DNA from: Marinobacter sp. LA51
GTDB taxonomy: Bacteria; Pseudomonadota; Gammaproteobacteria; Pseudomonadales; Oleiphilaceae
Direction: 5' to 3'
NCBI RefSeq assembly: GCF_030297175.1
Contig: NZ_AP028070.1
Coordinates: forward strand, 1,178,001 to 1,242,000
DNA: 64,000 nt
Shown: positions 1 through 64,000 of the stretch, piece after piece
Layout of the letters: each line of letters begins with the position of its first letter
Numbering within the stretch: position 1 is the stretch's first letter
Translations under genes and position numbers: made by a program
Notes under the pieces: generated by a model
Told to the model about the DNA's origin: nothing
Database searches by the model: none
The model's input: the letters and a program-made list of their open reading frames with translations, nothing else

Positions 1-2
1 GT

Positions 3-845
3 ATCGTTTCCGGTTCTGCGGCCTCCAGCATCACCAACGAGCACTGCACCCCGAACCACATTCACTATGTGTACGACACCTACCCGCTGGCTAACGGTAC
101 CGCCAGTGCCGTGGTGAAAGAGGGCGGTAAAACCTGGTACGTCCTGACCGCCGATTACGCTTTCGGCCATGCTCTGGAAGGCGACGTTACTCGCGTGGTT
201 GAAGCCAACGGTGGTGAAATCATCGGAACCCTGCGTCACCCGTTCCCGACACCTGACTTCTCATCGTTCATCCTGCAGGCCCAGGCTTCAGGTGCAGACG
301 TTGTTGCTCTGGCGAACGCCGGTGCCGACACCACCAACGCCATCAACACCGCCAGTGAGTTCGGCCTGACCCAGTCTGGCCAGACCCTTGCCGCGCTGCT
401 GCTGTTCCTGAACGACGTGAAAGCACTGGGTGTTGAAGCCGCCCAGGGTATCCAGCTGACCACTGGCTGGTACTGGGACATGAACGACGAGACCCGTGCC
501 TGGTCTGATCGCTTCATGGAAGAAACCGGCGCACGTCCGACCATGATTCACGCCGGTGTCTACTCCAGCACCATGCAGTACCTGAAGGCCATCGAAGCCA
601 CTGGTTCTGACGATGCCCAAACGGTTCGTAAGCAGATGATGAACACGCCAATCAACGACATGTTCACCAAGAACGGTGTGATTCGTGAAGACGGCCGCAT
701 GGTGCACGACATGTACCTGGCGGAAGTTAAAACTCCGGCCGAGTCCAAGAACGAGTGGGACCTGTACAAGATCCTGCGCACCATCCCGGCTGAAGAAGCT
801 TACCGTCCGCTCTCTGAGAGCAAGTGCCCTCTGGTTAATAAGTAA
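3..845 (+). CDS. ABC transporter substrate-binding protein, HAAT family (5' truncated by window)
   Basis: The reading frame is open from the left edge, so the true start and signal peptide lie outside the window. About 280 residues remain of a family that is usually near 400. The text resembles the periplasmic binding domain of branched-chain amino acid/amide transporters (Peripla_BP_6), with the stretch KTWYVLTADYAFGH and a C-terminus ending SKCPLVNK. The protein would capture a small solute in the periplasm and deliver it to the two permeases that follow on the same strand. A GTG at 69 is internal and not the start. The substrate cannot be read from sequence, since amino acids, urea and aromatic acids all use this family. 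The ATPase genes are not in the window and probably lie upstream. Confidence 0.85.
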   Translation: MVSGSAASSITNEHCTPNHIHYVYDTYPLANGTASAVVKEGGKTWYVLTADYAFGHALEGDVTRVVEANGGEIIGTLRHPFPTPDFSSFILQAQASGADVVALANAGADTTNAINTASEFGLTQSGQTLAALLLFLNDVKALGVEAAQGIQLTTGWYWDMNDETRAWSDRFMEETGARPTMIHAGVYSSTMQYLKAIEATGSDDAQTVRKQMMNTPINDMFTKNGVIREDGRMVHDMYLAEVKTPAESKNEWDLYKILRTIPAEEAYRPLSESKCPLVNK

Positions 846-949
846 GAGCGTAACCCAGGGGACCCTTCGGCGAATTGAGCCGGAGGGTCCCCGGAATCCG
901 CAGCGGTGGTCTTTGCGCCCCCGTCTGCGCAGCTTCTGGAGTTAGCAAC

Positions 950-1837
950 ATGTCCATGATTTTCGGTGTCCCCCTTGCTGTGCTGTCTGGTCAGCTTCTG
1001 ATCGGGGTCATTAACGGTGCGTTCTACGCACTGTTGAGTCTCGGGCTTGCCGTCATATTCGGTCTGCTCAAGATCATCAACTTTGCCCACGGGGCAATGT
1101 ACATGCTCGGTGCAATGGTCACCGTCATTATGTTCGATGTAATGGGTGTCAACTACTGGGTTGCCCTGTTTATGGCACCGTTGCTGGTAGGCGCGGTCGG
1201 GGTATTGATCGAGTACTTCCTGCTTCGCCGCATCGCCGGCCAGGACCACATCTACAGCCTGTTGCTGACCTTTGGTATTGCTCTGTTGATGCAGGGTGTA
1301 CTGACTAATATCTATGGTGTATCCGGCCTGCGTTACTCTATGCCGGATCTCTTCAAGGGCGGGATCAACCTCGGGTTTATGTTCCTCCCGTACTATCGGG
1401 CCTGGGTTATCGGCATCGCGCTGGTGGTGTGCTTCGGTACCTGGTTCATGATCGAGAAAACCAAGCTCGGTGCTTATCTGCGCGCCGGTACCGAAGATGC
1501 CCAGCTGATGCAGGGCTTCGGTATCAACGTGCCGCTGCTGGTCAGTCTGACTTATGGCTTTGGTGTGGCTCTGGCGGCGTTCGCCGGTGTCCTGGCAGCG
1601 CCCATCTACTCGGTGACACCGGTAATGGGCTCGCACATTCTCATTACCGTGTTCGCTGTGGTGGTGATTGGCGGTATGGGGTCCATTAGTGGTGCGATTA
1701 TCACCGGCATCCTGATGGGTGTTGTGGAGGGCCTCACTAAAACCTTCTACCCGCCTGCTTCGTCCGCAGTGATCTTCCTGGTCATGGTGGTAGTTCTGAT
1801 GTTCCGGCCTGCGGGTCTGTTTGGTAAGGAGGCGTAA
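950..1837 (+). CDS. branched-chain amino acid type ABC transporter permease, LivH-like
   Basis: Inner-membrane permease of 295 residues, the usual LivH length, with roughly eight hydrophobic segments. The N-terminal text GAFYALLSLGLAVIFGL and the following KIINFAHGAMYMLG are hallmark LivH sequence. I chose the ATG at 950 over an in-frame start at 875 because homology to LivH begins there; the earlier codons look like read-through of the spacer. The gene follows the binding protein by about 100 bp and is followed two bases later by a LivM-type partner, so the three are probably one operon. Confidence 0.88.
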   Translation: MSMIFGVPLAVLSGQLLIGVINGAFYALLSLGLAVIFGLLKIINFAHGAMYMLGAMVTVIMFDVMGVNYWVALFMAPLLVGAVGVLIEYFLLRRIAGQDHIYSLLLTFGIALLMQGVLTNIYGVSGLRYSMPDLFKGGINLGFMFLPYYRAWVIGIALVVCFGTWFMIEKTKLGAYLRAGTEDAQLMQGFGINVPLLVSLTYGFGVALAAFAGVLAAPIYSVTPVMGSHILITVFAVVVIGGMGSISGAIITGILMGVVEGLTKTFYPPASSAVIFLVMVVVLMFRPAGLFGKEA

Positions 1838-1839
1838 TC

Positions 1840-2835
1840 ATGAGCCAGTCATTCGATTCGACGGCGATTCATCAAGCCATCCTGGAACAGCAGAAAGCCG
1901 ATGGCCGCAAGAAGATGTTACTCAACGCGGTGCTGGTCCTGCTTTTGGTCGCCGCCCCGTTTGTGCTGTACCCGGTCTTCCTGATGAAGATCCTGTGTTT
2001 TGCACTGTTCGCGGTGGCCTTTAACCTGCTGTTCGGTTTCACCGGGCTGTTGTCATTCGGCCATGCCGCGTTCCTGGCAACGGGTGGCTACACCACCGGT
2101 TACCTGCTCACCAACTTTTCCGGTTTGAGCACTGAAATGGGCATTCTGGCGGGTACTGCGGTTGCAACCTTGCTGGGCCTGGCCTTTGCGCTGCTGTCCA
2201 TTCGCCGCCAGGGCATCTACTTCGCCATGGTGACCCTGGCGCTGGCACAGTTGGTGTTCTTCTTCTTCGTACAGTCGGAGTTCACCGGCGGTGAGGATGG
2301 CATGCACGGGATTCCCCGTGGCCACTTGCTGGGAATGATCGATCTCAATAACAACTTCAACATGTACTACTTCGTGTTGGCGGTGTTCCTGGGGTGCTAC
2401 CTGCTGGTTCAGCGTATTGTCTCCAGCCCGTACGGGCAGGTACTCAAGTCCATCAAGCAGAACGAACCTAGAGCGGTTTCACTGGGCTACAACGTGAACC
2501 GCTACAAGGTGCTGGCGTTTGTGATTTCGGCGGCTTTGGCTGGCCTGGCGGGCTCGATGAAGTCGGTAGTGTTCCAGCTGGCGTCATTGAACGACGCTCA
2601 CTGGCACATGTCGGGCGAGGTCATCCTGATGACTCTGGTTGGCGGCATGGGCACCTTGCTTGGTCCCGTGGTTGGCGCCACCTTCGTGGTGAACGTAGAG
2701 TATCACCTGTCTCAGGGCGCCTTGCGCGACTGGGTGGATCCGATCCTCGGCGGCATCTTCATTCTGGTAGTACTGGCGTTCCGCAGCGGCTTCGTTGGTG
2801 AGCTCCAGAAGTTCTTCAAAAAGAATCTGGGCTAA
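1840..2835 (+). CDS. branched-chain amino acid type ABC transporter permease, LivM-like
   Basis: Second permease, 331 residues. It shows the LivM signature FNLLFGFTGLLSFGHAAF around residues 47–65 and the conserved cytoplasmic loop SPYGQVLKSIKQNEPRA. It would pair with the LivH-like protein to form the channel. The start has a strong ribosome site (AAGGAGG, eight bases upstream of ATG). Its stop overlaps the stop of the oppositely oriented phosphopantetheinyl transferase by four bases, so this is the end of the transporter operon. No LivG or LivF ATPase follows, so those must be encoded upstream or elsewhere. Confidence 0.88.
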   Translation: MSQSFDSTAIHQAILEQQKADGRKKMLLNAVLVLLLVAAPFVLYPVFLMKILCFALFAVAFNLLFGFTGLLSFGHAAFLATGGYTTGYLLTNFSGLSTEMGILAGTAVATLLGLAFALLSIRRQGIYFAMVTLALAQLVFFFFVQSEFTGGEDGMHGIPRGHLLGMIDLNNNFNMYYFVLAVFLGCYLLVQRIVSSPYGQVLKSIKQNEPRAVSLGYNVNRYKVLAFVISAALAGLAGSMKSVVFQLASLNDAHWHMSGEVILMTLVGGMGTLLGPVVGATFVVNVEYHLSQGALRDWVDPILGGIFILVVLAFRSGFVGELQKFFKKNLG

Positions 2836-3563
2836 GTCTCTTTCGAGATTGCGATAAGGCTGAGGATCTGGCCGTCCCGGTTTACGAACTGGGCGTCCAG
2901 CTCCCGGTCGCAGCACCAGTGCTCCGACAGGTCGGTGAGCAGGCGCAGCCGCGCGGTGCCATCGGCCTGCCACCCAAGCAGTTCCGCATGTTCAAAGTAG
3001 AACCGTTTCAGGGTTAGCGGATAGAGCGTCTTGAACAGGGTTTCCTTCAAAGAAAACGCAAGCGTAAGAAATTCCCCGGGTGTATCCGTCAGAGTGGTCG
3101 CAAAGCGGTCTTGCTCGGCCTTGGTCAGAATCTGATCGGTCAGTTTCAGGGCCCTCTCATCCGGCATCAAGTGTTCCAGGTCCAGGCCCACGCTGGCGTA
3201 GTGGGGCGCTGCTCCCACAATGGCCGCCGCCTTGCCATGACTGTGGGTAATAGACCCCACGCTACCTGCTGGCCACTGGGGTGCACGATCCTCGCCCGTA
3301 CCGGGCACAGCGCCCAACCCGATGGCCTTCCGCAAAGCTTCACGCGCACACAATCGCCCGGCCAGATATTCGGCTTTGCGCTTGGCGACCGCTCGGTGAA
3401 GGTTGGAGGGCATCGTAATACCGCAATGTTCGAAGTCCCGGTCCTGAAGCCCGTCTGAATCGAAGTCCACTGCGACCAGGGGGAGGTGTGGCAGCGGACG
3501 CGGCCAGGGCAGGCGGTCGTCCCGTTCGGTGCAAAAGGCAGGTAGGGTTGCTTTGAAGGACAT
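2832..3563 (-). CDS. 4'-phosphopantetheinyl transferase, Sfp/EntD type
   Basis: 243-residue enzyme that moves the phosphopantetheine arm of coenzyme A onto a serine of a carrier protein. The family motifs are in order: GSITHSHG near residues 103–110, the metal-binding GLDLE with D128 and E130, and FSLKETLFKTLYP with K173 and E174. This EntD-like form is usually linked to siderophore or polyketide/nonribosomal peptide synthesis. No such cluster is in the window, so it is probably a housekeeping transferase that also serves carrier proteins encoded elsewhere. It converges on the LivM-like gene. Confidence 0.88.
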   Translation of the reverse strand: MSFKATLPAFCTERDDRLPWPRPLPHLPLVAVDFDSDGLQDRDFEHCGITMPSNLHRAVAKRKAEYLAGRLCAREALRKAIGLGAVPGTGEDRAPQWPAGSVGSITHSHGKAAAIVGAAPHYASVGLDLEHLMPDERALKLTDQILTKAEQDRFATTLTDTPGEFLTLAFSLKETLFKTLYPLTLKRFYFEHAELLGWQADGTARLRLLTDLSEHWCCDRELDAQFVNRDGQILSLIAISKET

Positions 3564-3636
3564 CCAGTTAAGGCTCGGGAGTTGAAGCGGTATAGGGTGT
3601 TATCGCTGCTCGGGCAACGCCATCAGCATAGCTTAT

Positions 3637-3668
3637 CCAAAAAAAAGCCGCACCCAGGGGTGCGGCTT
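3637..3668 (-). terminator. rho-independent terminator after pseudoazurin gene
   Basis: Ten-base arms AGCCGCACCC and GGGTGCGGCT nearly touch, and on the minus strand the stem is followed by eight U residues. It sits about 20 bases after the pseudoazurin stop codon. Confidence 0.85.
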
Positions 3669-3687
3669 TGCCTCGTCAACGTCGCAA

Positions 3688-4137
3688 TTACCGGGTGACG
3701 TTCGCGAAGTACTTCTCAAGACGATCTTTGTTGGTGGCCGCGGCAGCGGTCAGCTCCGCCACGGCAGCCTTGGCGCTGTCGTAGTTAGTGGCTTCGCCCA
3801 CCTGGATCACGCCTGCCATGTTCAGCGCAGCGTGCGGGGTGCACTTGTAGACGTATACGCCTTCCTCGTCCAGGGTCACGGTAATCTCTTCATTGATACC
3901 ACCCTGCCAGCCACTGGCACCATCCGGAGCTGCTACGGTGGCGGAGTTGTGCGCCTGGCCGACCAGGACGAACTTCACGGTGTCACCCGGCTCGGCTTTC
4001 ACGAAGCCTGGCTCGAATACCATCGCTCCATCAGCGCCTGCGTTCTTCATTTCGACAACGTGCTCTGCTGCGAATACGCCGCTGGAGAAAGCAGTAATTG
4101 CCAGTGCAGCCAGTGCCTGTTTTAGCTTCAATCGCAT
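3688..4137 (-). CDS. pseudoazurin (type 1 blue copper electron carrier)
   Basis: 149-residue precursor with a signal peptide ending near SSGVFAA (about residue 24), so the protein is periplasmic. The type 1 copper ligands are visible as H63 in QAHNSATV and C99, H102 and M107 in CTPHAALNM, the spacing of pseudoazurins. Family members pass electrons to denitrification reductases or cytochrome peroxidases. No such partner is in the window, so the acceptor is unknown. I chose the ATG at 4137, preceded by an ACGAGG ribosome site, over a TTG six codons earlier. The gene stands alone and has its own terminator. Confidence 0.9.
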   Translation of the reverse strand: MRLKLKQALAALAITAFSSGVFAAEHVVEMKNAGADGAMVFEPGFVKAEPGDTVKFVLVGQAHNSATVAAPDGASGWQGGINEEITVTLDEEGVYVYKCTPHAALNMAGVIQVGEATNYDSAKAAVAELTAAAATNKDRLEKYFANVTR

Positions 4138-4237
4138 AGTACACCTCGTTTGCAAGGTTGGTTGGTTATCTCAATCTCGGGATTGTACGGAAGGATTGCG
4201 TGCGAGGATTGGAATCCGATTAAGGGGATGTGCTTAT

Positions 4238-4276
4238 GGGAAAAGGACAGCCCCGACCATAGTGGATCGGGGCTGC
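4238..4276 (-). terminator. probable terminator after CrtI/RetSat-like oxidoreductase gene
   Basis: Nine-base arms CAGCCCCGA and TCGGGGCTG with a ten-base loop. On the minus strand the stem is followed by TCCTTTTCCC, a modest U tract. It lies about 60 bases after the oxidoreductase stop. The rest of the gap up to 4334 shows nothing else clear. Confidence 0.6.
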
Positions 4277-4334
4277 CGTGCTGTATCTACAAGGTGTTGG
4301 TAGGCACTGAGAGCGCCCATTAAACGACGAACAT

Positions 4335-5960
4335 CTAACCGACGAACATCTTCTTGGCCAGGGGTAGGCCTTTCAGGCCGCTGACTGCGATCGTCGTCAG
4401 CAGGCCGCCAATCATGGCACCCACCACGCCGCAGGTCATTACGTCCTGGCCGGTCAGGTACAGCCCCGGGATTCGGGTCTTGGGTTTGAGCCAGTCCTGC
4501 TCGAAGCGATCCGGGGTGTGGTTCAGGCCATAGATCTCACCTTTGCTGTAGCGGCAGAAGTAATCGGTGGATAGCGGCGTGGACAGCTCGTAGTAGTCCA
4601 CCTTGCCTTCCAGGTGCGGAAACTTCTCGTACAGCTTGGCCAGCAAGCGCTGGGCGTAGGCTTCTTTCTCCGCCTCGTACTCTTCACCCCGTTTGCCCCA
4701 GGTTTTGTCAGCCCACTCCGCGTACCACTCGTGGGGGCCGGGAGCGACAATCTCGATGGTGGCGCGGCCCGGGTAACGATCAGAGAAACTCGGATCCTTG
4801 GCGGACGGGAAGGAAATATAGGTCAGCGGGATGTCGGCTTTGTCCGGCGCTGCCATAAACTCTTCAAGGTTCTTTTCATAGTTGGGGCCAGGGTAAATCC
4901 AGTAGTTCGTTTTCGGAAGCTTCAGGTTTTCGGCGGTGTCCTGCAGGCCGATGTACAGGCAGTTGCTGGCCATGGAGCGTTCCACAGTTTGCAGTTTTTG
5001 CTGGTAGAAATCTTTTTCAGGGGCCGTCTCAGGCAGCAGGGTGCCAAAGGTGTTGAATACACCTGCGTTGCTGATCACCAGTGGCGCCCGAACTTCCTCA
5101 CCATCGGCCATGCGCACGCCCACGGCTTTGCCTTTCTCGATCAGAATCTCTTTCACATCGGCATAGGTGAATACTTCGCCGCCGCTTTGCTGCACCACCG
5201 GAATAATAGTCTTGGCCATCTCGGAGGCGCCGCCGATGGGGTAGTAGCCGCCGTACAGGTAATGCCGCGCAATCAATGCGTGGATGATGAAGCTGGATTC
5301 TGCCGGTGGCAGGCCGTTGTCGCCCCATTGGCCGGCCAGTACCGCAATCAGTTCCTGGTTGCTGGTCAGGCTTTCCAACACTTCACGGGTGGGTTTGTTG
5401 AGAAAATCCGGTGCGGCGCGGCCCACGATTTTGCGCAGCGGGCCGGCGGCGAGATCCGGCAGTACCTTGCCAACCACCAGACCAGGCATGGCTTTGGCAA
5501 CCTGGCGCAGATACTTCACGTAGGTATCGATGGCTTGTTCTTCGCCGGGGAAGGCCTGCTTGAGCTCGGCTTTGAAGGCTTTCGGGCCAGCCACCAGGTC
5601 TACGTGCCGGTCACCCAGGAAAATACGGTCGTAACGGTCATCCAGTGGCGCCCATTTCAATTCACCGTCGGTAATGTGATCGAACAGGCGCTTGCTCAGG
5701 GTGTGGTCGGCGCCCATGTCGCCAATGTAGTGCACCCCCACGTCCCATTCGTAGCCGTTGCGATCGTAGCTGTGGGTGAAACCGCCGGCAGTATAGTGCT
5801 GTTCGAACACCACCACTTTCTTGCCCAGTTTGCTCATGCAGGCGGCGGTAGTGAGGCCGCCGATACCGGAGCCGATGACAATAGCGTCGTAGGGGCCATT
5901 TAAACGTTTGGCGCGATAGCGCTTGCCGACGCGGATGGTGCTGGGTTTGGGGCTGCTCAT
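4335..5960 (-). CDS. FAD-dependent oxidoreductase, phytoene desaturase/retinol saturase-like
   Basis: 541 residues with a Rossmann FAD-binding site GSGIGG at 30–35, followed by a glutamate (FEQHYTAGGFTHS) and the family's second conserved stretch. The closing segment PGLYLTGQDVMTCGVVGA is the C-terminal FAD motif of the CrtI/CRTISO/RetSat group, which desaturates, isomerises or reduces polyenes. The substrate is not evident and no carotenoid genes are nearby. The gene starts 20 bases after the TetR regulator on the same strand, so the two are probably cotranscribed and the enzyme is probably under that regulator. Confidence 0.8.
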   Translation of the reverse strand: MSSPKPSTIRVGKRYRAKRLNGPYDAIVIGSGIGGLTTAACMSKLGKKVVVFEQHYTAGGFTHSYDRNGYEWDVGVHYIGDMGADHTLSKRLFDHITDGELKWAPLDDRYDRIFLGDRHVDLVAGPKAFKAELKQAFPGEEQAIDTYVKYLRQVAKAMPGLVVGKVLPDLAAGPLRKIVGRAAPDFLNKPTREVLESLTSNQELIAVLAGQWGDNGLPPAESSFIIHALIARHYLYGGYYPIGGASEMAKTIIPVVQQSGGEVFTYADVKEILIEKGKAVGVRMADGEEVRAPLVISNAGVFNTFGTLLPETAPEKDFYQQKLQTVERSMASNCLYIGLQDTAENLKLPKTNYWIYPGPNYEKNLEEFMAAPDKADIPLTYISFPSAKDPSFSDRYPGRATIEIVAPGPHEWYAEWADKTWGKRGEEYEAEKEAYAQRLLAKLYEKFPHLEGKVDYYELSTPLSTDYFCRYSKGEIYGLNHTPDRFEQDWLKPKTRIPGLYLTGQDVMTCGVVGAMIGGLLTTIAVSGLKGLPLAKKMFVG

Positions 5961-5980
5961 GGGATGTTTTCCTCGTGTTG

Positions 5981-6580
5981 TTATGTCAGGTCAGAGCGGG
6001 AACCATCCAGCAGCAGGCTGAGAACGCCCTCGGCCAGCATGGGTTCCGCGTTGGCCGCCGGCAGGTGGCCATCGATGGTCAGTTGCGCCAGGCCATGCAC
6101 CAGGGACCAGGCTGCCGCGGTCATCAGGGCCAGGGGCATGGGTTTCAGGTAACCGGCCTGTTGGGCCCGGTCGATGGTGTCTTGTAAAACGTGGAAAGCA
6201 CCATGGCCGGCGTTATCCAGGTGAGGGTGGGCCTCCTTCGGCAACACCCGGCCACCGAACATCAGTCGGTAAAGCTTGGGCTCGTCCTGGGCGAACGCCA
6301 CATAGACCAGGCCAATATCGATCAGCGCCCGGCGCGGTACCTGCTGATCCACCGCCAACAGTCGTTCCCTGAGTTCTTCGAAGCCGGAGACGGCAAGCTC
6401 TGCCAGCAGGCTTTCGCGATCCGAGAAATGTCGGTACAGGGCGGGTGCGCTGACACCAAGCTGTTTGGCGAGCGCGCGCAAGCTGATGGCGGTGTCGCCT
6501 TGCTCACGGAGCGTCTCTAGTGCCAGCAGGCTGGCCTCTTGGCGGAGATCGCCGTGGTGATAGGAAGCAGTTCGGGCCAT
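5981..6580 (-). CDS. TetR/AcrR family transcriptional regulator (WHG-type C-terminal domain)
   Basis: 199 residues. An N-terminal helix-turn-helix is visible in ISLRALAKQLGVSAPALYRHF (about residues 32–52) and the C-terminal ligand domain carries the WHG-like stretch AAWSLVHGLAQL. It probably represses its own operon, which includes the FAD oxidoreductase, and perhaps the divergent deaminase. Two near-identical 15-base dyads lie about 20 bases upstream of its start, where an autoregulatory operator would sit. The ligand is unknown. No convincing ribosome site precedes the ATG. Confidence 0.85.
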   Translation of the reverse strand: MARTASYHHGDLRQEASLLALETLREQGDTAISLRALAKQLGVSAPALYRHFSDRESLLAELAVSGFEELRERLLAVDQQVPRRALIDIGLVYVAFAQDEPKLYRLMFGGRVLPKEAHPHLDNAGHGAFHVLQDTIDRAQQAGYLKPMPLALMTAAAWSLVHGLAQLTIDGHLPAANAEPMLAEGVLSLLLDGSRSDLT

Positions 6581-6598
6581 GGGTTGTTCGCAGAATAA

Positions 6599-6631
6599 GT
6601 TAACGGTTATAACATTGTTAACGGTGATAAC
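6599..6631. promoter_or_regulatory. tandem GTTA-N7-TAAC dyads, candidate TetR operator
   Basis: GTTAACGGTTATAAC at 6599–6613 and GTTAACGGTGATAAC at 6617–6631 differ at one base and are 18 bases apart start to start. Each has matching GTTA and TAAC ends. The position just upstream of the TetR gene supports autoregulation; that binding is an inference. Confidence 0.6.
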
Positions 6632-6719
6632 ATCACAGTGGACGATCCGGTGTCAATGAATTCTGTTGGATTAATATACGGGTTGTTAGCGGTGCTGGGA
6701 GTCATGAGGATTGTGATAG

Positions 6720-7718
<999 letters not shown>

Positions 7719-7752
7719 CTCTCAACGCCTTAACCCTCCACCTCCTAGTGCA

Positions 7753-7773
7753 GCCGCTCAAAGTCTGAGCGGC
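7753..7773. terminator. hairpin between convergent genes
   Basis: Perfect eight-base arms GCCGCTCA and TGAGCGGC around a five-base loop, in the 69-base gap between two convergent stop codons. There is no U tract on either strand, so terminator function is likely from position only. Confidence 0.4.
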
Positions 7774-7787
7774 CAGTCGGGAGGGCG

Positions 7788-8468
7788 TTAACCACCCTCA
7801 CGGAAACGTTTGATAAACGCTTCGGACTCCGCGATTGACTGCTCCATATTGCGAATCAGCTCATCCACGTCCTGGCGGATACTCACCAGCTCGTTCTCCA
7901 GCGAGCCGATCGCCTGGGCGTTAAGGTTATGCTTGAGATACAGCACCTGATCCTGAAAGGCCTCCAATACTGGATCCATGCGCTCTTCGGCGTTGTGCAT
8001 CCGGCTGATTAGCTGGCTGTACTGAGCGCGCGTCTCATCGAGCTGTTGTTCGCTATTACGCCGCAGAGAGGCACTTTCATATTCATCAAGCTCATCCTCC
8101 CATTCATCGAACAGGTCTTCCGCAACCTCTTCCACTTCGTCGATGCGATTGCGCACATCGTCCGCGCTCGATTTGCTGTCGTCATAGGCGTCGCTGATCT
8201 CGGCATACCGCTGCTTGAGCTCGGTATCCGGCGTATCCACCACGCTCTGAAAACGCTCGAGAGATGAACGGAAGGTTTCCTGGGCGTCGTTCTGGCTGTC
8301 CCGAGCGTCTTCTACCCGGTCCACCAGGATGTCGCGCTTTTCAAACCCGAGCTTTTCCATGGTGTTGTAATACAGCGAAGAACAGCCGCCCAGCAGGGCA
8401 ACACTGAGCAGCAACGGCCACAGCTTGCGTGTACCGGATGACGTTACTGCAGTGACAGGGATGGACAT
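7788..8468 (-). CDS. DUF2959 family lipoprotein
   Basis: 226 residues. The start at 8468 has a GGAGA ribosome site nine bases upstream; an in-frame start at 8546 would add 26 residues lacking signal character. A hydrophobic segment ends in the lipobox LLGGC, predicting an outer- or inner-membrane lipoprotein. The rest is very acidic and strongly helical, with long heptad-like stretches, as in DUF2959. The biochemical role of this family is not known to me. The gene stands alone and converges on the deaminase gene. Confidence 0.8.
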   Translation of the reverse strand: MSIPVTAVTSSGTRKLWPLLLSVALLGGCSSLYYNTMEKLGFEKRDILVDRVEDARDSQNDAQETFRSSLERFQSVVDTPDTELKQRYAEISDAYDDSKSSADDVRNRIDEVEEVAEDLFDEWEDELDEYESASLRRNSEQQLDETRAQYSQLISRMHNAEERMDPVLEAFQDQVLYLKHNLNAQAIGSLENELVSIRQDVDELIRNMEQSIAESEAFIKRFREGG

Positions 8469-8505
8469 GAAGGAGTCTCCGATTGGCATAGGGGCTGGAA
8501 AGTCA

Positions 8506-8725
8506 TTAGTGATAATTCTTGCGATCAAGAGTGTAGGCGTTGCCATTCGGCTGTTCGAGAAACTGCCGACTGCCCACGACGTAGATTTTGCCGCCGACTA
8601 ATGCGATCGCCGGCTTCTCAATGTTGCGCACCAGACAGTATAGCTGCCACTAGCCTTAGCACCGTCTTCCGGCCGCGAATTGAAGCCATTGAGTCTTTTG
8701 TTTGTGCGGTACTTCGTTCCCTACT
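8506..8725 (-). pseudogene. possible decayed 3' gene fragment
   Basis: On the minus strand, an open frame at 8506–8649 encodes protein-like text including KPAIALVGGKIYVVGS and NAYTLDRKNYH. The upstream text NGFNSRPEDGAKASGSYTVW lies in a different frame, as if one frameshift separated them. The VGGKIYVVG stretch resembles a Kelch-type beta-propeller blade, but that is only a suggestion. No start codon or ribosome site fits, and each frame is closed by stops. It may be the relic of a gene that once followed the four-TM protein gene. Confidence 0.3.
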
Positions 8726-8735
8726 CGGAGTTCCC

Positions 8736-9179
8736 TCAAATGCTGAGGGCGACGATAGCCAGCGCTCCATTAACGGCGGCCATGATCAGATCCACCACGA
8801 AGATGAACAGCATAGGGCCGCGCAAGACCGGCCAAACTGGTGTTTCCCCTTTCCGCTCCCGTAGTGCCGGCGGGACGTTACCAACAAATTGGCTGCCATG
8901 GGCGACACCGAAGGCAGTGCAGACTACAAACATCTGTATGGGCTGGGTGAAGTGAGCCGAGAACAGAATCAACAACACAGACAGGACGGAAAAACCCAGG
9001 TTCATCCCACCAAGAAAACGCCCCGAGGCGATCACCGTCTCCCGCAATGGCGAGTCCCGGTGTTCCCGCCGTATCAGCATGTTGGATGTCTGCGGCCCCT
9101 TGAGCCAGAACACCCGGAACGCTGATCCGAACCAGAGGGCATTGGCAACAAGCACGATAATGAACGCTACCTCAAGCAT
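8736..9179 (-). CDS. small inner-membrane protein, four predicted TM segments, unknown function
   Basis: 147 residues, not recognised. Four hydrophobic segments are visible: near residues 2–25, 57–75, 80–98 and 122–145. A short positively charged loop (RREHRDSPLRE) follows the first. It begins inside the end of the EthD-like gene (eight-base overlap) with an AAGGAAAG ribosome site, so it is almost certainly translated from the same message as EthD and the alcohol dehydrogenase. This linkage suggests a role connected with the dehydrogenase substrate, but nothing in the sequence shows it. Confidence 0.7.
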   Translation of the reverse strand: MLEVAFIIVLVANALWFGSAFRVFWLKGPQTSNMLIRREHRDSPLRETVIASGRFLGGMNLGFSVLSVLLILFSAHFTQPIQMFVVCTAFGVAHGSQFVGNVPPALRERKGETPVWPVLRGPMLFIFVVDLIMAAVNGALAIVALSI

Positions 9180-9504
9180 GATCGCTTTCCTTGGTATTGA
9201 CCACCTCGCTAACCTGAAGCAGGGGCCGGGCGTTAGTGTAGTTGGGAAGGTCCGACTGAATCGCCTTCATGTGCGGAGCAAAGGCGGTCTGGAACGCTTC
9301 CACCGATTCGAAGTAAAGGTGGCCGGCTGCCGCGAAGGCCGGTATTTCCCCGGTGTGGGCGCCGCAGATACCCACCTCAATGGCGTCGTCCAGGAGGGCG
9401 GCTCCCAGTTTGCTGCGCACCAGGGGAAAATGCTGTTGCCGGTAGTAGTTGACATCAAATTCGATGTCGTCGCCGTTGGGATAAAAAATGCTTACCTTGA
9501 TCAT
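9172..9504 (-). CDS. EthD family protein
   Basis: 110 residues, a ferredoxin-like-fold protein of the EthD family, with the typical opening MIKVSIFYP and a YYRQQHFPLV stretch near residues 20–29. EthD relatives are found beside degradation genes and in several cases form small dimeric barrels. Whether this one is catalytic is unknown. A strong GAGGAG ribosome site precedes the start. It lies 11 bases after the dehydrogenase stop and overlaps the downstream membrane protein gene, so it is the middle gene of a three-gene operon. Confidence 0.75.
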   Translation of the reverse strand: MIKVSIFYPNGDDIEFDVNYYRQQHFPLVRSKLGAALLDDAIEVGICGAHTGEIPAFAAAGHLYFESVEAFQTAFAPHMKAIQSDLPNYTNARPLLQVSEVVNTKESDHA

Positions 9505-9515
9505 GGAATTCTCCT

Positions 9516-10586
9516 CTATTGAGTTGGGGCAACGACGACATCCCGCAGGGAGGCCATGTCGATGACAAACCGGTATTTGACGTCGCCCTGTTTCATGCGC
9601 TCATAGGCCTCGTCGATGTCGCGGATATCCAGCATCTCGATGTCACAGCTGATACCGTTCTCGGCGCAGAAATCCAACACCTCCTGGGTTTCCGGCATGC
9701 CACCGATCAATGAGCCAGCCAATACGCGGCGTTTCATGACCAGTTGCCCGGCGTGGATGGTCGGCTCGATGGGCTCCACCAGGCCCACCAGGATGTGGGT
9801 GCCATCGTATTTCAGGCAGCTCAGATATGGATTGAGGTCGTGTTTGACCGGAACCGTATCAAGCAGAAAGTCGAACTGGTCAGTGGCCGCCTTCATTTGC
9901 TCTTGGTTCGTAGAAACGATCACATGGTCCGCTCCCTGCTTGCGGGCTTCCGCCACCTTGTTTTCCGAGCGGGTGAAGAGTGTTACCTCGGCGCCAAAGG
10001 CTTTGGCGAACTTAATGCCCATGTGGCCCAATCCGCCCATGCCGATGATCCCAACCCTGTGGCCAGAGCCGATACCAAAGTGGCGTAATGGGGAGTAGGT
10101 GGTGATCCCCGCGCAGAGCAGGGGGGCGGCGGCGGCCGGGTCGAGCTGTTGAGGAATACGTACCACGAAGCGTTCACTGACTACGACGCGCTCCGAATAG
10201 CCGCCGAAGGTAATTGAGCCATCATGGCGGTCGACGCCATTGTAGGTGGCGGTATTGCCCTCGATACAGTATTGCTCCAGCCCCGATTCGCAGGCGCTGC
10301 AACTGCGGCACGAATCCACCATGCAACCGACACCTACCCGGTCGCCTTCGCAATACTCAGTCACCCGGTCACCGACCGCAGTAACCCGACCGATGATCTC
10401 GTGCCCCGGCACCACCGGGTATTGCGTGAAACCCCAGTCATTCTGGGCAAAATGGATGTCGGTGTGGCACACGCCGCAGTAGTCGATCTCGATGGCAACA
10501 TCGTCCGGGCGCAGATCGCGACGGTCGAACTGTATCGGCTTCAGGGGGGCATTGGCGGTGTGGGCGGCAAAGGCTTTTGTGCTCAT
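9516..10586 (-). CDS. zinc-dependent NAD(P) alcohol dehydrogenase, YahK/CAD type
   Basis: 356-residue medium-chain dehydrogenase. The catalytic zinc site appears in DYCGVCHTDIHFAQ and GHE (VVPGHEIIG), the structural zinc site in the C-x2-C-rich stretch DSCRSCSACESGLEQYC, and the cofactor site in GMGGLGHMG. This branch reduces aldehydes with NADPH. The ATG at 10586, with GGGAAG eight bases upstream, is preferred to a TTG two codons earlier. It heads the operon that continues with EthD and the four-TM protein, divergent from an AraC regulator. A close paralogue is encoded at 42656–43711. Confidence 0.88.
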   Translation of the reverse strand: MSTKAFAAHTANAPLKPIQFDRRDLRPDDVAIEIDYCGVCHTDIHFAQNDWGFTQYPVVPGHEIIGRVTAVGDRVTEYCEGDRVGVGCMVDSCRSCSACESGLEQYCIEGNTATYNGVDRHDGSITFGGYSERVVVSERFVVRIPQQLDPAAAAPLLCAGITTYSPLRHFGIGSGHRVGIIGMGGLGHMGIKFAKAFGAEVTLFTRSENKVAEARKQGADHVIVSTNQEQMKAATDQFDFLLDTVPVKHDLNPYLSCLKYDGTHILVGLVEPIEPTIHAGQLVMKRRVLAGSLIGGMPETQEVLDFCAENGISCDIEMLDIRDIDEAYERMKQGDVKYRFVIDMASLRDVVVAPTQ

Positions 10587-10703
10587 ATTCAATACTTCCC
10601 GGAGTGAGTGGGGGCTTGATGAGAGGCTTCATTCTGGCGGAGTCCAGGGCGCGAGGGCCATAGCCATTCCTGCTGCGTTTTTGCCTATTTCTCCAGAGAC
10701 GTG

Positions 10704-10716
10704 GTTACAAAGTCAC
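10704..10716 (+). promoter_or_regulatory. TTACAAAGTCAC element upstream of araC-type gene
   Basis: GTTACAAAGTCAC lies about 17 bases before the AraC-type start codon and recurs, with one mismatch, just after the same gene at 11719–11730. AraC-family proteins bind direct repeats of this size, so it may be a half-site. This is a weak inference. Confidence 0.3.
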
Positions 10717-10732
10717 CCTGAAGGCTTCGAAT

Positions 10733-11683
10733 ATGCATAATACGGTTACACCCTGTTCGAGTTGGGAACCCATGCTGCAAAGTCCCTCGCTGCAACTGAC
10801 AGAGCTGATTGAGCCGTTGATTACCCGGGACGGCCTTATCCAAACCTCACTGGCAGAGGTTTATCTGGTGGCATCGCGCCATCCCATCCCGCGCACACCG
10901 CTCATTTACGAGCCGAGCCTGATGGTGATTGCTCAGGGGCAGAAGGTAGGCTACCTCGGGGACCGGACGATTCACTACAACCCGGGCCAGTACCTGGTTC
11001 AGTCGTTGCCGCTGCCATTCGAGTGCGAAACCCAAGCCACACCGGACGCTCCATTGATGGGGGTGGCCGTTCGCATTGAGCCATCTATCCTCAGCGAACT
11101 GGTGCATGAGACGGCCGAAGAATTCAGCAACCATGAAGAGGCCGATCCCCTGCCGATGGCATCCGTGGCCATGACAGAAGGGATGCATGAGGCGATGATG
11201 CGGCTGCTCCGCGCCATAATGGACCCGATGGATGCCCGAATCATGGGCCGTGGACGAGTCCGCGAGGTGATCTATGAAGCCCTGAAAGGCGGTCAGGGTC
11301 CCGCTCTCCGTGCGTTGGTGCAGAACCGAGGGCAATACTCGCGGATAGTACGGGTGCTTCAGCATATGCATGCGGAGTACGCACGGGAATACACGGTGGA
11401 GGAGTTGTCAGCGCTGGCCAACATGAGCCCGTCGGCATTTCACCAGCACTTCAAGGAAATCACGCGCACATCGCCGGTGCAGTATCTCAAGCGTTTCCGC
11501 CTCATTAAGGCCCGCCAGTTGATGACCCGCAACCAACTCAACGTTAACCAGGCGGCGTCAGCGGTCGGGTACCGAAGCGTGCCGCAATTCAGTCGCGACT
11601 ATAAGCGCTACTTCACGGTGAGTCCGACCCAGCACCGCCGGCTGCCAGTGGAACTTCGAAGTCAGCAGCCAGAAAATCAATAA
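10733..11683 (+). CDS. AraC family transcriptional regulator
   Basis: 316 residues. The N-terminal half is the AraC_N sensing domain, recognisable from TPLIYEPSLMVIAQGQK and the cupin-like text around residues 60–90. The C-terminal 100 residues carry the double helix-turn-helix: VEELSALANMSPSAFHQHFK, then VNQAASAVGYRSVPQFSRDYKRYF. Regulators of this type often sit beside the aldehyde/alcohol oxidoreductase they control, and here the dehydrogenase operon is divergent across a 146-base gap. The ATG at 10733 has an AAGG site eight bases upstream; a second Met at 10772 is also possible. Confidence 0.88.
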   Translation: MHNTVTPCSSWEPMLQSPSLQLTELIEPLITRDGLIQTSLAEVYLVASRHPIPRTPLIYEPSLMVIAQGQKVGYLGDRTIHYNPGQYLVQSLPLPFECETQATPDAPLMGVAVRIEPSILSELVHETAEEFSNHEEADPLPMASVAMTEGMHEAMMRLLRAIMDPMDARIMGRGRVREVIYEALKGGQGPALRALVQNRGQYSRIVRVLQHMHAEYAREYTVEELSALANMSPSAFHQHFKEITRTSPVQYLKRFRLIKARQLMTRNQLNVNQAASAVGYRSVPQFSRDYKRYFTVSPTQHRRLPVELRSQQPENQ

Positions 11684-12013
11684 AGACCCGCGTAATCGCG
11701 CTATTTTTAGCGAGGGGATTACAAGGTCACAAGGTGCGGGAGTAGTAGTGCAGTTGCTAGGGCGGAGAACAGCGGCGGCCCGTCAGGGACGCCCGGCGAA
11801 CTGGCTGCTGGCGCTGAAATGAGTATCACTTTGCACTGGGGGCTGAGCTGTTAGAGCCGCGAGTTGGTGTTCCCGTAATATCCCTGCGTAACAACAAAGC
11901 GCACTGCATGATTCCAGTTTCTCCAGGAAGATATGGGCCACATACAAAAAAACAAACCCCGACAAGCTGCCGGGGTTTACTGGTTTTAACTGGGGAAGGG
12001 GAAGGGGAAGGCC
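11684..12013. other. 330-base intergenic stretch
   Basis: It holds a TTACAAGGTCAC copy at 11719–11730, a small CGCTA-TTTT-TAGCG hairpin at 11699–11712 and the terminator of the following minus-strand operon. A 60-codon minus-strand frame at 11783–11965 has no ribosome site or family resemblance and I do not call it. Otherwise I see nothing. Confidence 0.5.
11945..11978 (-). terminator. rho-independent terminator of the liu operon
   Basis: Eight-base arms AAACCCCG and CGGGGTTT with a nine-base loop. On the minus strand the stem is followed by GTTTTTTTG. It lies 36 bases after the acyl-CoA synthetase stop, the last gene of the leftward operon. Confidence 0.8.
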
Positions 12014-13714
12014 TTACTTCTTCAGCCCCATTTCCTCAATGGAAATCTCCCGCATCTTGAACTTCTGGATCTTCCCGGTGACGGTCATCGGGAATTCCTC
12101 CACGAACTTGTAGTTGCGGGGGATCTTGAAGTGGGCAATCTGGCCTTTGCAGAATTCGATTAGGCCGTCCGCATCCACGGGGTCGGCTTCCGGGCGCAGT
12201 TTCACCCAGGCGATCAGTTCCTCGCCGTACTTTTCATCGGGAATGCCGGTAACCTGAACTTCCTCGATGGACGGATGGGTGTACAGGAATTCCTCGATCT
12301 CTTTCGGGTAGATGTTCTCGCCGCCGCGGATCACCATGTCCTTGATCCGGCCGACAATCTGGATGTAGCCGTCCTCGTCCATGGTCGCCAGGTCGCCGGT
12401 GTGCATCCAGCCGGCGTTATCAATCGACTCGCGGGTTTTCTCTTCGTTGTTCCAGTACTTCAGCATCACGCTGTAGCCACGGGTGCACAGCTCGCCAATC
12501 TCGCCACGGGGCATCACATTGCCGGAGCCGGGATCGACGATCTTGGTTTCCAGGTGTGGCTGGGTGCGGCCCACGGTGGTGACCTGCTTCTCGAACGGGT
12601 CGAGGGAACTGGTCTGGGTCGACACCGGACTGGTCTCGGTCATGCCGTAGGCAATCTGGACCTCTTTCATGTTCATCTTGCCGTTAACCTGCTTCATTAC
12701 CTCGGCCGGGCAGATGGAGCCGGCCATGATGCCGGTGCGCAGGGTGGATAGGTCGTAGGTTTCGAACTCCGGATCGGACAGTTCGGCAATGAACATGGTG
12801 GGCACACCGTAAAGAGCTGTTGCCTTTTCCTGATGCACGGCCTGCAACACGGACTTGGGCTCGAAGCCTTCGTCCGGATAGATCATGGTGGAGCCGTGGG
12901 TAATGCAGCCCAGGTTGCCCATGACCATGCCAAAGCAGTGGTACAGGGGCACTGGAATCACCAACCGATCTTTCTCGGTAAAGCGCTGGCTCTCGGCCAC
13001 AAAATAGCCGTTGTTCAGGATGTTGTGGTGGGTGAGGGTAGCGCCCTTGGGGTTGCCGGTGGTGCCGGAGGTAAACTGGATATTGATCGGGTCGTCGAAC
13101 TGGAGCTGGCTCTGAGCCTTGTTCAGCTCCTCTTGACTGACCTTGCTGGACAGCTGTACGAACTCGTTCCAGGTCCACATGCCGTCGTGCTTGTCGGTAT
13201 CCAGGTTGATCACGGCGCGCAGATCCTGCAGGCGACGGGCCTTGGTCTCGCCTGGCTGGCAGGCTTTCAGTTCGGGCGCCAGGTCGTACAGGGTTTTACG
13301 GTAATCGGAGGCCTTGAAGCGGTCGGCAGTGACCAGCACGCTGATGCCCGCCAGGTTCATGGCGTATTCCAGCTCGTGCATGCCGTAGGCCGGGTTGATG
13401 TTCACCAGGATGGCGCCGACTTTGGCGGTGGCAAACTGGGTGACGGTCCACTCGTACCGGTTGGGTGACCAGATGCCGACCCGGTCGCCACGCTTCACGC
13501 CGATCGCCATGAAGGCGCGGGCGGCTTCATTCACTTTGTCGACGAACTCTTTGTAGGTCCAGCGGATGTCCTGGTGCAGGCACACCAGGGCTTCGGTGTC
13601 GGGGTACTTCTCGGCGGTGCGGTCCAGCATCTCGCCGATGGTCATGCCCAGCAGCGGCGTTTCAGAGGTGCCGCTCGAATAACTTGGAAAGTAACTTGGA
13701 AGAGTCTTACTCAT
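12014..13714 (-). CDS. AMP-forming acyl-CoA synthetase (ANL family)
   Basis: 566 residues. The phosphate-binding loop [16 protein letters not shown], the YGMTETSP motif and the hinge text [36 protein letters not shown] are all present, ending with the catalytic lysine in [10 protein letters not shown]. The enzyme activates a carboxylic acid with ATP and CoA. It is much shorter than acetoacetyl-CoA synthetases (about 650 residues), so a medium- or branched-chain acid is likelier. It is the last gene of the liu operon, 53 bases after the peroxidase-related gene, which suggests a free acid such as isovalerate feeding the pathway. The start has a GGAGG site. Confidence 0.88.
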
Positions 13715-13767
13715 TGTCTCTGCCTCCGTTGTTTTTATAGTCGAGGGCGAGCAGGGCGGTGATCCTG

Positions 13768-14346
13768 CTAGCGGCTCTGGCTGTGATATTCAGTGTTTGG
13801 TTGCATATCGCTCGCAATAGCCACGCGATTGGACATGTTGTAGAAGCCGATCAGGTTGCTGATGTCCCAGATGGCGCGGTCGCTGAAGCCAACATCACGC
13901 AGAGCCTGACTGTGCTCTTCAGTAACCGTTGCCGGCGAACGGGTCAGGTGCGAGGCGAAATCCAGCATCGCGCGCTGGCGCTTATCCAGGCGGGCACTGC
14001 GGTAGTTCATCACCAGGTGCTCACCCAGCGTCGGATCGCCGCTAAGCACGCGCACGGCGGCACCGTGGGCCACCAGGCAGTAGAAGCACTTGTTCTCGGA
14101 CGAGACCACCACCGCGATCATTTCCCGCTCCAGCTTGCTGAGCTCGCCTTCGCCCAGCATCAGCTCGTTATACAGGCGGGTGAAGCCTTCGAGCTGCTTG
14201 AGGTTCTGGCTGTACGCTGTCAGCACGTTCGGAATCATGCCCAGCTTTTCCTGGCAGATTTCGAAATACTTCTGGGTATCCTCGGGCATGTCCGCAATGT
14301 CAGGGATCGGGAGATCCAGGGCTACGACGTTCTTGTTCTGATTCAT
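13768..14346 (-). CDS. AhpD-like peroxidase-related enzyme (carboxymuconolactone decarboxylase fold)
   Basis: 192 residues. The AhpD active-site pattern is visible as [20 protein letters not shown] followed by AHG: a glutamate, two cysteines in C-x2-C and a histidine. Proteins of this peroxidase-related subgroup are thought to reduce peroxides through the cysteine pair; the physiological substrate is not known. The ATG at 14346, preceded by AAGGATG, is preferred over a start 26 codons upstream. It lies 16 bases after liuE in the same operon, so it may protect the oxidation pathway from peroxides, which is inference. Confidence 0.8.
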
Positions 14347-14362
14347 GTCACATCCTTTGTTT

Positions 14363-15268
14363 TTAGCACTGACCGCCGAGAGCCTGGCCCACCTTGGAGC
14401 CGTTGTGGCGGCGCAGCTGGCCACTGATCCAGTTACCGGTAGTGACCAGTTTGTTCAGGTCCACGCCGGTCTCAATGCCAAGTCCTTGCAGCAGATACAG
14501 CACGTCCTCGGTGGCGACGTTGCCAGAGGCTCCTTTGGCGTAGGGGCAGCCTCCAAGGCCGGCGACTGAGGCATCAATAACCGCAACGCCTTCTTCCAGC
14601 ACCGCATACAGGTTGGCCAGGGCCTGGCCATAGGTGTCGTGGAAGTGGGCGGCCAGCTTCTCGACGGGTACATGAGCGGCTACGGCTTCAAGCATGCGCT
14701 TGGCTTTCTGGGGAGTGCCGACACCAATGGTATCGCCCAGGGAGATTTCGTAGCAGCCCATATCAGCCAGCGCCTTGGCGACCTTGGCGACCTGTTCGGG
14801 AGCGATGTCGCCTTCGTAAGGGCAGCCCAGCACGGTGGAGACATAACCGCGCACCGGGATGTTGTGCTGTTTCGCCGCTTCCATCACCGGCAGGAAGCGA
14901 TCCAGGCTTTCGGCGATGGAGCAGTTGATGTTTTTCTGGCTGAACGATTCGGAGGCGGCACCGAACACGGCGACTTCGTCGACACCCGCTGCCAGCGCGT
15001 TTTCGAAACCGCGCAGGTTGGGGGTGAGCACGGAGTAGCGAACACCGGGTTTGCGTTTGATGCCGGCCATGACCTTGTCAGCGTCGCCCATCTGGGGCAC
15101 CCATTTGGGCGACACAAAGCTGGCGGACTCGATGTGGGTCAAACCACAGTCGGCCAGACGGTCAATCAGGCCAGTCTTGATACGCGTGGCGATGACCGGG
15201 CCGGGTTCGTTCTGTAGTCCGTCCCGCGGGCTCATCTCCACCATCCGAACCTGCTTTGGAAAGGCCAT
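14363..15268 (-). CDS. liuE: hydroxymethylglutaryl-CoA lyase
   Basis: 301 residues, the usual length for the bacterial enzyme. It splits HMG-CoA into acetyl-CoA and acetoacetate, the last step of leucine breakdown. The N-terminal active-site text [11 protein letters not shown] with R15 and D16, the metal-binding [13 protein letters not shown], and the lyase signature [19 protein letters not shown] with its catalytic cysteine are intact. The start codon overlaps the liuD stop codon (TAATG), which implies translational coupling. Confidence 0.95.
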
Positions 15269-17262
15269 TACTCTGCTCCTTCTTCCGCCACGTCAATGGC
15301 GATCAGTTCAGCGCCTTCGGAGACCTGGTCGCCTTCGGCGAAGAAAATCTCGCTCACCACACCATCGGCGGGGGCCTTGATGGCATGTTCCATTTTCATG
15401 GCTTCCATGATCACCAGAGTCTGGCCAGCAGTTACCTTATCGCCCACCTTGGCCTGCACCGCCACAATGGCACCGTTCATTGGCGCTTCCAGGCTGCCTT
15501 CTCCGGCCATGTCTTCAAAGCCGTAGGTTTCCCGGTAAACGTTGCACTGGAAGGTGTCACCCTCGTAGAACAGCACCAACTGGTCGTTGTGCAGGTTGCC
15601 GTGGATGCTGATCCGGTGGCCGTTCACCACTGCCTGAAGAAAGTCTTCGTCCAGGCGCGCAGTCAGGTTGTAGACGCTGTCGCCAACGTACACCTGGTAG
15701 CGATCGTCCCGTTCCAGAATCTTGAGATCGTGGATCTCTTCACCGACCTGCAGTTGCAGCGGCTGGGCGTACTCGGAATTCAGGCGCCAGCTGTTGCGAC
15801 GGCCAAACGGTGACCAGGGATCGGTCGAGGCCGGCTCACTGGACTTGCGTGCTTCCAGAACAAAACCGGCGGCCAGCACCAGGGCCTTGTGGGTATCGAG
15901 CTTCGATTTCGGGAACAGCAGCTCCCGGTGGATGTCGATGAAGCCGGTGGTCAGATCCTGCTCCCGGAACGGCTGGGCATCGGCCAGAGCGTGCAGGAAT
16001 CGGATGTTGGTTTTCACGCCGGCGATGCGGTAATGCTCCAGCGCCTGGACCATGCGGTTGATGGCCTGGTCCCGGGTTTCGTCCCACACGATCAGTTTGG
16101 CGATCATCGGGTCGTAGTGAATGCTGATGTCGTCGCCTTCGGTCACACCGGTATCAACGCGCACGTGGGCGTTTTCATCCGGGGTGCTCAGGTAGCGCAG
16201 GTGACCGGTGGCGGGCAGGAAGTCGTGATCCGGGTCTTCGGCGTAGATTCGTGCTTCCAGCGCGTGGCCGCGGGTTTTCACCTCGGATTGCTGAAGTGGC
16301 AGCGGCTCGCCCCAGGCGATTTTCAGCTGCCATTCCACCAGGTCCTGGCCGGTGACCATTTCGGTGACCGGGTGCTCCACCTGCAGGCGGGTGTTCATTT
16401 CCATGAAGAAGAAGGAACCGTCCACGTCGTACAGGAACTCGACGGTACCGGCACCCACATAATCGATGGCCTGGGCTGCGCGCACGGCGGCTTCACCCAT
16501 GGCCTTGCGGGTGTCCTCGCTGAGGCCCGGGGCCGGGGCTTCTTCCAGAACCTTCTGGTGGCGGCGCTGCACAGAACAGTCACGTTCGGCCAGGTACACG
16601 CCCTTGCCGTCCTGATCGCAGAACACCTGAATTTCCACGTGACGTGGCTGGGTCAGGTAGCGCTCGATCAGCATGTCCGGGTTGCCAAAAGCGTTCTTGG
16701 CTTCACGCTTGGCCGCGGCCAGGGCATCGTCAAATTCTTCCATGCGTTCCACAACCCGCATGCCTTTACCACCGCCACCGGCGACGGCTTTCAGCAACAG
16801 CGGGAAGCCGCATTTTTCGGCTTCGGTGCGCAGGGTTTCCGGAGCCTGGTCGTCGCCGTGGTAACCCGGTACCAGCGGTACGCCGGCTTTTTCCATGATG
16901 GCCTTGGCGGCCGACTTGGAACCCATGGCCGCGATGGCGGAAGAGGGCGGGCCGATAAAGACCAGATCGTTGGCTTCACAGGCTTCGGCGAACCCGGTGT
17001 TTTCCGACAGGAAGCCGTAGCCCGGGTGGATTGCCTGGGCGCCGCTTTCCTTGGCGATCTCGATGATCTTCTCGGACCGCAGGTAGCTCTCTGAGCTGGG
17101 TGCCGGGCCAATGTGGAAGGCTTCGTCGGCCATGGCCACGTGGCGGGCGTTGGCGTCTGCGTCGGAATAGACCGCGACGCAGCGGATTCCCATGTCGTGG
17201 GCCGTCTGTATGATCCGGCAGGCGATTTCGCCCCGGTTGGCGATCAGAATTTTGCTGAACAT
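15268..17262 (-). CDS. liuD: methylcrotonyl-CoA carboxylase, biotin-carrying alpha subunit
   Basis: 664 residues. In order: biotin carboxylase N-terminal domain, ATP-grasp domain with the glycine-rich [12 protein letters not shown] loop and [14 protein letters not shown], biotin carboxylase C-terminal domain, linker, and a biotinyl domain ending with EAMKMEH, where K623 carries biotin. The complex with LiuB carboxylates 3-methylcrotonyl-CoA to 3-methylglutaconyl-CoA. The start lies one base after the liuC stop and its GGAGAA ribosome site is inside the end of liuC. Confidence 0.95.
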
Positions 17263-17263
17263 A

Positions 17264-18070
17264 TCAATTGTTCTCCGGAATCCAGTTGGCGCGACGCTTG
17301 TTCAGGAAGGCACTCAGCCCTTCCTGTCCCTCTTCTCCCACGCGAATATCGGCAATGCGATGGGCGGTATCGTCAATCACAACGTCGTCGATCGGTTTGT
17401 TGCTGACTGCGAACACCAGGTCCTTGGCCGCCGTCATGGCTTCCGGGCCGTTCTGGGCCAGTTGCTGAACCATGGCGTCGCATTGGCTTTCCATGGCTTC
17501 TACTGTGTCACAAACGATGTGCACCAGGCCGTAATCTTTCGCCTTTCGGGCGGTGAACACTTCGGCTGAAATGAAATACCGGCGGGCCTGGCGTTCGCCG
17601 ATGGCACGCACGACATAGGGGCTGATGACAGCAGGTATCAACCCCAGCTTCACTTCACTCAGGCAGAAGCTGGCTTTCTCGGTGGCGATGACAATGTCGC
17701 AGCATGCGGCCAAGCCCACCGCGCCGCCAAAGGCAGCACCCTGCACCAGACCGATAACCGGCTTGGATAAGTGGTTGAGCACGTTCATCAGCCGCGCCAG
17801 TTCCCGGGAATCGTCCAGGTTTTCCTGGCGGGTGTTGTCGGCCATGCGACGCATCCAGCCGAGATCCGCACCGGCGGAGAAGTGTTTGCCTTCGGAGCGA
17901 AGCACCACAACCTTGGTGTCAGGATCCTGGTTGACCTCGTCCAGCGCGTTGATCAGCTGCTGGATGATGACGTCGTCAAAGGCGTTGCGTTTGTCCGGGC
18001 GGTTTAGCACCACGTCGGTGACGCCCTGTGCGCGGCGTTTGATCAGAACCGCATTCTCTTGTTCTGTCAT
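17264..18070 (-). CDS. liuC: methylglutaconyl-CoA hydratase (enoyl-CoA hydratase family)
   Basis: 268-residue crotonase-fold enzyme. The oxyanion-hole region reads HFSAGADLGWMRRM, followed by GLVQGAAFGGAVGLAACCDI and the SEVKLGLIPAVISPYV stretch typical of the methylglutaconyl-CoA hydratase subgroup. It hydrates 3-methylglutaconyl-CoA to HMG-CoA. It lies 14 bases after liuB with a GGGAGA ribosome site and almost abuts liuD. The crotonase fold alone is not specific; the assignment rests on operon position. Confidence 0.9.
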   Translation of the reverse strand: MTEQENAVLIKRRAQGVTDVVLNRPDKRNAFDDVIIQQLINALDEVNQDPDTKVVVLRSEGKHFSAGADLGWMRRMADNTRQENLDDSRELARLMNVLNHLSKPVIGLVQGAAFGGAVGLAACCDIVIATEKASFCLSEVKLGLIPAVISPYVVRAIGERQARRYFISAEVFTARKAKDYGLVHIVCDTVEAMESQCDAMVQQLAQNGPEAMTAAKDLVFAVSNKPIDDVVIDDTAHRIADIRVGEEGQEGLSAFLNKRRANWIPENN

Positions 18071-18084
18071 GACTGATCTCCCGA

Positions 18085-19692
<1,608 letters not shown>

Positions 19693-19721
19693 AGCTTCTT
19701 CATCCGTGCATTCGGGGGCGT

Positions 19722-19831
19722 CGGAGTTGGCGGAAGGACGGCCCGGGAACCGCTACTAGCACATCCATGTGCGCTTGTTTTCGGCCATCCCTGGCCTACA
19801 ACATTCCCGGTCCGTCCTTCCGCCAACTCCT
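19722..19831. repeat. long inverted repeat enclosing two hairpins (three-way-junction element) between liuA and liuB
   Basis: Arms at 19723–19741 and 19812–19830 are perfectly complementary over 19 bases. After one mismatch, a further seven base pairs form (19743–19749 with 19804–19810). The enclosed loop holds GCACA-TCCA-TGTGC (19759–19772) and GGCCA-TCCC-TGGCC (19783–19796), two matched five-base-pair hairpins with similar four-base loops. As RNA or cruciform DNA this is a closed stem with two side hairpins. I see no protein frame and no second copy in the window. It could be a REP/MITE-like element, an RNA-processing or stability element, or a regulatory RNA. Confidence 0.8.
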
Positions 19832-19864
19832 TGTCGAACATTAGGTGCTGACGTCCTGGTGCTG

Positions 19865-21031
19865 TTACTTGTTCAGGAACAGCTCTCGACCGATCAGCAT
19901 CCGGCGGATTTCTGAGGTGCCCGCGCCGATTTCATACAGCTTGGCGTCACGCAGCAGGCGGCCTGTCGGGTATTCGTTGATGTAACCGTTACCACCGAGC
20001 AGCTGGATGGCATCCAGAGCCAGTTTGGTGGCCATTTCTGCCGAGTAGAGGATGGCGCCGGCAGCGTCTTTGCGGGTGGTCTCGCCGCGGTCGGCAGACA
20101 TAGCCACCATGTAGACGTAGGACTTGGCCGTGTTCATCCAGGTGTACATGTCAGCCACTTTGCCCTGAACCAGCTCAAACTCGCCGATGGCCTGGCCGAA
20201 CTGTTTGCGCTCGCGGATGTAGGGCACGGTTACGTCCAGGGCTGCCTGCATGATGCCCAGCGGGCCACCGGAGAGTACCAGGCGCTCGTAGTCGAGACCG
20301 CTCATCAGTACCTTGGCGCCGTTGCCTTCGCCGCCCAGGATGTTTTCCCGGGGTACTTTGCAGTCCTGGAATACCAGTTCACAGGTGTTGGAGCCGCGCA
20401 TGCCGAGCTTGTCGAGTTTCTGGTGGCGGGTGAAGCCCGGTGCGTCATGCTCAACAATGAAGGCGGTAACACCGCGTGAGCCGGCCGAGGTGTCGGTCTT
20501 GGCGTAGATCACGAAGGTGCTGGCGTCGGGGCCGTTGGTGATCCACATCTTGTTGCCGTTCAGCACGAAGTGGTCGCCTTCGTCCCGGGCAGAGAGTTTC
20601 ATGGAGATTACGTCGGAGCCGGCGTTAGGCTCGGACATGGCCAGGGCACCTACGTGCTCGCCGCTCACCAGTTTGGGCAGGTATTTTTTCTTCTGTTCTT
20701 CGGTACCGTTGCGGTGAATCTGGTTCACGCACAGGTTGGAGTGGGCACCGTAGGACAGGCCAACAGAGGCAGACGCGCGGCTGATTTCTTCCATGGCGAT
20801 AACGTGCGCCAGGTAGCCCATGTCAGAACCACCGTATTCCTCGGAAACGGTAATACCCAGCAGGCCCATGTCGCCCATTTTGCGCCAGAGGTCCATGGGG
20901 AACTCGTTGTTGCGGTCAATTTCTTCGGCACGGGGGGCAATTTCGGAGGCCGCGAAGCCGTTGATCTGCTCGCGCAGCATGTCCAGGGTTTCACCAAGGC
21001 CAAAGTTGAGCTCTGAGTATTGTGATTTCAT
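19865..21031 (-). CDS. liuA: isovaleryl-CoA dehydrogenase
   Basis: 388-residue flavoprotein. The acyl-CoA dehydrogenase signatures [13 protein letters not shown] and [22 protein letters not shown] are present. The glutamate in [18 protein letters not shown] is at the position characteristic of isovaleryl-CoA dehydrogenases, rather than the C-terminal position used by short- and medium-chain enzymes. It converts isovaleryl-CoA to 3-methylcrotonyl-CoA and passes electrons to ETF. The ATG at 21031, preceded by AGGAAAGG, is preferred over one 11 codons earlier. It follows liuR by about 90 bases. Confidence 0.94.
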
Positions 21032-21121
21032 GTTAGTTACCTTTCCTATGATCTCTACTGGCAATTTTTTCAGACCGGACAGCTGGGGAGCAGGGCACCT
21101 GTTGATCGGGTGGTTTGCTGA

Positions 21122-21571
21122 CTATCGCTGTTCGGCAGTGGTTGATTCTTCATCGTTGGCCGGCATCTTCTGTTCTTTCTTTCGCTTTTCCAGATCAGCC
21201 AATGCTTCACGGCACCGTGCTTCAGCGGTGTCCATTTCCATTTCGGCCATCGCGATGTCGTTCTTCTGTTGTTCGAGTTGAGCGCGCTTGCGGCCCAGGG
21301 TGTCCAGCATCAGCAGCAACTGCTTTTCGTTACCGCTGAGAGTCTCGTCCCACAAGTCGAACAGTTCTTTGGTTTCTGACAGGGAGAAGCCCATGCGCTT
21401 GCCCCTGAGAATAAGTTTCAGCCGTACACGATCCTTGGAACTGAAGATGCGTGTCTGCCCACGGCGCGTGGGCTTGAGCAGCTCCTGATCCTCGTAGAAC
21501 CGGATGCTTCGGGTGGTCACATCGAACTCTTTGGCGAGCTCACTGATGCTGTATGTTTCTTTTTTGACCAT
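21122..21571 (-). CDS. liuR: MerR family regulator of the liu operon
   Basis: 149 residues. The MerR-type winged helix opens with YSISELAKEFDVTTRSIRFY and continues through TRRGQTRIFSSKDRVRLKLI. A long dimerisation helix and an acidic, glutamine-rich tail follow, with no cysteine cluster, so it is not a metal sensor. This matches LiuR of pseudomonads and shewanellae, which responds to leucine-pathway intermediates. It is the first gene of the leftward liu operon and faces the SDR gene across about 110 bases containing a 16-base palindrome. Confidence 0.9.
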   Translation of the reverse strand: MVKKETYSISELAKEFDVTTRSIRFYEDQELLKPTRRGQTRIFSSKDRVRLKLILRGKRMGFSLSETKELFDLWDETLSGNEKQLLLMLDTLGRKRAQLEQQKNDIAMAEMEMDTAEARCREALADLEKRKKEQKMPANDEESTTAEQR

Positions 21572-21605
21572 AGCTATTTCCTTTTTAGAGCTAGGTTAGA
21601 TAAAG

Positions 21606-21621
21606 TTTACGTAAACGTAAA
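21606..21621. promoter_or_regulatory. probable LiuR operator, TTTACGT-AA-ACGTAAA
   Basis: A 16-base palindrome with perfect seven-base arms around AA, in the divergent gap 35 bases upstream of liuR and about 60 bases upstream of the SDR start. MerR-type regulators bind dyads of this size, and the sequence resembles LiuR sites described for gammaproteobacteria. One site could serve both operons. Confidence 0.75.
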
Positions 21622-21682
21622 GTATTTGCGGTCGACATTTATACAAAAAGATCCATCGGGATTCGCGAGAAAGGAGCAAACA

Positions 21683-22444
21683 ATGGAATTCAAAAACGTT
21701 GCGGCGATTGTAACAGGTGGGGCCTCCGGCCTTGGTGAGGGCGCTGCCCGGGCACTGGCTGCGGCTGGTTGCAAGGTCGCCATTCTGGATGTTAACCAGG
21801 AACAGGGTGAGAAAGTGGCTGCAGATATCGGTGGCCTCTTTCTACATTGCGACGTCACCTCGCCAGACAGCGCGGAAGCGGCGATCACCGCAGCGCGTGA
21901 AGCCCACGGCCCCTGCGGTGTGGCGGTGAGCTGTGCGGGTATCGCCCCTGCCTCTAAGATTCTGGGCCGCGAGGGCGTGATGCCGCTGGAGAAGTTCAGC
22001 AAGGTTATTCAGGTCAACCTGATCGGTACCTTTAACATCCTGAGACTGGCGGCTGCTGATATGGCAACCCGTGAGCCCAACGCCGATGGCGAGCGAGGTG
22101 TGATCATCAATACTGCCTCCGTGGCTGCCTATGAAGGCCAGATTGGCCAGGCGGCCTACAGTGCATCGAAGGGCGGCGTGGTGTCTCTGACCCTGCAGTC
22201 AGCCCGCGAACTGGCCCGTGAGGGCATCCGGGTGAACACCATTGCCCCGGGTCTGTTCATGACGCCGATGTTGGCGGGTATGCCGGAGGAAGTTCAAGAG
22301 AGCCTGGCGGCGACCCTGCCGTTCCCGAAGCGTCTGGGTAAGCCCGAAGAGTTTGGCATGATGGTGGACCAGATGGTTCGCAACCCGATTTTGAATGGCG
22401 AAGTGATTCGTCTCGACTGTGCCCTGCGCATGGCGCCGAAGTAA
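21683..22444 (+). CDS. short-chain dehydrogenase, 3-hydroxyacyl-CoA dehydrogenase type
   Basis: 253 residues. The NAD-binding TGGASGLG at 11–18 is followed by the acid that selects NAD (LDVNQE), the NxAG-equivalent SCAGIAPASKI, and the catalytic YSASKGG. The protein closely follows the HSD17B10-like subgroup, which oxidises 2-methyl-3-hydroxybutyryl-CoA in isoleucine breakdown. The ATG at 21683 with an AAGGAG site is chosen over an in-frame codon at 21626, which would place the LiuR dyad region in the message. It heads an operon with an acyl-CoA dehydrogenase and a thiolase. Confidence 0.88.
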   Translation: MEFKNVAAIVTGGASGLGEGAARALAAAGCKVAILDVNQEQGEKVAADIGGLFLHCDVTSPDSAEAAITAAREAHGPCGVAVSCAGIAPASKILGREGVMPLEKFSKVIQVNLIGTFNILRLAAADMATREPNADGERGVIINTASVAAYEGQIGQAAYSASKGGVVSLTLQSARELAREGIRVNTIAPGLFMTPMLAGMPEEVQESLAATLPFPKRLGKPEEFGMMVDQMVRNPILNGEVIRLDCALRMAPK

Positions 22445-22469
22445 TAGCCTTAATTGGCGGGAGAAAGTA

Positions 22470-23621
22470 ATGAGCAGCCCTGTTGATCAAGAAGAACTGG
22501 CCCTGTTCCGGGATTCGGTTATCAAGGCCCTCGAAACCGAGGTGAAGCCGCACTACGAAGCCTGGGAAAAGTCCGGCCTGGTGCCGCGTGAGCTCTGGAA
22601 CACCCTGGGCAACGCCGGCATGCTCTGCGTGGATGTGCCGGAAGAGTGGGGCGGTTGTGGTGCGCCTTTCCAGTACTCGGTGGTGGTCGGCGAAGAGCTT
22701 GCCCGCATGGGCTTCGGTGCCCTGTCGACCAACGTTATGGTGCACTCAGACATTGTTGCTCCGTATCTGAGCCACATGGGCAGCGAGGAGCAGCGTCAGT
22801 ACTGGTTGCCAAAGCTGGTTTCCGGTGAGGCGGTGGGTGCCATCGCCATGACCGAGCCGGGTGCTGGCAGTGACCTGCAGGCCATTCGCACCAGCGCCGT
22901 GAAAGACGGTGACGACTACATCCTCAACGGTTCCAAGACCTTCATTACCAACGGCCAGCACGCCGACATGGTAATTGTGGCGGCCAAGACCAATCCGACC
23001 GCTGGTGCGCGCGGGATCAGTCTGTTCCTGGTGGATACCTCTCTGTCGGGATACAGCAAGGGCCGTAACCTGGACAAGATCGGCCAGCACTCCGGCGACA
23101 CCTCCGAGCTGTTCTTCTCCGATATGCGAATTCCTTCGTCCGCGCTGCTGGGCGGAGAGGGGCAGGGCTTCATGTACCTGATGAACGAGCTGCCGCGGGA
23201 GCGTCTGGTCATCGGTGCTTTGGGCGTCGCGGCGGCCCGTGGTGCGTTGGATCTGACCATTGCCTACGCCCAGGAGCGGGAACTGTTCGGTCAGAAACTG
23301 GCCCAACTGCAGAACACCCGTTTTGAAATCGCGCGCATGGAGACCGATTACCGCGTTAACCAGGCGTTCGTGAATCAGTGCATCGCCGAGTACGAGCGCG
23401 GTGATCTGGATGCTCCGACAGCCTCCATGGCCAAGTACAGCGCCACCGAGATGCAGTGCCGGGTAGCCGATGGCTGTCTACAGCTTTTCGGCGGCTATGG
23501 CTACACCACCGAATACCCGATTTCCCGGGCGTTCATGGATGCGCGGGTTCAGCGAATCTATGGCGGTACCTCGGAAGTCATGAAAGAAATCATTGCCCGC
23601 TCCGTCTTGGGCAGAGGTTGA
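22470..23621 (+). CDS. acyl-CoA dehydrogenase
   Basis: 383 residues. The flavoprotein motifs AIAMTEPGAGSDL and QLFGGYGYTTEYPISRAFMDARVQ are intact. The C-terminal RIYGGTSEVMKEII contains the glutamate used as catalytic base in short/medium-chain enzymes, unlike LiuA. It therefore probably acts on a 2-methyl-branched or straight short acyl-CoA. The ATG at 22470 has GGGAGAAA upstream; a start 17 codons earlier would overlap the SDR gene. It sits 25 bases after the SDR stop and 53 before the thiolase. Confidence 0.9.
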   Translation: MSSPVDQEELALFRDSVIKALETEVKPHYEAWEKSGLVPRELWNTLGNAGMLCVDVPEEWGGCGAPFQYSVVVGEELARMGFGALSTNVMVHSDIVAPYLSHMGSEEQRQYWLPKLVSGEAVGAIAMTEPGAGSDLQAIRTSAVKDGDDYILNGSKTFITNGQHADMVIVAAKTNPTAGARGISLFLVDTSLSGYSKGRNLDKIGQHSGDTSELFFSDMRIPSSALLGGEGQGFMYLMNELPRERLVIGALGVAAARGALDLTIAYAQERELFGQKLAQLQNTRFEIARMETDYRVNQAFVNQCIAEYERGDLDAPTASMAKYSATEMQCRVADGCLQLFGGYGYTTEYPISRAFMDARVQRIYGGTSEVMKEIIARSVLGRG

Positions 23622-23674
23622 GTTGAAAGGTGGGCAGAGGCTGACAAGCCAACAAGTTTTAGTGAGGAAAGTTT

Positions 23675-24856
23675 ATGAGTGACAACAGCGTTGTAATTGC
23701 AGGCTCCGCCCGAACCCCCATGGGCGGCATGATGGGCTCACTGAGCTCGGTGCGGTCACCGCAACTGGGTGCCGAATCCATCAAGGCAGCCATCGAGCGG
23801 GCCGGGCTCCAGCCTGCGGATGTCCAGGAAGTGATCATGGGCTGCGTGTTGCCGGCCGGCCTCGGCCAGGCGCCTGCTCGTCAGGCCTCCCGCGCCGCGG
23901 GTATCCCGGACAGCTCCGGCTGCACCACCATCAACAAGATGTGTGGCTCCGGCATGCAGTCTGTGATTATGGCCCACGACCAGATCAAGGCCGGCACCAA
24001 TAACATCATGATCGCCGGCGGCATGGAGAATATGAGCCAGGCCCCGTACCTGCTGCCCAAGGCCCGCTCAGGCATGCGCATGGGTCACGGCCAGGTGATG
24101 GACAGCATGTTCCTGGACGGTCTGGAAGACGCCTACGAAGGTGGTCTGATGGGCGTATTTGCCCAGCGCACCGCGGACAAGTACGACATCAGTCGCCAGG
24201 CCATGGACGAATTCGCCATCGGCTCCCTGCAGAAGTCCCTGGCCGCCATCGAAAATGGCTGGTTCAGGGATGAGATCGTACCGGTCATCGTGCCGGGCCG
24301 GGGCGGCGGTACCGTTGTCGATACCGACGAGCAGCCGGGCAATGCCAAGCCGGAAAAAATTCCGAATCTGAAACCGGCCTTCGCAAAAGACGGTTCGGTC
24401 ACCGCCGCTAACTCCAGCTCCATTAGCGATGGCGCCTCGGCCCTGGTGCTGGCTTCAGCCGCTGAAGCCGACGCCCGCGGCTTGACTGCGCAGGCTCGAA
24501 TCATTGCCCACGCGACTCACGCGCGCCTGCCGTCCGAGTTTACCCTGGCGCCCATCGGTGCCATTGAGAAGGTTCTGGTGAAAGCCGGCTGGAGCAAAGA
24601 CGACGTCGATCTGTTCGAGATCAACGAAGCCTTCGCCGTGGTGACCCTGGCAGCCATCAACGAGCTGGGTCTGGCCCCGGAGAAGGTGAACGTCCACGGC
24701 GGCGCTTGTGCGCTCGGCCATCCCATCGGTTCTTCAGGCTCACGCATCCTGATCACCCTGATCAACGCCCTGAAGCAACGCGGCCTGAAGCGCGGTGTTG
24801 CCTCACTGTGCATCGGTGGCGGTGAGGGCACTGCGGTTGCTATCGAACTGATCTAA
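23675..24856 (+). CDS. acetyl-CoA acetyltransferase (thiolase)
   Basis: 393 residues, standard for biosynthetic/degradative thiolases. The nucleophile C90 is in NKMCGSGMQSV, with GGMENMSQAPY after it. The C-terminal GACALGHPIGSSGSR histidine and CIGGGEGTAV cysteine complete the active site. In this operon it could cleave 2-methylacetoacetyl-CoA (isoleucine) or handle acetoacetyl-CoA made from the acetoacetate released by LiuE. It ends the rightward operon and is followed by a clear terminator. Confidence 0.93.
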   Translation: MSDNSVVIAGSARTPMGGMMGSLSSVRSPQLGAESIKAAIERAGLQPADVQEVIMGCVLPAGLGQAPARQASRAAGIPDSSGCTTINKMCGSGMQSVIMAHDQIKAGTNNIMIAGGMENMSQAPYLLPKARSGMRMGHGQVMDSMFLDGLEDAYEGGLMGVFAQRTADKYDISRQAMDEFAIGSLQKSLAAIENGWFRDEIVPVIVPGRGGGTVVDTDEQPGNAKPEKIPNLKPAFAKDGSVTAANSSSISDGASALVLASAAEADARGLTAQARIIAHATHARLPSEFTLAPIGAIEKVLVKAGWSKDDVDLFEINEAFAVVTLAAINELGLAPEKVNVHGGACALGHPIGSSGSRILITLINALKQRGLKRGVASLCIGGGEGTAVAIELI

Positions 24857-24881
24857 TCGAATAACACAGTTTCCTGTGCTT

Positions 24882-24919
24882 GCACCCGCCCGACCGTCCG
24901 GTTTGGCGGGTGTTTTTTT
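24882..24919 (+). terminator. rho-independent terminator after thiolase
   Basis: Arms CACCCGCC (24883–24890) and GGCGGGTG (24905–24912) followed by seven T residues. A smaller ACCG/CGGT pairing lies inside the loop. Confidence 0.88.
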
Positions 24920-24929
24920 GCACGGCCTT

Positions 24930-24947
24930 CTGGCACGAACCCTGCAA
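24930..24947 (+). promoter_or_regulatory. sigma-54 promoter of cynS
   Basis: CTGGCACGAACCCTGCAA carries the -24 GG (24932–24933) and -12 GC (24944–24945) exactly ten bases apart, with TGGCACG matching the consensus completely. It points at the cyanase gene about 105 bases away. Sigma-54 control fits a nitrogen-scavenging enzyme. Confidence 0.7.
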
Positions 24948-25004
24948 AACCCTCGGTGATACAGACGTAATGTTCCACTGCAGGCGGTTCCCTGTGAATT
25001 GCCC

Positions 25005-25021
25005 TGCGCCTTACTGGTGCA
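25005..25021. promoter_or_regulatory. NtrC-like dyad between the sigma-54 promoter and cynS
   Basis: TGCGCCT-TAC-TGGTGCA matches the NtrC consensus TGCACCA-N3-TGGTGCA at 12 of 14 specified positions. It lies downstream of the promoter, about 60 bases past the -12 element and 30 bases before the start codon, which is an unusual place for an enhancer. Confidence 0.5.
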
Positions 25022-25051
25022 CAATTAACTGAATCGAAGGGTAAGTGCCTC

Positions 25052-25495
25052 ATGATGAACAAAGAGCTGATGACAGCAAAAATTCTGGAAGCCAAAGCGA
25101 CCCAAGGTGTGTCCTGGGAAAAATTGGCTTCGGCGATTGGCCTGTCTCCCGTGTTTACCACCTCGGCCTGCCTGGGCATGAACAGCCTGACGGAAGACAA
25201 GGCCTTTGCTCTGTGCGAAACCCTGGGCCTGGATAAGGAAGTCGCCGAGACCCTGCAGGTGTGCCCCAAAAAATCCTGGGACGACGCCATTCCCCAGGAC
25301 CCTCTTATCTACCGGCTGTACGAAATTGTCGGTGTGTATGGTGACACCCTGAAAGAGCTCATCCACGAGAAGTTCGGTGACGGCATCATGAGTGCGATCG
25401 ATTTCACCATGGATGTGGAGAAGGAAGAAAATCCGAAGGGTGATCGGGTGGTTGTGACTATGAATGGGAAGTTTTTGCCTTATAAGGCTTGGTAG
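25052..25495 (+). CDS. cynS: cyanate hydratase (cyanase)
   Basis: 147 residues, nearly the length of E. coli CynS. It converts cyanate and bicarbonate to ammonia and carbon dioxide as a decamer. The catalytic residues expected from the family are present as R88 and E91 in PLIYRLYEIVGVYG and S114 in GIMSAIDF. The N-terminal helix-turn-helix-like domain (WEKLASAIGLSPVFTTSACLG) is intact. The gene stands alone without cynT or cynR, so bicarbonate supply and regulation must come from elsewhere. The upstream sigma-54 promoter suggests control by nitrogen status. Confidence 0.95.
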   Translation: MMNKELMTAKILEAKATQGVSWEKLASAIGLSPVFTTSACLGMNSLTEDKAFALCETLGLDKEVAETLQVCPKKSWDDAIPQDPLIYRLYEIVGVYGDTLKELIHEKFGDGIMSAIDFTMDVEKEENPKGDRVVVTMNGKFLPYKAW

Positions 25496-25526
25496 TTTTT
25501 TCGGCTCGTAGACTGGTTGGTTTGGG

Positions 25527-25548
25527 GGCGGGCTTCAAAGAGCCCGCC
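25527..25548. terminator. hairpin between convergent cynS and ilvM
   Basis: Perfect eight-base arms GGCGGGCT and AGCCCGCC with a six-base loop, in the 60-base gap between the two stops. No U tract on either strand; a bidirectional stop signal is inferred from position. Confidence 0.45.
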
Positions 25549-25555
25549 TCCTAAC

Positions 25556-25834
25556 TCATGCCCGAAGCGAACGCGCCAAAGCCCCCTGATCGAGGACAAC
25601 CTCCGCCACCGTATGCAACTTCAGCAACTGCGACTGAAGCATCGCAATGGGCCGGGTGCCTTCCAGGGTGAGGGCGATATCCAGATGCTCCCCGGCACTT
25701 TCGACTGCCATGCGGGCAATCTTAAAACCGCGAATGCGGACCACCTGACATAACCGCTCAAGGGCGGCGGCTTCCTGCGACATCCGACAAGTAATGGTGT
25801 AACTCGGCGTTGCGGGCTGGTTTTCAGAGTTCAT
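25556..25834 (-). CDS. ilvM: acetolactate synthase II small regulatory subunit (ACT domain)
   Basis: 92 residues, the length of IlvM rather than the larger IlvN/IlvH type. One ACT-like fold is visible (SYTITCRMSQEAAALERLCQ onward, with VVRIRGFKIARM). It would activate and stabilise the catalytic subunit. Its ATG overlaps the ilvG stop (ATGA), so the two are translationally coupled and made in step. In enterobacteria IlvM gives little valine inhibition; whether that holds here is not visible. Confidence 0.85.
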   Translation of the reverse strand: MNSENQPATPSYTITCRMSQEAAALERLCQVVRIRGFKIARMAVESAGEHLDIALTLEGTRPIAMLQSQLLKLHTVAEVVLDQGALARSLRA

Positions 25835-27534
25835 GCAACTTGCTCCCTGTTCTGTTTGGCGGTGCGCTTGGTTTCGTCGATCATTTCGCGGTTACTGGCA
25901 CCGGGTTTGACGATGGGCCAGACGTTTTCTTCACGGGCAATGGCAACGTGCAGCAGCATGGGGCCATCGTAGGCAAGGATGGTTTCGATGCCGCGGCGGA
26001 TCTGATCGGTGCGTTCGATGTGCAGGGCAGGGATGTCGAACGCGCGGGCCATGGCGACGAAGTCCGGGTTGTCGTTAAGGTCGATCTGGCTTTCCCGATT
26101 GTTGTAGAACAGCTCCTGTTGCTGGCGGACCATGCCCAGGCACTGGTTGTCCAGGATGATCATTTTCAGCGGCAGGTTGTAGCGGCGAATAGTGGCCAAC
26201 TCCTGGGCGTTCATCATGAACGAGCCATCGCCCGCGACGTTGATAACCGTGCTGCGGCGATCGGAAAACTGCGCGCCAATGGCGGCGGGCAAGCCAAAGC
26301 CCATGGTGCCCAGGCCACCGCTGGAGAGATGGTGGCGCGGGTGGTCGAACTGGTAATGCTGGGCCACCCACATCTGGTGTTGGCCAACGTCGCAGGCAAT
26401 AACGGTGTCGTCCGGTGCAATACGGGACAATTGCCGCACGAAGGCCGGTCCGGTGATGGGCGCCAAAGGCTCCTCGTTGTCCGCGGCGCTGAAGCCGCCG
26501 GTGGTGTTCCAGGTGCGGCACTGGGTCTGCCAGTCGCCGATTGCCAGCGGTGACGATTCAAGCTCGGCGGTCATTGCCTTCAGAATGCCGTTCAAATCAC
26601 CGCGCAGGGCCAAATCCACCGAACGCAGTTTATTGATCTCGGCGGCATCGGCGTCGATGTGGATGGTTCGGGCGTTGGGGGCAAAGGTGTCCAGTTTGCC
26701 AGTGGCCCGGTCATCCAGGCGGGCGCCGATGACCAGCAGCAGGTCGCATTCGTCGACGGCGCGGTTGGCGGCGCGGGAGCCGTGCATACCCAGCATGCCC
26801 AAGTGATGGGTGCTGTGTTTACCGCCGTTACCAATGCCTTTCAGGGTGACAACGCTGGGCAGGGCGGAGGTTTCGGAAAATTCGCGGAAGTTGTCTTCAG
26901 CGTGGGCCAGGCTCACACCGCCACCGCTGTAGAGCAGGGGCTTTCGGGCCGAGCGCAGCATGGCCACCGCTTCGGAAACATCGGTGCTGGTGGTAGCGGC
27001 ACTCGCGGTCTGAGGCTCGCATGAGGGTGTTGGAGCCGATGCCAGCAATACGTCTTTGGGAATGTCGATCCATACCGGCCCGGGGCGTCCGCTCTGGGCA
27101 AGATCAATCGCTTCGTCCATGATCTCGGCCAGCTCGTCGGTGCTGTCCACCAGGTAACTGTGTTTGACGATGCCCAGGGTCATGCCCAGAACGTCGGTTT
27201 CCTGGAAGGCGTCGGTGCCGATCAGGCCGGAGGGCACTTGCCCGGTGATCACCAGCATCGGGATGGAATCCCGGTGGGCGTTGGCAACACCGGTGATCAG
27301 GTTGGTGGCACCCGGCCCGGAGGTGGCGATGCATACGCCCAATTGGCCACTGGCCCGGGCATAGCCGTCGGCGGCTAAGGCGCATCCCTGTTCGTGGCGA
27401 CACAGCACGTGTTCGGTTCCGACATCATCCACGAGTGCATCGTAGAGCGGCATGATGCAGCCACCCGGGTAGCCGAAAACGGTGGAGATGCCGTGGCGAT
27501 GGAACGCGTCGAGGATGTACTGTGCGCCGTTCAT
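25831..27534 (-). CDS. ilvG: acetolactate synthase II catalytic subunit
   Basis: 567 residues. The thiamine-diphosphate glutamate is in CRHEQGCALAADGYARASG. The central domain has the FAD-contacting text LGMLGMHGSRAANRAVDECD, and the TPP/Mg motif GDGSFMMNAQELATIRRYNLPLK is complete. It condenses two pyruvates, or pyruvate and 2-ketobutyrate, at the start of valine, leucine and isoleucine synthesis. Its SD (AAGGA) lies just after the attenuator U tract. Only ilvGM is present here; ilvE, ilvD and ilvA do not follow as in enterobacteria. Intact reading frame throughout. Confidence 0.93.
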   Translation of the reverse strand: MNGAQYILDAFHRHGISTVFGYPGGCIMPLYDALVDDVGTEHVLCRHEQGCALAADGYARASGQLGVCIATSGPGATNLITGVANAHRDSIPMLVITGQVPSGLIGTDAFQETDVLGMTLGIVKHSYLVDSTDELAEIMDEAIDLAQSGRPGPVWIDIPKDVLLASAPTPSCEPQTASAATTSTDVSEAVAMLRSARKPLLYSGGGVSLAHAEDNFREFSETSALPSVVTLKGIGNGGKHSTHHLGMLGMHGSRAANRAVDECDLLLVIGARLDDRATGKLDTFAPNARTIHIDADAAEINKLRSVDLALRGDLNGILKAMTAELESSPLAIGDWQTQCRTWNTTGGFSAADNEEPLAPITGPAFVRQLSRIAPDDTVIACDVGQHQMWVAQHYQFDHPRHHLSSGGLGTMGFGLPAAIGAQFSDRRSTVINVAGDGSFMMNAQELATIRRYNLPLKMIILDNQCLGMVRQQQELFYNNRESQIDLNDNPDFVAMARAFDIPALHIERTDQIRRGIETILAYDGPMLLHVAIAREENVWPIVKPGASNREMIDETKRTAKQNREQVA

Positions 27535-27561
27535 GATCGATGTTTTCCTTTTTGTGGCGGC

Positions 27562-27597
27562 AAAAAAAGCCCCCGGGACCTTTCGGTGCCGGGGGCT
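27562..27597 (-). terminator. attenuator terminator of ilvGM
   Basis: On the minus strand AGCCCCCGG (27597–27589) pairs with CCGGGGGCT (27576–27568), capped by an ACC-GAAA-GGT tip, and is followed by a seven-U run. It lies between the leader peptide stop and ilvG. A second CCGGGGGCT at 27655–27647 inside the leader gene can pair with the same upstream arm and so act as antiterminator. Confidence 0.88.
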
Positions 27598-27620
27598 CTT
27601 GGTGTCTTGTCAGGTTGTTG

Positions 27621-27713
27621 CTATCTCACCCGCTTGTCCACGCAAAAGCCCCCGGACGGTACCACGACCACCAGGACAAGCTTCACTAGGACAATCACTG
27701 CGCTGAGATTCAT
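27621..27713 (-). CDS. ilvL: ilvGM leader peptide (attenuation peptide)
   Basis: A 30-codon frame, too short for routine gene calling. It opens MNLSAVIVLVKL and continues with four consecutive valines, for ten valines, four leucines and one isoleucine in all. This is the composition expected of a peptide that senses charged branched-chain tRNAs. The valine run (around 27674–27660) lies at the base of a possible pause hairpin, GCTTGTCC (27681–27674) with GGACAAGC (27639–27632). A stalled ribosome would melt that hairpin and free the antiterminator. The peptide itself needs no other function. Its ribosome site is weak. Confidence 0.88.
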   Translation of the reverse strand: MNLSAVIVLVKLVLVVVVPSGGFCVDKRVR

Positions 27714-27757
27714 AAGATCAACAATCTGCTCTGAATTCGTTAACTGCGTAAGGTTAG

Positions 27758-27787
27758 AATCTACCCCACGTTTTTAACCGGTTGCAA
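27758..27787 (-). promoter_or_regulatory. candidate sigma-70 promoter of ilvL-ilvGM
   Basis: TTGCAA (27787–27782), an 18-base spacer and TAGATT (27763–27758), about 45 bases upstream of the leader start. The -35 box lies within a perfect 12-base palindrome CGGTTGCAACCG (27790–27779), which might be a regulator site. Confidence 0.4.
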
Positions 27788-27808
27788 CCGTTTCTTGTCA
27801 GTTTTTTC

Positions 27809-27843
27809 GTGCGGGCTCGGTGGCTGTGCCATCCGGCCCGCAC
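27809..27843. repeat. strong hairpin downstream of the chemoreceptor gene
   Basis: GTGCGGGC pairs with GCCCGCAC, and the inside continues as CGGTGGC-TGT-GCCATCCG with one bulged base, giving about 15 pairs. T residues precede and A residues follow it on the plus strand, so neither strand has the U tract of a classic terminator. It separates the chemoreceptor stop from the ilvL promoter. Confidence 0.6.
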
Positions 27844-27868
27844 AAAACGATCCTATTAGCTGCGAATT

Positions 27869-29494
27869 CTAGCTGCGAATTCGGCCAGCCATTTCACGGG
27901 CCTTTCGCGCCATGTTGTCCAGCTCCGGGACAGTGCGCAGGTTTTCTTCAGCCGCTTCGCTCATGCTTTCCGAGATCTCGGCCACTTCGGTTACGTTGCG
28001 GCTGATGTCTTCGCTGACGCTGGTCTGCTGCTCGGCTGCGGTGGCTACCTGAGTGGTAGCGTCGTTGACGCTGGCCATACGCTGGCTGATTTCGCTCAGA
28101 GTGTGTCGGACCGCTTCTACCGATTCGCTGCTTTCCTCGGCAACCACGCCGGAGGCCTGCATGTATTCGGTGGCATCCCGCGAGGCGGAGCCAATGGTCT
28201 CAATGATCTGGTCAATTTCCACCGTGGCTTCCTGGGTTTTGGCGGCCAGGTTGCGGACTTCATCCGCCACTACGGCAAAGCCACGTCCGGCTTCGCCGGC
28301 CCGGGCTGCTTCAATGGCGGCGTTCAGGGCCAGCAGGTTGGTCTGATCGGCAATTTCTCGAATTACCCGCATGACGTCGCCAACCCGGCGGCCATCACTG
28401 GCCAGTTGGTTCACCGTTTTGGCCGAGCTTTGGATCTGGTCGGTCAGCCGTCGCATGCTCTCGACCGCCTGGTTGATCTGCTGGTCAGCCTGCTGGGTCT
28501 GGCCCGTGGTCTCTGTCACCTGAGAGGCTACGGAAGCCGCGTGGTGGGCTACATCCTGTGCCGTTGCCGACATCTCGTTCATGGCAGTGGCAATTTGATC
28601 AATACGCTGGTGGGCCTGGTCAGACTGGGACGATACCCGGTCGGCATTGTTTCGGATCAGCGCTCCGGTATGCTCCATCTGGGTGGCGTTGCTCTGCATC
28701 AGACCACCGGTTTCGGCCAGGAAGCTGTGTAGCAGACGGGAGGTGTCTGCCAGTTTGCCGAGCTCATCGTTTCGGGTCAGGGTAGTGGGCTCAGACAGGT
28801 CACCCTTGCCCAGCTTATCGAGTTGTCCAATGAGCTGCTGGGCCGGTCGCACCACAGATCGGATCAGAACGATGACGCAGGCCAGGGTGCCGAGCAGAAT
28901 CGCGGCGAACAGCAGGGTACCGATCTGCCAGGTGCTGGATTGTACCGATTCTTTCAGGTCACCAGCGTAAGTCAGACTGGACGCACGGATTAGGCTCGAT
29001 GCCTCTTCAACCAGTTTGGCCGGCTCGCGGTCGATACCGGCTACCGCGGCGTCGCCGGCGGCGTGTTCATAGCCAGACTCCACAAAAGCTTCGAATCCTT
29101 TGCGGTAGGCGCTGCCCATACGCTCATGCGATCTGCGGAACTGGGTCATCAGCTTCTTGGCTTCCGGGTCTGTTAGCTTCGGAATCAGTTCGTTCAGCTC
29201 AGACTGTATTTCTGCTTCCCGCTCCTGGAACCGACCCCAGTATTTCTCGCGCTGGCCGTCGTCATCGCCTCGTATCAGAACGTTTTTCCATTCCTGAACC
29301 TGGGTCTTGAAACTGGCCAGTATGTCCTGCGCTTCAAGCGCATGAACCATTTCGCTACCAACCAGGCTGCTGTAATCGTCACCTGTTTCGAGCGAAGCCT
29401 TGAAATAGAAACCTGCCACAATCGCAATAACCAGGTTGGCGATAAATACGATGGTGAGAATGCGGTTGAGAATACTGCGGGAGTACCAATTCAT
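27869..29494 (-). CDS. methyl-accepting chemotaxis protein
   Basis: 541 residues. TM1 at about 10–30 and TM2 at about 191–211 frame a mostly helical periplasmic sensor of the four-helix-bundle kind. A HAMP domain follows (about 212–264), then a long cytoplasmic coiled coil with the hairpin tip [20 protein letters not shown]. There is no NWETF-type pentapeptide at the C-terminus, so CheR/CheB are recruited by other means. The start at 29494 has an AAAGG ribosome site; an earlier in-frame codon at 29608 would lie upstream of the sigma-28 promoter and is rejected. The ligand is unknown. Confidence 0.9.
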
Positions 29495-29567
29495 TGGGTG
29501 GCCTTTTTGCAAGGGACGTAAATCGCTCATGCCAGCGAATGTCCCTATGCACCGGCTCTTAAGACTA

Positions 29568-29594
29568 TAATCGGCGGATATTTCAGTTTCTTTA
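29568..29594 (-). promoter_or_regulatory. sigma-28 (FliA) promoter of the chemoreceptor gene
   Basis: On the minus strand TAAA (29594–29591), a 15-base spacer and GCCGATTA (29575–29568). This is the flagellar/chemotaxis promoter consensus TAAA-N15-GCCGATAA with one mismatch, about 75 bases before the start codon. Confidence 0.75.
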
Positions 29595-29662
29595 ATTTTC
29601 GGGAGCAAATTCCGGGAATTTCATGCTTCTTTTTACGGTGCTTGCTAGATGGGTTCGTTTTG

Positions 29663-30388
29663 ATGGTGTTGACGTCGAGCAATCCCCTGAGTGTTCTTTA
29701 CCGGGATGAATGCCTTTTGGTGGTTCATAAACCCGCGGGGCTGCTGGTGCACCGAAGCCCGATCGATAAGCACGAAACGGAATTCGCGCTGCAATATGCC
29801 CGGGCACTGAACGGTGGTGAACATGTTTACCCGGTTCATCGGCTGGATCGGCCGACGTCGGGAGTGCTGGTGTTTGCGAAAGATTCAGAAACGGCACGGA
29901 CACTCGGTCTGGCCATGATGGCGGGAGAGGTGAGCAAAACCTACCAGGCCGTAGTTCGCGGCTGGCCGGCGGAGTCCGGTTTCATCGATCATCCGTTGCG
30001 AGAAGAGCCGGAGGATCGGCGTCAGAAAGGCTCGGAACAGCCGGTGCGGGATGCTCGGAGTCGCTACAGAACCCTGGCGACCACGGAAATTCCGGTGGCA
30101 ATCGAACGGTACCCGAGTAGCCGCTACGCGCTGGTTGAACTTTATCCGGAAACGGGGCGCAAGCATCAACTGCGCCGGCACATGAAGCACATTAACCATC
30201 CTATCATCGGCGACGCCAATCACGGTCGTGGTCGCCATAACCGGTACTTTGCCGAGAGGTTCGGGCAGGGACGGTTGATGCTCGCGGCCACGGGTATTGA
30301 ATTTGCTCATCCGGTCACAGGCGAGACGCTGGTGATTGAAGCCGCGCCGGAATCCAGTTTCCAGCAGGTGCTATCGATCTTTCCGTGA
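29663..30388 (+). CDS. truC: RluA-family pseudouridine synthase, TruC-like
   Basis: 241 residues from the ATG at 29663; a TTG at 29642 and a GTG at 29666 are alternatives, and no start has a clear ribosome site. The catalytic aspartate is in YPVHRLDRPTSGVLVFAKD. The C-terminal GRKHQLRRHMKHINHPIIGD is the second RluA-family motif. The short length, lack of an S4 domain and the text HGRGRHNRYFAERF point to TruC, which modifies U65 of tRNA, rather than RluA or RluC. It is divergent from the chemoreceptor gene. Confidence 0.8.
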   Translation: MVLTSSNPLSVLYRDECLLVVHKPAGLLVHRSPIDKHETEFALQYARALNGGEHVYPVHRLDRPTSGVLVFAKDSETARTLGLAMMAGEVSKTYQAVVRGWPAESGFIDHPLREEPEDRRQKGSEQPVRDARSRYRTLATTEIPVAIERYPSSRYALVELYPETGRKHQLRRHMKHINHPIIGDANHGRGRHNRYFAERFGQGRLMLAATGIEFAHPVTGETLVIEAAPESSFQQVLSIFP

Positions 30389-30507
30389 GTTCGCAGTTTG
30401 TAGTTTTTTATGTTGTTTTGCTTCGAATGGTAGTAATTACCAGCAAGAACCGACTTCCTAAACGATAATGCGGTCGAAAACAACAAATTCTGAGCGGCGG
30501 ATTACGG

Positions 30508-32403
30508 ATGCCATTGTTGCGTGTACTGACCATTTTCTTCGGCCTGATGGTTGGCTTTTTCTCTCTCGTTGCTGCGGCTGCGGATCGCCAGGCTACCTGG
30601 GATCTGCAATCCAAGCGCATTGAACTCTCGCGCTTCGTTGATTACTGGCCGGAACCAGAGCTGCCCATGGGCATTGCGGACGTGACGGACCTTGATTCAC
30701 AACGCTGGACGCCGAATAACAGTGAAAGCCTCAGCCTGGGCTATGGAAAATCGGCTTACTGGTTTCGGTTAGCGGTGGAAAATCCAACCGACCAAGCTCT
30801 GCAGCCCGTGATGGAAATCGCCTACCCGGTACTGGATCGGATAGAGATCTTCATCAATCCGGAAAGCGAAGGCGCCGAACCTTTAGTGCTCGGCGACAAG
30901 CAGCCATTTCATGCTCGGCCCATCGAGCATCGTAACTTCGTGGTTCCCCTGAATCTGGCGGCCGGCGAGCAAACCTGGATTTACCTGCGGGTGGAAACCA
31001 CCAGTTCCATGCAGGTGCCGCTGATCTTGTGGGAGCAGGACAACTTCCTTTCCGCAGAGCAGGCGCGCAGCATCTTCCAGGGGTTTTATTACGGCATTAT
31101 CCTGGTCATGGTGCTTTACAATCTGTTCGTGTTTATGGCGGTCAAAGAGCAGAGCTTTCTGCATTATGTTGGCTATATCACGGCAATGCCCCTGTTCCTG
31201 GCCAGCCTCCATGGCTTGGCCTTTCAGTATCTCTGGCCGCAGGCAACCTGGTGGAATGACCAGGCAATCACCGTGTTTCTGAATCTGGCTCTGGTGTTCG
31301 GCGGTACGTTCAGTCTTCGATTCATCAATGTCTCACCCAGCAATCACCCGTTTCTACACCGGTGGGCGGTCGGGGTCGTCGTGGCCGCCGCTGTGCTCGC
31401 GTTCGCGGGTTTGATGGTGCCTTACAAGTATCTGATTCTGCCCACCATATTGCTGGCTTTCATTACCTGTTCCACCATGTTGGTGATGAGCATTGTTCGG
31501 TGGATTCAACAAGATCCAGCGGCCCGCTACTACACCTTTGCCTGGGTATCCATGCTGTTCGGCGGTATGGTGCTGGCGCTGAGCAAGTTCACGGTTTTGC
31601 CGCGAAACCTGTTGACGGAAAATGCCACCCAGGTTGGCTCCGCGCTGGGTGTGATTCTGCTGTCCATTGCCCTGGCAGACCGTCTGGAAAGGGAAAAGAA
31701 GCGGGTTTTCGAAACCCAGCAGCGACTGATTCGTGAAGAACGTAAAGCGCGAATGGCCCAGGAAAAATCTTTGCAGGTGCAGAGGGAGGCCAATACCCAG
31801 CTTGAAGAACGGGTTCAGCAACGCACCCAGGACCTGGAACACCTGAACGAGCAGTTGCAGGAGCTCAGTGCCACCGACGCCTTAACCCGGCTAAAGAACC
31901 GTGGGCATTTTGATCGGATCTTCCAGTCGGCTGTGGTGCGGGCTTACCGGTACGATGAAATCCTGTCGCTGTTGGTGCTCGACATCGATCACTTCAAGAA
32001 GTTTAACGATACCTACGGCCATCTGGTCGGTGACGACTGTCTGAAGATGGTGTCTCAGTGCATCCAGAAATTCATCACCCGCCCTCAGGACCTGGCAGCC
32101 CGATACGGTGGTGAGGAATTCGTGGTGCTGCTGCCCGAGACACCGATGAGTGGTGCCCTGAAAGTTGCTGAACGCATCCGGTTGGAGATCGAAAATACCG
32201 CTTTCCCGGTCTCGGGCGATGTGGTGCATCTAAGCGTCAGTATTGGCGTGTGCAGCGTGTCTCCAGCCAAGGCTGATGCTACCAAGGATATCTTCAAGTG
32301 GGCGGACGAAGCCCTGTACGAGGCCAAAGGCCAGGGTCGTAACCGGGTGGTGGCCTGGAATGCGGACGGTCAGCCCATGGTTTCACACGTCTCACCGGCC
32401 TGA
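30508..32403 (+). CDS. 7TMR-DISM diguanylate cyclase (GGDEF)
   Basis: 631 residues. Signal-like N-terminus; extracellular 7TMR-DISMED2 beta-sandwich (about 40–165, with YWFRLAVENPTDQALQPVME); seven-helix membrane region (about 190–390); coiled-coil linker; GGDEF domain (about 460–620). The active site reads GGEEF at 534–538. Five residues before it is RPQD (525–528), the RxxD inhibitory site that binds cyclic-di-GMP. It should make c-di-GMP in response to an external signal, probably a carbohydrate or similar small ligand. Its 3' end overlaps the convergent amidase gene by 34 bases. Confidence 0.9.
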   Translation: MPLLRVLTIFFGLMVGFFSLVAAAADRQATWDLQSKRIELSRFVDYWPEPELPMGIADVTDLDSQRWTPNNSESLSLGYGKSAYWFRLAVENPTDQALQPVMEIAYPVLDRIEIFINPESEGAEPLVLGDKQPFHARPIEHRNFVVPLNLAAGEQTWIYLRVETTSSMQVPLILWEQDNFLSAEQARSIFQGFYYGIILVMVLYNLFVFMAVKEQSFLHYVGYITAMPLFLASLHGLAFQYLWPQATWWNDQAITVFLNLALVFGGTFSLRFINVSPSNHPFLHRWAVGVVVAAAVLAFAGLMVPYKYLILPTILLAFITCSTMLVMSIVRWIQQDPAARYYTFAWVSMLFGGMVLALSKFTVLPRNLLTENATQVGSALGVILLSIALADRLEREKKRVFETQQRLIREERKARMAQEKSLQVQREANTQLEERVQQRTQDLEHLNEQLQELSATDALTRLKNRGHFDRIFQSAVVRAYRYDEILSLLVLDIDHFKKFNDTYGHLVGDDCLKMVSQCIQKFITRPQDLAARYGGEEFVVLLPETPMSGALKVAERIRLEIENTAFPVSGDVVHLSVSIGVCSVSPAKADATKDIFKWADEALYEAKGQGRNRVVAWNADGQPMVSHVSPA

Positions 32404-33869
32404 CGGCTGGTCGTTGCCTGATAGAGTAGCGGCCAGGGCGCCTCTGCCTCCAGGGTAAAGGCCAGGTCCAGCAACGTCTGCTCGTCGCCATGACGCCCCA
32501 TGAACTGAACGCCCACAGGAAGATTGTCTCCGGTTACGCATGCGGGCACCGCAATGGCGGGTGCGCCGGTTGCGTTTGCCAGTGGGGTAAAGCCGACGTA
32601 TCGGGTGAGCCGCTCAAACAGGGTGTCGAAGGGTATTTCGGGGCTCAGATAACCCAGCTCCGGGGTTGTGTGACCGAGCACTGGAGTTAAAACCGCGTCA
32701 AAACCGGCGATGGCTTTGGCGTAGTCCTGGCGGGAGCGGCGCAGGCGCCAGAGGGCGCCAGGCAAGCGATAGAACTGTCGTTTGAACGTGCGGGCCAGGC
32801 CTGCGGTCAGTCCGTCTACCCGGTGCTTATCAAAGCTCGGGTGCATGAGTTTTCGCCCATTGACCTTCACACCGAAAGCCAGGAAAGCCCAGTACAAGGC
32901 GAAGTCGCCGGGGAAGGACTCTGCCACCGGAATGGGAATCGGCTCAATTCGGTGACCGAGCTTTTCCAACCGCCGGGCTGTTGCCTCTGCGGCTGCCCGG
33001 GTTTCGACGTCGGTGGTGTGGCCGTTGATGGAATCCAGAACCAGTCCAATGGTGAGGCGTCGCCCGGACGGGCCTTCCAATCGGCCAATTCCCGGCAGTG
33101 AACGAGGTTTGAAATAATGTTCAGCCTCGGCCATGAAATTCGCGGTATCCCGCACTGATCGGCTGACGATTCCGTCGCTTATAATATTCACCGGCAGCGT
33201 TCGGGCGGCGTCGTTGTCAATCAGGCGCCCACGACTGGGTTTCAGGCCGACCAGCCCACAACAGGCCGCCGGAATGCGGATGGAGCCTCCGCCATCGTTG
33301 GCATGCGCCACGGGTACCACTCCGGCGGCGACCAGTGCTGCAGAACCACCGGAAGAGGCACCAGTGGAGTAGTCGAGATTCCAGGGGTTGCACGAAGGCG
33401 CATCGTGGGCCGGTTCGGTGCTGGCGTTAAAGCCGAATTCCGGCAGTGAACTTTTGCCCAGACAGATGAAGCCCTGATCGAGCAACTGCCGGGCAAAGGG
33501 GCTGGTTTCGGTGGCAATCGATTTGGGGACCGCGGCTGATCCATGATGAGTGGGCAGGCCCTGAATGTTGGTGTTGTCCTTGATCACCGTTGGCACGCCG
33601 GCGAAAAAAACCGAGGTTTTGGACGGTGTCTTCAGGTCGAGCCGGCCCGCCATATCCAAAGCTCGCTCAAAGTCCCCCGTTGCAAGGCCCCGAATCCGGG
33701 GGTCCACCGAGCGTGCACGCGCTACCGTTGCCTGGGTCAGTTCGGTGGCAGAAACCTCACCACGCTTAAGCTGCTCCGCCAGGCCGGTGGCGTCCGCCGT
33801 ACCCAGGGCATCGTCGGTGAAGGCGTGGAGCGATTGGCTAGGGCGGAAGATTGTGGACGATGCTGCCAT
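32370..33869 (-). CDS. amidase (amidase signature family)
   Basis: 499 residues from the ATG at 33869 (AGGA nine bases upstream); an earlier in-frame codon at 33935 lacks support. The Ser-cisSer-Lys triad is visible as the lysine of TVIKDNTN and the serines of TGASSGGSAALVAAG, followed by HANDGGGSIRIPAACCGLVGLKPS. Family members hydrolyse amides, and the specific substrate cannot be predicted. It is not a GatA: the gene stands alone and no gatB or gatC is present. The 3' end overlaps that of the diguanylate cyclase gene. Confidence 0.87.
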   Translation of the reverse strand: MAASSTIFRPSQSLHAFTDDALGTADATGLAEQLKRGEVSATELTQATVARARSVDPRIRGLATGDFERALDMAGRLDLKTPSKTSVFFAGVPTVIKDNTNIQGLPTHHGSAAVPKSIATETSPFARQLLDQGFICLGKSSLPEFGFNASTEPAHDAPSCNPWNLDYSTGASSGGSAALVAAGVVPVAHANDGGGSIRIPAACCGLVGLKPSRGRLIDNDAARTLPVNIISDGIVSRSVRDTANFMAEAEHYFKPRSLPGIGRLEGPSGRRLTIGLVLDSINGHTTDVETRAAAEATARRLEKLGHRIEPIPIPVAESFPGDFALYWAFLAFGVKVNGRKLMHPSFDKHRVDGLTAGLARTFKRQFYRLPGALWRLRRSRQDYAKAIAGFDAVLTPVLGHTTPELGYLSPEIPFDTLFERLTRYVGFTPLANATGAPAIAVPACVTGDNLPVGVQFMGRHGDEQTLLDLAFTLEAEAPWPLLYQATTSRQAGETCETMG

Positions 33870-34052
33870 GGCTGGATTCCTGATTGTTGGGCACGGATCG
33901 ACTTTACTGCAATCCCCGGGCTCGCAACATGGCATATGAGGAAAGTGTGAGCGGCTTCAATCAGGCCGAACGTCACCTTGCTCATAAATCCGCTTTTCAC
34001 CGGCCTTTTCAAATAATAAGCTTGCAGCTCGATAAAGTAGAAAGCGAGCCAG

Positions 34053-34661
34053 ATGGAATCTTTAGAACCTTTAATTCGCCACTTTCTTGGCATCTTTTTT
34101 CTGATGATTGGCCTGCAATTCAGCGGGCGGTCGCTGGGGTTGTATCAGCGCATGCAGTTCTCCCACATCAACTATGGGAAAACGGGAACGGCGCCCTGGT
34201 GGCATCGGCAGATCTTCAACGTCTTCCGCACCTTGATCGTCAGTGTCTGCGTGATTCGGATTTTCGTTGATATTGATGCCTGGCTGGGAGTGATCCCGTC
34301 ACTGTATCAGTGGCCGGTACTGTTGGTGGGGATGTTGCTGCTTTTGGTGTCGTTTACCAGCGTGAATTATCTGCAGGCCTATATGCACGAAGACTGGCGC
34401 TCCGGTATCGATCCCCGAAAGGAGGGTCGGAAGCTGCTCACCGGAGGCCCGTTTGCCCGATCCCGAAACCCGCTGTTCATCAGCGTGATTACCGGACAAC
34501 TGGGTTTCTTTCTGGCGCTCCCGAGTGTCTTCTCATTGGTTTGCCTGATCGTCGGTGTGCTGGTTATTACCCGGCAGGCAAGGGAAGAGGAAAAGGCACT
34601 GGCCAGTGACTTCGGCAGCGAATACGACGACTATCGAGCGCGGGTGCCTCGCTGGTTTTAG
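34053..34661 (+). CDS. isoprenylcysteine carboxyl methyltransferase-like membrane protein
   Basis: 202 residues with about five hydrophobic segments. The C-terminal half has LLTGGPFARSRNPLFISV and closes with EEKALASDFGSEYDDYRARV, the ICMT/PEMT-family pattern that binds S-adenosylmethionine at the membrane face. Bacterial members methylate unknown lipids or small molecules. Nothing nearby suggests a partner. It is divergent from the amidase gene and converges on the DjlA-like gene. Confidence 0.78.
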   Translation: MESLEPLIRHFLGIFFLMIGLQFSGRSLGLYQRMQFSHINYGKTGTAPWWHRQIFNVFRTLIVSVCVIRIFVDIDAWLGVIPSLYQWPVLLVGMLLLLVSFTSVNYLQAYMHEDWRSGIDPRKEGRKLLTGGPFARSRNPLFISVITGQLGFFLALPSVFSLVCLIVGVLVITRQAREEEKALASDFGSEYDDYRARVPRWF

Positions 34662-34682
34662 GCAAACCCGCGCCCGGCCAGA

Positions 34683-35468
34683 TTAGCTGGCTTTCTTGCG
34701 GGCGTCCTTGATCACGTCGTAGGCGTGGCTGATGTCCCGCGTCCGCTCTTCCGCCATTTCCCGCATACTCTCTGGCATGCCCTTGCCGGCAAGTTTATCC
34801 GGGTGGTTCTCACTCATCAGTTTGCGATAGGTCTTCTTCAGTTCGGCGTCGCTGGCGGAGGGTGAAACTCCCAGAACCTTGTAGGCGTCGTCGATCTGTT
34901 GGCTTGAGGAACGCTGGCCAGCGCCGGCACCGGCTTGCCCATTGTGAGCGCCTCGCAGCATGGCCTCCAGCTGGTCTAGCTGGCTTTCCGGCAAGCCCAG
35001 GCCGCGGGCAATACGCACCAGCATGGCGTGCTCGTCCGGATGGATAACGCCATCGGCGGCAACTGCGGATACCTGGACTTGCAGGAACATCTGCAGGAAG
35101 GCCGGCTGGCTACCGCTCATGCGCAGGAAATGCTGAAGTTCCGCATCCAGGTCGAATTCCGGAGCCTTACCGCGATTGAAGGCGGCTCGGGCCTTGGCGC
35201 GCTGGTTTTCGTTCAGGCGGAAACGGGCAAACATAGCCTCCGCCATTTGGATTTCATCCCGGGAGACCACGCCATCAGCCTTGCAGAGGGCGCCCATGAC
35301 GGCAAAGACCGACTCGATGAAGCCGGACTGGATGGAGTGGAGCTTACCGATCAACCGGCTTTTGAGGCGGTTGAATACAAAGGCGCCGATGGCTGCACCG
35401 ACCAGAAAGCCAGCAAATTTGCCAAAGGCGTAACCAATTAATCCCCCTAATAAAACGGCCAACAGCAT
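34683..35468 (-). CDS. djlA: DjlA-like membrane-anchored DnaJ co-chaperone
   Basis: 261 residues. A glycine-rich N-terminal membrane segment (VLLGGLIGYAFGKFAGFLVG) is followed by a TerB-like helical domain (about 50–165, with DGVVSRDE and DGVIHPDE acidic repeats). A C-terminal J domain (about 195–261) carries the essential HPD in MSENHPDKLAGKG. This order is that of DjlA, which stimulates DnaK ATPase at the inner membrane. The ATG has an AAGGA site. It stands alone. Confidence 0.85.
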   Translation of the reverse strand: MLLAVLLGGLIGYAFGKFAGFLVGAAIGAFVFNRLKSRLIGKLHSIQSGFIESVFAVMGALCKADGVVSRDEIQMAEAMFARFRLNENQRAKARAAFNRGKAPEFDLDAELQHFLRMSGSQPAFLQMFLQVQVSAVAADGVIHPDEHAMLVRIARGLGLPESQLDQLEAMLRGAHNGQAGAGAGQRSSSQQIDDAYKVLGVSPSASDAELKKTYRKLMSENHPDKLAGKGMPESMREMAEERTRDISHAYDVIKDARKKAS

Positions 35469-35650
35469 TTAACAATCCTTAATTCGGTATGGAACAGTCC
35501 ATAGAATATACGGGTTTTCTTGTGCGGATTCATGAACAGGCCTTCATGGAGTTCGAAAATTCGATCCGGCGTATGCAGAGAACATGCTGGAAACACGCTT
35601 AGAAAGTAACCCACAATGATGTGTGTACCTGCGAAAGTGAGACGCCGACA

Positions 35651-36301
35651 ATGACTCAAGATCTGTTTGCCGATCTGCCCGAAGAGCCCCGCACCGAGAC
35701 GATTACGGAAGGCGCATTGGTGTTGCGCGGGTTTGTGTCTAAACAGGCTGAAGAGTTATTGCTCGGTATCCTGCAGGTCACCAGCGCGGCGCCACTGCGC
35801 AAGATGCAGACGCCGGGCGGGCACATCATGTCGGCCGCCATGAGCTGTTGTGGCAATCAGGGCTGGGTAACCGATGTTACCGGGTATCGGTATCAGGCCA
35901 CAGATCCGCTTTCCGGCCAGCCCTGGCCGGCCATGCCCAACGTCTTTGCCTCGGTGGCCAAGGACGCCGCCGAGGCTGCCGGTTTTTCAAACTTCCAGCC
36001 CGATGCCTGCCTGATCAACCAGTACGAACCCGGTGCGAAAATGGGGCTGCACCAGGACAAGGATGAGCTGGATTATGAGCAGCCAATTGTGTCGGTCTCA
36101 CTTGGTTTATCCCAGGTGTTCCAGTTTGGTGGCCTGAAACGCAACGAACGGCCGGTGAATGTGCCTCTGGCTCATGGTGACGTGGTGGTGTGGGGAGGGC
36201 CTTCTCGTCTTCGTTACCACGGTGTTTTGCGACTGAAGGCGGGTGAGCATTCGCTGACTGGAGGCTATCGGTACAATCTCACCTTTCGTCGGGCCCGCTG
36301 A
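35651..36301 (+). CDS. alkB: AlkB-like Fe(II)/2-oxoglutarate dioxygenase
   Basis: 216 residues, the size of E. coli AlkB, which removes alkyl groups from DNA and RNA bases. Iron ligands are the H and D of MGLHQDKDEL and the histidine of RLRYHGVLRL; the 2-oxoglutarate arginines are in GGYRYNLTFRRAR. The N-terminal substrate text MSAAMSCCGNQGWVTD and YRYQATDPLSGQPWP matches the AlkB nucleotide-recognition lid. The ATG at 35651 is preferred over a GTG at 35621. No ada gene is adjacent. Confidence 0.9.
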   Translation: MTQDLFADLPEEPRTETITEGALVLRGFVSKQAEELLLGILQVTSAAPLRKMQTPGGHIMSAAMSCCGNQGWVTDVTGYRYQATDPLSGQPWPAMPNVFASVAKDAAEAAGFSNFQPDACLINQYEPGAKMGLHQDKDELDYEQPIVSVSLGLSQVFQFGGLKRNERPVNVPLAHGDVVVWGGPSRLRYHGVLRLKAGEHSLTGGYRYNLTFRRAR

Positions 36302-36321
36302 CTCACATTGAAACCTGCTGA

Positions 36322-37602
36322 CTACTGCAGCCAGGCAACGATTAACCCGGCAATCAGCGACAGAGCCATAGGGATGCCCACCAGCAGACCGGTTTGTCTG
36401 TTACCCAGGGCCCAGGCCAACCCCGATTTCGTCAGGTTATTGCTGGCGGCCGCAATGACAATGCCGATCACGGCGACGTCCATATCCAGGGTCTGGGTCG
36501 ACATTCGGGTCAGCGACAGGGTGATGGCGTCCACATCAGCAATGCCGGAGCTGGCCGCAAGCATGTATATGCCGGAGTTACCGAGCCACTGGGTCAGGTA
36601 CTCGCCCAGTAGCAGGATCGCTACCAATAAAAGGCCAAACACCAATGCCGCCTTCAGATCCAGCGGGTTCTGGTGCAGCGGCGACTGGTTTGATTCCGGT
36701 TGCTGTGAGTGGCGTTGCCAGATCAGGAAGGCGGGGCCATAGAGCAGTGCGGTCATGGTTACAATTGGCCAGACCAGGCTGGGCAAAAGATCACGATTGA
36801 TAATGAAGCAGTACACCAGAATCCGGGGGAACATGGTGCCGCAGGCAATCAGAATGCCGGTGGCGAACTCCGGGGTCAGTTGCGGAGTATGGGCGGATTG
36901 ACGGGCATAGTGCAGGGTCAGCGCGGTGGAAGAACTTAAACCGGCGAACAGGCCGGTAAACAGGATGCCCCGCTGGGTGCCAGCGACGCGAATGGCGAAA
37001 TAGCCCACGAACGAGATTGAGGCGATCAACACCACCATCCACCAGATTTCACGGGGGTTAAGCACGCCGCCCGGTCCCATTTTCTCGTTGGGAAGCAGTG
37101 GCAGCACCACAACAGAAATCAGCAGTAGCCGGAATGCAGCATCAAGCTCGTGGGCCTTGAGCTTGGTGAGCCAGTTATGGATGTCCTCTTTGTTGTCGAG
37201 GATGATCGCGGTAATAACCGCTGCAGCGGTGGCCATGATCGGGTCGACGGCCACGGCAATGGCGCCGAAGCAGAAGGTCAGGACCATGCCGACCAACCCG
37301 GTGATGCTGAAATCGCGGACGTGCTCCAGGCGTTGGCTGTAGCCGACAATGCCCATGGTGACCACGCTTAACAGCAGAACTGGAAAGGCCCAGGGCGTAA
37401 TGGCCTCCGACAGCACAGCGGATAAGCCCCCGAGTAAACCGATCAGGGCAAAGGTTCGAATGCCGGCGATGCGTTCGCCCGATTTCTGGTCTCGAGCGCC
37501 CCAGCCGCGCTCAAGTCCCACAATGGCACCCAGCAACAAAGCGACTGCCAGGTTGATAATGGTCTGGTTGGATGAAACAAACTGTGCGGCGACATCTTCC
37601 AT
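36322..37602 (-). CDS. MgtC/DUF4010-type integral membrane protein
   Basis: 426 residues from the ATG at 37602 (GGAGG 11 bases upstream); a TTG seven codons earlier is possible. The N-terminal third matches MgtC/SapB (NLAVALLLGAIVGLERGWGA, then IRTFALIGLLGGL). The rest is a DUF4010 membrane region, giving about 11–13 hydrophobic segments. MgtC proteins influence magnesium adaptation and ATP synthase; the role of the fused form is not known. A conserved GLSSSTALTLHYAR loop lies near the middle. Confidence 0.8.
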   Translation of the reverse strand: MEDVAAQFVSSNQTIINLAVALLLGAIVGLERGWGARDQKSGERIAGIRTFALIGLLGGLSAVLSEAITPWAFPVLLLSVVTMGIVGYSQRLEHVRDFSITGLVGMVLTFCFGAIAVAVDPIMATAAAVITAIILDNKEDIHNWLTKLKAHELDAAFRLLLISVVVLPLLPNEKMGPGGVLNPREIWWMVVLIASISFVGYFAIRVAGTQRGILFTGLFAGLSSSTALTLHYARQSAHTPQLTPEFATGILIACGTMFPRILVYCFIINRDLLPSLVWPIVTMTALLYGPAFLIWQRHSQQPESNQSPLHQNPLDLKAALVFGLLLVAILLLGEYLTQWLGNSGIYMLAASSGIADVDAITLSLTRMSTQTLDMDVAVIGIVIAAASNNLTKSGLAWALGNRQTGLLVGIPMALSLIAGLIVAWLQ

Positions 37603-37922
37603 GAGCGCTAAAGCCTCCAACAACCCTGGCCGTGAATCGGTCTTGCGGTGATCCCCCGTGAACTCGCCCCTTCATCCTTGAGCATAGTTGAGCACAGGTA
37701 CAGCGGGTAACCCTTACCTTACTTGTACAGGGCGAATCTGGTAATATTCGCGCCCTTTATTTGCAACCCCTTTGAACAAAGCTCGCCGGATTACTGTGAC
37801 CGCCAGTCCAGCCTGACGCCCGTTCCTGTTTTGTCTGTATCCACCTTTGGGAATGTGTTTTCGATTACCCCTGGTGACGGCCCGGCGACTTTGTAACTGA
37901 TTTACCAATAACGGAATTCGAC
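37603..37922. other. 320-base divergent intergenic stretch
   Basis: It separates the MgtC/DUF4010 and SulP genes. The only structure I see is an imperfect inverted repeat GGGCGAAT (37730–37737) with ATTCGCGCCC (37746–37755), followed by a T-rich stretch on the plus strand. It could be an attenuator-like hairpin or part of a promoter with TAATAT at 37742–37747. No small gene is evident. Confidence 0.4.
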
Positions 37923-39410
37923 ATGGTTAATACCCTGAAAAACCAATGGTTATCCAACATCCGCGGAGACCTGCTCGCAGGTGTCGTGGTTGCGCTGGCC
38001 CTGATCCCGGAGGCCATCGCCTTCTCCATCATCGCCGGGGTTGATCCGAAGGTGGGGCTGTACGCGTCCTTCTGTATCGCGGTCATTATCGCGTTTGTGG
38101 GTGGTCGGCCCGGTATGATTTCGGCCGCAACCGCGGCCATGGCGGTGCTCATGGTCACGCTTGTTAAAGAGCATGGTCTCCAGTACCTGCTGGCGGCGAC
38201 GCTGTTGACCGGTGTGATCCAGCTGGTGGCCGGTTACCTGAAGCTGGGCAGCCTGATGCGGTTTGTTTCGCGTTCGGTGGTGACCGGGTTCGTGAACGCC
38301 CTGGCGATTCTGATTTTCATGGCCCAGTTGCCGGAGCTGACTAACGTCACCTGGCACGTCTATGCCATGACCGCCGCTGGCCTTGGCATCATTTACCTCT
38401 TCCCGCTGCTGCCTGTGGTGGGCAAGATCCTGCCTTCGCCGCTGGTGTGTATCGTTGTGCTGACGGCGGTCGCGGTTTTCCTTGGTCTGGACATCCGCAC
38501 CGTGGGTGACATGGGCGATCTGCCTGACACCCTGCCGATTTTCCTGTGGCCGGACGTGCCGCTGAACCTGGAAACCCTGATGATTATCCTGCCGTACTCA
38601 CTGCCGCTGGCGGTGGTGGGTCTGCTGGAATCCATGATGACCGCGACCATTGTCGACGACCTGACCGACACCGAGAGTGACCGTAACCGTGAGTGTAAAG
38701 GCCAGGGCATTGCCAACATTGGCTCCGGCCTGATTGGTGGCATGGCCGGTTGTGCCATGATCGGCCAGTCCATCATCAACGTGAAATCCGGTGGCCGTAC
38801 CCGTCTGTCGACCCTGACTGCCGGCGTATTCCTGCTGATCATGGTGCTGGTACTCGACAGCTTGCTGGTGCAGATTCCGATGGCCGCGCTGGTTGCGGTC
38901 ATGATCATGGTGTCGATCGGTACCTTCTCCTGGGAGTCGATCACGAATCTCAAGGAGCACCCGCTGTCCACCAACATCGTGATGCTGGTCACTGTGATCG
39001 TGGTGGTTGCCACTCATAACCTGGCGTTCGGTGTGCTGGCGGGGGTGCTGCTGGCAGCGCTGTTCTTTGCCAACAAGATTGGCCACTACATGATGGTGGA
39101 CTCGTCGCTGGATGAGACTACCGACACCCGCACCTACACCGTGGTTGGTCAGGTGTTCTTCAGTTCCTCAGAAAAACTGATCCAGGCCTTTGATTTCAAG
39201 GAAGCAGTCGATAATGTGGTTATTGATCTGAGCCGGGCTCACTTCTGGGACATCACCGCCGTTGGCGCACTTGATAAGGCCGTGATTAAATTCCGCCGTG
39301 AGGGCGCCGATGTCGAAGTGATTGGCATGAACGAAGCCAGCGCCACCATCGTTGACCGGTTCGGCGTGCACGATAAGCCGGAATCGGTTGATCAGCTGAT
39401 GGGGCACTGA
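37923..39410 (+). CDS. SulP family inorganic anion transporter with STAS domain
   Basis: 495 residues. Hydrophobic SLC26/SulP core (about 1–390) with [20 protein letters not shown] and [20 protein letters not shown], then a cytosolic STAS domain (about 405–490) with [20 protein letters not shown]. The SulP text suggests sulfate, bicarbonate or a similar anion, most often with sodium in marine bacteria; the substrate is not resolved. The universal stress protein gene starts two bases after its stop codon, implying a shared message and possibly a regulatory partnership. Confidence 0.9.
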
Positions 39411-39411
39411 C

Positions 39412-40338
39412 ATGAGCCAGACCAAAGAATCCGGTGACGATCGCAGTCAGAATAACAACCACAACGATCAGCAAGGCGAGGTTGAGATGTTACGAGTAGT
39501 GGCCTGTATCGATGGTTCCCGCGCTGCACCGGCGGTGTGCGATTACGCCGCCTGGGCCAGCAAGCACATGCAGAACCCGGTGACGTTGCTTCACGTTCTG
39601 GACGAAGAGCGGTATCCGGCGGAGCCGGATCTGGCTGGCAACATTGGTCTGGGCAGCCGCGAGCAGTTGCTGGACGAGCTGGCCGAACTGGACCGCAAGC
39701 GTTCGAAGCTGGCACTTGAGCATGGCCATCATATGCTGGATGAGGCTGAGCGACGGGTGAAAGATGCTGGTGTGGCCAAGGTCGCCAAGCGCCAACGTCA
39801 CGGTGACCTGACCGAATCGCTGCTGTCCCTGGAGAACCAGACTCGCCTGCTGGTAATGGGGCTGCATGGAGAAAGCAGTTCCGACCGTGACGTTCACATT
39901 GGCAGCCAGCTTGAGACCGTGATTCGCAGCATGCACCGGCCCATCCTGCTGGTGCCGGACGAATTTACCGCGCCTAAGAGCGCCATGCTGGCCTTCGACG
40001 GCAGCGACACCGCCTTCAAGGGCGTGGAGTTGCTGGCGGGTAGCCCAGTCTTGAAAGGCATGCCGTTGCACCTGGTGATGGTGGGTGCCGACACCAACGA
40101 TCGTTGGGAACAGCTGAAAAAGGCTGAGAAGATGCTGGCAGGCCTGGAATCCGAAATCACTCTGGCGATCCGCGCTGGTGATGTCGAGCCCACGCTGCAC
40201 GCCTATCAGGAAGAGCACGACATTGATCTGCTGGTTATGGGCGCCTACGGCCATTCCCGCATCCGTCAGTTCCTAGTGGGCAGTACCACTACCACGATGC
40301 TGAAAACGGCCGAGAAGCCGGTCGTTATTCTGCGCTGA
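39412..40338 (+). CDS. tandem universal stress protein (two UspA domains)
   Basis: 308 residues from the ATG at 39412, or 283 from the ATG at 39487, where Usp homology (MLRVVACIDGS) begins and a GAGG site is present. The extra 25 residues are polar and low-complexity. Two Usp domains are visible; the second ends with the ATP-binding pattern GAYGHSRIRQFLVGSTTTT and PVVILR. It follows the SulP gene after one base and probably senses or buffers a metabolite linked to the anion flux, which is inference. Confidence 0.87.
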   Translation: MSQTKESGDDRSQNNNHNDQQGEVEMLRVVACIDGSRAAPAVCDYAAWASKHMQNPVTLLHVLDEERYPAEPDLAGNIGLGSREQLLDELAELDRKRSKLALEHGHHMLDEAERRVKDAGVAKVAKRQRHGDLTESLLSLENQTRLLVMGLHGESSSDRDVHIGSQLETVIRSMHRPILLVPDEFTAPKSAMLAFDGSDTAFKGVELLAGSPVLKGMPLHLVMVGADTNDRWEQLKKAEKMLAGLESEITLAIRAGDVEPTLHAYQEEHDIDLLVMGAYGHSRIRQFLVGSTTTTMLKTAEKPVVILR

Positions 40339-40343
40339 ATGCC

Positions 40344-41333
40344 ATGCTTGCGGAAAGCTTTGTGAAAACGGCAGATGGCCTGCAAAGACGACTGTTGGAA
40401 TTCGTCACATTGATGCTTGTGGTCATGATGGCCGGGTGTCAGTCGTTTTCATTGTCTCCCGCCCGGGATGATTCTGGCCAGGCCCAGGGTGATGAGGTGC
40501 CAGTCACCCCGGAGTATTCGAGCAATTTCCGGAAAATTGATCAGGCACTTTCCCAGCTGAGCGATGCCTCTCTGCCGGAGAACCAAGCCGCTTATACTCA
40601 GGAAGCCGAACAATTAGTGACGCTTGGTGTGGATTTTCAGCGCCTGATTGAGGCCGGTCCGGCCTTGGATCCTGAATTCCGGCTTTGGGGCAGCTATTTC
40701 AACCGGCTGTCGGATACCGTGGAGGTTGTGGTGGCCGGTGATGCCAGTTTGGCCGAGGCCGACCGCCTCTACGAGCAAGCCGCCCGTCTTTACTCCCAGT
40801 TCCTTGAGCGTTCCCAGTTGCCCGAGCGGCCCTACAGAGCCGTGGATGGCGAGACCAGCGCTTACTTCGCGGGCAATTACTTTCTTTGCACCATGCCCGA
40901 GGTTATCGCTGACGGCTATGGCCGGCGTGGCCTGGAAGGTAACGACGAAATGGGTGGTGTGAGTGGGCACCTGGAGCAGGCCATGAATCGTTACCTGTCC
41001 GGGCCGTGCGAGCCGGACCTGATGTTTTCGGCGGCCGAAATGCTCTACGACTACGCCCTGATCTCCGGGCCGAACCGCTCGGCTTATCGCACCCGAATTG
41101 AACAGGCCGGCCCCGGCAAATCAGCGCCCTGGCTGGTGCTGCTGGATAACCTGCTGTCGGACTATGATCCGGCGCAGGCGCTGACCCATCTTGATCAGGC
41201 CCTGGCCGAAGCGCGCGCAAATCTGGAAGACGATGACGTGATCAGTGCGGAGTTTGCCAGTGAGGTGGAGCGCCAGCGTACGCTGTTGTTAGATGGGCAG
41301 ACGGCAATTCGAACCCTTCGGTATCAGCCTTAA
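40344..41333 (+). CDS. predicted lipoprotein, unknown function, helical
   Basis: 329 residues, not recognised. A hydrophobic segment ends in the lipobox MMAGC near residue 32, predicting a lipid-anchored periplasmic protein. The mature part is mainly helical, with TPR-like stretches in the second half (AEMLYDYALISG, LDQALAEARANL). It follows the Usp gene by five bases on the same strand, so it is likely the third gene of the SulP operon, but its link to anion transport is unproven. Starts at 40344 or a GTG at 40362 are both possible. Confidence 0.75.
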   Translation: MLAESFVKTADGLQRRLLEFVTLMLVVMMAGCQSFSLSPARDDSGQAQGDEVPVTPEYSSNFRKIDQALSQLSDASLPENQAAYTQEAEQLVTLGVDFQRLIEAGPALDPEFRLWGSYFNRLSDTVEVVVAGDASLAEADRLYEQAARLYSQFLERSQLPERPYRAVDGETSAYFAGNYFLCTMPEVIADGYGRRGLEGNDEMGGVSGHLEQAMNRYLSGPCEPDLMFSAAEMLYDYALISGPNRSAYRTRIEQAGPGKSAPWLVLLDNLLSDYDPAQALTHLDQALAEARANLEDDDVISAEFASEVERQRTLLLDGQTAIRTLRYQP

Positions 41334-41347
41334 CCATTCCTTGGAGC

Positions 41348-42541
41348 CTAGGCGTCGTTGCCTGCCGCCACGCCAGACGCCCAGGCCCACTGGAAATTAT
41401 GCCCGCCCAGATGGCCGGTTACGTCCACCACTTCACCGATGAAGTACAGGTTCGGGCACTCCAGTACTGACATATTCTTTGACGACAGCTGCCGGGTGTC
41501 CACGCCGCCGAGGGTCACTTCTGCGGTGCGATAGCCTTCGGTGCCCGCGGGTTTGATTTGCCACTGGCCGAGCGTCTCAGCTACCTGTTCCAGATCGCTG
41601 TTCTTGTAGCCCTGCAACGGGCCGGTCCAGCCGTGTAATTCGTTATAGGCCTGGGCAAAGCGCTTGGGCAGGTGCTGGGCCAGGTAATGGGCGACGGTGG
41701 ACTGGGGCTTTTGTTGGCGCAAGGCCAGCAAGTCCTCGTTAATGCGCTGGCTTGGAAGCAGGTTCACCGACAGCGTATCCCCGGGTTGCCAGTAGCTGGA
41801 AATCTGCAACATCGAGGGGCCGCTGAGGCCACGATGGGTAACCAGCATAGGTTCGCGGAAGTGCTGGTTTTGGCAGGCAACGTCCACCGGGCAGCTGACG
41901 CCCGACAGCGGGGCAAGCTGTTCTTTCAGTTCCGGATGCAGCGTGAACGGCACCAGGCCCGCGCGCGTGGGCAGTACCGAAAGCCCGAACTGTTTGGCCA
42001 GGTCGTAGCCAAAGCCGGTAGCGCCCATGGTGGGAATGGACAGTCCACCACAGGCGACCACCAGGGATTCACAGGTGAGAGTTCCGGCGAGAGCGCCGGT
42101 GCTGGTGTTCACCTGGTAACCGGATTCGGTTGCACGGACATCGGAAACGGACGTCTTCAGCCGGACTTCGGCACCGGCCCATTCGCACTCGGTAAGCAGC
42201 ACGTTCAGGATGTCTTTCGCGCTGTCCCGGCAAAACAGTTGCCCGGCGGCTTTCTCTTCATGCTCAACGCCGTGGCGCTCCACGAGTTCCAGGAAGTCCT
42301 GCGGGGTATAGCGCTTCAGGGCGGAAATGCAGTAGTACGGGTTATCGGACAGGAAGTTGGCCGGCGTGCTGTTCAGGTTGGTGAAGTTGCAGCGTCCACC
42401 ACCGGACATGAGGATTTTCTTGCCCGCCTTGTTGGCGTGATCGACGACCAGCACCTTGCGCCCACGGTAGCCCGCGGTTGCAGCACACATGAGACCGGCG
42501 GCACCGGCACCAATGATAATTACGTCGTAATCCGAAGCCAT
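41348..42541 (-). CDS. FAD-dependent oxidoreductase, HI0933/YhiN family
   Basis: 397 residues. The dinucleotide site GAGAAGLMCAATAG is followed by the family signature GKKILMSGGGRCNFTN, then RAGLVPFTLHPEL and a closing GEVVDVTGHLGGHNFQWAWASG. This group is widespread; its reaction is not established, though flavin-dependent reduction or tRNA/cofactor-linked roles have been suggested. The gene stands alone between two unrelated genes. The start lacks a good ribosome site but matches family alignments. Confidence 0.85.
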   Translation of the reverse strand: MASDYDVIIIGAGAAGLMCAATAGYRGRKVLVVDHANKAGKKILMSGGGRCNFTNLNSTPANFLSDNPYYCISALKRYTPQDFLELVERHGVEHEEKAAGQLFCRDSAKDILNVLLTECEWAGAEVRLKTSVSDVRATESGYQVNTSTGALAGTLTCESLVVACGGLSIPTMGATGFGYDLAKQFGLSVLPTRAGLVPFTLHPELKEQLAPLSGVSCPVDVACQNQHFREPMLVTHRGLSGPSMLQISSYWQPGDTLSVNLLPSQRINEDLLALRQQKPQSTVAHYLAQHLPKRFAQAYNELHGWTGPLQGYKNSDLEQVAETLGQWQIKPAGTEGYRTAEVTLGGVDTRQLSSKNMSVLECPNLYFIGEVVDVTGHLGGHNFQWAWASGVAAGNDA

Positions 42542-42616
42542 GAATTATCGCAGCGAGGGGAATGTGCGGGGCATTATACGTGGCGGTAGGAGCAGATAGA
42601 AATCAGTAGGAACACA

Positions 42617-42649
42617 GGCCCGACGATGACCGAAACAACGCCGGGCCTT
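42617..42649 (-). terminator. probable terminator after the second alcohol dehydrogenase
   Basis: Seven-base arms AGGCCCG and CGGGCCT around a 19-base loop, within ten bases of the dehydrogenase stop. On the minus strand the following tract is only GTGTTCC, so it is weak. Confidence 0.45.
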
Positions 42650-42655
42650 TGTGCC

Positions 42656-43711
42656 TCAGCTGTCTTTCAGCGTTGCCATATCAATGACGAAGCGGTATTT
42701 CACATCGCCTTTTTTCATCCGCTCGTAAGCGTCGTTGATGTTGTGGATGTCGAGCATTTCCACGTCACAGCTGATGTCGTGCTCGGCACAGAAATCCAGC
42801 ACTTCCTGGGTTTCTGGCATGCCGCCGATCAGCGAACCGGCCAACACCCGGCGTTTGAACACCAGGGCCCCGGTTTGCAGTGCCGGCTCCAGGGGTTCGA
42901 GCAGTCCCACCATGATGTGGGTGCCGTCGTAGCTCAGGCAGTTAAGGTACGGATTGATGTCGTGCTGAACCGGCACGGTGTCGAGCATGAAATCAAAGGC
43001 CTCAGCTGCTGCCGCCATCTGGTCTTCGTCGGTGGAGACCACTACATAGTCGGCGCCCTGTTTTTTGGCTTCGCCAACCTTGCTTTCGGAGCGAGTGAAG
43101 ATGGTGACTTCGGCGCCCAGCGCCTTGGCAAATTTAACGCCCATGTGTCCTAGACCGCCCATGCCAATCACGCCAACCTTATGACCGGGTTTCACGCCGT
43201 AGTGGCGCAGCGGCGAATAGGTGGTGATACCGGCGCACAGCAGTGGTGCAGCCTTTTTGATATCCAGTTTGTCGGGAATGCGCACCACAAACCGTTCACT
43301 GACGACAATACGCTCGGAATAGCCGCCAAAGGTGATGGAGTGGTCGTGGCGATCTTCGCCATTGTAGGTGCCGGTCATGCCTTCGCTGCAGTACTGCTCC
43401 AGGCCGGCTTCACACGCCGAGCAGGTGCGGCAGGAATCCACCATGCAGCCAACACCGACAACGTCACCCTCCTGATAGGCTTTCACGCCTGGCCCCACCG
43501 CCGTTACTCGGCCGACGATCTCGTGACCGGGGACGACTGGGTACTGGGTAACACCCCAATCGTTCTGGGCGAAGTGGATGTCGGTATGACAGACGCCGCA
43601 GTAATCGATTTCAATGGCAATGTCGTCGTTTCGCAATGAACGCCGGTCGATGTCATGTGGTGCCATGCCAGAGGTTGAAGACTGTGCCGCATAGGCCTTG
43701 GTCGCTGTCAT
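42656..43711 (-). CDS. zinc-dependent NAD(P) alcohol dehydrogenase, YahK/CAD type (paralogue)
   Basis: 351 residues from the ATG at 43711 with an AAGGAG site. The protein closely follows the dehydrogenase at 9516–10586 through the zinc site (DYCGVCHTDIHFAQNDWGVT), the cofactor site GMGGLGHMG and the tail GDVKYRFVIDMATL. Both probably reduce aldehydes with NADPH. This copy is a single-gene unit with its own dyad-containing promoter and terminator, unlike the other, which has EthD and a membrane protein. The paralogues may therefore respond to different signals. Confidence 0.88.
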   Translation of the reverse strand: MTATKAYAAQSSTSGMAPHDIDRRSLRNDDIAIEIDYCGVCHTDIHFAQNDWGVTQYPVVPGHEIVGRVTAVGPGVKAYQEGDVVGVGCMVDSCRTCSACEAGLEQYCSEGMTGTYNGEDRHDHSITFGGYSERIVVSERFVVRIPDKLDIKKAAPLLCAGITTYSPLRHYGVKPGHKVGVIGMGGLGHMGVKFAKALGAEVTIFTRSESKVGEAKKQGADYVVVSTDEDQMAAAAEAFDFMLDTVPVQHDINPYLNCLSYDGTHIMVGLLEPLEPALQTGALVFKRRVLAGSLIGGMPETQEVLDFCAEHDISCDVEMLDIHNINDAYERMKKGDVKYRFVIDMATLKDS

Positions 43712-43752
43712 GAGCTGGGCTCCTTTTTCGGGAATGAACCTGAATATACTCC

Positions 43753-43772
43753 TGATAGCGCCGAATCTATCA
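43753..43772. promoter_or_regulatory. TGATAG-N8-CTATCA dyad upstream of the second alcohol dehydrogenase
   Basis: Perfect six-base arms separated by eight bases, immediately upstream of TATATT (minus strand, 43747–43742), a possible -10 box without a good -35. A regulator binding at the -35 position is plausible. Confidence 0.4.
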
Positions 43773-43817
43773 CCCTCTGGCATTGCCATTATGTAACTGG
43801 CGTCTGGCCAGCGCCGC

Positions 43818-44621
43818 TTAGAGCTGAACCGAACCTTCCATGAAGAACGCGGCCTGCCCGGCAATGGCCACCCGGTCGCCCTGTAGTTCACAGCGCAGCA
43901 CGCCCCCGCGTTTCGAAACCTGCCGGGCATCCAGCTTCGTTTTTTCCAGCTGTTCTGCCCAGTAGGGCACCAGTACGCTGTGGATCGATCCGGTTACCGG
44001 GTCTTCATCGATACCCGCACCCGGGGCAAAGTAGCGGCTGACAAAATCGCAGTTGTCGCCTTTTGCCGTCACGATCAGCCCCTGGTTACCCAGCTCCTTG
44101 AGTTTGCGTAAATCGGGCTGGGCGGCGCGCACAGCCGCTTCACTGTTCAGAACAATCATGTAATTAGTGTCGTTGGGCACGAAATAGGCCGTGTCCGGCG
44201 CTGATTCAAGAGCGTCACGGATGACCGTTGGGGTTGCCTGCTGTTCAAATGCGAGGTTGGGGAAGTCGAGGACCAGCCAGCCATCGCTATTCTGGCGAAC
44301 ACCAAGCGGCCCGCTCTTGGAGACAAAGCGAATGCTGTCTTTGTGCCAGCCCAGCTTGTTGAAAATGATCCAGGCACTGGCCAGCGTGGCGTGGCCGCAC
44401 AGGGGCACTTCGATACCCGGGGTAAACCAGCGGATGTGAAAGTCGGCGTCATCCTGTTCGGGCAGTGGCACGAAGAACGCAGTTTCGGACAGGTTATTTT
44501 CAAAGGCCAAGGCCAGCATGGTGGCATCCGGCAGCCACTCATCCAGCGGCATGACAGCAGCGGGGTTTCCGCCGAAAACCCGGTCGGTAAAGGCGTCTAC
44601 CTGGTAAATGGGGTAAGTCAT
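43818..44621 (-). CDS. PhzF family isomerase-like protein
   Basis: 267 residues. It opens with YQVDAFTDRVFGGNPAAVMP and has the catalytic glutamate region NNLSETAFFVP, then the glycine-rich RYFAPGAGIDEDPVTGSIHSVLVP of the second half. PhzF relatives isomerise small acids; only a few are in phenazine synthesis and no other phz gene is here, so the name gives the fold and not the role. An AAGGAG site precedes the ATG. It is divergent from the MocR gene, and MocR proteins often control their divergent neighbour. Confidence 0.88.
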   Translation of the reverse strand: MTYPIYQVDAFTDRVFGGNPAAVMPLDEWLPDATMLALAFENNLSETAFFVPLPEQDDADFHIRWFTPGIEVPLCGHATLASAWIIFNKLGWHKDSIRFVSKSGPLGVRQNSDGWLVLDFPNLAFEQQATPTVIRDALESAPDTAYFVPNDTNYMIVLNSEAAVRAAQPDLRKLKELGNQGLIVTAKGDNCDFVSRYFAPGAGIDEDPVTGSIHSVLVPYWAEQLEKTKLDARQVSKRGGVLRCELQGDRVAIAGQAAFFMEGSVQL

Positions 44622-44734
44622 AGTCGATTCTCCTTCAAAGGTGTTGTCAGCATGGGATTATTGTGCCGAATGGTCAGGGCCCAGTGTGAAGCGTCACAGA
44701 CACGCGTAACAGATTCAGTTAGGATTTCTTTGAA

Positions 44735-44769
44735 CCGGTACAGATTGTTCTGGCAAGAAACTGTGCTGG
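44735..44769. promoter_or_regulatory. imperfect dyad in the phzF–mocR gap, candidate MocR operator
   Basis: CCGGTACAGATT (44735–44746) and AAACTGTGCTGG (44758–44769) are inverted copies matching at 9 of 12 positions, separated by 11 bases so that centres lie two helical turns apart. This spacing suits a MocR dimer. The gap of 267 bases holds no other signal that I can see. Confidence 0.45.
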
Positions 44770-44888
44770 TCATATTTCCGGCAAGCTGTGCTCATGGGGT
44801 AGCCCGGAAATCTGTTGCAATGGCAGTCTGGCAGTCAGAACCCAGGGCGTGTCAGGGGTGATGGAACAAGGGCGACGAGGGCAACAAG

Positions 44889-46304
44889 ATGGGCGTTTTA
44901 TACAACCAGGTGGCGGATCAAATGCAGGCCCTGATTCAACAGGGTGTCTATCGGGACGGTGACCGCCTGCCCGGCGTGCGGGTGCTCAGCCGGCAATTCG
45001 GCGTGAGTATCTCCACTGTCCTGCAGGCGCACCAGACACTCGAAGGGCGCGGCTACCTGGATGCCCGGGAGCGCAGCGGCTACTTCGTGCGTCTGCCGGC
45101 CCTGGATGCCCCGGAGCCGGTCATGCAGAAACACCGGGCCAAGCCGGTGCCGGTGACGGCGCGGGAGATGGCGCTGGACCTGTGTGCCGACGAGCAAAAA
45201 CAGATGGTGCCCCTGGCCACCGCCATTCCGCACCCGGATTACCTGCCGCTGCGTCAAATTCAGCAAAGCACCCTTTGGGCTGCCCGGCGTGGCCTGGAAA
45301 CCATGGACTATGCGTTTCCCGGTAAGGAGTCATTCCGGCGCCAGATAGCACAGCGAATGGCGACCCTGGGTGTACCGGTTTCGCCCGACGACGTGCTGGC
45401 CACCAACGGTGCCCAGGAAGCGATTATTCTGGCGCTTCGGGCGGTGACACAGCCGGGGGACATAGTTGCGGTGGAGACACCGTCGTTTCCGGGCATTCTG
45501 CAGGCCCTGGAAGTGGTGGGGCTTCAGGTTATCGAGATTCCGACCCATCCTTCTGACGGTCTGAGCCTGGAGGGATTGCAGCTGGCCCTCGATAAGTGGC
45601 CATTGAAAGCCTGCGTGGTGGTGACCAATCACAGCAACCCCATGGGCGCGCGAATGCCCGATGAACGCAAACAGCAGTTGGTATCCATGCTGGCCGCGAC
45701 CGGGGTGCCACTGATTGAAGACGACATCTACGGCGATCTGTACCACACCGGCGACCGGCCAAAGCCAGCCAAGGCGTTTGACCGGACTGACAACGTTATT
45801 TACTGCAGTTCCTTCTCCAAGACCATCTCGGCGGGGCTGCGCCTCGGATGGATGCTGCCCGGGCGGTACATGGCGGCGGCCCGTCAGCACAAGTATTTCG
45901 CGAATCTGGCGACGTCGTCCATTTCTCAGCTGGCAGTGGCGCATTTTCTGGAGCAGGGCAGCTACGACCGCTACCTCCGTTCAGCCCGGCAGCATTACCG
46001 GGAATCCTGTGAGCGGATGCGAGCGGCGATCACTCGCTCGTTCCCGGAGGGCACCGCAGTCAGTCGGCCCCAGGGTGGCTTTGTGCTGTGGGTGCAGTTG
46101 CCCGATAACATTTCCGGCACTGGTGTGTTCCAGAAAGCCCGAGCCGAGAATATCAACGTGTCGCCCGGCCTGATGTTCTCGACCACCAACAAGTACGATA
46201 ACTGCCTGCGGCTGAACAGCGCCAACCCCTGGACCGAGCGCATTGAGCAGGCGGTGGCGCGGCTGGGTGCTTTGGCCCACGCGGAGCGGGACAGCGGCTG
46301 TTAG
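44889..46304 (+). CDS. MocR-type regulator (GntR winged helix fused to PLP aminotransferase fold)
   Basis: 471 residues. N-terminal GntR helix-turn-helix (about 1–70, with LPGVRVLSRQFGVSISTVLQA). The linker leads to an aminotransferase class I/II domain with K311 in SSFSKTISAGLRLGW as the pyridoxal phosphate lysine. MocR proteins sense amino acids or vitamin B6 through this domain and often regulate a divergent gene, here the PhzF-like one. The aminotransferase residues look intact, but catalysis is usually not the function. Confidence 0.9.
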   Translation: MGVLYNQVADQMQALIQQGVYRDGDRLPGVRVLSRQFGVSISTVLQAHQTLEGRGYLDARERSGYFVRLPALDAPEPVMQKHRAKPVPVTAREMALDLCADEQKQMVPLATAIPHPDYLPLRQIQQSTLWAARRGLETMDYAFPGKESFRRQIAQRMATLGVPVSPDDVLATNGAQEAIILALRAVTQPGDIVAVETPSFPGILQALEVVGLQVIEIPTHPSDGLSLEGLQLALDKWPLKACVVVTNHSNPMGARMPDERKQQLVSMLAATGVPLIEDDIYGDLYHTGDRPKPAKAFDRTDNVIYCSSFSKTISAGLRLGWMLPGRYMAAARQHKYFANLATSSISQLAVAHFLEQGSYDRYLRSARQHYRESCERMRAAITRSFPEGTAVSRPQGGFVLWVQLPDNISGTGVFQKARAENINVSPGLMFSTTNKYDNCLRLNSANPWTERIEQAVARLGALAHAERDSGC

Positions 46305-46314
46305 TGTTCCAGTA

Positions 46315-46333
46315 GGCGCATAGGTCATGCGCC
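46315..46333 (+). terminator. weak hairpin after the MocR gene
   Basis: Seven-base arms GGCGCAT and ATGCGCC with a five-base loop, followed by only TTTGG. It begins about ten bases after the MocR stop. Confidence 0.4.
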
Positions 46334-46360
46334 TTTGGTGTGATATATCCACTGTGGCAG

Positions 46361-46380
46361 TTCAAATACTATGCTTTGAA
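46361..46380. promoter_or_regulatory. TTCAAA-N8-TTTGAA dyad upstream of acyl-CoA synthetase
   Basis: Perfect six-base arms with an eight-base spacer, about 105 bases before the start codon. It may be an operator; the regulator is not identified. Confidence 0.4.
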
Positions 46381-46420
46381 GAGCAAGGACACGGAAGCGC
46401 TGGGAGCGCCCCGAATCCGC

Positions 46421-46457
46421 CATAAGAATATTTGCATAAGAACCTTTTCCATAAGAA
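46421..46457 (+). repeat. three CATAAGAA direct repeats in the acyl-CoA synthetase leader
   Basis: CATAAGAA occurs at 46421, 46435 and 46450, a 14–15 base period, within 65 bases of the start codon. The copies are exact. Their role is not known; they could be protein-binding sites on DNA or mRNA, or a small tandem duplication. Confidence 0.6.
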
Positions 46458-46483
46458 CAACAGTGCCCAGAGAGGAACCCCTT

Positions 46484-48112
46484 ATGACCTCAATCTTCGA
46501 TCAGGGCCTTGCGCCCGTTGACGCCAATTACGCCGTCCAGTCCCCCGTCGATTTTATTGAACGCACCGCCAGTGTGTACCCGGAGTTTCCGGCGGTCATC
46601 CACGGCAAGCTGCGCTACACCTGGGCCCAGACCTACGAGCGCAGTGTGCGCCTGGGTTCGGCGCTGAAAAAGCGTGGCATTGGTCGGGGTGACACCGTCG
46701 CGGTGATGCTGCCGAACATTCCGGCTATGGTGGAGAGCCATTTCGGGGTGCCTATGATCGGCGCGGTTCTGAATACCCTGAATGTTCGGCTGGATGCCGA
46801 GGCCATTGCCTTCATGCTCGAACACGGCGAAGCAAAAGTCATCATCGCCGATCGCGAGTTTGGTGCGGTGATTAACGACGCGGTCAGCCGGCTGAAACAC
46901 AAACCCCTGGTGATTGATGTTGATGACCCGGAATACGGTGAAGGCGTTCAGGTCAGTGACTTCGACTACGAAGCGTTGCTGCAGGAAGGCGATCCCGACT
47001 TCCAGTGGAGTTACCCGGCGGATGAATGGGACGCCATTTCCCTGAATTACACCTCGGGCACCACCGGCAATCCCAAGGGTGTGGTCTACCACCACCGCGG
47101 CGCCTACCTGAATGCGCTGGGTAACCAGGCGGTATGGTCCATGGGCATGCATCCGATTTATCTCTGGACCCTACCGATGTTCCACTGCAACGGCTGGTGT
47201 TTTCCGTGGACCATCACGGCCATGGCAGGCACCCATGTGTGCCTGCGCCGGGTAGATCCGGAAAAGATTCTGCAGCTGATTCAGGAGCACCAGGTGACGC
47301 ATATGTGTGGTGCACCGATTGTTCTCAATGGTCTGCTTAATGTGCCTGAATCTGCCCGGGCCACCATCGATCACGAAGTGAAGTCCATGACCGCCGGTGC
47401 GGCGCCGCCGGCCCAGGTGATCGGTGCGATCGAGGAAATGGGTATTCAGGTGACTCACGTATACGGACTGACCGAGGTTTATGGTCCGGTCACCGTGTGT
47501 GCCTGGAAATCGGAATGGGATCAGCTGCCCCTGCACGACCGCGCCCGCAAGAAAGCCCGTCAGGGTGTTCGTTATCAAACCCTCGGTGGCACCATGGTGG
47601 GTGACTCCAACACCATGGAACCGGTACCGAAAGATGGCGAAACTATTGGTGAAATCTTCCTGCGCGGCAACACCGTGATGAAGGGCTACCTGAAGAATCC
47701 AAAGGCAACCGAAGAGGCCTTCCGGGGTGGCTGGTTTCACACCGGAGATCTGGCGGTGTGGCACGAGGATGGCTACATGGAAATCAAGGACCGCCTGAAG
47801 GACATCATCATTTCCGGCGGCGAGAATATTTCCACCATTGAGGTAGAGGATACTCTCTACCGTCATCCCGGAGTCATGGAAGCGGCTGTAGTGGCCCGTC
47901 CCGATGAGAAGTGGGGCGAGACGCCCTGTGCCTTCATCACCCTGAAGCCGGACGCCGGCGACGTCAGCGAGGCGGATATCATCAGCTTTTGTCGTCAGCA
48001 TCTCGCCGGATTCAAAGTACCGAAAACCATTGTTTTTTCGGAGCTGCCAAAAACCTCGACTGGCAAGATTCAGAAGTTTGTTTTGAGGGATCAGGCGAAA
48101 GATCTGGACTGA
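46484..48112 (+). CDS. AMP-forming acyl-CoA synthetase, DmdB/AAE-like
   Basis: 542 residues from the ATG at 46484 with GAGAGGA upstream; the frame is open for 48 more codons but without homology. Motifs include the adenylation loop [28 protein letters not shown] and the hinge GDLAVWHEDGYMEIKDRLKD, with the catalytic lysine in TSTGKIQKFV. The N-terminal text and length resemble the 3-methylmercaptopropionyl-CoA ligase (DmdB) and AAE branch of marine bacteria. A medium-chain acid is equally possible. It is distinct from the synthetase in the liu operon. Confidence 0.87.
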   Translation: MTSIFDQGLAPVDANYAVQSPVDFIERTASVYPEFPAVIHGKLRYTWAQTYERSVRLGSALKKRGIGRGDTVAVMLPNIPAMVESHFGVPMIGAVLNTLNVRLDAEAIAFMLEHGEAKVIIADREFGAVINDAVSRLKHKPLVIDVDDPEYGEGVQVSDFDYEALLQEGDPDFQWSYPADEWDAISLNYTSGTTGNPKGVVYHHRGAYLNALGNQAVWSMGMHPIYLWTLPMFHCNGWCFPWTITAMAGTHVCLRRVDPEKILQLIQEHQVTHMCGAPIVLNGLLNVPESARATIDHEVKSMTAGAAPPAQVIGAIEEMGIQVTHVYGLTEVYGPVTVCAWKSEWDQLPLHDRARKKARQGVRYQTLGGTMVGDSNTMEPVPKDGETIGEIFLRGNTVMKGYLKNPKATEEAFRGGWFHTGDLAVWHEDGYMEIKDRLKDIIISGGENISTIEVEDTLYRHPGVMEAAVVARPDEKWGETPCAFITLKPDAGDVSEADIISFCRQHLAGFKVPKTIVFSELPKTSTGKIQKFVLRDQAKDLD

Positions 48113-48168
48113 CTTTGCTGCGGCGATCTCTGGTTTAACGCTGGAGGCCGCTGCGTGAGTGATTCCGC

Positions 48169-48192
48169 AAGGAGGCGAAAGCCTCCTTTTTT
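48169..48192 (+). terminator. rho-independent terminator after acyl-CoA synthetase
   Basis: AAGGAGGC-GAAA-GCCTCCTT: eight-base stem with a GAAA tetraloop, then T residues. Confidence 0.9.
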
Positions 48193-48213
48193 GTGCCTGT
48201 CGGTTGTTATGAC

Positions 48214-48241
48214 AGGATGTCATTTGGTGACAAATTGTCCT
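48214..48241. promoter_or_regulatory. imperfect dyad upstream of the PF10118 gene
   Basis: AGGATGTCATTTG and CAAATTGTCCT form an imperfect inverted repeat around GTGA, about 125 bases before the start codon. Weak candidate operator. Confidence 0.25.
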
Positions 48242-48366
48242 GCTGGTCCCGCAAAGCCTTTCTCTGCTGCAAAGTTCGGGTTTACACTGAATCTGATGGT
48301 GATTTTTTAACCGCTGTTCACAGCCAATAACAACACGCCCCAGTTCAATAACAACAGGAGGCAGCC

Positions 48367-49203
48367 ATGACCATCAGTTCAACACCTGAAGGGGTGTCTG
48401 TTCAGCCCAGACACATCCGGTTTGATGTCAGCGAGGATCTCAAATCCTTCTGGCACGGCAACAACGCATTCAGAACCGCCTTTTTCAATGCCCTGTCGCT
48501 TCAGTTTCCCGATGGCGAGCAGCAGTTCATCAACGCGGTGCGGTTGTATCGCGATCGCATTGAGGATCCCAAGCTGCAGGCTGAAATTCGGGGCTTTATC
48601 GGTCAGGAAGCGCTGCACAGCCGAGAGCACAAAAGCTACAACGAGGGACTCAAGGCGAGAGGCTACGACATTGATGCCATCGACCAGCGTTTTGCCCGGC
48701 ACATGCAGTGGGTAGGCAACTTGCCACCCAGCCGCCAATTGGCGGGCACCTGCGGCGCAGAGCATTACACCGCGGTGTTGGCCAACGCTATTCTGAAGCA
48801 CCCTGAGTGGATGGAGGGCGCGACGCCGGCCATGGCTCGCCTATGGCGTTGGCATGCGATTGAAGAAACCGAGCACAAGTCGGTGGCGTTCGATGTTTAC
48901 CGTCAGTGTGTGGGTAACGAGCGCCTGCGCCGTATCGTGTTCCTGTTCGTGACCTGGAATTTCTTCAAGTACACCTTCCTTAATACGTGCAGCCTGCTGA
49001 AAACAGACGGCAAACTCTGGAGCCTGAGGACATGGCTGGGAGGACTGAACTTCCTATGGGGCAAACCCGGGGTTATACGCAAGTGCCTGCCTGACTTTCT
49101 TGCCTATTTTCGCAAGGGTTTCCACCCGTGGCAGCAGGACAATCGCCGGCTTCTGGAGCGCAATCTCAAGGAGCTTGAAACTGCCTGGCTGGGAAAAATG
49201 TGA
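48367..49203 (+). CDS. PF10118-type metal-dependent hydrolase-like protein
   Basis: 278 residues. Mostly helical, with conserved carboxylate/histidine groups spaced like a dinuclear metal site: GQEALHSREH (about 79–88), CGAEHYTA and AIEETEHKSVAFDVY. PF10118 is annotated as a metal-dependent hydrolase but the reaction is not established for most members. A hydrophobic stretch (IVFLFVTWNFFKYTFL) near residues 200–215 suggests membrane association. An AGGAGG site precedes the ATG. Single gene. Confidence 0.8.
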   Translation: MTISSTPEGVSVQPRHIRFDVSEDLKSFWHGNNAFRTAFFNALSLQFPDGEQQFINAVRLYRDRIEDPKLQAEIRGFIGQEALHSREHKSYNEGLKARGYDIDAIDQRFARHMQWVGNLPPSRQLAGTCGAEHYTAVLANAILKHPEWMEGATPAMARLWRWHAIEETEHKSVAFDVYRQCVGNERLRRIVFLFVTWNFFKYTFLNTCSLLKTDGKLWSLRTWLGGLNFLWGKPGVIRKCLPDFLAYFRKGFHPWQQDNRRLLERNLKELETAWLGKM

Positions 49204-49310
49204 GGTGCTGAATTATTGACCGGGTTGTGCAAGACTGACAGAGCTGAAAATAACAATGACAATAAAGGGCCCCTCCCATTGAGGATCGGCCCGCTCTTGG
49301 AGACGTACCC

Positions 49311-50261
49311 ATGCGAATTGGTCTGATCGTCGATTCCGCGTGCGACTTGCCCTATGAATTCAGTCGCAAACACGACCTGTTTATCCTTCCTGTGACCGCC
49401 GTTATTGATGGCGAGACCTATATAGACGAACACGATCCAGTCAGGACTCAGGAGTTTTACCACAGCGGCCTGTTGAAAAAAGGGCACCATGCCGAGACCC
49501 GCGCCTATTCCCCGGAGCAAATCCACAGCCTGCTCATGGAAAAAATCGTGACTCAGTTCGACGTTGCCTTCTGTGAAACCGTCGCGCGCAGCCGCAGCCT
49601 GATCTATGACAACGCCACCGAGGCGATGAACAGTGTTATGGCGAATTACGACAAGGCTCGATCGGCGGCCGGCCGTGAGGGCAAATTCTCCATGCGGGTG
49701 ATCGACACCAATCAGATCTTTGCCGGGCAGGGCCTGCTGGCGGCCCACACTCTGAAACTGATTGAAAAAAAGCTGTCCAAGAATGCGCTGCGCCATGAGG
49801 TTGAGACCTTTTCAGAGAGTATCTTTACCTGCGTGATTCCCCGGGATCTTCACTATATCCGCGAGCGGGCCCGCCGCCGGGGCGACAAGAGCGTCTCGGC
49901 CTTGGTAGCTTTTCTGGGCAAGGCGCTCAACATCACGCCGGTGCTGTTTGGCAAAGGTGCCGAAGCTCAGCCGGTCGCCAAGACCCGCAGTTTTGATGTG
50001 GCGGTTGAGAAAGTCATGAACTACGCCGCCGCCCGTGTAGAGGCAGGCCTGCGTACCCCCTACGTGAGTTTGTCTTGTGGCATGACCTGGACAGAGATCG
50101 AAGACCTGCCCGGGCTGAACGTGCTGCGGAAGTCCTGCGAACGCAACGGGGTTGAGTTGTTACTGTCGCAGATGGGTATTACCAGCAGCATCTACGTGGG
50201 CCCTGGCAGTCTGTGCCTGGCGCTGGCAGCCGATCCTCACAGCTTCAGAGATTTCCAATAG
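49311..50261 (+). CDS. DegV family protein (fatty-acid-binding fold)
   Basis: 316 residues. It opens with the DegV text IGLIVDSACDLPYEF, and the middle has RVIDTNQIFAGQGLLAAH. Known DegV/FakB proteins hold a fatty acid and hand it to a kinase in Gram-positive bacteria. Gammaproteobacteria usually lack FakA, so the role here is unknown. Good TGGAGAC ribosome site. It is followed by a direct-repeat and hairpin region, then an unrecognised gene. Confidence 0.83.
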   Translation: MRIGLIVDSACDLPYEFSRKHDLFILPVTAVIDGETYIDEHDPVRTQEFYHSGLLKKGHHAETRAYSPEQIHSLLMEKIVTQFDVAFCETVARSRSLIYDNATEAMNSVMANYDKARSAAGREGKFSMRVIDTNQIFAGQGLLAAHTLKLIEKKLSKNALRHEVETFSESIFTCVIPRDLHYIRERARRRGDKSVSALVAFLGKALNITPVLFGKGAEAQPVAKTRSFDVAVEKVMNYAAARVEAGLRTPYVSLSCGMTWTEIEDLPGLNVLRKSCERNGVELLLSQMGITSSIYVGPGSLCLALAADPHSFRDFQ

Positions 50262-50277
50262 CGCTTCCAGAAACGCG

Positions 50278-50355
50278 TCAACAACCCGGATTGCGCTTCA
50301 ACAACCGGGATTGATAGGTGTCCGCTGCGGCTGGGATTTGCCCCGCCGCAGCGGA
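50278..50355. repeat. direct repeat plus 11-base-pair hairpin between DegV gene and next gene
   Basis: TCAACAACCCGGATTG (50278–50293) is followed at 50298–50313 by TCAACAACCGGGATTG, one base different. Then TCCGCTGCGGC (50321–50331) pairs perfectly with GCCGCAGCGGA (50345–50355) around 13 bases. No U tract follows on either strand. Confidence 0.6.
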
Positions 50356-50449
50356 AAACCGGTAACTTCGGCAAACCCTTCCGGTTGGCCATCGTGTTAG
50401 CCTCTCAGTTCTTCTCTCAAACGTTTTCACAGACAGGACGGTCAAAACC

Positions 50450-51484
50450 ATGAGCGACAGCAGCGCGGATCTCGCCAGCCAGCTATTGGAACAGCACGTG
50501 AAACACGAGATGGCGGCTTTAAAGGGAGCGAAGCTGCGCAAGTTTCTGGAGCGGGAGGTGTCTGAGCTGTTGAACCTCGCCGAGTCGATCACCCTGAACC
50601 GGCTTAGTTCCGTGGACCAGGTGATGGGCGTTATCCAGCGGGTGGTGGTAAATATGGAGCTGGACGCCGGTATTCCAGAGCTTGCCGCTGAGATGGCCAC
50701 CGAGGTGATGAACGCACCGGTACAAGCCAAAACCACGCTGGGCGAAGTCATCACCCGGGAGCAGGCCACCGGTTTTGTTGAAGAGGTGCTGGAACTGCGC
50801 CAACAGCGCGAGCGGGTGATCAGCGAGATCATGGCGCACCCGGTTTATCAGGAACTGGCATCCAACCTGGTCTACACCGGCCTGGTCAATTACCTTTACG
50901 AGGACAACCTCCTCACCAAATCCGTACCCGGGGTCGGGTCGATGATGAAGTTCGGCAAGAAGATGGCGAACAGGGCCGTGCCCGGGCTCGATGAGACCTT
51001 TGAACGACGGATAAAGAACTGGCTGTCCGATAGCCTGCCAGGGCTGATTGCCCGCAGTGAGCAGTTTCTCAATCAGGCGCTGTCCGATGACGAAGTGCGC
51101 GACAGTGTGATGGCAGCCTGGGTATCTCTGGAGAATCGCACCATCGCCGACTTGCGCGAGGGCCTGGGGGATGTCGAGCTGCAGGAGTTTGTGGTGCTGG
51201 GCTACGATTTCTGGCTGCAGTTCCGGCAAACCGCCTATTTCGAAGGCTGCGCCCGGGCCGTGGTTAACCACCTGTTTGACAAGTACGGAGACCAGCCAAT
51301 TGCCGAACTGTTGGGTGATATCGGTGTGACCCGCGAGGTGATTATGGCCGAGGTTGACGCGTACGCCATTCCGGTTATGGACGTACTGCGTGAGGAGGGC
51401 TATGTTGAGGCCCTGGTGCGCCGCCGGTTAAGTGGGTTTTACCACTCAGCCGCCGCGCGCAGGATTCTTGAGCCGGAGGCCTGA
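50450..51484 (+). CDS. conserved hypothetical protein, helical
   Basis: 344 residues, not recognised. The protein is acidic and almost entirely predicted helix, without signal peptide, TM segment or known motif. It has many V/L/E-rich helices and a short glycine hinge (SVPGVGSMMKFGKKMANRAVPG) near residues 165–185. The ATG has an AGGACGG site. It lies alone between DegV and the LysE-type exporter. I cannot suggest a function. Confidence 0.7.
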   Translation: MSDSSADLASQLLEQHVKHEMAALKGAKLRKFLEREVSELLNLAESITLNRLSSVDQVMGVIQRVVVNMELDAGIPELAAEMATEVMNAPVQAKTTLGEVITREQATGFVEEVLELRQQRERVISEIMAHPVYQELASNLVYTGLVNYLYEDNLLTKSVPGVGSMMKFGKKMANRAVPGLDETFERRIKNWLSDSLPGLIARSEQFLNQALSDDEVRDSVMAAWVSLENRTIADLREGLGDVELQEFVVLGYDFWLQFRQTAYFEGCARAVVNHLFDKYGDQPIAELLGDIGVTREVIMAEVDAYAIPVMDVLREEGYVEALVRRRLSGFYHSAAARRILEPEA

Positions 51485-51520
51485 AGTACAGGGCTTTCGG
51501 AGCATTAGCGGAGACGTTCA

Positions 51521-52153
51521 TTGATTACCGAGTTGTTCTGGGCTTACTTGGTGGCTATCACCCTGCTAACGGTGACACCGGGTGTCGACACCCTGCTGGT
51601 GATGCGCAACACCGGCCGCGGGGGGCTGCGCGATGGCTGCGTGACCAGTGTGGGCATTTGCAGTGGCCTGTTCCTGCACGCGATTCTGTCAGCGCTGGGT
51701 ATTTCCATCCTGCTGGTGGAAACTGCCTGGGCCTTTTCCGCGCTGAAATGGGCGGGGGCCTGCTACCTGGTGTGGTTGGGGCTGGTGTCCCTGCGCCAGG
51801 CCATGGTTGGAGAGCAAGAGCCCGCCGCGGAAGCGCCGGCTGAGCGCAAACGGCGGGTGTCTGCGACGGTCTCTTTCCGGGAAGGGGTGCTGTCCAACGT
51901 GCTCAATCCCAAGACCGCCTTATTCTATATGGCATTACTACCCCAGTTTGTTGATCCCGCTGGCAATGCCTTTCAGCAGTCGCTGCTGCTGGCCAGCGTG
52001 CACTTCTTCCTGGCCATGGTGTGGCAGTGCGGGTTGGCGTTTGTGGTGGTCCGGTTCAAGGGCCTGGGGGCTAGTCGGCGGGTAAGGCGTGCGCTCAACG
52101 CCACCACCGGTGGTTTCTTTGTCGCCATGGGTGCCAAGCTGGCGAGCAGCTGA
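51521..52153 (+). CDS. LysE family translocator
   Basis: 210 residues with about six hydrophobic segments. It opens with the LysE/RhtB pattern TVTPGVDTLLVMRNTGRGG and has VLSNVLNPKTALFYMALLPQF in the middle. Such proteins export amino acids or homoserine lactones; the substrate is unknown. The start is a TTG with GGAG seven bases upstream; no in-frame ATG is available before the first conserved residues. Confidence 0.85.
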   Translation: MITELFWAYLVAITLLTVTPGVDTLLVMRNTGRGGLRDGCVTSVGICSGLFLHAILSALGISILLVETAWAFSALKWAGACYLVWLGLVSLRQAMVGEQEPAAEAPAERKRRVSATVSFREGVLSNVLNPKTALFYMALLPQFVDPAGNAFQQSLLLASVHFFLAMVWQCGLAFVVVRFKGLGASRRVRRALNATTGGFFVAMGAKLASS

Positions 52154-52168
52154 CTGAATGCCAGGCAC

Positions 52169-52193
52169 AAAAAAAGGAAGCCCGAGGGCTTCC
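52169..52193. terminator. bidirectional terminator between lysE-type gene and fdxA
   Basis: GGAAGCCC (52176–52183) and GGGCTTCC (52186–52193) form the stem. On the minus strand seven U residues follow, giving a strong stop for fdxA. On the plus strand CTTTCTT follows, giving a weaker stop for the lysE-type gene. Confidence 0.8.
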
Positions 52194-52246
52194 CTTTCTT
52201 ACGGTCGCATTCTGCCGTCTGGCTGCGCCTTACTTCTCGAAATACC

Positions 52247-52570
52247 TTATTTTTCCAGGTATTGGAGCTTGTTGGGCTTGCCATCCCACTCTTCGGCGTC
52301 CGGCAGCGGATCCTTCTTCTCGGTAATGTTCGGCCATTTGCCGGCAAGATCAGCGTTCAGCTCAACAAACTCGACCTGGTCGGCCGGCAGCTCGTCTTCA
52401 GAGAAAATCGCTTCCGCGGGGCATTCTGGCTCACACAGGGCACAGTCGATGCACTCGTCGGGATCAATTACCAGAAAGTTAGGGCCTTCGTAGAAACAGT
52501 CTACCGGGCAAACTTCCACGCAGTCTGTGTATTTGCACTTGATGCAGTTATCAGTAACGATAAACGCCAT
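52247..52570 (-). CDS. fdxA: seven-iron ferredoxin
   Basis: 107 residues, as in Azotobacter FdI and Pseudomonas FdxA. By that model C9, C17 and C50 bind a 3Fe-4S cluster and C21, C40, C43 and C46 bind a 4Fe-4S cluster. The remaining cysteines (C12, C25) are also conserved. It is a small soluble electron carrier. The fdxA–mutS–pncC–recA order is that of pseudomonads. Strong terminator downstream. Confidence 0.95.
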
Positions 52571-52728
52571 AATCAGATCCCTGGTCCAGTGGTCAATCTC
52601 ATCCGGAGCTTGTGGTCAGGCTCCATGGTTATGTTTTATTGCGCGATATTGTAGGGAGCGCCCCGCAGACCCGCAAGCGTTAGGCCGCTATATCCTTATT
52701 ACTCGCCTCAATATTTCGGAATTTCCTG

Positions 52729-55359
52729 TTATTTGGCCATCAGAGCCTTCAGTTCATATAGCCGATTCATGGCTTCCCTCGGTGTCAGGTCGTCCAGATC
52801 CAGTGTCTTCAGCGCCTGCTCCACCGCGCTCGGCTCCAGGCTGGCAAACATATCGCCCTGCATGACCGGGTCATTGGCTTGTGTGATCGGTTCGGCTGGG
52901 CGCTCCGCCTCGTTGCTGGTAGCGACCGGTGAGCGGGTAGGTGAAGGTGTTGTACTACCTTCAAGGTGCGCCAGCTGACCCTTGGCGTTGCGGATCACGT
53001 CCTGGGGTACACCCGCCAATTTTGCCACCTGCAAACCGTAACTCTGACTGGCAGGGCCATCGTGAACGTTGTGCAGGAACACAATGCTGTCATCGTGCTC
53101 GGTGGCGGTCAGGTGCACATTCACCGCGTGCTGGAGATCGTCGGCCAGCTGGGTGAGTTCGAAATAGTGCGTGGCGAACAGGGTGTAGCAGCGAATGTTC
53201 TTGGCCAGGTGCTCGGCGGTGGCCCAGGCCAGTGACAAGCCGTCGAAGGTACTGGTGCCGCGACCCACTTCGTCCATCAGCACCAGGCTGAATTCGGTGG
53301 CGTTGTGGAGGATGTTGGCGGTTTCAGTCATCTCCACCATGAACGTAGAACGGCCACCGGCAATGTCATCCGAAGAGCCCATGCGGGTAAAGATCCGGTC
53401 TACCGGCCCCAGTACTGCCCGGTTTGCGGGTACAAAGCTGCCGGTGTAGGCCAGCAGGGCAATCAGCGCGGCCTGGCGCATGTAGGTGGACTTACCGCCC
53501 ATGTTCGGGCCGGTGATCACCAGCATGCGTCGCTCGGTGTCCATTAGCAGGTCGTTGGGCACAAAGGGTTCGTCCAGCAGTTGCTCCACCACCGGGTGCC
53601 GGCCTTCCTCAATGTCGAACCCGGGTTTTTCGCTGAACTCGGGCGCGGCAAAACGCAGGGAGGTCGCCCGCTCGGCAAAGTTGCTGAGCACGTCCATTTC
53701 CGCCAGGGCCTGGGCCGCATCCTGTAGCGGGGCCAGTTCCGCAGCCACGGTTTCCAACACCTCGTCGTACAGACCCTTCTCACGGGCCAGTGCGCGACTC
53801 TTGGCGCTCAGTGCTTTGTCTTCGAATTCCTTCAGTTCCGGGGTGATAAACCGCTCGGCGTTTTTCAGGGTTTGGCGCCGGATGTAATCCACCGGGGCCT
53901 GATCCGATTGGGCCCGGCTGATTTCAATGTAATAGCCGTGCACGCGGTTGTAGCCGACTTTCAGGGTGCTGATGCCGGTACGTTCCCGTTCCCGGATTTC
54001 CACGTCCAGCAGATATTGGCCGGCGTTCTCGCTGATGTTCCGGAGTTCATCCAGTTCTTCATCGAAGTGCTCACGAATCACTCCGCCTTCGCGGATGACC
54101 ACCGGTGGGTTGTCGATGATGGCGCGTTCGAGCAGGTTGGCCAGTTCCGGGTATTCGCTAATCTCAGTTGCCAGTTTTACGATGTGGTGCGAATTGACCG
54201 GCTTTAGTGTTTCCTGCAGCTTTGGCAACGCCTGGAAGGCATCGCGCAGTCGCGCAAGATCCCGGGGGCGGGCCGAGCGCAGGGCAACCCGTGCGAGTAC
54301 TCGCTCAATGTCGCCGACTGCTTTCAGCAAGTCGTGCACGGGTTCGTAGTGAAAGCCGTCGAGCAAGGCCGACACCGCCTGCTGGCGTTGCGTCACGGTG
54401 TCGATATCGCGCAGCGGACGGTTCAGCCAGCGCCGAAGCTCACGGCCACCCATGGAGGTGGCGGTGCGATCCATTACCCAGGCCAGGGTGTGCAGGTGAC
54501 CGCCCATCAGGTTGGTGTCGATTTCCAGATTGCGGCGGCTGGCAGCATCCATAATCACCGCCTCGTCCCGGCGCTCCCGCGTCAGCTTGCGGATATGGGG
54601 CAGGGCGGTGCGCTGGGTTTCTTTGGCGTACTGGAGCAGGCAGCCCGCCGCGCAGATGGCCAGGGTCAGGTCTTCGCAGCCAAAGCCGGTCAGGTCCCGG
54701 ACCTGCAGTTGGTGGGTAATGACCCGGCGTGCGGTGTCGGATTCAAACAGCCAGGGGCCCTGGCGCCGAATGCCGGTGAAGCCTTCCAGCACGTCTTCGT
54801 ACGGGAAATCCTCGCTGATAAGTATCTCCGCCGGGCGCACGCGCTGGAGTTCACCCTGAAGGGCTTCCAGGTCGTCGAGTTCAGAGACGGCAAAGCGACC
54901 ACTGGAGATGTCCAGCGAGGCAAAACCGAATTGCTCGTGGTGGCTGTAGATGGCCACCAACAGGTTGTCGCGGCGGTCCTCAAGGTAGGCGTCGTCGCTC
55001 AGTGTGCCGGGGGTGACGATCCGCACAACCTGGCGGTCCACCGGCCCCTTGCTGGTGGCCGGGTCGCCAATCTGCTCGCAAATGGCGATGGATTGACCTG
55101 CCCGAACCAGCCGTGCAATGTATCCCTCAGACGAGTGAAACGGGATACCGGCCATGGGAATGGGGTTGCCCCCAGACTGGCCTCGGGCGGTCAAGGTGAT
55201 GTCCATCAACTCGGCGGCTTTCTTGGCGTCCTCGTAGAACAGCTCGTAGAAATCCCCCATCCGGTAGAACACCAGTTCATTGGGGTGCTGACCCTTGATC
55301 TTGAGGTACTGCTGCATCATGGGCGTGTGCTTGGAAAGATCGGTCTGAGCTGCTGACAT
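52729..55359 (-). CDS. mutS: DNA mismatch repair protein MutS
   Basis: 876 residues. N-terminal mismatch-recognition domain with the F-x-E loop in [15 protein letters not shown], connector, lever and clamp domains, then the ATPase with Walker [10 protein letters not shown] (617–625), STFMVEMTE and the [12 protein letters not shown]alker B region. A short C-terminal tetramerisation-type tail ends ALMAK. The ATG at 55359 is preferred; the frame extends to 55452 without homology. Ribosome site weak. No truncation. Divergent from pncC. Confidence 0.97.
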
Positions 55360-55441
55360 GGACGGGTCCGGATTGCCTTGCTTTGGATGAAGGCGTGAAT
55401 TGTAAGAAAATAACGCTTCGGATGAAATGAAGGAGGTCATT

Positions 55442-55951
55442 ATGACGGCCACGGATCAGGAACTTTTTGACGCCGGCGAAGGGCTCGGCGAACTGCTCAA
55501 GCGCCAGGAACGCATGATTGCCACGGCTGAGAGCTGCACTGGCGGTTGGGTCGCCAAGGCTCTGACCGACAAGGATGGCTCGTCCAGCTACGTACTGGGT
55601 GGTTTGGTGACCTACAGCAATGAGGCCAAGGAGGCATTGTTGGGGGTTACCCGGAAATCGCTTGATGAGCACGGTGCCGTTAGTGAGCCCGTGGTGCGGG
55701 AGATGGTGGCCGGTGCCCTGGCTGCTACCGGAGCTCAGGTAGCCATTGCGATCAGCGGTGTGGCTGGCCCGGGTGGAGGCAGCGAGGAAAAACCGGTGGG
55801 CACCGTCTGGTTTGCCTGGGGGTGCGATCCGGCGTCCACGGAAGCGGTAGTGAGGCACTTTGAAGGCGACCGGGACCAGGTTCGGCGACAGGCCGTTCTC
55901 TTTGCCCTGGAGGGAGTCCGGGAGTATCTGGAGGCGCTCGAATCAGCCTGA
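55442..55951 (+). CDS. pncC: nicotinamide-nucleotide amidohydrolase PncC (CinA C-terminal domain)
   Basis: 169 residues, a stand-alone CinA C-terminal domain. The active site appears as [16 protein letters not shown] with the catalytic serine, and the second motif as [20 protein letters not shown]. It deamidates nicotinamide mononucleotide to recycle pyridine nucleotides. The ATG at 55442 has a perfect AAGGAGG site. It precedes recA as in other gammaproteobacteria. Divergent from mutS. Confidence 0.92.
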
Positions 55952-55996
55952 GAGCGAGGCACCGCACCGGGGTGCTGAGTTTCGCTGAGGAAGGGG

Positions 55997-56025
55997 TTGG
56001 TCTACTCTTCCGGTTATGTTTTAAT
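55997..56025 (+). promoter_or_regulatory. sigma-70 promoter of recA
   Basis: TTGGTC (55997–56002), a 17-base spacer and TTTAAT (56020–56025). The SOS box begins two bases after the -10 element, so LexA would block transcription at this promoter. Confidence 0.6.
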
Positions 56026-56026
56026 A

Positions 56027-56042
56027 CTGTTCAAATATACAG
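56027..56042. promoter_or_regulatory. LexA (SOS) box of recA
   Basis: CTGT-TCAAATAT-ACAG matches the gammaproteobacterial consensus CTGT-N8-ACAG exactly, 100 bases upstream of the recA start. Confidence 0.9.
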
Positions 56043-56140
56043 GGAATTTGCAGTGTTCTACTGTGCGAATTCCCGACTCCTTATTTCACGACTGGCATTG
56101 AGTAGTTCCGGTCGTCATGGCGACAGAGGGTTTTGCACTG

Positions 56141-57187
56141 ATGGAAGACAACCGCAAGAAAGCACTTAACGCAGCATTGGGCCAGATTGAGCGTCAGTTT
56201 GGTAAAGGCGCTGTGATGAAAATGGGTGATCAGCCCCGCGAGGCGATTCCTGCGGTTTCCACCGGTTCCCTGGGGCTGGACGTTGCTCTCGGCATTGGTG
56301 GCCTGCCATACGGTCGTATCTGTGAAATCTATGGTCCTGAAAGTTCCGGTAAAACCACGCTGACCCTTCAGGTCATCGCTGAAGCGCAGAAGCAGGGTAA
56401 GACCTGTGCGTTTGTGGACGCCGAGCATGCCCTGGATCCGGTCTACGCCGAAAAGCTGGGCGTAAACGTGGACGATCTGCTGGTTTCCCAGCCGGACACC
56501 GGCGAGCAGGCGCTGGAAATTTCCGACATGCTGGTTCGCTCCAATGCAGTAGACGTGATCATTGTCGACTCCGTGGCCGCGCTGACGCCGAAAGCGGAAA
56601 TCGAAGGCGAGATGGGTGACAGCCACGTTGGCCTGCAGGCCCGCCTGATGTCCCAGGCGCTACGGAAGCTGACCGGTAACGTAAAGCACGCCAACTGCCT
56701 GTTGATTTTCATCAACCAGATTCGTATGAAGATTGGCGTGATGTTTGGCAGCCCGGAAACGACCACCGGTGGTAACGCACTGAAATTCTACTCGTCTGTA
56801 CGCCTGGATATCCGTCGTATTGGCGCGGTGAAAGACGGTGACGAGGTTGTCGGCAACGAAACCCGTGTGAAAGTGGTCAAGAACAAGGTTTCGCCGCCGT
56901 TCCGTCAGGCCGAGTTCCAGATCATGTACGGCAAGGGCATCTACCACATGGCCGAAGTGCTCGACATGGGCGTGAAAGAAGGCTTCGTAGATAAGTCTGG
57001 CGCCTGGTACGCGTACAACGGCGACAAGATCGGCCAGGGCAAGGCCAACGCCTGCAAGTTCCTGGAAGAGAACATGGACATGGCGACCGAAATCGAAGCC
57101 AAGGTCCGTGACAAGCTGATGCCCAAGCCGGAGAAGAAAGAGAAGGTGGCTGAGGCAGAGACTGAAGCTAACGGTGAGCTGCTTTAA
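56141..57187 (+). CDS. recA: recombinase RecA
   Basis: 348 residues. Walker A GPESSGKT at 65–72, [15 protein letters not shown] near the start, the DNA-binding loop regions and the C-terminal acidic tail are present. The ATG at 56141 begins [10 protein letters not shown], the standard RecA start; an ATG eight codons earlier is rejected. SOS-controlled through the upstream LexA box. The usual downstream recX is absent; a flavodoxin-like gene follows after 46 bases. Confidence 0.98.
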
Positions 57188-57233
57188 CTGAGTTAACCGA
57201 CATTGGTGCTTTAACCGAAACCAGGGGAGGGCT

Positions 57234-57704
57234 ATGGCTGACACAAAGCGACTGCTGATTGTTGCCCATGCGCCTTCCCCGAATACCCTTAAACTCCGGG
57301 ATGCGGTGTTTCAGGGCGCCAGCCACGACGATATCGAGAATGTCGAAGTGACGGTTCGCGCGCCACTGGAGGCCGGGCCGGAGGATGTACTCGCCTGCGA
57401 CGCCATCATCCTGGGCACCACCGAAAACCTCGGCTATATGAGCGGGGCGCTGAAGGACTTCTTCGACCGCAGTTATTACCCCTGCCTTGAGAAAACCCAG
57501 GGCCTGCCCTTTGCCTACTATATCCGCGCCGGCCAGGACGGCACCGGAACCCACCGTGCCATCGAAAGCATCACCACGGGTCTGCGCTGGCGGCGCATTC
57601 AGGATCCGTTAATCTGCCGTGGTGAATTCCAGGCTGGTTTCGAGGATCAGTGTCAGGAGCTAGGGCTTTACGTGGCGGCGAGTCTCGATGCGGGGCTCAT
57701 CTAG
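57234..57704 (+). CDS. flavodoxin/NAD(P)H FMN reductase-like protein
   Basis: 156 residues with a flavodoxin-like fold. It opens KRLLIVAHAPSPNTLKLRD, whose serine/threonine loop would bind the FMN phosphate, and continues with LGTTENLGYMSGALKDFFDR and GQDGTGTHRAIESI. It probably binds FMN and may reduce quinones or other acceptors. A GGGGAGGG ribosome site lies just before the ATG. Sitting directly after recA without a visible terminator, it may share the SOS-controlled message. Confidence 0.72.
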   Translation: MADTKRLLIVAHAPSPNTLKLRDAVFQGASHDDIENVEVTVRAPLEAGPEDVLACDAIILGTTENLGYMSGALKDFFDRSYYPCLEKTQGLPFAYYIRAGQDGTGTHRAIESITTGLRWRRIQDPLICRGEFQAGFEDQCQELGLYVAASLDAGLI

Positions 57705-57726
57705 CCGGAGCGGTTAAATGAGACTG

Positions 57727-58104
57727 CTAGCTGGCGAACCGGCTGTATAGCCCTTCAATCCGGGACAGGGCATTGTCCACGGTGCGTGAATAGCCTTTCT
57801 TGTCCAGGCAGTAACTGAACTGCACACTGACCCGGTAACCCGTTTGAAACGGCTGACACTCCACCACCTTGGCACCAACCCGGGATTCCCGGATGTATTT
57901 GCCGGCGAAGTCCATGAACAGCCGGGCGCCGGGCTCCACCGGCCTCGGGCAAAGCACGGCCATGCCGTAGCGGTTCAGGTCGAGACAGGTCACGGGAGTC
58001 GTCTGCTTGCCCCGGCCAAAGAAGCCGCGCTCCCTTAAATGAACCTGAAGGCAAGATGCTGGATAGCGATCTTTGATTCTGCGATCTGTTGAATCACTCG
58101 TCAT
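57727..58104 (-). CDS. PilZ domain protein (c-di-GMP binding)
   Basis: 125 residues, a single PilZ domain. The cyclic-di-GMP motifs are RRIKDRYP for RxxxR and DLNRYGMAVL for the D/NxSxxG loop, with asparagine and arginine at the latter's usual positions. The serine of the second motif is replaced (NRYG), which may reduce affinity. It could read c-di-GMP from the 7TM cyclase or others. Convergent with the flavodoxin-like gene and divergent from the Lon-like gene. Confidence 0.78.
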   Translation of the reverse strand: MTSDSTDRRIKDRYPASCLQVHLRERGFFGRGKQTTPVTCLDLNRYGMAVLCPRPVEPGARLFMDFAGKYIRESRVGAKVVECQPFQTGYRVSVQFSYCLDKKGYSRTVDNALSRIEGLYSRFAS

Positions 58105-58323
58105 AGAAAAGCGTCCATTGCGTGTCTTGTCTTTTTTATTGGCCGGTTAACCACGGCTTGGGGATAACCGGGAAGGGAAGTTTAGTTCCAGTGCGGTTGT
58201 CTGAAAAATGACCGATTGCAAAACTGTGAACTGGGTGGCACTTCGGTAAGGGCTTGCCATGGCGACAGAAATCTTTGGCACACACGCGACAGGGGCCGCT
58301 CCAGAATCTACAATGACCGGCCA

Positions 58324-60759
58324 ATGATTCAACCGTTACAGGACCGCACCTTGAAGTCACTGTCTCTGCACCAGCTATACAAAGCCTGTGTTCTGAAAGA
58401 GTTACCGTTTAAAACGACCCGGCAATTGAAGCCCCTGGCCGAGATTGTCGGGCAGAATCGGGCCCAGGAAGCCGTGCGTTTTGCGCTCGCCATGCCCCAT
58501 GGTGGTTACAACGTCTACGCCGTCGGACGAAACGGGCTGGGTAAGCGAACCATGATGCTGCGTTATCTTGAGCATCATGTGGACACCAAGCAGAAGAGCC
58601 ATGACTGGTGCTACGTGGCGAATTTTGAGGAGCCCCGGGTTCCCCGCCTGCTGCAGTTGCCTGCCGGAAAAGGCACTCAGCTGAAGCAGGATATGGAAAA
58701 GCTGATGGCCCGTTTGGTCAAGGTAATTCCGCAAACCTTCGACAGCGACAGCTTCCTTGAGCGTTCTGAGCAGCTCAAGAATGAGTACGCAAAAATGCAG
58801 GAGGATGAGCTGGAGAAAGTGGCGGCTCAGGCCAAGCGCAAGAAGGTCAGCCTGACGGTATCGACACCTGGTGGCTATCGCCTGGTGGCGATGAATGGTG
58901 AAGAGCCCCACACTGCGGAATCTTTCCAGGCGCTGACTGATGCGCAGCGCGACAAGTTTGAGGATTCCATCAACCGGCTCGAAAAGAAGCTGCGGGCGGC
59001 CCTACGCAAGCTGGCGGACTGGGAGCAAGAATACGCAGACAAACAGCAGGCCCTGAATACCGAGACGCTGGAAGGTATTTCCGGGCATCAGATCGACGAG
59101 TTAAAAGAGAAATACAGTGACCTTCCGGACGTGGTGTCTTTTTTTGAAGCGGTACGCAAGGATCTGGCTGAAAACCTGGACATCTTCCTGGATGACGACG
59201 ACGAGCAGGCGGCCATCGCCTATGCCTCCCTCGACAAGAAGATGCCCCGTCGTTACCTGGTGAACACGCTGGTACACCAGAAAACCAATGAAGTGCCGGT
59301 GGTGGTGGAAGACAACCCCAACTACCACAACCTGTTTGGCTACGTGGAAAATGTCACCTACAAGGGCACGGTGTTTACCGACTTCTCCTTGATCCGGCCT
59401 GGCAGCCTGCATCGTGCCAACGGCGGTTATCTGCTTATGGACGCGATCAAAGTGCTGGAGCAGCCCTACGTCTGGGATGGCCTGAAGCGAGCGCTGCGTT
59501 CCAAGTCCATCCAGATCAATTCCCTGGAGCGGGAGCTGACCCTGTCAGGCACTATCTCCATTGAGCCGGAGGCGGTTCCCCTGGACGTTAAAATTGTCCT
59601 GTTCGGTGATCGTGAGACCTGGATGCTGCTGCAAGAGTACGATTCCGAATTTGCAGAGCTGTTCCGGATTACCGCTGATTTCGAAAACGAAATGTACCGG
59701 TCGGACGACAGCCAGCTTCTGTACGCCAAGTTCATAGCCAGCCTGGTTAGCGAGAAAGAGCTTCTGCATTGCTCCAATAAGGCCGTTGCCCGGGTGATTG
59801 AGCACAGTGCCCGTATGGCCGAGCATCAGGACCGTTTGTCCCTGCACGCGGCCGATATCGCCAATTTGCTGCGGGAATCCGATTATTGGGCCCGTCAGGC
59901 CGGTGCCAAGCTGATTCAGGACACCCACGTTGAGCGGGCCCTGGAAAGCGCGAAATACCGCAGCAGCCGTATTCGCGACCAGTTCTACGATTCCATTCGC
60001 GATGGCTCGACGCTGGTGACCACTCACGGCACCTGTGTCGGCCAGGTTAATGCGCTCTCGGTGCTGTCGACTGGCGGTTTCGAATTCGGCTTGTCCAACC
60101 GTGTCACCGCGACCTGCTACTATGGAGATGGCGCGGTGATGGATATCGAGCGCGACGTCAAACTGGGCGGCAACATTCACTCCAAGGGCGTGATGATCCT
60201 CAGCTCATGGCTGGCCTCGCACTTTGCGGTTACTGATCCCATGCACCTGTCTGCCAGCCTGACGTTTGAGCAGAATTATGGCGAGGTGGATGGCGACAGT
60301 GCTTCCCTGGCAGAGCTCTGCGCCCTGATCTCGTCATTGGCGGAGATTCCGGTGCGCCAGGATCTGGCGATTACCGGGTCGGTAAACCAGTTTGGTGAGG
60401 TTCAGCCGATTGGCGGGGTAAACGAGAAAGTGGAAGGCTTCTATACCACCTGCCAGCTCAAGGATGGCCTGACCGGCACCCAAGGCGTGATTGTGCCCAG
60501 CACTAACGTTCAGAATCTGATGCTGGACAGCGAAGTGGTTCAGGCCGCTCGCGAGGGTAAGTTTGCGGTGTACGCTGTCAGCCGTCTGGAAGAAGCGGTT
60601 ACCTTGCTGCTGGGCATGCCTGCGGGCAAAGCCGACGACAAGGGCAGGTACCCGAAGCAGAGCGTTTTTGGCATTATTCAGCAAAGGCTCGAGAAGATGC
60701 GCGAACATGAGCGCCAGGAGCACAACCGTGATGACCACAAAGATCCGTCAATTCACTGA
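58324..60759 (+). CDS. Lon-like ATP-dependent protease, AAA_32/AsrA type
   Basis: 811 residues from the ATG at 58324; the frame is open for 36 codons upstream but without homology, and no start has a good ribosome site. An N-terminal AAA domain has a P loop GRNGLGKRT at 68–76. A long helical middle region (about 130–310) follows, then a second ATPase-like core with NLFGYVENVTYKGTVFTDF and IRPGSLHRANGGYLLMDA. The C-terminal Lon protease domain carries S659 (DGDSASLAEL) and K702 (GGVNEKVEGF), 43 residues apart, the spacing of the Lon dyad. Pseudomonas AsrA (PA0779) is of this type. Confidence 0.88.
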   Translation: MIQPLQDRTLKSLSLHQLYKACVLKELPFKTTRQLKPLAEIVGQNRAQEAVRFALAMPHGGYNVYAVGRNGLGKRTMMLRYLEHHVDTKQKSHDWCYVANFEEPRVPRLLQLPAGKGTQLKQDMEKLMARLVKVIPQTFDSDSFLERSEQLKNEYAKMQEDELEKVAAQAKRKKVSLTVSTPGGYRLVAMNGEEPHTAESFQALTDAQRDKFEDSINRLEKKLRAALRKLADWEQEYADKQQALNTETLEGISGHQIDELKEKYSDLPDVVSFFEAVRKDLAENLDIFLDDDDEQAAIAYASLDKKMPRRYLVNTLVHQKTNEVPVVVEDNPNYHNLFGYVENVTYKGTVFTDFSLIRPGSLHRANGGYLLMDAIKVLEQPYVWDGLKRALRSKSIQINSLERELTLSGTISIEPEAVPLDVKIVLFGDRETWMLLQEYDSEFAELFRITADFENEMYRSDDSQLLYAKFIASLVSEKELLHCSNKAVARVIEHSARMAEHQDRLSLHAADIANLLRESDYWARQAGAKLIQDTHVERALESAKYRSSRIRDQFYDSIRDGSTLVTTHGTCVGQVNALSVLSTGGFEFGLSNRVTATCYYGDGAVMDIERDVKLGGNIHSKGVMILSSWLASHFAVTDPMHLSASLTFEQNYGEVDGDSASLAELCALISSLAEIPVRQDLAITGSVNQFGEVQPIGGVNEKVEGFYTTCQLKDGLTGTQGVIVPSTNVQNLMLDSEVVQAAREGKFAVYAVSRLEEAVTLLLGMPAGKADDKGRYPKQSVFGIIQQRLEKMREHERQEHNRDDHKDPSIH

Positions 60760-60798
60760 CCGGACATCATAAGAAAACGGACAGGAGAGAACACACAG

Positions 60799-61425
60799 AT
60801 GACTGATATCCAGCAGACCGTATACGTAGTAGAGGATGATGAGGCGGTTCGTGATTCACTGGAACTGCTGCTGAAATCCGACGGCAAGCCGGTGCAGACC
60901 TTTGAGAGTGCTACCAGCTTTCTTAAAGAGTATTCCGACAAGATGGCTGGCTGCATCGTGCTGGATATCCGCATGCCCGGCATGGACGGCATGGAATTGC
61001 AGAAGAAGCTGAACGACAAGCATTCAATTCTGCCCATCATCTTCGTCACCGGTCACGGCGATGTGCCCATGGCGGTGGATGCCATGAAAGAGGGCGCGGT
61101 CGATTTTATCCAGAAGCCGTACCGGGAAGAAGCGCTGCTGGAGAAAATCGAAGCGGCACTGGCGCAGGACCTTGAGCAGCGCAAGACCCTGGACGAAAAG
61201 CAGGAAATCATTCGCCGCGTGAAAAGCCTGACCCCCCGTGAGCATGAAATCATGGATCGAATGATTGCCGGGCAAGCGAACAAAGTGATTGCGATCGAGC
61301 TTGAGATCAGCCAGCGCACGGTGGAGATCCACCGTTCCCGGGTCATGCACAAAATGGGTACCCATTCACTTGCGCATTTGGTCCGTATGGTCTTGTCCGT
61401 AAAGGACCTTATCGACGCCCGTTGA
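60799..61425 (+). CDS. two-component response regulator, FixJ/NarL type
   Basis: 208 residues. Receiver domain (about 1–120) with the phosphoacceptor D56 in GCIVLDIRMPGMDGM, EDD near the start and FIQKPYREE with the conserved lysine. C-terminal LuxR helix-turn-helix (LTPREHEIMDRMIAGQANKVIAIELEISQRTVEIHRS). It should be phosphorylated by the hybrid kinase that follows after 45 bases. AGGAGAG ribosome site. The gene follows the Lon-like gene after 39 bases, perhaps cotranscribed. Confidence 0.92.
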   Translation: MTDIQQTVYVVEDDEAVRDSLELLLKSDGKPVQTFESATSFLKEYSDKMAGCIVLDIRMPGMDGMELQKKLNDKHSILPIIFVTGHGDVPMAVDAMKEGAVDFIQKPYREEALLEKIEAALAQDLEQRKTLDEKQEIIRRVKSLTPREHEIMDRMIAGQANKVIAIELEISQRTVEIHRSRVMHKMGTHSLAHLVRMVLSVKDLIDAR

Positions 61426-61470
61426 TCCAGGCGGCATCATACGGAGACGTTTTTAACCGGCTCCCTTTAT

Positions 61471-63060
61471 ATGACTGAAGTTGTCAGTGAGAACTCGGAG
61501 GTGACGGTTCTGCTTGTGGATGACAATCCGCAGAACCTCAAAGTCCTCTATGAGACCCTGAAAGACAAAGGCTATCGCCTGCTGATCGCCAACGAGGGCC
61601 AGAAAGCACTGGACCTCGCCCACCGGCATCAGCCCGAAGTGATCCTGCTGGATATCATGATGCCCGACATGGACGGCTATGAGGTGTGTGAACGCCTCAA
61701 GGCCGACCAGGCGACCGCTGACTGTGCGGTTGTATTTCTGTCGGCGTTGGATGACCTGCAGGCCAAGGTGAAGGGTTTCTCGCTGGGTGGTGCCGACTAC
61801 ATTTCCAAGCCCTTCCAGTCCCTTGAAGTGATCGCCCGGGTAAAGACCCACGCCCGTGTCATTCGGTTGGAGCGCGAACTTCAGGCCCGTAACCGGGAGC
61901 TGAAGGGTGATCAGGCCCGCATCCTGAACTCGATCAGCGAAGGTATTTACGGCCTGGACGAAAACGGTGTCATCGAGTTTGCCAACCCTGCTGCGGCGCA
62001 GATCATGGGGTGCCCGGTTGAGGAGTTGATCGGCCGGAATTTCTTCGAGACCCATTTTGCTACCTGCCAGGAAGGCCAGGACGGTTTGCCTGGCCACACC
62101 ACCTGTAGTCAGGGTGTGGCTGAAAACAAGCGCAACATCCGGATGCTGCGTATGGACGGCAGCGGTTTCCCCGCCCAGTACCGGTCTACTCCAAAGCTGG
62201 ACCAAGGCGAGTTGCACGGTGCCGTGGTGGTGTTCGACGACATTACCGCCGAACTGCAGAGCGAGGCCGCGCTGGAAGAGGCGCGGGCACTGGTGCAGGA
62301 GCAACGAGATCAGCTGGCTCATGCCTCGCGTCTGACCACCATGGGCGAGATGGCAGCCGGCTTTGCCCATGAGGTGAATCAGCCGCTTACCGCGATCACC
62401 AATTACGCGCGTGTGTCCAAGCGCATGATGGCCAAGGAAGAGCCGGATCTCGGGCTGCTGGGTGAAACCCTGGATAAGATTGAAGCCCAGTCACACCGCG
62501 CCAGTGAAATTATTCGCCGTATCCGTCGATTCATGAAAAAGCCGGCCACGGGCAAGGAAGTCATCTCGGTACCGGCGCTGCTGGAAGATACTCGCCAGTT
62601 TGCCGAAGTGGATATGCGCAATAACGAGGGCGGCATTGATCTGTCAGTCCCGAATGATCTGCCTGACGTGACCGCTGATCCGATCCAGGTTCAGCAGGTT
62701 GCTCTCAATCTGATCCGAAATGCCCTCGAGGCCACCCGAAGCGCCGACGCTTCGATTCCGGTGCATGTGAGTGCTGAGCTCTTGGGTTCCAGCTGTGTCC
62801 GGGTGCAGGTGCGGGATCACGGCATTGGTCTGCCAGACGACGCCGAGGACAAATTGTTCCTGCCGTTCTACACCACCAAAGACGAAGGCATGGGGATCGG
62901 CCTGGCAACCTGTCGGTCGCTGATTCAGGCCCAAGGCGGTGATATAGGCTTTGAGCGTCCAGAAGGTGGTGGCGCCTGTTTCTATTTCACGTTGCCGGTT
63001 GCTGGCTCCTCAGGCGCTCCCTGTGCCCCGGAGCAACCGTCAGGATTTGAACAGGGCTAA
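61471..63060 (+). CDS. hybrid sensor histidine kinase (REC–PAS–HisKA–HATPase)
   Basis: 529 residues. N-terminal receiver with D61 in VILLDIMMPDMDGYEV; PAS domain (about 145–270, with LNSISEGIYGLDENGVIEFANPAAAQIMG); coiled linker; HisKA with H300 in GFAHEVNQPLTAI; HATPase_c (about 390–515) with NLIRNALEATR, DHGIGL and GMGIGLATCRSL. No TM segment, so it is cytoplasmic. A receiver placed before the kinase could modulate it. FixL-like kinases with FixJ partners respond to oxygen or redox; the PAS ligand is unknown and no haem-binding residue is apparent. Confidence 0.9.
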   Translation: MTEVVSENSEVTVLLVDDNPQNLKVLYETLKDKGYRLLIANEGQKALDLAHRHQPEVILLDIMMPDMDGYEVCERLKADQATADCAVVFLSALDDLQAKVKGFSLGGADYISKPFQSLEVIARVKTHARVIRLERELQARNRELKGDQARILNSISEGIYGLDENGVIEFANPAAAQIMGCPVEELIGRNFFETHFATCQEGQDGLPGHTTCSQGVAENKRNIRMLRMDGSGFPAQYRSTPKLDQGELHGAVVVFDDITAELQSEAALEEARALVQEQRDQLAHASRLTTMGEMAAGFAHEVNQPLTAITNYARVSKRMMAKEEPDLGLLGETLDKIEAQSHRASEIIRRIRRFMKKPATGKEVISVPALLEDTRQFAEVDMRNNEGGIDLSVPNDLPDVTADPIQVQQVALNLIRNALEATRSADASIPVHVSAELLGSSCVRVQVRDHGIGLPDDAEDKLFLPFYTTKDEGMGIGLATCRSLIQAQGGDIGFERPEGGGACFYFTLPVAGSSGAPCAPEQPSGFEQG

Positions 63061-63068
63061 CCTTTCGG

Positions 63069-63944
63069 TTAGAGCCATTCAATGCGGCCGCTTAGGTGCG
63101 GCGCATTGCCCTGGGCATTCAGTAGTTGAAAGTCCCACCCGGATTCACCTGTCCGCCAGTTCAATTGCGCCGTTCCCGGCAGCAGTAATGGTTTCTTGAA
63201 CTGGCAGCTGATCCTTACCGGGCCTGGTCGCCAGTCCTTTTGCTGTTCCAGCATGGCCAGCGCCTGAGCTTTACTCCACATCCCGTGTGCAATGGCTTTG
63301 GGGAACCCGAAGGCCCGGGCAGTGACCGCGTGCATGTGAATAGGGTTGCGATCACCGGAGACGCCAGCGTATCGGCGCCCAGTTGGCTCCGGCGCGTTGA
63401 TGCTGACGGTGTTGGGGTAGCGCTCAAGTTCGGGTGGCGGGGACTTCTTTGTGGTGGTGCTGGCGGTTCCAGATCCTCGGGACAGGATTACGCTGGACTC
63501 CTCCCACACCATTTTCCCGGCCGAGTAGGCCTCGGTAATCAGGTCAAACTCCAGGCCCCGGCTGGTGTGTTCCTTGGCGCCCAGTCGCACCCGTAGGTCC
63601 ATGATTTCACCGCGTCCTATAGCTCGATGCTGGGTGATGGTGTTGCGAAAGTGCACCAATCCCAGCAGGGGTAAGGGGAAGCGCTTGTCGGTCAGCAGCT
63701 TCAATTGCAGCGGAAAAGCCATAACATGGGGCCAGGTAACGGGCACCCGTATGCTGGTTTGGAAACCACAAATTGCCTCGTACCGGGTCAGGGTTTCGTT
63801 TTCCGTGCTGGCGCCAATCAGTTCGGCTGGCAAGGAGGGCAGGGCAATGCCACCGTTATCCTTGAGGTTCTTCGGTGCCAGGGCTCTGGCGTAAAGGGGT
63901 AGTAGTTTCGGTGGCTGACGGTAATAGATCAGGGGATCTGCCAT
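63069..63944 (-). CDS. MaoC-like (R)-specific enoyl-CoA hydratase, double hot-dog fold
   Basis: 291 residues. The C-terminal half has the hydratase-2 motif RRYAGVSGDRNPIHMHAVTA, with the catalytic D and H, and FGFPKAIAHGMWSKA. The N-terminal half is a diverged hot-dog domain (VTWPHVMAFPLQLKLL), as in other double-hot-dog members. It would hydrate 2-enoyl-CoA to the (R)-3-hydroxyacyl-CoA, for example toward polyhydroxyalkanoate. CAGGAG site before the ATG. The upstream neighbour lies outside the window. Confidence 0.85.
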   Translation of the reverse strand: MADPLIYYRQPPKLLPLYARALAPKNLKDNGGIALPSLPAELIGASTENETLTRYEAICGFQTSIRVPVTWPHVMAFPLQLKLLTDKRFPLPLLGLVHFRNTITQHRAIGRGEIMDLRVRLGAKEHTSRGLEFDLITEAYSAGKMVWEESSVILSRGSGTASTTTKKSPPPELERYPNTVSINAPEPTGRRYAGVSGDRNPIHMHAVTARAFGFPKAIAHGMWSKAQALAMLEQQKDWRPGPVRISCQFKKPLLLPGTAQLNWRTGESGWDFQLLNAQGNAPHLSGRIEWL

Positions 63945-64000
63945 GTCGTTATTCTCCTGGCTTGAATCATGCCTTTTGAGTAAATTCGCATCTGATCGCT

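Follow-up and report, generated by a model that had tools for sequence, protein, structure and literature searches.

The ilvGM operon of Marinobacter sp. LA51 is very probably controlled by ribosome-mediated attenuation of transcription, through an ilvL-type element located immediately ahead of ilvG in the 64,000-nt stretch of contig NZ_AP028070.1 analysed here (hereafter the window, to which all positions refer). The anatomy of the element, its conservation, the covariation of its stems and its homology with ilvL elements from other gammaproteobacteria were all observed. A first-pass annotation had proposed an attenuator of the ilvL type, complete with leader, terminator and antiterminator, and this was upheld by the anatomy, by the presence of leader and terminator in all 33 genomes of the genus that have ilvG, and by covariation. 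The switch looks real and of the same inherited kind as Escherichia coli ilvL, and not a new invention. These results widen the known range of a textbook RNA switch, which now includes a marine genus along with further families of the same order, and they also correct which of the hairpins matter.

The ilvG gene (27534-25831, minus strand) encodes the large subunit of acetolactate synthase II. Its product matched the NCBIfam model of the acetolactate synthase 2 catalytic subunit above the cut-off (NF006524, 851.7 bits, cut-off 738) and three TPP-enzyme domains were found in Pfam. It is followed by ilvM (25834-25556, minus strand), encoding the small regulatory subunit, the start of which overlaps the ilvG stop codon (ATGA). 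IlvM scored 55.7 bits with Pfam ACT_5, above the cut-off, and 56.4 bits with NF008362, the model of the enterobacterial small subunit, under the cut-off of 68. An orthologous ilvG with ilvM is what stands downstream of the leader. When the E. coli genes ilvM, ilvE, ilvD, ilvA, ilvC, ilvH, leuA and leuB were compared with the window, only ilvM was found, among the best matches, adjoining ilvG; the matches of this genome in the families holding ilvD and ilvE sit elsewhere, away from ilvGM. Both observations support the annotated presence of ilvGM without ilvEDA, the search for ilvA having covered the window. The cyanase gene cynS (25052-25495, plus strand) is convergent and lies just past ilvM. 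The ilvI-type gene of the same genome showed no branched-chain leader in the 600 nt upstream, read by eye. The nearest named genomes were those of Marinobacter species, with 93% identity for the IlvG of M. alexandrii (80 loci, a sample of a larger set).

Ahead of the operon there is a short ORF of 30 codons, MNLSAVIVLVKLVLVVVVPSGGFCVDKRVR (27713-27621, minus strand), with its ATG at 27713 and a TAG ending at 27621, rich in the amino acids of the pathway and predicted to be translated. It contains 10 valines in 30 residues, including one VVVV, encoded by six GTG, three GTC and one GTA codons, and its richest 12 residues comprise 7 Val, 3 Leu and 1 Ile. In 200,000 draws with residue frequencies taken from five neighbouring ORFs, at least 10 valines in 29 residues were obtained with a frequency of 1e-5 (a figure for one ORF), and VVVV was absent from all of them. 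The minus-strand reading and these draws agree with the first-pass description of a valine/leucine-rich leader of 30 codons before ilvGM, with ten valines, four of them consecutive. No clear Shine-Dalgarno sequence was seen ahead of the ATG when the sequence was read directly, and the leader matched neither any Pfam family up to E 10 nor any NCBIfam model.

Between the leader and ilvG lies an intrinsic terminator (27600-27562, minus strand), with the 5' arm AAGAGCCCCCGG (27600-27589), the 3' arm CCGGGGGCTTTT (27576-27565), a GAAA-capped inner stem and a tail of seven T (U in the RNA) at 27568-27562. Folding and covariation both supported this GC-rich terminator with a seven-U tail, which had been recognised beforehand. 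Likewise, the reported second copy of part of the terminator 3' arm, CCGGGGGCT, is present and exact at 27655-27647, inside the leader ORF. This copy is included in the 5' arm of the putative antiterminator, CCGGGGGCTTTTGCGTG (27655-27639, minus strand), also inside the leader ORF; the 3' arm, CACCAAGAGCCCCCGG (27604-27589, minus strand), overlaps the 5' arm of the terminator. The third element is a leader-wide 1:2 (protector) hairpin (27709-27623, minus strand), obtained from the minimum-energy fold and covariation. Its helices (27709-27700/27633-27623, 27694-27679/27650-27634 and 27675-27667/27660-27651) pair codons 2-16 with codons 18-31 and sequester the antiterminator arm. The folding of the minus-strand RNA, which had been suggested as a check, gave -71.3 kcal/mol for the full 173-nt leader-terminator (z -3.3, 1 of 200 shuffles as good), with the leader hairpin and the terminator formed. 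When the terminator 3' arm was absent, as in an unfinished transcript, the antiterminator fold was obtained, with a stability that was not unusual (z -0.54).

An ilvG-type gene was found in 33 of the 37 searched genomes of the genus, in each case with the leader and the terminator. The other four are G006, G015 and G025, with more distant ilvG homologues only, and G032 (62% complete), with no match. The leader was also found in 46 of 46 rows of an enlarged set, where those 33 genomes were joined by nine others of the genus, three named genomes and a single one from a sister genus; rows L038 and L039 appear to repeat the genomes of L011 and L021. At the codon level, in the 37 distinct leaders of equal length (three of other length, L030, L032 and L033, being excluded), there was little or no variation in codons 15-17 (GTG or GTC), 21 (GGG) and 25 (GTG). 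The valine-rich leader expected in related genomes was thus present in each of the 33, with near-invariant valine codons at 15-17. The mean fixation at four-fold synonymous sites was 0.90 in codons 13-26 and 0.74 in codons 2-12, as expected if the RNA of the former stretch is under selection. A minor observation was made at L035 (the same genome as L137), where about 267 nt (L035:234-501) separate the ilv terminator from ilvG and a hydrophobic ORF of 70 residues, MLNVNNKLIIAVLSLIIVAVI..., starts at L035:302 and enters ilvG in another frame.

The pairing of each structure was followed in alignment A1, of 42 distinct sequences. In the terminator, 98.6% of the cells were paired. Three pairs had both partners changed, a count equalled or exceeded by 6 of 500 shuffles, and the double-change cells were 33, a number that none of the 500 shuffles reached. 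For the leader-wide hairpin the share of paired cells was 92.3%, a value inflated by having derived the hairpin from the window's own sequence. It gave 8 double-change pairs, where shuffles gave 5.2 and matched that number in 17 of 500 cases, and slid versions at most 7. Its double-change cells numbered 27, which none of the 500 shuffles (7.7) equalled; sliding the hairpin gave at most 13. Within the genus, 93.3% of the antiterminator cells were paired with no double changes and not above shuffles, that is, this pairing is conserved and not co-varying, and its pair C66-A126 is mismatched in 20 of the 42 sequences.

The arms GCTTGTCC (27681-27674) and GGACAAGC (27639-27632), proposed in the first-pass annotation as a pause hairpin, are indeed present. 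Nevertheless, only 84.8% of their cells were paired and three pairs had single double changes; the innermost three pairs are kept in 41-42 of 42 sequences, while disruptions affect the central pair 36-79 in 28 of the sequences and the pair 34-81 in 9. In addition, GGACAA has a better partner in the first TTGTCC copy (27694-27689), within the leader-wide hairpin backed by covariation. This pause hairpin was consequently rejected as poorly conserved, the covarying fold being the one in which the entire leader ORF is self-paired.

The antiterminator was also compared between taxa. Its arms are GUGCGGGG:CCCCGCAC in E. coli, CGAGGG:CCCUCG in Colwellia, CGCUCGGGG:CCCCGAGCG in Zobellella, GCGGAG:CUCCGC in L140 and CCGGGGGCUUUUG:CAAGAGCCCCCGG in the window. 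For 36 representatives from 49 loci, own arms gave a sum of -652 and swapped arms one of -583 (sd 12; 0 of 20,000 permutations as good). When the window, L117, L138 and L050 were removed, 7 of 20,000 permutations were as good with the 32 left, the remaining 19,993 being weaker. This pooled comparison is the only strong one across loci and the related sequences in the pool are not independent. Shuffles of the antiterminator at single loci, which keep base make-up only, were not significant at many loci (99 of 200 as good at L140). Pairing and cross-taxon co-variation thus argue for an antiterminator that excludes the terminator and overlaps both the leader ORF and the terminator 5' arm. As regards the annotated competition between both arms, the fold of the unfinished transcript and the co-variation between taxa speak for it and the lack of double changes within the genus does not.

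The hairpin could alternatively be a constitutive terminator or insulator, ending for instance the read-through from the chemoreceptor gene which lies upstream on the same strand and ends at 27869, with the ORF being incidental. We consider this extremely improbable, since the ORF, its frame, the valine run and the competing arm are all kept in the 42 distinct sequences and the arms pair better with their own than with swapped partners. Moreover, the leader is separated from the chemoreceptor gene by a conserved promoter-like site. This candidate promoter (27787-27758, minus strand) consists of TTGCAA (27787-27782) and TAGATT (27763-27758) with an 18-nt spacer. Over 46 aligned upstream regions, GGTTGC and parts of gGgTAgATTcTA are kept at 90%, with L005, L031 and L117 deviating. 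A rule-based scan of 27500-27900 flagged no promoter and no terminator.

On the attenuator reading, the transcript would start about 40 nt ahead of the leader, as the conserved promoter-like site suggests, and the leader would be translated. With charged Val-tRNA and Leu-tRNA plentiful, the ribosome would pass the Val/Leu run and cover the antiterminator arm (codons 18-27) while the RNA polymerase makes the terminator. After release of the ribosome, the leader ORF would refold on itself, the terminator at 27600-27562 would form and transcription would end before ilvG. If the charging of Val-tRNA or Leu-tRNA falls, the ribosome would stall among the Val/Leu codons, no further than about codon 17, and open the leader-wide hairpin. 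CCGGGGGCTTTTG would then be left free to pair with CAAGAGCCCCCGG, no terminator would form and ilvGM would be transcribed. The predicted response is to starvation for valine first, leucine second and isoleucine little.

A stall model at equilibrium, with an assumed ribosome footprint of 12 nt covered downstream, gave an antiterminator probability of about 1 with the A site at codons 1-16, 0.57 at codon 17 and 0 at codons 18-27, suggesting that the Val/Leu run is where stalling would switch the outcome. With a footprint of 10 or 14 nt, the switch shifted by about one codon. The model also permits the antiterminator without a ribosome or with the ribosome at codons 28-31, and termination in the fed state therefore needs a kinetic argument, based on the co-transcriptional order of folding. 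Applied to E. coli ilvL, it gave an uneven pattern, high at codons 18-19 and near 0 at codons 12-17, which makes it a weak witness.

Attenuation could also be real with the leader sensing leucine, or a general slowing of translation, rather than mainly valine. The leucine codons CTA, CTT and CTG at positions 9, 12 and 14 fall within the stall-sensitive stretch, in which the synonymous choice may be fixed for RNA reasons. However, valine is the largest class in the richest 12 residues and its codons at 15-17 are the near-invariant ones, so that we regard this reading as rather unlikely, although it deserves some weight, and a switch responding mainly to valine is preferred.

The origin of the element was also studied. 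The first-pass annotation suggested an independent use of the mechanism, and some observations are in line with a convergent invention in the Marinobacter line. The Marinobacter leader did not reach the gathering cut-off of Pfam PF08046 IlvGEDA_leader (61.5 bits for E. coli IlvL); RF02744 Rev39_5p_UTR, which ranked first in Rfam for this stretch, gave 22.8 bits, far under its cut-off of 88; and the leader-bearing IlvG proteins do not form a single clade, that is, one side of a single branch, in any of 200 bootstrap trees (0%). However, the covariance model R1, built with 36 ilvG leaders, none of them from Marinobacter or its sister genus, found the element in the window with 47.9 bits and E 4.6e-11, the next match having 13.4 bits. 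Over the whole genome the same element was again the best (E 2.7e-9; next 25.2 bits), and, of the 39 matches up to E 10, the others (at most 25.2 bits) correspond mostly to the terminator end of the model. Outside its training set, R1 gave 54.7 bits at L030 and 54.9 bits at L117. The E-value of RF02744, still the best Rfam family, was 5.6e-5.

The distribution of the element bears on the same point. In the order, which we take to be Pseudomonadales in GTDB, 21 of 21 loci outside the genus carry the terminator, with 20 leaders called by script and that of L135 by eye and R1 (53.8 bits); 390 genomes of the order were searched, and the order- and class-level searches sample larger sets. Of the 30 named loci L040-L069, 24 have the leader-terminator directly before ilvG, as do 3 of 8 further class-level loci. 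Enterobacteria, Vibrio, Photobacterium, Shewanella, Colwellia and Aliikangiella are among the taxa with this arrangement. At L041 and three more class-level loci, leader and terminator are found at the head of the operon, before ilvC, where R1 gave 34.8 bits (L041:2825-2962), 34.6 bits (L173:1581-1710), 20.6 bits (L174:1555-1635) and 12.4 bits (L172, leader by script). An ilvL-type leader and terminator head ilvC-ilvG-...-leuA operons in L041, L173 and L174. No leader was found in the Pasteurellaceae loci L063, L067, L069 and L144 (with L175), nor in L139 (with L171), L057 and L070, the last with a terminator-only R1 match (16.3 bits); L053 had a weak one (20.0 bits).

In the midpoint-rooted tree of 64 IlvG proteins (near-copies excluded; L031 and L033 dropped as too short), leader presence required 4 label changes against 12.0 in shuffles, with L094 scored as having none although an ivbL-type leader is present there. 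Long branches are present in the fork joining Marinobacter with L123, L135, L138 and L140, which has a support of 88/91 and is drawn open. The R1 match and the clustering of leader-bearing IlvGs in the tree favour shared descent with enterobacterial ilvL, as judged from sequence comparison. An independent origin was rejected as very unlikely and the suggestion of the first-pass annotation did not hold.

Compared with ilvL of E. coli K-12 (ilvGMEDA, b3766, L036), both elements have a branched-chain leader of 30-32 codons before ilvG, an antiterminator arm encoded immediately past the branched-chain codons and a CCCCCG...CACCGAAAGGTCC...GGGGG-U terminator. In contrast, only ilvGM is downstream in Marinobacter, the run is of Val and Leu with almost no Ile (VVVIII in E. 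coli), the tail of the leader differs and the antiterminator is longer (13 bp plus GTG/CAC). The leader before an ilvB-like gene of Trabulsiella (L094), which we take to be of the ivbL type, is also valine-rich, has a run without Ile (AAVVVVRVVVVVGNAP) and precedes an acetolactate synthase gene, but it belongs to another gene branch, with another tail and terminator, and gave only 16.5 bits with R1 (E 0.015). Outside enterobacteria, PMC2659441 lists, with a literature reference, a leader peptide and attenuator for Shewanella ilvG. As in Marinobacter, these stand before ilvG, but the leader is Ile-rich and ilvMEDA or ilvMDA is downstream (L061, L062).

No Rfam family reached its gathering score in the window, and none of the 8 weak Rfam matches at 27500-27800 was a T-box or riboswitch. 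RF02744 bears the title 'Soft rot Enterobacteriaceae Rev 39 5'UTR', in which an attenuator is not named. Its model matches the ilvL region of E. coli (L036:449-741) with 157.4 bits, so that this family appears to describe the ilvL element itself by a different title. Rev_39 is listed as a 5' UTR of ilvG in PMC4710047. The attenuation of branched-chain operons across proteobacteria is already in print, and PMC6123439 and PMC1183508 cite a comparative study by Vitreschak and colleagues (2004). Among the matches listed, no paper dealt by title with a Marinobacter ilvG leader or attenuator, although the 2004 study may cover more, and none by title with control codons and operon content. The attenuator is uncatalogued, the copy in the window being flagged by neither Pfam nor Rfam.

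Finally, the amino-acid content of the leaders was compared with that of the operons. The richest 12 residues hold 6 Val, 1 Leu and 3 Ile in the E. coli leader, and 8 Ile with no Val or Leu (L127) or 5 Ile, 2 Val and no Leu (L134) at ilvGM-ilvA loci. Upstream of ilvG, the leaders of L127 and L134 are nearly pure isoleucine (NIIIRIIAEIIIG and NIIIAAEIVIG), and that of L173, whose operon includes leuA, reads SLVVLVLITSPPG. A strict rule by which leader codons follow operon content was rejected: the ilvGM-only loci L118-L122, L126 and L130-L133 keep Ile-rich leaders. Since many ilvGM-only loci of other families are Ile-rich and the two ilvGM-ilvA loci are of one genus, the tracking of operon content by leader composition is suggestive, not strict.

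Acetolactate synthase II of E. coli is not inhibited by valine. We tentatively propose, as a possibility for which the odds are somewhat against, that the ilvG attenuator may have been retuned to the output of its operon: of valine type in an ilvGM-only line including Marinobacter, nearly pure Ile with ilvA, Leu/Val-rich with leuA and with its valine codons multiplied in tandem in one genome. Transcriptional feedback by valine might in this way replace the valine inhibition missing from the enzyme. The arrangements ilvGM, ilvGM-ilvA, ilvCGM-leuA and ilvGMEDA offer a natural series for asking how the amino-acid sense of an attenuator tracks the genes that it controls. In the family of L135, an ilvG-type match was obtained in 1 of 61 genomes, the query genome itself, and no sibling of its leader was found. 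This leader (L135:573-872, G251) is long and contains, before an ilvL-type terminator, a 15-nt unit coding VNVSN repeated 5.3 times (723-802), a tandem array that results in a long run of GTC valine codons.
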